26,981 nucleotides of DNA from a virus: positions 1 through 26,981 of IMG/VR virus record IMGVR_UViG_3300023174_000561; one strand, written 5' to 3'. Below the pieces are notes generated by a model. That model was not told the DNA's origin and did not search any database. It saw nothing but the letters and a program-made list of their open reading frames with translations. Both the position numbers and the translations under genes were made by a program. Within the stretch, counting starts at the first letter, position 1. Every line of letters begins with the position of its first letter. Below are positions 1-26,981 of the stretch, one piece after another.

Positions 1-356
1 TCAACTATGAGGCATTGATGTGATAATATATTATTAGAAATATATTTATGATTATCTACAACCTCTAAAAATTCATAAACAGGATCATTATTTTCGTATT
101 CCTCTTTTTTTATTAAAGAAATATTATTCCAAAAAACATCACCGATTTTAGAATTTTTAGCGTATTTCCATTTTTTTGATGAAATCATAATCTTATGTTT
201 AGGAGTACAATTTAAAATTTCGCCATTAGAAAAATATAATTTTAATTTTTTATTATTTTTTCCAACAATTAACCCTTTGAAATCTTTAAACCCTTCATCA
301 GTTAAAATTTCAAAATCATTATTTTTATAAATTTTGTAATCGGATAAATCGGCCAT
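1..356 (-). CDS. C-intein of split terminase intein fused to C-terminal part of terminase large subunit (3' end outside window)
   Basis: The reading frame starts at ATG 356 and runs open to the window edge. Residues 1-114 look like the C-terminal part of an intein. They contain a block B-like stretch (TPKHKIM, residues 51-57), a block F-like stretch (VYEFLEVVDNHKY) and a block G ending in SHQ before Cys. From Cys115 the sequence reads CLIV followed by Asp/Glu, which fits the Walker B strand of a phage terminase large subunit. It continues the N-extein that ends in RGQSIN at position 1410. The gene lies one base after the stop of the GIY-YIG endonuclease gene. Trans-splicing to the N-intein at 1275-1409 would rebuild the packaging ATPase, which powers DNA entry into the prohead. 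The C-extein beyond Walker B, with the expected nuclease domain, is outside the window. Confidence 0.88.
   Translation of the reverse strand, partial: MADLSDYKIYKNNDFEILTDEGFKDFKGLIVGKNNKKLKLYFSNGEILNCTPKHKIMISSKKWKYAKNSKIGDVFWNNISLIKKEEYENNDPVYEFLEVVDNHKYISNNILSHQCLIV
15..356 (-). other. C-intein (114 aa) of atypically split terminase intein
   Basis: This fragment carries its own start codon and holds splicing blocks B, F and G. The matching block A lies about 900 bases upstream in another gene. Because block B is in the C-fragment, the break falls between blocks A and B, as in the known atypically split terminase inteins (AceL-TerL type). The last intein residue is Gln114 (codon 15-17, CAA) after His113, and the +1 residue is Cys. 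No homing endonuclease domain is present inside this part. Confidence 0.88.
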
Positions 357-357
357 T

Positions 358-1224
358 TTATTTTTTTCTATGTTTTCTCCCGCCACCTTTTATCCAGCCA
401 GTTGGAATATCTTGAGAAATGGGATGTCTTTTAATTTTATTTGTGGTCGGATCACATATAAAAATATATTTTTCTATACATTTTTTACCAGTGCCTTTTA
501 TCCATCCATCGGGTATAGGTATATCGGGATTATGTCTTTTAAAAATATTACTGATTTTGTTATAGATATAAATAGAACCCTTGCCTGATATTTTCGATAC
601 AAGTTCTTTATTGTTTTCACGGGATTTTAAAATACCATCTTTAATATTTTTTTTAGATTCTTCGGATCTTTTCATACCCCTGTGTTTGTCGGCCATTTTT
701 TTAATTTTTTCAGGGTTTTTATTAATTTTTAACATTCTTTCTTTATGTTTTTCTGGATTTTCTTTTATCCATTTTTTAATACCAATACTTTTTCTTGTAT
801 TTATTTCCGGATTATCAAAAACCTTTTCTCTCATCATTTTTTTATATTCTTCCGATTTCCATCTTTTTTTAAATCTTGCTGATATTTTTTTAATCGCTTT
901 TGATGACCATGCACAAGGCCCATAACCACCTTCTTTGATGTTATATGTATCATTTCTTTCTATAAATTCTAATGTTACTAATTTTTTTTCGGCGTCAAGT
1001 GCTTCTTGATATGTATTATAAAAATTTAATATTGTTTTTTTAAAATTTTCTATTCCATATTTTTTTATGGATCTTTTTAAATTAAGACCAGACCCCATAT
1101 AACCATCATCTATATTGTCTGTCCTATGGACTCCTATATAAATTTTACCGTTTTTAATATTTACAATTTCATATAAATAATTGTATTTTCTATTTATTTT
1201 TGGATCGTTTAAATGTTTCTTCAT
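358..1224 (-). CDS. Free-standing GIY-YIG homing endonuclease in the break of the split terminase intein
   Basis: The protein has 288 residues. The N-terminal GIY-YIG nuclease domain (about residues 15-100) shows YLY at 17-19, the YIG triplet at 29-31, the family stretch DGYMGSG at 40-46, a candidate catalytic Glu near residue 79 (AEKK) and YNIKEGG at 94-100. The middle is Lys-rich and helical, as in the modular DNA-binding tails of phage GIY-YIG enzymes. Two related C-terminal stretches (IPDGWIKG and IPTGWIKG) look like small repeated DNA-binding elements. The gene sits exactly between the two halves of the terminase, 47 bases after the N-part and 1 base before the C-part, all on one strand. 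The likely role is homing into intact or unsplit terminase intein alleles. The target site is not known. Confidence 0.88.
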   Translation of the reverse strand: MKKHLNDPKINRKYNYLYEIVNIKNGKIYIGVHRTDNIDDGYMGSGLNLKRSIKKYGIENFKKTILNFYNTYQEALDAEKKLVTLEFIERNDTYNIKEGGYGPCAWSSKAIKKISARFKKRWKSEEYKKMMREKVFDNPEINTRKSIGIKKWIKENPEKHKERMLKINKNPEKIKKMADKHRGMKRSEESKKNIKDGILKSRENNKELVSKISGKGSIYIYNKISNIFKRHNPDIPIPDGWIKGTGKKCIEKYIFICDPTTNKIKRHPISQDIPTGWIKGGGRKHRKK

Positions 1225-1236
1225 TATAAATACTTA
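1225..1236 (-). promoter_or_regulatory. TAAGTA-type box before the GIY-YIG gene
   Basis: TAAGTATTTATA lies directly against the endonuclease ATG, in the short gap after the N-terminal terminase gene. It matches the box seen before many other genes here, so the endonuclease may be transcribed on its own. Confidence 0.4.
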
Positions 1237-1271
1237 TACACGATATTTTATTATAGATGAATTTGCTTATA

Positions 1272-3011
1272 TCAATCATTTAAAACTATAAAATGTGGAG
1301 GTTCGTCTTGATTATTTTTTAACAATTCTTCTAGATCTTTTAGATTAATTTTAAACACTTCTTCTGTTTTTTTATCTTTTAATGTTACAATTGTATCACC
1401 AGCAACACAATTTATACTTTGACCTCTAACAGCAGAAGCAGAAGTAGAAGAAACTATAATACTTGACCCATTACTAAGATCGAATCCATTTTTTCTATTA
1501 GATTTTACAGCTGGTTTTAAATATACAGGCAATTCCTCAAAAGCCATTTTTATACGAGAGAATATTTCCATAGCAGTATCAGCCTTATTAGCCAATATAG
1601 CAACTTTTTTATATTCATGAAAGCATACTAACCATAAAGCATACATTGAAACAATTGTGCTATTGTGAGTAGGTATTAAACTTTTTCCACATAGATATAA
1701 AGAATCTGGACTATCTACGGTAATACATCTAACAGGAACACTTTCTATTTCTTTAATATCTTTTATATAAAAATATTGATTTCTTTTAGATGTTGACAAA
1801 TCAGTTTTTACAAATCTAGAACATTTAAAATCCGAACAAGTAACACATTCTCTTGGTTTAAAATATAGAATACCACATTTTTTATATTCTTTATCTTTAA
1901 TTTTAGGTATTTTTTCATTATATTTTACCTTATATCCTAAACTTTCTATCAATTCTTTTACTTGTAAAATTAAAGGTATATTAGTATTATAAAAAATAGC
2001 ACTTCCGTTTTTTTCAATATATCCATCAGAATCCATTAAACCTTTTAAAAGCTCCATTCTTTGATGTTTGGATGCTTTTAAAAATATATCAGGTATATGT
2101 TTATTTTTAAATAAATTATTAGTTCTTAAATGATAGTATAAAGAATTTTTTTTATCTTCGTTAGTTAAATTTACAAGAAAATTGTCTTTTTTATATTCTT
2201 TAACACTTATAATTTTATAAAAATCTAATTCTTTTATCTTTTTTAAAATAGAATCTATATCTCTTATTCCTATCGTTATTCTAGAATCATTCGAATGTCC
2301 ATCTCCTAACCACAAACCTAAAACATATGGATTTATAGGTAAATTCTTGTTATCATTATATAAACCATCTACACACGAAATTATACGATGATTTGGTTCT
2401 CCGCTTAATGTCGTTAAAGTTTTTAAAATTTCTTCTGTTGTTTTTGAACAACCTTTACTTTTTTTAGTTTTTCTATCATTTCTAGTTTCAGTAAACCAAA
2501 GATGTTCAGCATCAGCGATTATTTTTTCACCGTTATCAAATAATATTTCATAACATTTTCTATCGTGTAATATATCATGCGCTTTTGTTACGTTGTATAT
2601 ATTTCCGTCAGAACCATATATTTTATCTCCGGTTTTTAAATCTCCCATTTTTAAAAATCCATTTGGAGTTGGTATAGGAGTTTCAACAGAAAGAGCTTTT
2701 CCCATCTGTCTCGAAGCACATACCAACAATCTTCTTTCATCCTTTAAACTTTTTAATATCCTTTTTTGATATTTTCTAAGTTTAATTTTTATTTTGCCTT
2801 CGTCTAGATTTACAATATGAAAATGTCTTTCAGCAAAATGCAAAATACTTTTAGCACAAGTTCTGTTCTCATCAAACATTTCTTGGGTAAAAACAATTTT
2901 TGCGTTTTTATTTAAAAGGTTTTCATTGCCTTTATAATATCCACCATCAACCAAAATATTATCTTTATCAACTTCAGGTATTTCCGGTATAGGTGCTTTT
3001 TTTCTTGGCAT
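1272..3011 (-). CDS. Terminase large subunit, N-terminal part, with one complete intein and an N-intein
   Basis: The product has 579 residues in four parts. Residues 1-105 are the N-extein, ending in the Walker A start CASRQMGK. Residues 106-450 are a complete intein. Residues 451-534 resume the ATPase (STIVSMYALW ... ASAVRGQSIN), which restores a P-loop of the SRQMGKS type. Residues 535-579 are an N-intein (CVAGDTIVTLKD ...) followed by a stop. The rest of the terminase, starting at Walker B, is encoded separately at 1-356. The family (T4 gp17 type) drives ATP-dependent DNA packaging at the portal. The start is the only good ATG, one base after the upstream gp53-like gene. This gene alone cannot give a working ATPase because Walker B and the nuclease domain are missing. 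Confidence 0.93.
   Translation of the reverse strand: MPRKKAPIPEIPEVDKDNILVDGGYYKGNENLLNKNAKIVFTQEMFDENRTCAKSILHFAERHFHIVNLDEGKIKIKLRKYQKRILKSLKDERRLLVCASRQMGKALSVETPIPTPNGFLKMGDLKTGDKIYGSDGNIYNVTKAHDILHDRKCYEILFDNGEKIIADAEHLWFTETRNDRKTKKSKGCSKTTEEILKTLTTLSGEPNHRIISCVDGLYNDNKNLPINPYVLGLWLGDGHSNDSRITIGIRDIDSILKKIKELDFYKIISVKEYKKDNFLVNLTNEDKKNSLYYHLRTNNLFKNKHIPDIFLKASKHQRMELLKGLMDSDGYIEKNGSAIFYNTNIPLILQVKELIESLGYKVKYNEKIPKIKDKEYKKCGILYFKPRECVTCSDFKCSRFVKTDLSTSKRNQYFYIKDIKEIESVPVRCITVDSPDSLYLCGKSLIPTHNSTIVSMYALWLVCFHEYKKVAILANKADTAMEIFSRIKMAFEELPVYLKPAVKSNRKNGFDLSNGSSIIVSSTSASAVRGQSINCVAGDTIVTLKDKKTEEVFKINLKDLEELLKNNQDEPPHFIVLND
1275..1409 (-). other. N-intein (45 aa) of atypically split terminase intein
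   Basis: It begins with the block A signature CVAGDTIVTLKD directly after the terminase sequence RGQSIN and ends at the TGA at 1272-1274. No block B (TxxH) occurs before the stop; that block is found in the C-fragment at 15-356. The helix-like part KINLKDLEELL resembles the end of short N-inteins of the AceL-TerL kind. About 13 further residues follow that part. Confidence 0.88.
1662..2696 (-). other. Complete intein (345 aa) with LAGLIDADG endonuclease in terminase Walker A; class 3 features
   Basis: The intein starts with Ala (ALSVETPIPTPNGF) right after the terminase GK and ends PTHN before Ser. Local numbering shows block B as ADAEHLW with Trp67, block F as RCITVD with Cys324, and block G as PTHN with Thr343. 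Ala1 together with this W/C/T triad is the signature of class 3 inteins, which start splicing by attack of the block F Cys. Two LAGLIDADG-like motifs (VLGLWLGDG at 125-133 and LLKGLMDSDG at 216-225) mark an embedded homing endonuclease. Removing the intein joins GK to ST and rebuilds the P-loop. Confidence 0.9.
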
Positions 3012-3012
3012 T

Positions 3013-3372
3013 TTATCTATTTAGTTGTTTTTTTAATTCATTCAATACTATATGAACATAATCCGATTTTAAAATTTTTAACATTTTACCGTTTTCTGGA
3101 ATTTCTATTGGGTTTGATATTTGATTATATTCACAAACCAACCACCATAAATCAGTAGTATTATAAAATTTATAAGATATATAAGGCCAATTATCACCTT
3201 CTTTAATCTGATACTCATGATCTATGGTATTATCATTTGCAGGATAAACCGTAATATTTTTTAAAATGTTATAAAATGTTGTTTTTGTTTCAACATCATT
3301 ATAAACATTAAAAAAATTTTCAAATCTATATATCGAAAGATTTTTTATAGGATTTTGTATTCCGTCATTCAT
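3013..3372 (-). CDS. Baseplate wedge protein, gp53-like with LysM-type domain
   Basis: The product has 119 residues. The C-terminal half reads DHEYQIKEGDNWPYISYKFY, then TTDLWWLVCEYNQI, then a PxNGKMLKIL-type end. This is the layout of LysM-like modules in T4 gp53-type baseplate wedge proteins (YxVkxGD, WW, N.I.nP). T4 gp53 is longer, so this is a compact version. The gene ends one base before the terminase start and begins 5 bases after the tube-cap candidate, within the tail operon. An alternative is another small LysM baseplate protein. It probably helps close the hexagonal baseplate. Confidence 0.65.
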   Translation of the reverse strand: MNDGIQNPIKNLSIYRFENFFNVYNDVETKTTFYNILKNITVYPANDNTIDHEYQIKEGDNWPYISYKFYNTTDLWWLVCEYNQISNPIEIPENGKMLKILKSDYVHIVLNELKKQLNR

Positions 3373-3377
3373 ATTAT

Positions 3378-4598
3378 TTATGGTTTTAGTCCGGTGTTAA
3401 ATGAACCGCTCGACATAGATCCGCTAGCATCACCACCGCCGCTAGGTAATGGGTTTAGTCCTGTGGCATATCCGCTCCATAAATTACCACCGTTAGGTAT
3501 TGGTACGGCTGGTTTATCTTGTGTTAGTGTGGGTGTCATTATGCCTTCAGCTATGGATACGTCGAGTGGTTTTTTTTCAATAAACTTTTTAAATGTGTCT
3601 ATAGCATCTGCCGCGAACTGATTAACATCTTTACCTTCTTCTATAACATCTATTTTACTACCCCCCATAGTACCTTCAAATATATTAGAACTTTGACTCA
3701 GTAAAGATTGAAATGTTATTGATACACTATATCCTTCTGGTATTAATATATTACCATATTCTTTTAAAACTCTGGTTGTTCCGATACTTTTAATATCTAA
3801 TTTAGAAATAAAAGCAACAGGCATATAAATACCACCTTGATATACATTTTCGACCCTATATAGTTTGGGTGGCACATAACTCATAAAGGTTGTGCGAGTT
3901 TTTAAATTTTGAAAAGTTAATAATGTGACTAAGCTATAGTTTTTAAAGGCCGACTCGGTATCAATTGTATTATATAACGGAAAACTTATGGTAAGTGTTT
4001 CTGCACCAGATCCACCAAACTTTTTAACTTCTTCGGCTCCTACACCAGTAAAAAGATTTGATACTATATTTTTACCCATTACCGCATCCTGAACATTTTT
4101 TATAGCACCTCCTGCGATTGGTATATATTGAAGAGGATTTATTGCTCCAGCTATACCATCACCAAGCTCCATTAAACCTTCGGTAACACCTTTCATTGTC
4201 GTATCGGCTTCTTTATCCCATCTATTAGAAATAGATCGTAAACTATCATTATTTTTTATTAAGTGTGGAAATACATAATTAAATCCGGTTGGATTACCAG
4301 TATACATTGTTAAATAGGGGTCCATACTTTTATCTGTTGCAAATAATTCATTTTTTAATTGCATGGCTCTTTGAATATTTGTAATGGTTTGCCCCCATGT
4401 TAATTCATATTCCTTAACCATTACACTAGGAACCTCATCAGTATCCCCGCTAATTTTCCAAGGAAATGATTTTAAAACATTAATTAGAGATGAACTTCCA
4501 GCAGGTTTAGCCTTAGAATATGTAACATTTCCTATAAACGGTATAGCTATAGTAACTTCATCTATATGAAAAAGATCAAAATTATTTATAAATGCCAT
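3378..4598 (-). CDS. Baseplate tail-tube cap candidate (gp48/gp54-like)
   Basis: The product has 406 residues and no membrane segment that I trust. Residues about 200-310 contain a beta-rich stretch (ETLTISFPLYNT ... MPVAFISKLDIKSIG ... LIPEGYSVSITFQSLL) that resembles the C-terminal pattern of T4 gp48. In gp48 a position-specific beta strand is followed by an IP..F.LEI strand and a final SLL-type helix. The C-terminal ~90 residues are Pro/Gly/Ser-rich and end in repeated GSF/GSM-like runs, suggesting a flexible tail. The position between the tape-measure candidate and the gp53-like gene also fits a baseplate-tube junction protein. The family call rests on pattern and context only. Confidence 0.45.
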   Translation of the reverse strand: MAFINNFDLFHIDEVTIAIPFIGNVTYSKAKPAGSSSLINVLKSFPWKISGDTDEVPSVMVKEYELTWGQTITNIQRAMQLKNELFATDKSMDPYLTMYTGNPTGFNYVFPHLIKNNDSLRSISNRWDKEADTTMKGVTEGLMELGDGIAGAINPLQYIPIAGGAIKNVQDAVMGKNIVSNLFTGVGAEEVKKFGGSGAETLTISFPLYNTIDTESAFKNYSLVTLLTFQNLKTRTTFMSYVPPKLYRVENVYQGGIYMPVAFISKLDIKSIGTTRVLKEYGNILIPEGYSVSITFQSLLSQSSNIFEGTMGGSKIDVIEEGKDVNQFAADAIDTFKKFIEKKPLDVSIAEGIMTPTLTQDKPAVPIPNGGNLWSGYATGLNPLPSGGGDASGSMSSGSFNTGLKP

Positions 4599-4601
4599 AT
4601 T

Positions 4602-7568
4602 TTAAGCTATCCTTTCTATTGTAGAAGATCTCCACCAATCACTTCTAAGATCAAAAATAGGATCTCTTTTTCCGGTAGTATAACCACCATAGTCAGGAGA
4701 TTCGTTATTACTTGAATTAGATACTGAAATATTATTTACTGGTGTGTTTATATAAGATCCCCCGTTAGAATTTTCTTTTATTTCTTTTAATCCGGCTAAA
4801 AGAATATTTGTAAATTCTCCTAATTGTTTATTGATGTTTTCTTCTATTATACCACCACGTTTTAGGGCATAAACATCATCATCTTGATTTAAATATGTTC
4901 TTGTATTGTTTTCGGGGTTATAGTAATACTTTCCTTCTGATATATTAGAAATATTAGAGAATGGACTATCGGAAGAATCAAAAAAATCATCGGCTTTCTT
5001 TTCTTGCGGTGGTTTAAATTTTCTAAGCTGTTCCAATTTGGTCATAGATGCGCTATATCTAGTTGCACCGTCTTCCACATTAGAAGTTCTCGATTTTTCT
5101 TCTTCCTTATAATCATCCCAATATAAAGGATTCCACCCCTTACCTTTACTCTTAAGAAGTTCCAATTCTCTTTTATCAGATTCGTATATTTCTTTATTCT
5201 GTTTAATTTCCTTTAATAATTTTTCTTCTTCTTCTTTATATTTTCTGGTATAATCTTCTTCGTTATTATTTTCCCCGTATTCTTTTTTATATTTTTCTTT
5301 GGAAGCGTTTGCATCAGCTATAGCATTTTGCCTACGTTTTTCGGATTCTTCGGGTAAAACTTGTGTCTCATTAAAGGTATCATTTTCCTCTAAATATTCG
5401 GTCATTCCTAACCATTCGGCTACTTTATTTCTAAATCCAAAAGCAGAAGGAACCATTGATAAAAATTGTTTTCCAAAATTTCTTTTCATTAGTTTTTGGA
5501 ATCCTTGAACATCAAATTTTTTAACTGTGCCGTCAGCAGCTACAACATTAGTAGAATCATATAAACCCTTCATAAATCCGGTAACAAGACCAAGACCGGG
5601 TACACGTTCTAATTTTTGGAATGCTGTACCATAATCACCCCTATTAATCAAAGCATCAATACCTTCACCTAAAGATACAAACCATTCTAATAAAGGAATT
5701 TGTTTAAAAACATTTATCACTTTAGTACCAAAATTAACCAAACTGGTATTTTTATTTGCAATTTTTTCTTCCTTTGTTGCTCCTTCAGCATTCATATCGG
5801 TAAAAATGTTTAAAACATCAAGTCCAATAGCTATAGCCGTACCAACACCGGGAACAATCGATGCCAAACCAGATGCAATATTAAGAATACCGCTCATCCA
5901 GTCATCATTCGTAAAATCATCATAAGCAAATCCAAAACTTAATAGAGTACCTATTACCGGAAGAGCCTTTAATGTTGTTTTGCCTATTCCTTTAAAAATA
6001 GTACCTTTCAATTTAGGTAAAAACGATAATAATTTACCCAAACCCATTTTTTCTAATATTCCGGCTTCTTTTGTTAAAGTTTTTCCACCCAATTCTGCTG
6101 CTTCTTCGACTCCTTCTATGGCTAATTTTTCACCAGCAAGACCAGCAGCACTTGCAGTGCTTGTAACACTTTTACCCGCTACTTTAGCACCAATACTAGC
6201 AGCTTCTTTAGAACCAATACCTGCGATTTTTATTACAAGATCATCAAACATCGTAACACCTTTTTCTAAAAGATTTCCAAACTTTGTTAAAAGTGTACCC
6301 ATACCAGAAAAAGTTTCTCCAACTATTTTAAGACCACCTAAAATAGTCCATTTTTCTATTCCTTCGTATAGTTTTTCAAATCCATTTAAAAGCTCGTCAA
6401 ATGTTTTTATTTTTATACCTAATTTGTCTTCTAGCCAAGGTTTAACAAAACCATCCCAAACAGGACCGAGTAAAGCCATTAAAGCACCTCCCGCTAATAA
6501 TAATCCACCAAATTTTAATAAAGACCCCAACCATGACATTTGATTTTCATCACTAAGGGGATTTAACGAATCTTTTAAATTTTCAAGATTTGCTAAATCA
6601 AATAACCCTTTAAACATTTCAGAAGAAAATAAATCCGAGAATATGTTTTTAAATTGGTTTATAGTTTTTTCAGACAGAGAAATCTCAGGAACACTTTCTC
6701 CTATTTTTTTTTGTTCCAATCCTATACCGTTTGAACCTATATTGTTTTCGGTTGATGATGATAGTGCATCAGATAAAATCTTATCGAACATTGAAAAATA
6801 AGTCGATGTAAAAGATTTTATACTAAACATCGAGTCATTTATTTTTTCTAGCAATGTTCTATTTGAGGCTGTTTCTTCTATTAAGACTGTTATATTATTA
6901 GTTAATTCTTCAGAAAAATCATTTACTGTAAAATTTTTATTATCTACTGTTACCCTTTTGTCTTCTACAGGTTCTAATTGCTTTGTTATTTCTGATACCT
7001 TTTTATCTTCTACAGGTTCTAATTGCTTTGTTATTTCTTCTGAAATATCCTCAACCATAGGCATACTTCTAGCTTTTAATTTAGATGTTTTTCTCTTTCG
7101 AGATGGGGGTTCTACACTTTCTTTTAAATCTTGTGAATTTAAATTATTTTCTATATCTGAAATCTTTTTTTGTATTTTATCATTTAGATTAGTAAAATCT
7201 ATGTTAGGTAAAAATTTAAAATTTGAAAAATCGTTTAAAGATTGTCCTAATTTGTCGTAATAATTTTCTAATTTTGAAAAAAAAGGATTTACGATATCGT
7301 CTAATCTTTTGTCTATATTCCTACTTTTTTTATAACTTTCTATATCAATGATATCTGAAGATTTTTTAATATATGAATTGTTATTACTATTTTCTGAAAT
7401 TTTATCTTCTATTTTTTTATAAAAAGATTTATATTGATCAAAAAGCGGATTTATAACTTCTTTTTGAAATTGGTCACGAATAAGATACAATTGGTTTTCA
7501 TCAAACAGTATATTAGATATATCTGTATTGTTGTTACCAAAAATATTATTGAAATCAAAATCAGCCAT
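4602..7568 (-). CDS. Probable tail tape-measure protein
   Basis: This is the largest uninterrupted protein here (988 residues). The N-terminal third is charged and helical with Asn/Lys-rich coiled-coil-like stretches and a 15-residue tandem repeat (ITKQLEPVEDKKVSE). The middle has hydrophobic segments: GGLLLAGGALMALLG near residue 355 and a longer Gly/Ala-rich hydrophobic region near residues 530-590 (LPVIGTLLSFGFAYD and IVPGVGTAIAIGLDVL). A further charged helical region and a Ser/Asn-rich C-terminus follow. Long helical proteins with internal hydrophobic segments, lying just downstream of the tail chaperone-like genes, are typical of tape-measure proteins, which set tail length and may enter the host membrane. 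T4 gp29 is 590 residues, so the tail may be longer. Another large baseplate or virion protein remains possible. Confidence 0.6.
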   Translation of the reverse strand: MADFDFNNIFGNNNTDISNILFDENQLYLIRDQFQKEVINPLFDQYKSFYKKIEDKISENSNNNSYIKKSSDIIDIESYKKSRNIDKRLDDIVNPFFSKLENYYDKLGQSLNDFSNFKFLPNIDFTNLNDKIQKKISDIENNLNSQDLKESVEPPSRKRKTSKLKARSMPMVEDISEEITKQLEPVEDKKVSEITKQLEPVEDKRVTVDNKNFTVNDFSEELTNNITVLIEETASNRTLLEKINDSMFSIKSFTSTYFSMFDKILSDALSSSTENNIGSNGIGLEQKKIGESVPEISLSEKTINQFKNIFSDLFSSEMFKGLFDLANLENLKDSLNPLSDENQMSWLGSLLKFGGLLLAGGALMALLGPVWDGFVKPWLEDKLGIKIKTFDELLNGFEKLYEGIEKWTILGGLKIVGETFSGMGTLLTKFGNLLEKGVTMFDDLVIKIAGIGSKEAASIGAKVAGKSVTSTASAAGLAGEKLAIEGVEEAAELGGKTLTKEAGILEKMGLGKLLSFLPKLKGTIFKGIGKTTLKALPVIGTLLSFGFAYDDFTNDDWMSGILNIASGLASIVPGVGTAIAIGLDVLNIFTDMNAEGATKEEKIANKNTSLVNFGTKVINVFKQIPLLEWFVSLGEGIDALINRGDYGTAFQKLERVPGLGLVTGFMKGLYDSTNVVAADGTVKKFDVQGFQKLMKRNFGKQFLSMVPSAFGFRNKVAEWLGMTEYLEENDTFNETQVLPEESEKRRQNAIADANASKEKYKKEYGENNNEEDYTRKYKEEEEKLLKEIKQNKEIYESDKRELELLKSKGKGWNPLYWDDYKEEEKSRTSNVEDGATRYSASMTKLEQLRKFKPPQEKKADDFFDSSDSPFSNISNISEGKYYYNPENNTRTYLNQDDDVYALKRGGIIEENINKQLGEFTNILLAGLKEIKENSNGGSYINTPVNNISVSNSSNNESPDYGGYTTGKRDPIFDLRSDWWRSSTIERIA
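6951..7040 (-). repeat. Two-copy 45-bp tandem repeat inside the tape-measure candidate
   Basis: The units are 6951-6995 and 6996-7040. A 33-base core (6961-6993 and 7006-7038) is identical in both. It encodes two in-frame 15-residue units containing ITKQLEPVEDK in the charged N-terminal region. This is probably a recent in-frame duplication. Confidence 0.9.
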
Positions 7569-7573
7569 TTTAA

Positions 7574-7581
7574 ATATTTAT
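7574..7581 (-). promoter_or_regulatory. T4-late-like ATAAATAT box before tape-measure candidate
   Basis: ATAAATAT ends 5 bases before the ATG at 7568, in a 26-base gap. It resembles the T4 late promoter core TATAAATA. Confidence 0.35.
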
Positions 7582-7594
7582 GGCTAGAAAGTAG

Positions 7595-8374
7595 TTAACC
7601 GATAAAAAATAAAGGATCTATTTTTATTGTATATGATTCGTTTTCTTTTTGAATAGTTAGAAAATCATCAACATTTTTTTTCCACTCTGACACAACATTT
7701 AAAATTTCTTGTATTAGACTAGCTGGCATTTTTTCTACCAGTCTGATTCTTTGTTTAAAGGTTAAAGGCAACATATCAATATGTTGGTCGTTAATTTTTA
7801 ATTTTTTAATAGATTTTGCTAATTCTCCTATAAAAGCATTAGATATAACTTCTTGTATATCGTCGGTATTTTTAATATCTTCTGCTTTTTTATTATCCTT
7901 TAATATTGTTTCATCATAATCTTTTTCTTCTAAAATATAACTAGGATAAATTGTTATAAATATATTATTATGAGATAGTACAGTTTCTTTTGGGTGTGTA
8001 TAATTCTTTTTAAATTCTGCTATTACCGGAGAAATATCAACATCAATTTTATCATCTTTTTGTTGTATTTTGATAATATTAGATACTTTTTCACGCAATT
8101 GTAAACATATCAATATTTTATCTAATATAGTAAATTCGGAAATATCTTCAGATGAATTGTTTTTAATTATTTCATATAAAGCACTGTTAAATTTTTTACT
8201 ATAAATACTGCTATCCATAGAACCTGTTAAAATATCTTTTTGTTGTAGTGCTGTAATCTCGTTGAATTTTACAGTTTTATTTTTTGAAGGAATCCAAACA
8301 TCAAAAGAATAACTGTCAGCAATTTGGGTTAATTCTATTAGGGCTTTATTAAAATCTAAAATATCTTCTTCCAT
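7595..8374 (-). CDS. Baseplate hub assembly protein, gp26-like (copy 2)
   Basis: The product has 259 residues. An N-terminal stretch (KTVKFNEITALQQKDIL) followed by a helical region matches the layout of T4 gp26-type baseplate proteins, in which a short beta element leads into an EIT..Q..L helix. The C-terminal stretch LTFKQRIRLVEKMPASL has a clear counterpart in the next gene upstream (LSYEQREVLYNKLPLSL), so the two are paralogs. In T4, gp26 and gp51 act in assembly of the central hub. Lying just before the tape-measure candidate, these proteins could also act as tail assembly chaperones. There is no sign of the programmed frameshift often used by chaperones of that kind. Confidence 0.5.
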   Translation of the reverse strand: MEEDILDFNKALIELTQIADSYSFDVWIPSKNKTVKFNEITALQQKDILTGSMDSSIYSKKFNSALYEIIKNNSSEDISEFTILDKILICLQLREKVSNIIKIQQKDDKIDVDISPVIAEFKKNYTHPKETVLSHNNIFITIYPSYILEEKDYDETILKDNKKAEDIKNTDDIQEVISNAFIGELAKSIKKLKINDQHIDMLPLTFKQRIRLVEKMPASLIQEILNVVSEWKKNVDDFLTIQKENESYTIKIDPLFFIG

Positions 8375-8380
8375 ATTTAT

Positions 8381-8388
8381 TATTTATA
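8381..8388 (-). promoter_or_regulatory. T4-late-like TATAAATA box before gp26-like copy 2
   Basis: An exact TATAAATA lies 6 bases before the ATG at 8374, in the 35-base gap between the paralogs. Transcription from it would give an almost leaderless message. Confidence 0.45.
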
Positions 8389-8409
8389 TCTATATTATGT
8401 TAAATCAAC

Positions 8410-9270
8410 CTATTCCATAGGAAATGGATTTTTACTTTTACTTTCTTTTTCCTGCATATAAAAATTTAAATACATTTTTCTTTCGGAAGGCGATGTTTTC
8501 ATTAAATATTCTGGATTCATATCAGATAATAAATATATTTCTCTATGAATACTTTCTATGTCATATAAAGATAATATTTTAATTATTTCCAAATAAGAAC
8601 TATTATATATGTTTATTTTAAAATTTTTAAAATATTCTATATTGAATATGTTGGTTTTATCCAGAGTATCAAATACCTTTAATATGTTTTGTTTAATTTT
8701 AAAAACTAAAGACAATGGCAATTTATTGTATAACACTTCTCTTTGTTCATATGATAAATTAGAAAAATCTATATTATTTACTTTTTTAATAAACAGATAG
8801 AAAGAATTTATAATGTCTACTGTATTTTTTTCGGTATTAATTATTGTATTAAAATCTTTTAGGTAAGGAAATCCTAACACTATATTATAATTTGAATCTG
8901 TTATTTTTAATAAATTTGTATCTATACTATCGTATATATTTTTTAGGATATCATTTAGATTTAAATTTATTTTGGCTTTTATATCATTAATCTCGGTCAT
9001 CAATTCCAATTTAGGACCACTAGAAATCGTTCTACTTTTGATAATATAAAATAAAAATTCTATTAAATCTATATTTTCAAACTCTTTTTTATTTTTAATA
9101 GAAGATAGACAAACTTCTTTTAAAAAATTAAAATACTGTGAGCTATCATTAAACGTTAAACGAGATTTTGAAAGATATAATTGATCTTTGGTTGTTATTT
9201 CCTTAAAATTTATTTTTATTTTTGAAAACGGAAATTCCAAAAAATAATCATAATATATAATATTTTCCAT
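8410..9270 (-). CDS. Baseplate hub assembly protein, gp26-like (copy 1)
   Basis: The product has 286 residues and is Asn/Ile/Lys-rich. Residues about 18-85 (KINFKEITTKDQLYLSKSR ... IEFLFYIIKSRTIS) follow the T4 baseplate gp26-family pattern: an initial EIT..Q..L helix, then a helix with hhF..hhh+s+. The C-terminal region LSYEQREVLYNKLPLSLVF aligns by eye with LTFKQRIRLVEKMPASLIQ of the downstream neighbour, so the pair arose by duplication. It begins 2 bases after the tube-fold paralog ends, so the two are probably translationally coupled. The exact role within the hub is inferred from family and position. Confidence 0.5.
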   Translation of the reverse strand: MENIIYYDYFLEFPFSKIKINFKEITTKDQLYLSKSRLTFNDSSQYFNFLKEVCLSSIKNKKEFENIDLIEFLFYIIKSRTISSGPKLELMTEINDIKAKINLNLNDILKNIYDSIDTNLLKITDSNYNIVLGFPYLKDFNTIINTEKNTVDIINSFYLFIKKVNNIDFSNLSYEQREVLYNKLPLSLVFKIKQNILKVFDTLDKTNIFNIEYFKNFKINIYNSSYLEIIKILSLYDIESIHREIYLLSDMNPEYLMKTSPSERKMYLNFYMQEKESKSKNPFPME

Positions 9271-9272
9271 TT

Positions 9273-10022
9273 TTAAGTAACACCTAACCCTCTAAGAAAT
9301 CCTAAAATAGATTTATCTTCATAACCTTTATTAATTTGTGAGCTTGTTTCTCCCTCAGATATGGAATATTTATCATACACAAAATTCACCTTTTGAATTT
9401 TTAAAGCATCTGCTTGATGGCTATATGTTTCCTGACCAACATTGATAGGAACAACATTTTTATATGAAAATATTTTTCTAGGAACCATTGAGGTATAAGG
9501 ACCAGTTTTAGCATAGAAAAATACATCAACCTGACCACACTTTACATTTTTCGGAGAATCGACCCCTCTTGCTACCAAACCATAATATGACGATAATATC
9601 AACCAAGGTCTTATGAAGAAATCAACAAACGATCCATTGGTTTCTAAAAAATCTATAGTTAGGTTATCGTAAGAAGCTCTAGTATCGCTTGTAGCAGGGG
9701 CCATGTAGCCACCATAGGAAAGTCCTCTGTTTTGAGCCGCAAGCGATTCTCTGGGCGTATTAACCTGTTTAGCAAAGGCACATCCAACCATACTATCCAA
9801 AGAATATTGGAAAGTATCACTAATTAATTTATTTCTTGTTTTGGATGATAATTTCCAATTTTGACCGTATTCTTTTTTGCTTAAAGCATTTTCAAAATTT
9901 TGAGCCAGTAACGGAAGAGTATTGAAATGAAACAACACAAGCCATTGGGACGGTAAAATTGGATTTCCCGCCCATGAGCCTAAAATCTCACTTAGATAAT
10001 ATTCATACGAGCTAGATGCCAT
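9273..10022 (-). CDS. Tail-tube-fold protein (gp19 paralog; tube initiator or second tube protein)
   Basis: The product has 249 residues. The part from about residue 165 (VDVFFYAKTGPYTSMVPRKI, then FSYKNVVPINVG, then LKIQKVNFVYDKYSI) follows the same strand order as the C-terminal half of the tube protein next door. There the sequence is LLDKTG..., FYGAYCKSLGAINLD, QVTMAYQYWRI. T4 gp19, gp48 and gp54 all share this tube fold, so this gene could be the initiator protein that starts the tube on the baseplate. It lies 29 bases downstream of the tube gene and 2 bases upstream of a gp26-like gene. Confidence 0.5.
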   Translation of the reverse strand: MASSSYEYYLSEILGSWAGNPILPSQWLVLFHFNTLPLLAQNFENALSKKEYGQNWKLSSKTRNKLISDTFQYSLDSMVGCAFAKQVNTPRESLAAQNRGLSYGGYMAPATSDTRASYDNLTIDFLETNGSFVDFFIRPWLILSSYYGLVARGVDSPKNVKCGQVDVFFYAKTGPYTSMVPRKIFSYKNVVPINVGQETYSHQADALKIQKVNFVYDKYSISEGETSSQINKGYEDKSILGFLRGLGVT

Positions 10023-10026
10023 ATAA

Positions 10027-10034
10027 ATATTTAT
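10027..10034 (-). promoter_or_regulatory. T4-late-like ATAAATAT box before tube-fold paralog
   Basis: ATAAATAT ends 4 bases before the ATG at 10022, within the 29-base gap after the tube gene. Confidence 0.35.
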
Positions 10035-10051
10035 TATAAAACACTATTTTA

Positions 10052-10633
10052 TTATCTAGATATTCTCCAATATTGGTAAGCCATAGTAACCTGTTGGGTT
10101 ATAATTTCACCATTTTGGGTTATATCAAGATTTATAGCACCTAATGATTTACAATAAGCACCGTAAAAAGTATAGGATCTTCCTTGAATAACCTTACCTG
10201 TTTTATCCAAAAGATCCATGACAATTTGATTATCTTGAGCCTTGTTTGGTATATTATAAGCACCTGTGGAAGTTTGATCATTGAATACTAAATGAGTCCA
10301 ATCTTCAAATTTTCTACGAATCGAAAAATTTTGAGGCATTCTAAAGGTCAATTGCCACGAATCAGAACCAGTGTATTTAGCCGTACCGGGCACGTTGAAT
10401 TGCAAGCCCATGAACGGTGTTGGTATGTTGGTAATCTCACGACCGGGTAGGGTAGTGGTGGTTACATATAATAACTCGGTAGGTGAAAATTTAGTTCCGC
10501 CCAAAGATATAATACGAAATAAATTTGTACGAGCAAAATCATTTGTTGAAATAGTATCGTAAAAGTTTTCAATACCGAGACTTCCAAATAAGCTACTGTC
10601 AGGTGATATGTTGTTTAATGTTTCGTTTGCCAT
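10052..10633 (-). CDS. 19: Tail tube protein (gp19-like)
   Basis: The product has 193 residues, near the 163 of T4 gp19. It has the tube-protein pattern FARTNLFRIISLGG near the start. Beta segments follow (LLYVTTTTLPGREI, MGLQFNVPGTAKY, WQLTFRMPQNFSIRRKFEDW), and the end is ITQQVTMAYQYWRI. It forms the hexameric inner tube through which DNA passes. It lies 18 bases after the sheath gene, the conserved sheath-tube order of T4-like phages. Confidence 0.9.
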   Translation of the reverse strand: MANETLNNISPDSSLFGSLGIENFYDTISTNDFARTNLFRIISLGGTKFSPTELLYVTTTTLPGREITNIPTPFMGLQFNVPGTAKYTGSDSWQLTFRMPQNFSIRRKFEDWTHLVFNDQTSTGAYNIPNKAQDNQIVMDLLDKTGKVIQGRSYTFYGAYCKSLGAINLDITQNGEIITQQVTMAYQYWRISR

Positions 10634-10638
10634 ATAAA

Positions 10639-10646
10639 ATATTTAT
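10639..10646 (-). promoter_or_regulatory. T4-late-like ATAAATAT box before tail tube gene
   Basis: ATAAATAT ends 5 bases before the ATG at 10633, between sheath stop and tube start. A separate promoter here could boost tube protein over sheath. Confidence 0.35.
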
Positions 10647-10651
10647 CTTTC

Positions 10652-13090
10652 TTATCCGATTATTTCTTGGAAATCTACTCCGGTTCTTGTAGCAATAAAG
10701 TCTGCTAATATAAATTCAGCTGTTCTAACAGGTTGAATGTATATAGATACCTTTAATTCATTGTTATCAATAATGTCCGGTGTATTGTTTCTTTCGTCGC
10801 AAATGATCTGATAATTGTATATACCGTCATTGACCTTGGCTTGATCGAAAACCGGAGTAATAGCACCAACCAAACGAGTTCTGGTTGATATAGAATTAGG
10901 TTCAAACAAGAAGAATTTTAAGACACTTTGAGTAGATTTTTCTAAATATAAGAACAATCTTCTTACATTGATTCTGTCAAATGCGGATGGTTTTTTGTAT
11001 AGTGTTTTTTGACCATATACTACAAACCCATCAGCAGGGAAAAATGCAATCGGATTGACGCTTATCTTATATAATAAATCTCTTTGTTTTTGGGTTGTAA
11101 CAACACCAATATCGGTTACACCAGCTAAAGTACCTCTATTAAATCCGGCTGGAGCACTCCATTGGAAATTGCTTCTATCGCTTGCTACCATATTGCCAGC
11201 AACAAAACCGGATGGCGGAACCCAAACCTGAGTGTCAGATGCAGCATCATTTGTTTTTAACCAGTTGCCATAAACAGCAGCATAAGATGATTCAACACCA
11301 GCGAATAAATTTTTAAGAGGCCAGTATATATTATTAGAGAAAATAAAATCTCTTCTTTTGGTTATCTTATAATCTTTTCCGGTAACATAAATGTAACGTA
11401 AACCATCAGCCAAGAAAATATGATCTTTTCTGGTTTGTTGAGCGAAAGAAACAAACTGATTTGCAACAGAAAGATAATCATCTCTTACACCAGCAACTAT
11501 ACTATTATCATTTGTATATAATACATTAATATCAACAGGATATGTATCATCAAAAACGTCTTCGGTTGTATATTTTTCTTTTCGAGCTTTTGCGCCTGTC
11601 CAGATTGTACCAAGTCCTGCTTCAGTAATAATATCTACTCCGATATCATCATTAATTTCAAGATTTCTTAAAACTCTTTGTAATTTTGATGGAATGTTTC
11701 CGATTTTTTTAGAGTCTTTATTACTTTCGGAATTATAAACCCCAATAGAATATGCATTTTTAGCAGGATTGGAAACTCTTACAGTCTTAGAAGGTTTACC
11801 GCTAGCATTAAGCCATTTTCCTGATTTAGCTAAATATGGATTAACCATTACTCTAACATTAGCGGAATTATTGTTTATTACATCTTCAATAAAGAATGTT
11901 TTTGGTTTTCCGCCATTAGGATCATTCTGAGTTCTTCTTTGGTATAAAGATCCGCTATATCCTTCGGCTAAATTGTAATCCAATGTTACAGTATCTTTGT
12001 TATATATAGAAGAACGTATTTTAAACAATCCAAATACCAAACTATCTGCATAATCTTGACCCGAAAAATCAAATTGTGTAGGTAAATTCTCCAATGCTTC
12101 TGACATACTTCCGGTTCCATAACTTCCTGATAAAGCTGTAACCTTAAAGGAAAATCTAGATGTTGGTACAGTTGATTCTAATTGATATCTATCATTAACA
12201 ATTTTGTTAAATGCTTTTACAGATCGGATAGAATCAAAATCAGTAGAAGGATTTATATTAGAATTATCAGATATTGCTAAATAATATCCTTCAAATAAAT
12301 CATTTAAAGTTGTTTTTGCGGTATTAATTACAACAATGCCAGACTTTTTAAGATCATCAAAACTAGAAATTGGTTCGTTGATAGTTTTATCTTCTGACCA
12401 TACTTCGTTATCGTTCCAATTATTACTATCTACAAGAGTAGGGTCGTATTCTGGAGATTCTTGCCAGTCTATACCACCTTCTAAAACAGATTGATATTGG
12501 GATTGTGTTAATAAAACGGAGTAAGGTGTTTTGATACCTAAAAATTCAGAATCATCATATGATACGGCTGATGTTGAATAATTAAAAGATGTTACAACGT
12601 TTACCAATGTATTTTGATAACAAGCAGAAATCGTATTTGATGATGAAACATAATATTTTGAATATTCTGTAGTATAGGTTCCTAAAAATACCGGACGACC
12701 AGCACTTAAAGCAATTTGACCGTTAGTGGTACTTAGGTTGGCTATTAATGTACTTATTTGTGTTTCTACAGGATAAACAGTAGCACTATAATTATTAGAA
12801 AATCCTACACCATCATCACTTCCATAAGGCAAACGAGAAACTAAAAGATTTCCATTGTTATTTAAAACTTGTCTAGCTGAATGATACAAATATCTTTCGG
12901 CTGGGTTACTAGGTTGACCGAAAACATCTTCAAATTCTGTAACAGATCCAATACTGACTATTTCATCTGTCGGTCCTTGAGGAGTAAAACCAGTCATAAA
13001 TACGTTGGTTTCTCCTGCTGGACGAGCTATTACACTCAAATCGATTTCGTTAATTTGTACACCAGGTGATGCTATAGTTCTTGTTGCCAT
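10652..13090 (-). CDS. 18: Contractile tail sheath protein (gp18-like)
   Basis: The product has 812 residues; T4 gp18 has 659. The N-terminus carries the sheath signature SPGVQINEIDLS and then FMTGFTPQGPTDEIVSIGS. The C-terminal domain has RRLFLYLEKSTQSVLKFFLF and ends in VRTAEFILADFIATRTGVDF, the conserved interlocking end of sheath proteins. The extra length lies in the middle, where outer-facing domains of sheath proteins vary. The gene heads the minus-strand tail cluster and lies divergent to the 93-residue gene at 13175. Confidence 0.95.
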   Translation of the reverse strand: MATRTIASPGVQINEIDLSVIARPAGETNVFMTGFTPQGPTDEIVSIGSVTEFEDVFGQPSNPAERYLYHSARQVLNNNGNLLVSRLPYGSDDGVGFSNNYSATVYPVETQISTLIANLSTTNGQIALSAGRPVFLGTYTTEYSKYYVSSSNTISACYQNTLVNVVTSFNYSTSAVSYDDSEFLGIKTPYSVLLTQSQYQSVLEGGIDWQESPEYDPTLVDSNNWNDNEVWSEDKTINEPISSFDDLKKSGIVVINTAKTTLNDLFEGYYLAISDNSNINPSTDFDSIRSVKAFNKIVNDRYQLESTVPTSRFSFKVTALSGSYGTGSMSEALENLPTQFDFSGQDYADSLVFGLFKIRSSIYNKDTVTLDYNLAEGYSGSLYQRRTQNDPNGGKPKTFFIEDVINNNSANVRVMVNPYLAKSGKWLNASGKPSKTVRVSNPAKNAYSIGVYNSESNKDSKKIGNIPSKLQRVLRNLEINDDIGVDIITEAGLGTIWTGAKARKEKYTTEDVFDDTYPVDINVLYTNDNSIVAGVRDDYLSVANQFVSFAQQTRKDHIFLADGLRYIYVTGKDYKITKRRDFIFSNNIYWPLKNLFAGVESSYAAVYGNWLKTNDAASDTQVWVPPSGFVAGNMVASDRSNFQWSAPAGFNRGTLAGVTDIGVVTTQKQRDLLYKISVNPIAFFPADGFVVYGQKTLYKKPSAFDRINVRRLFLYLEKSTQSVLKFFLFEPNSISTRTRLVGAITPVFDQAKVNDGIYNYQIICDERNNTPDIIDNNELKVSIYIQPVRTAEFILADFIATRTGVDFQEIIG

Positions 13091-13096
13091 AATTTA

Positions 13097-13109
13097 TATA
13101 AATTACTTA
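13097..13109 (-). promoter_or_regulatory. TAAGTA-type box before the sheath gene
   Basis: TAAGTAATTTATA lies in the 84-base divergent gap. The TAAGTAA core (13103-13109) ends 12 bases before the ATG at 13090. It probably drives the tail operon. Confidence 0.5.
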
Positions 13110-13159
13110 CCATTTCCAATTACCATTTTTATTAAATATATAAAAATGATACAATATGA

Positions 13160-13169
13160 TAAGTAATTT
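13160..13169 (+). promoter_or_regulatory. TAAGTA-type box before the 93-residue basic protein
   Basis: TAAGTAATTT lies 8 bases (from the TAAGTAA core) before the ATG at 13175, on the opposite strand to the sheath box in the same gap. Confidence 0.5.
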
Positions 13170-13174
13170 TAAAT

Positions 13175-13456
13175 ATGTCAAAATTTAATGATACCGTAAG
13201 AGAGCTATTAGAAGAATCCGGAAAATGTACAGGCCCGACTAAAAAAGCCCATTCCGATAGAAAAGGGAAAAAATGGACCAAATGCGCAAGACAATCTGAT
13301 GGTTCATATAAAAGAATTCATTGGGGACAAGCTGGCGTTAGAGTAACAGGAAAATCCGGAAACACAAAACGTAAAAAATCGTTTAAAGCGAGGCATAACT
13401 GTAGTAATGCTAAAAAAGGATCTCCCCAAGCAGCTGCTTGTTCAGATTGGCGATAA
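13175..13456 (+). CDS. Small basic Cys-containing protein, possibly virion-packaged
   Basis: The product has 93 residues and is strongly basic, with Cys at residues 18, 37, 75 and 88. The N-terminus (MSKFNDTVRELLEES) looks like a short amphipathic leader. The rest (KKWTKCARQSDGSYKRIHWG, QAGVRVTGKSGNTKRKKSFK, ARHNCS) resembles a phage family of unknown function that I recognise by pattern only. Its Cys/His content could bind a metal, and its charge fits DNA binding. An internal virion protein ejected with DNA is one possibility. It heads a plus-strand run that includes PhoH. Confidence 0.75.
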   Translation: MSKFNDTVRELLEESGKCTGPTKKAHSDRKGKKWTKCARQSDGSYKRIHWGQAGVRVTGKSGNTKRKKSFKARHNCSNAKKGSPQAAACSDWR

Positions 13457-13511
13457 CATTTGACGTTAAATGGGATTTATTTTTAAAACTTGTAGAAAAT
13501 ACCATTAAGTA

Positions 13512-13523
13512 TAAGTATAAATA
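13512..13523 (+). promoter_or_regulatory. TAAGTA / TATAAATA composite box
   Basis: TAAGTATAAATA contains both versions of the recurring box, including an exact TATAAATA at 13516-13523. It ends 5 bases before the ATG at 13529. A second TAAGTAT starts at 13506. Confidence 0.55.
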
Positions 13524-13528
13524 AACCT

Positions 13529-13900
13529 ATGAGTAAATTTGAAAAAATATATAAAGAAGCTGTAACAAATGTAATGGCAACTGGAAACAATCAAACAACA
13601 CAAACAACATCAAATTCTGATGCTATTAAAGCTTCTGTGTTAACAGACTTAAAAATTAATCCACAAGATTTTCAAAAAATTAAACAAAAGTTGCAACAAA
13701 ATTTACCCAATGTTCAAAACGTAGATCAACTTTTTAGACTTTTAGCGAATACTGATGAAGAAAACGCTACAACCAAAACAACAAATAAACCAGAAGACCA
13801 ACAAAATAAAGGACAAACAAGTGGACAAAATCCAACTTTAGATATGGTACAAAAACAACAAGCTCCAACATCAAACGCAGCTACACGACCATTGGTATAA
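13529..13900 (+). CDS. Hypothetical Gln/Asn/Thr-rich protein
   Basis: The product has 123 residues. The first 15 residues (MSKFEKIYKEAVTNV) resemble the leader of the 93-residue neighbour. Then comes a Gln/Thr-rich run, a short helical region (LKINPQDFQKIKQKLQQNL ... LFRLLANTD) and a disordered Gln/Asn/Thr-rich tail. I do not recognise a family. It has its own strong box upstream and lies 11 bases before PhoH. It could be a minor virion or scaffold-associated protein. Confidence 0.65.
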   Translation: MSKFEKIYKEAVTNVMATGNNQTTQTTSNSDAIKASVLTDLKINPQDFQKIKQKLQQNLPNVQNVDQLFRLLANTDEENATTKTTNKPEDQQNKGQTSGQNPTLDMVQKQQAPTSNAATRPLV

Positions 13901-13911
13901 ATTCCTTTTAA

Positions 13912-14691
13912 ATGGCAAAAAAAATCAATCCAGCGAAAGAGGTGAAAAAAGATACTTCACCTAAAATTTTTCAACGTGATAAAATAAACTTTGATATTAA
14001 TATTAAAGAACGCGATGATCTAACCGAAAAACAAAAAAAAATAATCGAAACCGCTCTACATAAAGATACCAGATGTATTTTTATTGATGGTTTATACGGA
14101 ACCGGAAAAACAATTTTAGCAGTTTTATCAGCACTAAAATTGTTAAATCAAAGAAAAGTTTCGGAAATCATATACGTTAGAAATCCGGTAGAAGCCACAA
14201 CAACCGGAAAAATCGGATTTTTAAAAGGTGATACTGGTGAAAAAATGGCTCCTTATATCGGACCTCTTTATGATAAATTGGAAGAACTTTTATCAGAAGC
14301 AGATTCAAAAAGACTTCAAACAGACAATAGGGTATTTGGAATGCCGATTGGATTTGTTAGAGGTAGAAGTTGGAATTCTAGAGTTATCATAGTTGACGAA
14401 GCAAGTTCTATGAGTTGGGACGATTTATTTTTGATATTGTCCAGATGCGGTGAATACACAAGAATATTTTTTGTCGGTGATAGTGCAAACCAAAACGATA
14501 TCGGACATAAAGCTGGATTCAGAAAAATGTTTGATTTATTCAGCGATGATGAAAGCAAAGAAAACGGAATACACACATTTGAATTAAAAGATTATGACGA
14601 TATTAAAAGATCTAAATTATTACAATTTGTTATGATTAAGACAGGTTTAATAAAAAATACTAATGAAAATGCACCAGACAAAGATAAGTAA
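13912..14691 (+). CDS. phoH: PhoH-like ATPase
   Basis: The product has 259 residues with a single PhoH P-loop domain. Walker A is GLYGTGKT (residues 60-67) and Walker B VIIVDEAS (158-165). The PhoH-typical RNPVE lies at 90-94, and FVGDSAN is the next conserved strand. PhoH-like proteins are common in aquatic phages and are predicted RNA-linked ATPases; their role in infection is not settled. The gene follows the Gln-rich protein by 11 bases. Its stop codon lies inside the box that precedes the next gene. It is full length for the short phage form. Confidence 0.93.
   Translation: MAKKINPAKEVKKDTSPKIFQRDKINFDINIKERDDLTEKQKKIIETALHKDTRCIFIDGLYGTGKTILAVLSALKLLNQRKVSEIIYVRNPVEATTTGKIGFLKGDTGEKMAPYIGPLYDKLEELLSEADSKRLQTDNRVFGMPIGFVRGRSWNSRVIIVDEASSMSWDDLFLILSRCGEYTRIFFVGDSANQNDIGHKAGFRKMFDLFSDDESKENGIHTFELKDYDDIKRSKLLQFVMIKTGLIKNTNENAPDKDK
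14685..14691 (+). promoter_or_regulatory. TAAGTAA box overlapping the phoH stop
   Basis: TAAGTAA ends 4 bases before the ATG at 14696 and includes the TAA stop of phoH. The close match to the box at 13160 supports 14696 as the true start of the next gene. Confidence 0.4.
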
Positions 14692-14695
14692 TTTT

Positions 14696-14884
14696 ATGTT
14701 AGGCACAAAATACGATTATCAACCATTAAACAACAAGCCAATGGGATGCACATTTTGCGGTGCTCATATACCGAGAGCAAAAATAGTTGAAAGAAAAGAC
14801 ATTAAAACCAAAGAAGTTATACAAGAGTGTCATTGGGTTTGTGGTCGTTGCAATAACGTATCTCGTATAGGTAAATTAAAATAA
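14696..14884 (+). CDS. Small zinc-ribbon protein
   Basis: The product has 62 residues from this start. Two CxxC knuckles (C18/C21 in GCTFCG and C49/C52 in VCGRC) are about 28 residues apart, as in a zinc ribbon. His46 in CHWVC sits close by. An in-frame ATG at 14663 would add 11 residues but lies inside phoH and has no box before it. The role could be nucleic acid or protein binding; the target is unknown. Confidence 0.75.
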   Translation: MLGTKYDYQPLNNKPMGCTFCGAHIPRAKIVERKDIKTKEVIQECHWVCGRCNNVSRIGKLK

Positions 14885-14888
14885 TACT

Positions 14889-15344
14889 GTGAAATCGAAA
14901 TTAATAGAAGAATTAAATTCTACATGGAATCCTTCTGAATATTCGGCATCAAGTACACCCCCAAGAAAAGATTTTGTTCCGTTTAATAAAAGGGATCAGG
15001 CTGGATACGGAAAACAAAATAATGCAGATTTTCCACAGTCTTCTCCGGTTCCTCCAAATCCAGCATCATTACCATTTCCTCTAGAAAATGTAGTAGAAGA
15101 TTTTGTTGATAGCTATATTTATTTAACAGCTGGTTTAAAAAAGATAGCCATATGCTGTAAAAATAATAAAGCACTGAAGAAAAAACAAAAAGAAGAATTA
15201 ATGAAATTTTATACATACGGTAAAAAAGCATTAAACGTTATTTCTAAAATAGGAATGAAATTAGAAGATTCTGCCAATATAGCCGGACAATCAACACCAG
15301 ACGCAACCGTACCTGTTTCCAAAAAAGCAATTAAAAGAAATTGA
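14889..15344 (+). CDS. Hypothetical protein with disordered N-terminus and helical C-terminus
   Basis: The product has 151 residues and appears to start with GTG, 4 bases after the previous stop; no in-frame ATG occurs near it. Residues 1-65 are Pro/Ser/Asn-rich and look disordered. Residues about 66-130 are helical (VVEDFVDSYIYLTAGLKKIA, CCKNN, KQKEELMKFYTYGKKAL). No family is recognised. Its place in the plus-strand run with PhoH suggests co-expression. Confidence 0.65.
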   Translation: MKSKLIEELNSTWNPSEYSASSTPPRKDFVPFNKRDQAGYGKQNNADFPQSSPVPPNPASLPFPLENVVEDFVDSYIYLTAGLKKIAICCKNNKALKKKQKEELMKFYTYGKKALNVISKIGMKLEDSANIAGQSTPDATVPVSKKAIKRN

Positions 15345-15368
15345 CTTTCTTAAAATATTTGATAGTAT
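15341..15368 (+). promoter_or_regulatory. Possible sigma70-type promoter before the membrane zinc-ribbon gene
   Basis: TTGACT (15341-15346) is followed after 16 bases by TAGTAT (15363-15368), which ends 9 bases before the ATG at 15378. The -35 overlaps the previous stop codon. Confidence 0.35.
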
Positions 15369-15377
15369 TATTTTTAT

Positions 15378-15809
15378 ATGGTAATATCAAAAAATATAAA
15401 ATCTTTAGTAACATCAACCTCAATATTGTTGGCTATATCTTTTTTGGGTGGTATGGCAGGGTTTATTCTTGGAAAATCCTTTATCGCAACTTTTTTAATA
15501 TTATTAGTAGGACAATTTATTTTATTTACTTTTATAGGTAATATAATTAAAAATTTTAATTCTAAAAATATAATAGAAAAACAATTAGAAAAACTAGAGG
15601 GATTATCAACAATACTATCGTGTGCTTATTGCAAAAAGCAAAACCTTATGATTTTTGATCCGAATGATACAGAAAGAATCGAATTTGTTTGTGATCATTG
15701 TAAAAATAAAAATCTAGTAAATATACAATTCATAGTTTCTCAAATATCCGAACCATTAGAAATTCCAAAGGTTATAGGGGTTCCGTCTGAAAATGTAGAA
15801 AACCCTTGA
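15378..15809 (+). CDS. Small membrane protein with cytoplasmic zinc ribbon
   Basis: The product has 143 residues. Two hydrophobic segments at about 10-32 and 36-56 form a hairpin in the membrane. After a Lys/Asn-rich linker, CAYC (C82/C85) and CDHC (C105/C108) form a zinc-ribbon pair. The C-terminal 30 residues are acidic and Pro-rich. Both soluble ends probably face the cytoplasm. No family is recognised. A role in host membrane takeover or in anchoring a complex is possible. Confidence 0.75.
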   Translation: MVISKNIKSLVTSTSILLAISFLGGMAGFILGKSFIATFLILLVGQFILFTFIGNIIKNFNSKNIIEKQLEKLEGLSTILSCAYCKKQNLMIFDPNDTERIEFVCDHCKNKNLVNIQFIVSQISEPLEIPKVIGVPSENVENP

Positions 15810-15834
15810 CAGTTTTATAAAAAATAATTATATT
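15806..15834 (+). promoter_or_regulatory. Consensus-like sigma70-type promoter
   Basis: TTGACA (15806-15811), a 17-base spacer and TATATT (15829-15834) make the best host-type promoter in the window. It ends 2 bases before the ATG at 15837, so the start site would fall within the first codons. The in-frame ATG at 15846 then becomes a possible real start. Confidence 0.5.
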
Positions 15835-15836
15835 GT

Positions 15837-16139
15837 ATGTCTAATATGACAAAAGAAAAAACCTTCAAAAAACAAATAAATAATCTCAAATGGTGGGAAA
15901 ATGCTAATAAAAAAACCGAAGAGTTATCTAGATGGATTGCATTATACGAAGCTGTAAATCTTATTGCTGATAAAGCAGAAGAACTAGGAAAAGATTTTAG
16001 TGATATTCAAATAAACCCATTAAAGGTTAAAGATTACATGGAATCTACGGTAGATATATACCATAAAAAACTATTAAATCAAATCTATGGTATTAACGTG
16101 GTTTATACAGAACCATCAGAAAATTTTGATGGTATTTAA
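15837..16139 (+). CDS. Hypothetical 100-residue protein
   Basis: The N-terminus is basic (KEKTFKKQINNLKWW). A helical region follows (ELSRWIALYEAVNLIADKAE) and then DIYHKKLLNQIYG. It has no Cys cluster and no membrane segment. No family is recognised. An in-frame ATG at 15846 (MTKEKTF) is an alternative start favoured by the promoter position. The 3' end overlaps the end of the convergent gp14-like gene by 4 bases. Confidence 0.65.
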   Translation: MSNMTKEKTFKKQINNLKWWENANKKTEELSRWIALYEAVNLIADKAEELGKDFSDIQINPLKVKDYMESTVDIYHKKLLNQIYGINVVYTEPSENFDGI

Positions 16140-16768
16140 TATTCACCGTAAACATCGGTATTATCGCAAGGGTTTTCTAGATCATAATTAAAATTATCCG
16201 TCTTAGAAACTTCTTCGATTTTATCATTATCATCAATAGGATTATTACCATCACCAGACCCGAATGAGTTTGTTTCAAAGCTAAAATCAACTCTCTTAGC
16301 CTTAAAAAACCAAACGTAATGACCGCCTAAAGCATTGATTTCAAATTCATCACGCACCTCGGTTAATTCATAAACGGTAGCTCCTCTTTTTGGAAAATTA
16401 ATTCTATCTGATCCGTACTCTGTAAGTTTTATCAAATCACCCGCCTTTGGTTCAGAGGAAGACCCAAAAAGTATATTAAAATGTACTGGATGTATTACTC
16501 CGTTTAAATCGGCATCAGCAACAATACCAAATTTTGCCAACATAAAAGCATCATTATTTAAAACTAATTGTACCAATAATTTTTTAGAATCAGAATAACC
16601 AGACGATTGATCTTCTCCGTAAAGAGGATTCATATCAGATATTTGAGAAAGATTAGATTTAAATTCAATCTCCTGTCCATATATTTCTATTTGTTCTTTC
16701 CACAAAGAAGAAATATATTCGCGTTCGTTTGAATTTTGCTCTTTATTTAAATATCTGAGAGTTTCCAT
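16136..16768 (-). CDS. 14: Neck / head completion protein, gp14-like
   Basis: The product has 210 residues; T4 gp14 has 256. The order of elements agrees with T4 gp14. First comes IYGQEIEF and NPLYGEDQ, matching the gp14 GED region. Then LAKFGIVADAD and FNILFGSSSEPKAGDLIKL correspond to the gp14 FGMQV..., then PKEGDLIYF. Last come a strand with YELTEV and the closing HYVWFFKAKRV. The C-terminal 45 residues are acidic and Asn-rich. The protein would join the head vertex to the tail. It follows the 327-residue unknown gene by 5 bases. Confidence 0.65.
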   Translation of the reverse strand: METLRYLNKEQNSNEREYISSLWKEQIEIYGQEIEFKSNLSQISDMNPLYGEDQSSGYSDSKKLLVQLVLNNDAFMLAKFGIVADADLNGVIHPVHFNILFGSSSEPKAGDLIKLTEYGSDRINFPKRGATVYELTEVRDEFEINALGGHYVWFFKAKRVDFSFETNSFGSGDGNNPIDDNDKIEEVSKTDNFNYDLENPCDNTDVYGEY

Positions 16769-16773
16769 TTATT

Positions 16774-17757
16774 TTATTGATGACTTAATTTCCATCCACC
16801 ATTGTTTAAAGGTGTCAGTATCATACCAGTCTTACCTTTAGGACTTTTAACACGTCTATCGTTCCAGTCTATAGGTTCGGGTAAAAAACTATCTATTTCT
16901 TTCATGTCTTTGGGTGTTAATATAACCGGACTTTCTTCGGCTCTATTCATCACATCAGCCTCATACGGATTTTGTTTTTGACTTTGAACTTTTGTGGTCA
17001 TAGATAAATTGTTTCGGTTTTCTTGGTTTGTTCCTACCGTTCTGGAAAGACTTTGAGCATGTGGTTTTTTGTGAGCACTATTATATTTTAAAATTTCGGT
17101 ATTTTCTCTGATACCGTAAACTGGATTGAATGTGTCCTTTATTTCTTTGAATGCTTTTAAAATAGCTTTTTTATCCCAAGGTTTTATTGATCTTTGAAAA
17201 TCTTTATAGTCTGGTTTATATGCAGCACCGCCAAAAATTTCAAATTTTAAATTCTGATCATCATTCCACCAACCAGAACGAACACCCTTGTCGAAAAGAA
17301 AATCTTTATATAAATCAAAAGCAAATTTAATTATAAATTTATTATATCCCTTTTCCCTTTGATTGGTTAGATCTATTAAAAATTGTTTTTGGTTTACATC
17401 AGGAGCAGATTTCTTTTTTAATTTTGAGGATTTAGGAGCTTCGCCAGATTTTCCCAAAATAGGATCGACCAATTTTTTTATGTCTTTATATACTGTTGCG
17501 ATATCAGCATTCCAATTTACAGCACTAGTATTAGCTTCTTCTTCGGTTTTTTTAGCTGCTAGATATTCATAAAATTTAGAATCTGGTTGTGTGATGTTTC
17601 GGTTATTAAAATAAAGCCCGAATGCTGTTTCTATAACATCCATATTTTTATATTTTTCATAAATAATAACCAAGGCTCTTATTATTTGACCCCATAAATC
17701 ACTAGCTAATTTTGCTTCTTCTAAACAACTTTCTAATATAACCTTTAGATCCATCAT
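16774..17757 (-). CDS. Hypothetical protein next to neck gene
   Basis: The product has 327 residues. It starts MMDLKVILESCLEEAKLASD; the second Met is an equal candidate. The first half is helical (LWGQIIRALVIIYEKY and KFIIKFAFDLYKDFLF). A basic region follows, and the C-terminal part is Asn/Gln/Ser-rich, ending in GMILTPLNNGGWKLSHQ. The position before the gp14-like gene is that of gp13 in T4, but I see no similarity to gp13. A structural or assembly role is inferred from context only. Confidence 0.7.
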   Translation of the reverse strand: MMDLKVILESCLEEAKLASDLWGQIIRALVIIYEKYKNMDVIETAFGLYFNNRNITQPDSKFYEYLAAKKTEEEANTSAVNWNADIATVYKDIKKLVDPILGKSGEAPKSSKLKKKSAPDVNQKQFLIDLTNQREKGYNKFIIKFAFDLYKDFLFDKGVRSGWWNDDQNLKFEIFGGAAYKPDYKDFQRSIKPWDKKAILKAFKEIKDTFNPVYGIRENTEILKYNSAHKKPHAQSLSRTVGTNQENRNNLSMTTKVQSQKQNPYEADVMNRAEESPVILTPKDMKEIDSFLPEPIDWNDRRVKSPKGKTGMILTPLNNGGWKLSHQ

Positions 17758-17769
17758 AATTTTATAGAA

Positions 17770-17776
17770 TTACTTA
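17770..17776 (-). promoter_or_regulatory. TAAGTAA box before the neck operon
   Basis: TAAGTAA ends 12 bases before the ATG at 17757, immediately downstream of a hairpin terminator. The terminator followed by the box separates this operon from the acidic-protein gene. Confidence 0.5.
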
Positions 17777-17782
17777 CCAATA

Positions 17783-17816
17783 AAAAAGGGTAACTCTATT
17801 AAAAGTTACCCTTTTT
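17783..17816. terminator. Rho-independent terminator, works on both strands
   Basis: A 13-bp perfect stem (17783-17795 with 17804-17816, core GGGTAACT/AGTTACCC) has an 8-base loop and A/T tracts at both ends. On the minus strand it follows the stop of the acidic-protein gene by about 20 bases. Confidence 0.85.
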
Positions 17817-17836
17817 ATTTTTGTTTTTAATATTTT

Positions 17837-18886
17837 TTATTGTTCGAATAAACTTTTACCAGCTTTAACCGCACCAGAAACAGTGTGGCTACTTGCTTTG
17901 GTTAGGTTATGTCCAGCAGTAGGGGAAAGCTTTTTCAACATACCGTCAAAACCTGATCCGGTTGATGGTGTTTGAGCTTTTCCTTTTGTTGCTTTTGGGT
18001 TATTTTCAGAAACTTCGGCCTTTTTATTTTGAAGCTTTTTGATGTTACCGGAAAAAGGTTTGAGGTTTACGCCTTTTTTTAAACCTTTAACTTTTACAGA
18101 CTCCTCAAATCCTTCACTTTTTTTATCATACTTGGAGGCTTTTTTGAGTTTATCGGTTTTTGCTTTTTTTGTGGCTAATTTACCTTTACGATTTTCTCTT
18201 TGATCTTTACGAGCAGATGCTTCTTTCCAAGATTCTTCTTTGACTACATCTTCTTCGCCTTCTTCATCTTCGGATTCGCCTTCTTCATCTTCGGATTCTT
18301 CTTCACCTTCTTCTGTATCTTCCATGTCTTCGATGTCGTCTACTTCTTCTTCGTCATCATCGCTTACGATTTTTTCGAGTTCAGAAAGAACATCTCTCAA
18401 TTGTCCTAAAACTTCTTTAAGATCTACTTCCCCACCCATTTCACTTTCTTCATCACCAAATTCGCCTTCTTCGTCCATATCGGATTCTTCGTCAGAAAGG
18501 TCATCAAAATTAGAATCCATATCACCAAGATCACCAAGATCATCAGATTCTAAATCCATAGATGGTTCTAGTTCATTATCTTCTTCGGTAGAAAAATTAA
18601 AATTATTTTCACCAAGAATTTTACTGTAAAGAACATCAAAGGGATTATTGAAGCTATCTTTTAATTCTTTTGTTGATTTTTTTGTATCGGTATCATCATC
18701 GGAACCATATTCACATTCTTCCGGATTTTTCAATTCAACGTTTTCGTCAGCATCGTTACCTTCTTTAAAATCACCAAATGCTGTTTTATTTGATGGTTTA
18801 ACGGTTCCTTTAACTTCGTGACTAGGAACTTCGGTTTTTCCTTCATTGAGGACTTGTATGTATGAGTTAATCAATTCGTCTTGCAT
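17837..18886 (-). CDS. Very acidic low-complexity protein, scaffold- or core-like
   Basis: The product has 349 residues. Residues about 100-215 are dominated by Asp/Glu/Ser (for example GESEDEEGESEDEEGE). This acidic block is interrupted by a short helix (LKEVLGQLRDVLSELEKIV). The following part (about 220-349) is Lys-rich, so the protein is strongly bipolar in charge. The N-terminus MQDELINSYIQVLNEG resembles short leaders in other genes here. Acidic prohead core proteins of T4-like phages are a possible parallel. No enzyme motif is visible. It ends in the terminator at 17783-17816. Confidence 0.7.
   Translation of the reverse strand: MQDELINSYIQVLNEGKTEVPSHEVKGTVKPSNKTAFGDFKEGNDADENVELKNPEECEYGSDDDTDTKKSTKELKDSFNNPFDVLYSKILGENNFNFSTEEDNELEPSMDLESDDLGDLGDMDSNFDDLSDEESDMDEEGEFGDEESEMGGEVDLKEVLGQLRDVLSELEKIVSDDDEEEVDDIEDMEDTEEGEEESEDEEGESEDEEGEEDVVKEESWKEASARKDQRENRKGKLATKKAKTDKLKKASKYDKKSEGFEESVKVKGLKKGVNLKPFSGNIKKLQNKKAEVSENNPKATKGKAQTPSTGSGFDGMLKKLSPTAGHNLTKASSHTVSGAVKAGKSLFEQ
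18257..18298 (-). repeat. Two exact 21-bp tandem repeats in the acidic tract
   Basis: The 21-base unit (18257-18277) is repeated at 18278-18298. It encodes two ESEDEEG units on the minus strand and is a likely slippage site. Confidence 0.9.
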
Positions 18887-18897
18887 AATTGTTACAA

Positions 18898-18904
18898 GTA
18901 CTTA
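18898..18904 (-). promoter_or_regulatory. TAAGTAC box before the acidic protein gene
   Basis: TAAGTAC ends 11 bases before the ATG at 18886, in the 29-base gap after the nuclease gene. Confidence 0.4.
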
Positions 18905-18915
18905 CCATAGTTTAA

Positions 18916-19746
18916 TTACATTTCAATATTTTTTTCTTCTATTTCTAGAATTAATTCGGCTTCTTTTCTAAAATCGGGAACTAATATTTTTTCATATCCT
19001 TCACCAGAAAACCATAATATATAAGAATCTCCTATTTTAAATGGAGTATTTCTTTCTAAGATTAATTTATATAGCCATATCTGTAAACCATACTTATTAT
19101 ATTCACAATCTTCAATATAATTAAAAGGTTTAAGAAGTTTATTACCGTATTTGCTAGTTCTATTAATTTTTTTATTTGTCTTATAATCAAAAATTACCAA
19201 TTCATTTAATTTTTTATTAAAAGAAAGATTGTCCATTGTTCCGACTAATTTAGTTTTAAAATCACCCACAACAAATTCTGATTTAATTAAATGATGATCT
19301 TCTTTATACCATTCAAAAAATTTTAAAAAGTTTTTGAGCATCTTGGCTATGTCTTCATAATATTTTTTAATACATCCATCAGTATAGAAATTAGGACGAG
19401 ATTTAAAAAAAGTCTCTATGGCTTCTCTATCTATAGTATACTTTTTTCGCATCAAATAATTCTCAACATATAAATGAAATTCGGTTCCTTTGTGATTAGC
19501 ATAGTCTCTTTCAAAACTCCACTTTTCTATTACATCATCTACGGTTATTCCTTCTCTTTTAGAAATTGCGGTGGCTATTTGTTTTTCTGGAAATTCTTTT
19601 TGATATTTATGAAGTAACCTAGTAACCGAATACTTCGCAGGTTCTCCGTTTATCTTATAACTATGATCTTTTTCAGAAAATTGAATATCTTTAAAGGGTG
19701 TCTCTAAATCTATTAGGGACGTAAAATCGGGATTAAACTTTTCCAT
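18916..19746 (-). CDS. PD-(D/E)XK nuclease of RecB/Cas4-like type
   Basis: The product has 276 residues with the RecB-family motifs in order. GTEFHLYVE (87-95) gives the motif I His/Glu. Glu157 and LVGTMD with Asp172 follow. IFDYKT (185-190) gives Asp187 and Lys189, and YGLQIWLYK (219-227) gives the Gln motif. No iron-sulfur Cys cluster is visible, so it is not a typical Cas4. Such phage nucleases act in DNA recombination, repair or host DNA breakdown. Its ATG shares a base with the stop of the AAA+ gene (TAATG), so the two proteins are probably made together and may act together. Confidence 0.85.
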   Translation of the reverse strand: MEKFNPDFTSLIDLETPFKDIQFSEKDHSYKINGEPAKYSVTRLLHKYQKEFPEKQIATAISKREGITVDDVIEKWSFERDYANHKGTEFHLYVENYLMRKKYTIDREAIETFFKSRPNFYTDGCIKKYYEDIAKMLKNFLKFFEWYKEDHHLIKSEFVVGDFKTKLVGTMDNLSFNKKLNELVIFDYKTNKKINRTSKYGNKLLKPFNYIEDCEYNKYGLQIWLYKLILERNTPFKIGDSYILWFSGEGYEKILVPDFRKEAELILEIEEKNIEM

Positions 19747-20924
19747 TAAAATCCGATCTTTTTTTCTTGCACTTCTTCTTTATAAAATTTAACTTCACTC
19801 TCCAAATTATATATATCAGCAAGAGCCATCGATGATTTGATTTTTTCTTCTACCAATTTTTCCGGATAATCTAAACTTAATGCTAATAATTTTGAATCTT
19901 CTTTAGACAGATGATCAAATTTATATTCCACCTTTAACCTTCCCTTTCGTTTTAAAGCCGGATCAATTTCTTTTGTATCGCAATTGTAGGTTATAATCAC
20001 AGCAATATTCAATATATCACTTAATATACCATCCGATAAATTTAATAATGCCGAAACCGAAGAAGTGTCTAAAGAATCACCGTGTCTTTTCATTATCAAC
20101 TTTTCAGCATCTTCAAGAACAATGATCGAATTGGATTTCTGTATTAACATTTGTAAACAAGAAGGATCAGATGTAAATGTTTCAAGCATTGTTGTTGGTA
20201 TATAAATAAAATCTTTTTTGACATGATTAGTCAGATTTTTAATAAATGTGGATTTTCCTGTACCACTAGGACCATGAAACATATAAAGCCCTGAAGTTTC
20301 TTTGCTTAATCTATCTTTAATAGTATCAAACACATCGATAAAATCTTTTCCATAATTCAAACCGATATCTGTATTCTTTTGGGTTTTTATCTTCAATGGT
20401 TCAAAGGCATATTCGCCGTATTGATTCTTAACAAATAAATGAATCTTGGAATCATCGGAAGTATGAATAAATTTTTCAAAATCTTTAATAGGAAAAACCG
20501 AACCAACCGGACCAGAAAAACTTAGATTGTAAATGTTTTTGCTACTATTATTATTTTCAACCGAGGTATCATCCCAAAAATGACTATCCGAATCGTCCTG
20601 ATGTTTTTTGATAATTTTTACAAAAATATCTTTATACTCGAAATAAAAGGTTCCTCCCCTGAAGCCATTAAAATTTTTGGTAATATTCTTTAGTCTACCG
20701 TTACAACTAAAAGAAACCAATTTACCGTTTTTCAACAAAAAATCGAATATTTCCTTTTCAAAAAGATCGTCTGCATAAAAATGAACCGGACATTTTCCAT
20801 AAGTGTGAGATATATAATAATTCACCGGAAAATCGGAAGTATTATTGGTTGTGTACATACTCAATCCTTTGGAAAATGTATATACGTCATTATCGTTTAG
20901 TTTTTTATTCATTTCAACTTTCAT
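19746..20924 (-). CDS. AAA+ ATPase (BCS1-like core)
   Basis: The product has 392 residues from the ATG at 20924. An N-terminal region of about 200 residues, unlike anything I know, is followed by an AAA+ module. This shows Walker A GPSGTGKS (218-225), Walker B IIVLEDAEKL with Asp272, sensor 1 IITYNC and a candidate arginine finger in LKRKGRLKVEY. The frame is open 30 codons upstream to 21014, but that part overlaps the divergent plus-strand gene. A TTGACA-type promoter ends at this start, which makes the in-frame ATG at 20912 another candidate. Coupling to the nuclease suggests a DNA remodelling pair. The substrate is unknown. Confidence 0.85.
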   Translation of the reverse strand: MKVEMNKKLNDNDVYTFSKGLSMYTTNNTSDFPVNYYISHTYGKCPVHFYADDLFEKEIFDFLLKNGKLVSFSCNGRLKNITKNFNGFRGGTFYFEYKDIFVKIIKKHQDDSDSHFWDDTSVENNNSSKNIYNLSFSGPVGSVFPIKDFEKFIHTSDDSKIHLFVKNQYGEYAFEPLKIKTQKNTDIGLNYGKDFIDVFDTIKDRLSKETSGLYMFHGPSGTGKSTFIKNLTNHVKKDFIYIPTTMLETFTSDPSCLQMLIQKSNSIIVLEDAEKLIMKRHGDSLDTSSVSALLNLSDGILSDILNIAVIITYNCDTKEIDPALKRKGRLKVEYKFDHLSKEDSKLLALSLDYPEKLVEEKIKSSMALADIYNLESEVKFYKEEVQEKKIGF

Positions 20925-20950
20925 AATATCAGTTTTTATTTTTTTGTCAA
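20923..20950 (-). promoter_or_regulatory. Sigma70-type promoter for the AAA+/nuclease pair
   Basis: On the minus strand TTGACA (20945-20950), a 16-base spacer and TATTAT (20923-20928) overlap the first ATG. The expected start site falls near the in-frame ATG at 20912. This suggests host-polymerase expression early in infection. Confidence 0.45.
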
Positions 20951-20954
20951 ACCA

Positions 20955-20961
20955 TAAGTAT
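20955..20961 (+). promoter_or_regulatory. TAAGTAT box before the HExxH gene
   Basis: TAAGTAT ends 12 bases before the ATG at 20974. It lies in the same 49-base divergent gap as the TTGACA-type promoter of the opposite strand. Confidence 0.4.
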
Positions 20962-20973
20962 ATATAGTAATAA

Positions 20974-21330
20974 ATGAAACATCTGGATAAAGAAAATTGT
21001 GAAAAACTGATCAATGAATGTATAGATCTTGTAAAAAAAAAGAATTCAGATTTTTTTGTTTTAAAAAAATTAAAAGGGGTGATGGGTTTCTGTTATTGGG
21101 ATTGGATAGAGCTTGATCCACGTAAAGATTTTTTACCGACAGCAATACACGAATGTTTGCATTTTTTGCATCCCGATTGGTCCGAAACGATGATACGATA
21201 TGCCGAATCCAGAATAATGAATCAGGTCGAATTTTTTAAGTTGATGGAATTTATAAGTATTTTATCTTCAAAATTATATAAAAAAGAAAAAAACAAAAAA
21301 TTTAATCCTAAAAATAAAAATAAAAAATAG
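20974..21330 (+). CDS. Small HExxH putative metalloprotease-like protein
   Basis: The product has 118 residues. AIHECLHFLHPDWSE (57-71) holds an HExxH zinc motif (His59, Glu60, His63), with His66 and Glu71 or Glu78 as possible third ligands. The preceding strand (WIELDPRK) is the edge strand usual before such a helix. The C-terminus is Lys/Asn-rich and disordered. Small HExxH proteins of this layout occur in phages, but I do not know the substrate. It lies 43 bases before nrdB. A structural zinc protein without protease activity is possible. Confidence 0.7.
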   Translation: MKHLDKENCEKLINECIDLVKKKNSDFFVLKKLKGVMGFCYWDWIELDPRKDFLPTAIHECLHFLHPDWSETMIRYAESRIMNQVEFFKLMEFISILSSKLYKKEKNKKFNPKNKNKK

Positions 21331-21353
21331 TTTGAAGGTCTGTTAAAAATATG

Positions 21354-21360
21354 TAAGTAT
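21354..21360 (+). promoter_or_regulatory. TAAGTAT box before nrdB
   Basis: TAAGTAT ends 13 bases before the ATG at 21374. A weak TTGAAG lies 16 bases further upstream (21332-21337), so this may instead act as the -10 of a hybrid promoter for nrdB-nrdA. Confidence 0.4.
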
Positions 21361-21373
21361 AGAAACAACACAT

Positions 21374-22345
21374 ATGATCTTCGAAGAACAAATATCGCGC
21401 AAACCGAACAACTATCCTTGGACCGAAAAATTTATTGAATCTATGCACAATGGATTTTGGACCGATAAAGAATTTTCATTTAAGTCTGATGTTCAACAAT
21501 TTAAAGTTAGTTTAACAGACCAAGAACGAGAAATAATCATACGAACATTATCGGCAATCGGACAAATTGAAATTGCTGTAAAATCTTTCTGGTCAAAGCT
21601 TGGTGAGAATCTTCCACACCCATCACTACAAGACTTGGGGTACGTTATGGCTAATACCGAAGTTATCCATAATAACGCATACGAACGTCTCATTTCTATT
21701 CTTGGGTTAGAAGATATTTTTGAAGAAAATTTAAAACTTGATTGGATTCAAGGTAGAGTCAAATATCTTAAAAAATATACACATCGCTATTATAAGGACT
21801 CAAAAAAGCAATATGTTTATGCATTGACTCTTTTTACTTTATTTGTTGAAAATGTTTCTCTGTTTTCTCAATTCTATGTAATCAATTGGTTTGCTCGTTT
21901 TAAAAATGTTCTTAAAGATACCGATCAACAAGTAAAATATACACGAAACGAAGAAAATATTCATGGTATGGTGGGTGCTCAAATCATCAATACCATCAGA
22001 GAAGAATATCCAGAATTATTTGATGATGAATTTGTAAACAAAATTATTGCAGAAGCCAAAGAAGCATATGAAGCAGAAGCAAAAATTATTGATTGGATGA
22101 TAAATGGAATTAAACAGGATGGTCTTAGTGCTGTTATTCTTAAAGAATTTGTTAAGAATAGAATCAACGAATCTCTTAAAATGATTGGGTTTCCTGCTGC
22201 ATTTGAGATTGACAAAGATATTATATCTTCTACAATGTGGTTTCAGGAGGAATTATTAGGCAACAACATGACTGACTTTTTCCACTCCAAAGACACTGGT
22301 TATTCTAAAAAATCTCAGTGTTTTGATGAATCTGAATTATTTTAA
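21374..22345 (+). CDS. nrdB: Ribonucleotide reductase class I small subunit (NrdB)
   Basis: The product has 323 residues, within the usual length range. Candidate diiron ligands are Glu66 (IGQIEIAVK), Glu96 and His99 (TEVIH), Glu159 (LFVENVSLF), and Glu194 and His197 (EENIH). The radical tyrosine fits Tyr103 in the ExxHxxxY pattern. The first ligand is Glu where E. coli has Asp. The protein makes the tyrosyl radical used by NrdA to convert ribonucleotides to deoxyribonucleotides for phage DNA synthesis. nrdA follows after 6 bases. No intein is present here. Confidence 0.95.
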   Translation: MIFEEQISRKPNNYPWTEKFIESMHNGFWTDKEFSFKSDVQQFKVSLTDQEREIIIRTLSAIGQIEIAVKSFWSKLGENLPHPSLQDLGYVMANTEVIHNNAYERLISILGLEDIFEENLKLDWIQGRVKYLKKYTHRYYKDSKKQYVYALTLFTLFVENVSLFSQFYVINWFARFKNVLKDTDQQVKYTRNEENIHGMVGAQIINTIREEYPELFDDEFVNKIIAEAKEAYEAEAKIIDWMINGIKQDGLSAVILKEFVKNRINESLKMIGFPAAFEIDKDIISSTMWFQEELLGNNMTDFFHSKDTGYSKKSQCFDESELF

Positions 22346-22351
22346 TTTTAT

Positions 22352-25129
22352 ATGACAAACAAATACGAATGGCTAAACAAAGACTCACGAAAATTTCTCG
22401 AAAGAGGGTACTTGTTAGAAGGAGAAACAGCAGAACAGAGAATTAGAGATATTGCAGAAACAGCAGAAAGATATTTAAAATGTGAAGGTTTTGCTGATAA
22501 ATTTGAGGATTATATGTCCAGGGGATTTTTCAGTTTGAGTTCGCCCATCTGGTCAAATTTTGGACGCAAAAGGGGATTGCCTATTAGTTGCTTTGGAAGT
22601 TATATTCCCGACACTATGGAAGGTATTATGGAAAAGGTTTCCGAAACAGCGGTAATGACAAAACATGGTGGAGGCACATCTGCTTATTTTGGTGATGTTA
22701 GAGGAAGAGGAACTCCAATTTCTTCTGGTGGTGAATCTACCGGATCTGTTCATTTCATGGAATTGTTTGACAAGCTCATGAATGTTGTTTCACAAGGAAA
22801 TGTTCGCAGAGGATCATTTGCCGCATATCTTCCCGTAGACCATCCAGATATTGAAGAGTTTTTGAAAATTAAATCCGATGGATGTGATATTCAAGATTTA
22901 TCAATTGGCGTTTGTGTTTCCGATGAATGGATGAAAAAAATGATTGATGGTGATAAAGATGCTCGTAAAATTTGGGGTCTTGTTATTAAAAAACGTTTTG
23001 AATCTGGTTATCCATATATTCTTTTTAGTGATAATGTTAATAATCAAGCTCCGCAAATTTATAAAGATAAAGGATTGAAAATTAATAATTCCAATTTGTG
23101 TGTAACAGGTGATCAAAGAGTTCCTTCCAACTTTGGAGTTTTGACAGCAAAAGAACTTTATGAAATTGGAAAAGAATTAACTTTATTTGACAATAATAAA
23201 ATAGTAAAATCTTCTCCAATGAGACTTATAGAAAATAACGCTGATGTATTTAAAATTACATTAGAAAACGGTATGACACACAAAATTACGTCTTACCATA
23301 AAGTTTCTGTTTTTGATAAAAGAACTCAAAAAACAAACGAACCTCAAGTGATAATTACGAGAGATGTAGCATGTGAAGATTTAAAAATTGGTGATTCGGT
23401 TGCAATTCAAACAAACAAAGGACTTTTTGGAGACAATAATATGCCAAAAGAAGCATTTCTGCTTGGGTTATATCAAGCCGACGGTACTCAACATAAAGAT
23501 TTTATTATGATTGATTTATGGGAAAATGATTTTGATCTTTTAAATGAAGTTCAGTCATATCATGATTATGTTTGCAACGAATATAAAACTCAAATTTCTA
23601 GTTATAATAAAAGAATTTATGAAAACCCAATTTTTAGAGACTGCGTGGTTCAAGAGGGTTCATCTTTAAAAAAGAGATTAACGTCAAAGGCTTTGAAAAA
23701 AGCACTCAATTTTGAAAAGGGATATGTGCCAGATTGGATTTGGTCTTCTAACGAAGAGACACAATGGCAATATATTAAAGGTCTTTATTATGCAGATGGT
23801 ACGGTTTTTAAATCAAAATCTGATGGCGAACCAGTACAAATTTCATTAGCATCTATTAATAAAGAATTTTTAGAAGAAATTCAAATAATTTTGGCTAATC
23901 TCGGAATGCAATCTTCTATTAGAATTCTTAGGAAAGCTGGTAAAACATTATTGCCCGATGGTAAAGGCGGTGAAAAATATTACGAATGTAAAGACTGCTA
24001 TCGACTTATTATTGGAAATAAAAATGATGCACTTGTTTTTGAAAAACAAACGAATTTCTTAAGTAGAAAAAAAATTAAAATAGAAGAAAAAGAATATAGA
24101 AACAACACTAAAAAATTCTACAAAGTCCAATCCATTGAATATGTTGGAAAAGAAGACGTTTATTGCGTTAGCGTTGATTCAGAAGAGCATCATTGGGTGT
24201 GTAATGGATTTATTACTCATAATTGCTCAGAAATTATGCTTTCTAATTCAGAAGATGAATCATTCGTGTGTGATCTTTCTTCTTTGAACTTAGAAACATG
24301 GGAAGAATGGACATCCGATACTGTTGAAGTTTTAGTTTACTTTTTGGATGCTGTAATGTCTGAGTTCATCGAAAAAACCGAAGGAATGAAGTTCATGGAA
24401 GCACCTAGAAAATTTGCTATGAATCAAAGAGCATTGGGTGTTGGTGTTCTCGGTTGGCATTCTTTGCTGCAATCCAAAATGATTGGATTTGAATCCATGG
24501 AAGCAAAGATGTTAAATAATCAAATTTGGGGAGATATTAGAAAACGCGCTGATTATGCGACACGTTTTCTAGCACAGAATCTTGGAAAAGCTCCAATATA
24601 CGAAGGAACCGAATATACTAGGAGAAACACAACAACTCTTGCAGTTGCTCCTACAACATCCTCCAGCTTTATTCTTGGTCAGGTGTCGCCTAGTATCGAG
24701 CCATTAAATAGTAACTATTATGTCAAAGACCTTGCTAAAGGTAAATTTACACATAAAAATCCACATCTCAAAAATCTTTTAAAAGAAAAAGGTAAGGATG
24801 ATGATGAAAGTTGGAAGTCTATTTTAGTTCATGGTGGATCGGTTCAACATTTAGATTTTCTTTCTGATAAAGAAAAGGAAGTGTTTAAAACTTTTGGAGA
24901 AATTTCACAAAAAGAAATCATTATTCAAGCCGCTCAACGTCAAAAATATATTGATCAAGGACAGTCATTAAACATTATGATTCCGCCAAATACAAAACCA
25001 AAAGAAGTAAACGAACTTATGATATTTGCATGGGAACAGGGGATTAAATCGTTATATTATCAACGTAGTGCAAATCCAGCCCAAGAGCTTGCGAGATCTA
25101 TCTTGACATGTAAATCATGCGAAGCCTAA
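22352..25129 (+). CDS. nrdA: Ribonucleotide reductase class I large subunit (NrdA) with intein
   Basis: The product has 925 residues, of which 250-624 are an intein; the spliced enzyme would have 550. No N-terminal ATP-cone is visible, so overall activity control by dATP may be lacking. Visible motifs are ISCFGSYIP with the redox Cys80, GGGTSAYFG, and the active-site NLCSEI, in which the Cys is the +1 residue after the intein. AVAPTTSSSFI marks the substrate pocket and CKSCEA the C-terminal shuttle Cys pair. With NrdB it forms the aerobic reductase. The intein must leave before the enzyme can work because it separates Leu from the radical cysteine. Confidence 0.96.
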   Translation: MTNKYEWLNKDSRKFLERGYLLEGETAEQRIRDIAETAERYLKCEGFADKFEDYMSRGFFSLSSPIWSNFGRKRGLPISCFGSYIPDTMEGIMEKVSETAVMTKHGGGTSAYFGDVRGRGTPISSGGESTGSVHFMELFDKLMNVVSQGNVRRGSFAAYLPVDHPDIEEFLKIKSDGCDIQDLSIGVCVSDEWMKKMIDGDKDARKIWGLVIKKRFESGYPYILFSDNVNNQAPQIYKDKGLKINNSNLCVTGDQRVPSNFGVLTAKELYEIGKELTLFDNNKIVKSSPMRLIENNADVFKITLENGMTHKITSYHKVSVFDKRTQKTNEPQVIITRDVACEDLKIGDSVAIQTNKGLFGDNNMPKEAFLLGLYQADGTQHKDFIMIDLWENDFDLLNEVQSYHDYVCNEYKTQISSYNKRIYENPIFRDCVVQEGSSLKKRLTSKALKKALNFEKGYVPDWIWSSNEETQWQYIKGLYYADGTVFKSKSDGEPVQISLASINKEFLEEIQIILANLGMQSSIRILRKAGKTLLPDGKGGEKYYECKDCYRLIIGNKNDALVFEKQTNFLSRKKIKIEEKEYRNNTKKFYKVQSIEYVGKEDVYCVSVDSEEHHWVCNGFITHNCSEIMLSNSEDESFVCDLSSLNLETWEEWTSDTVEVLVYFLDAVMSEFIEKTEGMKFMEAPRKFAMNQRALGVGVLGWHSLLQSKMIGFESMEAKMLNNQIWGDIRKRADYATRFLAQNLGKAPIYEGTEYTRRNTTTLAVAPTTSSSFILGQVSPSIEPLNSNYYVKDLAKGKFTHKNPHLKNLLKEKGKDDDESWKSILVHGGSVQHLDFLSDKEKEVFKTFGEISQKEIIIQAAQRQKYIDQGQSLNIMIPPNTKPKEVNELMIFAWEQGIKSLYYQRSANPAQELARSILTCKSCEA
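23099..24223 (+). other. Intein (375 aa) with LAGLIDADG endonuclease in NrdA active site
   Basis: It starts CVTGDQRVPS (block A), has block B with GMTHKITSYH and block F VYCVSVDSEEHHW, and ends GFITHN before Cys (block G). Cys1, terminal Asn and +1 Cys make it a standard class 1 intein. LLGLYQADG (121-129) and IKGLYYADG (226-234) are LAGLIDADG motifs of the embedded homing endonuclease. Base composition looks like the rest of the gene. Confidence 0.96.
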
Positions 25130-25141
25130 AATACTAAAAAT

Positions 25142-25180
25142 AAAAAACGTCTAATATAATAATATATTAGACGTTTTTTT
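25142..25180. terminator. Bidirectional rho-independent terminator between nrdA and the convergent gene
   Basis: A 17-bp perfect stem (25142-25158 with 25163-25179, core CGTCTAATATA) has a 4-base loop and runs of T on the plus strand and A on the other side. It can end both nrdA and the minus-strand gene at 25207. Confidence 0.9.
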
Positions 25181-25206
25181 GTGTTCTAAAATAATTAAAA
25201 AAAATA

Positions 25207-25749
25207 TTATATTTTAATTCCGGCTCTTTCTCTAGTATCGGCTGGATTTCTTTTAGCGAATTTTCCACCAGCTGATCTTTCAGGGGTATCTAAAAATCCG
25301 GCTTGACCTAAAGCTCCTTTTAAGGAAGTAACTGATACTTGACCTTTACCAGAAGTTTTGGCTAGTTTTTTAATTATACCTTTTAAAAATTGTGATGCTT
25401 GATCGTAATTAGACACACTATCATCAGTAACATTTCCGACTTGTTTAAGATCATTTATAAAGTCATCAATTTGTGAATAAAGTTTTTCAACATGTGAATT
25501 TACAACAGAAGAAGATCTACCGCCTTTAAATCCGGTTGAAATTTCTTTACCGACATCACCAAAACTTTTTGTTTCAGGATCAACAAAACTGTCATATCCT
25601 CTTTTAGCTCCCTTAACTATACCCGCGCCTGTTCCTTTAATTCTGTCCCAAATACCTTCTTCTAGTACTTCTGTATTTTCATTTTCTTTTGTTTTTTCGA
25701 AAATTTGGGAATAGGCTTCTTCCATTAAAGAGTCATCATTATATTTCAT
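25207..25749 (-). CDS. Hypothetical protein, possibly virion-internal
   Basis: The product has 180 residues. The N-terminus (DDSLMEEAYSQIFEKTK) resembles the leader of the acidic protein (QDELINSYIQVLNEGK). Then come a Gly/Lys-rich stretch after EEGIWDRIKG, a helical middle (SHVEKLYSQIDDFINDLKQ) and a basic tail (KFAKRNPADTRERAGIKI). No family is recognised with certainty. T4-like phages have short cleaved N-terminal leaders on internal head proteins, so packaging in the head is a possible role. Confidence 0.7.
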   Translation of the reverse strand: MKYNDDSLMEEAYSQIFEKTKENENTEVLEEGIWDRIKGTGAGIVKGAKRGYDSFVDPETKSFGDVGKEISTGFKGGRSSSVVNSHVEKLYSQIDDFINDLKQVGNVTDDSVSNYDQASQFLKGIIKKLAKTSGKGQVSVTSLKGALGQAGFLDTPERSAGGKFAKRNPADTRERAGIKI

Positions 25750-25757
25750 ATATGGAA

Positions 25758-25764
25758 ATACTTA
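25758..25764 (-). promoter_or_regulatory. TAAGTAT box before the 180-residue gene
   Basis: TAAGTAT ends 8 bases before the ATG at 25749. Confidence 0.4.
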
Positions 25765-25784
25765 TCTAAAATATAATACAAAAA

Positions 25785-26120
25785 TTATTTATCCCAAGAA
25801 TTTTTGCAATAAAAAATAAAATAAATAAAGTAAAAATTAATAAAAATTAAAATAGATAACCCGAAAAACCCATTAAAAGACAAATATCCTATTATAGTGT
25901 AATATAATAGGATATTGTATTTTAAACTGTGCTTAGGTGTTATGTTTAATATTTGTTCTCTAAAATTAGAATAATTTATTTTTATTAAAGTAAAAACTAA
26001 TAGAAATAATAAAAAAGAAAGAATAAAATAAATCCAAGATATTATTTCTATAGTATAAAAATTAGGTAATAAATAAATCCAAATCCAAGTTAAAAATAAT
26101 TGAAACCATCTAAGCATCAA
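25785..26120 (-). CDS. Small integral membrane protein
   Basis: The product has 111 residues, mostly Phe/Ile/Leu/Tyr. Three to four membrane-spanning segments are likely (about residues 5-20, 24-46, 70-85 and 85-105), with a polar loop (NYSNFREQILNITPKHSLKY) in the middle. The very low complexity of A/T-rich DNA can create such hydrophobic frames by chance. However, the gene fits tightly between neighbours and has its own ATG. A holin-like role cannot be claimed. Confidence 0.5.
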   Translation of the reverse strand: MMLRWFQLFLTWIWIYLLPNFYTIEIISWIYFILSFLLFLLVFTLIKINYSNFREQILNITPKHSLKYNILLYYTIIGYLSFNGFFGLSILIFINFYFIYFIFYCKNSWDK

Positions 26121-26126
26121 TAATAA

Positions 26127-26981
26127 TTATACTTTTATAGTTTTACCTAGAGTACTAATATTTGCTATATTTTCATTAACCATTACTTGTTCGATTCCGT
26201 ATTGTTCCGATCCTAAAGATACAATAGAAAAACCATTTTGCCAGTTAGGAGCAGAACCATAAAGAGGAGACAAATCACAAGCACAGCCATTTTCCCATGC
26301 AAAAATTTGTTTATCTTTTCTATTACCGATTGCAGGAATTCTTTGTGCCGTCGAACCAAAACGATGTGTATGGTTATGAATCAAAGAAACCATCCATTTA
26401 TCCATATGTGCTCTAGCCGAATTTCCTCCGTTTTTTCTTACGATATCACCATGAAGAACAATCAATTCGGGTGTTAGTTCTACATAATCTACCAAGTCTA
26501 CATAGTCTTGATACTCACCTAAAAATATATTTCCATATGATAGTTTCTCTTGAATATCAGGTAAGCTAGAAAGTTCCCCGATTCTATCACTCAAATATCT
26601 AAACCATCTACCAGTAATATCATTTCCACTATGATTTGCGTTAGTCTCAAAAATCTCGGCTCCATTGGAAATATTAACCAATTCTGCTAAAAATTTATGA
26701 TATTCGGTTCGTTCCTCAGCCAAAGAATAATTATGTCTAATGTCTTTAGGGTAACGAGAAATTGCAAACATATCAACAGTATCACCATTCAAAATAATGG
26801 TTTTAGGCGAAAGTTCTCTAATGGTTTCAAAGAAAATATCAATCGTTGGTTTATGTTGAACCGGAAAATGTGTATCACCAATAATCAAACAATAGTCGGA
26901 ATTTTTTTTATTCAATTTTGAATTTTTAGTAACATTACATTTTATAGGAGAAAGATTTTCCAGAAAATCTAAAAATTCTTC
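26127..26981 (-). CDS. Calcineurin-like metallophosphoesterase (5' end outside window)
   Basis: The frame is open to the window edge. A TTG at 26915 could act as a start, but the upstream frame encodes a plausible continuation (EEFLDFLENLSPIK), so the gene probably begins outside the window. Metal-binding motifs appear in order: GDTHFP (GDxH), NGDTVD (GDxxD), NANHSG (GNHE-like but altered), LHGD and HNHTHR (GHxH). The enzyme class cleaves phosphoesters with two metals. The substrate may be nucleic acid, nucleotide or protein phosphate; nothing in the window decides this. The stop lies 6 bases before the membrane protein start. Confidence 0.85.
   Translation of the reverse strand, partial: EEFLDFLENLSPIKCNVTKNSKLNKKNSDYCLIIGDTHFPVQHKPTIDIFFETIRELSPKTIILNGDTVDMFAISRYPKDIRHNYSLAEERTEYHKFLAELVNISNGAEIFETNANHSGNDITGRWFRYLSDRIGELSSLPDIQEKLSYGNIFLGEYQDYVDLVDYVELTPELIVLHGDIVRKNGGNSARAHMDKWMVSLIHNHTHRFGSTAQRIPAIGNRKDKQIFAWENGCACDLSPLYGSAPNWQNGFSIVSLGSEQYGIEQVMVNENIANISTLGKTIKV

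What the first reader, a model, noticed from the sequence alone, without database searches (positions are those of the whole stretch)
358..1224. GIY-YIG nuclease as the selfish partner of a split intein
The two complete inteins in this window use embedded LAGLIDADG enzymes. The split one is instead served by a free-standing GIY-YIG gene with its own promoter-like box, placed 47 bases after and 1 base before the intein halves. The arrangement suggests that invasion of a contiguous intein gene by a nuclease gene produced the split, or that nuclease and split spread as one unit.
Basis: partly seen in the sequence, partly recalled or inferred. Interest (0 to 1): 0.72.

Follow-up and report, generated by a model that had tools for sequence, protein, structure and literature searches.

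The report
Split-intein nuclease with homing-site copy
A packaging gene of a T4-like phage is broken in two by a split intein with a selfish DNA-cutting gene lodged in the break, and just before that gene, in many related phages, lies an inverted copy of the DNA it probably attacks, most likely a switch by which the nuclease limits itself.

Summary
terL is broken inside an atypically split intein: IntN (45 aa), 47 bp, a GIY-YIG gene (358-1224, minus strand), 1 bp, IntC. This is a known kind of arrangement ('fractured genes', Dassa 2009) on a known intein type (AceL/GOS-TerL).

A survey of 33 distinct loci shows that nuclease and intein belong together: every close GIY relative sits in this break, the more distant ones do not. 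The nuclease is repeatedly lost or replaced. Four nuclease-less loci keep remnants of its C-terminus; one carries a nuclease with a weak Vsr match instead. The split outlives the nuclease.

What is new lies in the 47-bp gap. It holds an inverted ~27-bp copy of the terL Walker-B sequence that directly follows the intein insertion site, beside a T4-late-promoter-like box. It recurs in 17 of 20 non-redundant leaders (each p<=0.0215); the sense strand and 53 control leaders are null. By the precedent of I-TevI's operator I infer autorepression through a homing-site copy, which implies that the nuclease targets intein-less terL. Binding and cleavage are untested, and no contiguous intein was found at this site, so how the split arose stays inferred.

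The parts
1272..3011 (-). terL N-part gene: N-extein interrupted by a contiguous intein at Walker A, ending in IntN and a stop
   Evidence: PHROG terminase hits; ORF
1662..2696 (-). contiguous intein at the terL Walker A motif (GK|ALSVET...THN|STIV) with LAGLIDADG domain; absent from the near-identical L002
1275..1409 (-). IntN, 45 aa (Cys1 start CVAGDTIV)
   Evidence: conserved in relatives
1244..1270 (+). inverted copy of the terL Walker-B sequence that follows the intein insertion site (reads YFIIDEFAY); proposed operator
   Evidence: profile test p=0.0005; 17 of 20 leaders; negative control
1231..1238 (-). T4-late-promoter-like box TATAAGTA, ending 6 bp before the GIY start codon
   Evidence: motif enriched before window genes
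358..1224 (-). free-standing GIY-YIG homing-type endonuclease, 288 aa
934..1185 (-). GIY-YIG catalytic domain (about residues 14-97)
15..356 (-). IntC, 114 aa, starting MADL and ending ILSHQ (C-terminal Gln)
3..14 (-). start of the terL C-extein (CLIV), cut by the contig end

Best explanation
The split terL intein and its GIY-YIG gene form one composite selfish element. The intein halves trans-splice TerL, so the insertion does little harm. The free-standing nuclease recognises the terL Walker-B sequence that begins at the intein insertion site and cuts intein-less terL alleles, most likely on the N-extein side; repair then copies intein and nuclease together (collaborative homing). The intein protects its carrier by separating the two sides of the site. 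In front of the nuclease gene lies an inverted copy of the binding side of that site (1244-1270) next to a late-promoter-like box. As in I-TevI, the nuclease probably binds this copy as an operator and shuts down its own transcription without cutting. Shown: layout, strict association, repeated nuclease loss with remnants, conserved inverted copy, an empty site in a related phage. Inferred: trans-splicing, target recognition, side of cleavage, autorepression, and that nuclease insertion created the split.
For: Strict association of this GIY clade with this break. Inverted terL copy in 17 of 20 leaders with a profile built from terL alone; sense strand null; 53 leaders of related GIY genes outside terL null. 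Identity is confined to codons +1 to +10 after the insertion site (0.57 against 0.28-0.30 in the flanks), i.e. a binding side without the other side. In L058 an extra ORF of about 300 bp separates IntN from the copy, and the copy stays with the nuclease gene. Two nuclease-less loci still keep a recognisable copy (L069 p=0.002, L076 p=0.018). Empty site in L163. I-TevI precedent: operator 15/20 identical to the homing site, overlapping the late promoter, bound equally, cut about 100-fold less (PMC2988022).
Against: No binding or cleavage data. Three of 20 leaders (L028, L094, L100) lack a significant copy and L102's is too short to hold one, so the copy is not essential. The most divergent loci L080 and L081 have no such leader. 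Leaders are related by descent, so the combined p overstates independence. In the window-wide scan the leader ranks second of about 54,000 positions; the best hit is an unrelated place at 7705. No contiguous intein at this site was found.
Confidence: 0.55

Rival explanations
1. Composite mobile element as above, but the inverted copy is a fossil of how the cassette was captured (a piece of terL carried along in opposite orientation) with no regulatory role.
For: In most loci the copy begins at the IntN stop, i.e. at the edge of the cassette; some nuclease genes do without it (L094, L102).
Against: The copy persists with codon-periodic conservation while GIY proteins have diverged to about 45-50% identity; a fossil in an AT-rich gap should have decayed.
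Confidence: 0.2
2. The nuclease is an opportunist: it cuts somewhere else and merely found a harmless place in an already split intein.
For: Two lineages are split without nuclease or remnant (L057, L060/61) and other genes occupy the break in L074 and L079. The family is related to free-standing Seg nucleases, which cut at a distance.
Against: Strict restriction of the clade to this break and the terL-derived copy before the gene.
Confidence: 0.12
3. The inverted copy acts as RNA: it pairs with the Walker-B region of the downstream terL message and controls its translation or decay.
For: Duplex energies of copy and terL are better than for shuffled copies in 17 of 18 loci, as any inverted repeat would give. 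The copy matches its own terL slightly better than other loci's (18.8 against 17.6 of 30 nt, permutation p 0.0024).
Against: In 7 of 18 loci, the window among them, pairing with the own terL is weaker than the mean for other loci's terL; no sign of compensatory change.
Confidence: 0.07

Closest known systems
Fractured genes with split inteins (Dassa et al. 2009, NAR 37:2560; full text not held, known here from citing papers and recall)
   Same: A conserved phage enzyme gene broken by a split intein with a free-standing endonuclease gene in the break; by recall also control elements brought in with the nuclease.
   Different: GIY-YIG nuclease in terL, a decay series within one family, and an inverted homing-site copy before the nuclease gene. 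Whether Dassa lists a GIY-YIG terL case could not be checked.
AceL-TerL / GOS-TerL atypically split inteins (PMC11766414)
   Same: TerL host, short IntN and long IntC (25-37 aa IntN; 104-aa IntC in the consensus form), IntC profile hits CatC.
   Different: Here IntN is 45 aa, IntC ends in Gln rather than Asn, and the study subject is the locus, not the protein tool.
I-TevI of phage T4 with its operator (PMC2988022)
   Same: GIY-YIG catalytic domain; homing-site copy next to a late-promoter-like box before the gene.
   Different: I-TevI sits in a group I intron; here the gene lies in a split intein and the copy is inverted relative to terL. Autorepression untested.
Collaborative homing (free-standing nuclease plus separate intron; PMC10448857, PMC2988022)
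   Same: A free-standing nuclease thought to target the insertion site of a separate splicing element.
   Different: The splicing element is a split intein and the nuclease lies inside its break.

Membership tests
Fractured gene with split intein | Host gene in two ORFs, each carrying one intein half at the break | tested here: met
Fractured gene with split intein | Free-standing endonuclease gene between the halves | tested here: met
Fractured gene with split intein | Vsr-like (EDxHD) nuclease, as in about half of the published loci (by recall) | tested here: not met
   Window nuclease has only GIY-YIG hits; a Vsr hit below the Pfam cut-off occurs only in the relative L079. Not a required feature.
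Atypically split TerL intein | Short IntN, long IntC, TerL host, homology to the known members | tested here: met
   45 and 114 aa; IntC profile to CatC E=8.9e-10
Atypically split TerL intein | Trans-splicing activity | not testable with these tools
   Catalytic positions are present (Cys1, TPKH, Cys+1; terminal Gln)
I-TevI-like autorepressed GIY-YIG nuclease | GIY-YIG catalytic domain | tested here: met
I-TevI-like autorepressed GIY-YIG nuclease | Homing-site copy at the promoter of the nuclease gene | tested here: met
   Copy of the terL sequence next to the insertion site, 5 bp from a late-promoter-like box. That this sequence is the homing site is inferred.
I-TevI-like autorepressed GIY-YIG nuclease | Binding to the copy represses transcription without cleavage | not testable with these tools
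   Needs the protein
Collaborative homing | Empty-site alleles exist among relatives | tested here: met
   L163, 61% identical in the terL C-part, site uninterrupted
Collaborative homing | Nuclease cuts the insertion site of the splicing element | not testable with these tools
   Only indirect: the leader copy

The most novel reading that the evidence does not exclude
A free-standing nuclease lodged in a split intein is autorepressed through an inverted copy of its own homing site. The copy reveals the target of an uncharacterised nuclease from sequence alone, and the cassette edge that carries it also supplied the stop codon that truncates IntN. This would extend I-TevI-style control to inteins.
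Probability: 0.45. Interest if true: 0.72.

Novelty: new variant of a known kind. Interest (0 to 1): 0.58.

Why it matters
How split inteins arise, and how a nuclease gene and an intein become one mobile unit, are open questions. This family shows several stages side by side: intact nuclease, broken nuclease, remnants only, clean loss, replacement by another nuclease, and an empty site. The inverted copy predicts the nuclease's target DNA and a mode of self-control, both testable with short DNA fragments, and suggests that targets of other unassayed homing nucleases might be read from their own leaders.

Tried and rejected
The promoter-like box as a special feature of the nuclease gene: rejected, it is common before genes of this phage. 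A contiguous intein at the same terL site: not found among the relatives surveyed; L080 comes nearest, with the nuclease ORF fused in frame to IntC. A hairpin over the nuclease start as in T4: not general (mixed z-scores); L028 has a strong one, at its IntC start. Plain DNA matching of leader to own terL gave weaker and uneven results, so a profile built only from terL was used instead. Scan of bacterial and archaeal genomes with the IntC profile: no relatives. IntN alone: no meaningful PDB match. Dassa 2009 could not be read; literature searches for a regulated nuclease in a split intein found none in the held library.

Full report
What is there. The window is a complete IMG/VR record of 26,981 bases from a T4-like phage. 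On the minus strand the terL N-part (1272-3011) ends in a 45-residue IntN. A 47-bp gap follows, then a 288-aa GIY-YIG gene (358-1224), one base, and IntC (ATG at 356), which ends ILSHQ before Cys+1; the contig stops four residues later. PHROGs, Pfam, a PDB profile search and an AlphaFold/Foldseek comparison agree on a GIY-YIG homing-type nuclease whose catalytic domain resembles that of I-TevI. IntC belongs with the atypically split TerL inteins (CatC, E=8.9e-10).

Survey. Scans of viral contigs with IntC, GIY and their alignments gave 33 distinct loci for an IntC tree. All are split. Apart from L080 and L081, the IntC halves inspected start with the conserved MAD. Twenty-four have an intact-looking GIY gene; one (L028) has it broken over two frames; four keep only remnants of its C-terminal repeat (L024, L059, L069, L076); two have nothing but 2-8 bp (L057, L060); two carry other genes: a nuclease with a sub-threshold Vsr match in L079 and an ORF without Pfam match in L074. 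On the tree L079 is sister to a GIY locus (99/90) and L069 to L028 (100/97). A two-state count needs five changes of nuclease presence; well-supported branches alone force two for the intact-GIY label. So decay and replacement have happened more than once. The broken frame of L028 could in part be a sequencing error; its sister with remnants argues otherwise.

Linkage. Among GIY loci fetched by profile, every one at E<=3e-39 to the window protein has IntN and/or IntC beside it; those at E>=5e-34 (Seg-like) do not. One of the latter, L016, lies about 2 kb from an intein-less terL. GIY and IntC distances correlate (0.55) better than IntC and extein distances (0.38).

The inverted copy. Between the IntN stop and the GIY start, the strand opposite to terL reads like the terL Walker-B peptide: YFIIDEFAY in the window, and RLILEEIAF, CIILDEIAY, QFIFDEYAF, CIIIEKTAF, HFVLDEMAF, LFILDECAF elsewhere. 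I tested this with a 27-position profile made only from terL C-extein DNA of 23 sequences. Against dinucleotide shuffles, 17 of 20 non-redundant leaders reach p<=0.0215, ten of them at the floor of 0.0005; the sense orientation is null (Fisher p 0.46). Leaders of 53 related GIY genes outside terL give 2 hits at p<=0.05, about the number expected. Identity to terL is confined to codons +1 to +10 after the insertion site (0.57, against 0.28 and 0.30 in the flanks). In a window-wide scan the leader ranks second of about 54,000 positions, so a single leader would not be proof; the recurrence at the same place in many lineages is the evidence. The combined Fisher value (2.6e-29) overstates it, because leaders share descent.

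Why an operator. T4 I-TevI is preceded by a copy of its homing site (15/20 identical) that overlaps its late promoter; the enzyme binds it as strongly as the homing site but cuts it about 100-fold less, because the cleavage sequence is not in place (PMC2988022). Here the copy holds only the C-extein side of the junction and lies 5 bp from a TATAAGTA box that ends 6 bp before the ATG. If the nuclease binds Walker B, the cut should lie on the N-extein side, for otherwise the intein would not protect its carrier. That is inference. RNA pairing between copy and terL is possible, but in 7 of 18 loci, the window included, it is weaker with the own terL than with other loci's.

Origin of the split. 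In most loci the IntN stop falls at the very edge of the copy, so the edge of the cassette and the truncation of IntN coincide. A contiguous relative at a neighbouring terL site (L035) shows that such inteins can be whole. But no contiguous version was found at this site, so that insertion made the split remains an inference, and the idea itself is Dassa's.

Mobility. L163, 61% identical in the terL C-part, has an uninterrupted site. Window and L002 are 99.4% identical across the 1,664 bp from the Walker-A site through the split intein and nuclease, but 88-94% upstream. Recent exchange would leave this, though ordinary recombination could too.

Verdict. The arrangement is of a known kind; this is a GIY-YIG variant with a well-sampled decay series, and it has a regulatory-looking feature for which I found no earlier report in the held library. 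Whether that feature is an operator is a bench question with a clear answer.

Noticed in passing
window 1662-2696 and L002:2883-2945: The Walker-A intein of terL (starting with Ala, GK|ALSVET) is absent from the near-identical terL of L002, with the flanks joined exactly: a presence/absence polymorphism. Identity between the two changes from 88-94% to 99.4% at this point.
   Followed up: partly
L080:2727-3842: The GIY ORF runs in frame into IntC and the terL C-extein, so nuclease and IntC would be made as one protein; the intein ends in Asn, not Gln.
   Followed up: partly
L028:3955-4020: A very stable hairpin (-21.3 kcal/mol, shuffled mean -5.7) covers the IntC start and contains TATAAATA, like the hairpins that control T4 homing nucleases.
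   Followed up: partly
L030, L031, L033, L036, L037, L039, L043: Cultured T4-like phages (Krischvirus, Tequatrovirus, Tegunavirus, Gelderlandvirus, Jiangsuvirus, Thanatos-2) have terL split at a neighbouring site (YIDE|CAFI); where tested (HY03, JK32) the nuclease has TnsA-like/Phage_endo_I hits. They are annotated as two terminases plus a hypothetical protein.
   Followed up: partly
L038, L041, L042: Vibrio phages have a split intein at a third terL site, with a GIY-YIG domain fused to the C-terminus of IntN.
   Followed up: partly
L034:338-4624: Campylobacter phage CP21: a split intein at what looks like the window's terL site with a T5orf172 nuclease in the break, plus a second, contiguous mini-intein about eight residues further on (DE|C) and another intein at Walker A.
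   Followed up: no
L074:980-1465: A 161-residue ORF without any Pfam match sits at the intein break in place of the nuclease.
   Followed up: partly
L058:2344-2680: An extra small ORF (about 300 bp) lies between IntN and the inverted copy; the copy remains next to the nuclease gene.
   Followed up: no
window, gene starts: Few genes show a Shine-Dalgarno site (1 of 25 with the pattern used), while ATAARTA lies within 30 nt of 10 of 25 starts; the translation signal and the host are unclear.
   Followed up: no
window 7705-7731: The best window-wide match to the terL Walker-B profile lies here, antisense to the gene at 7595-8374; probably chance.
   Followed up: no
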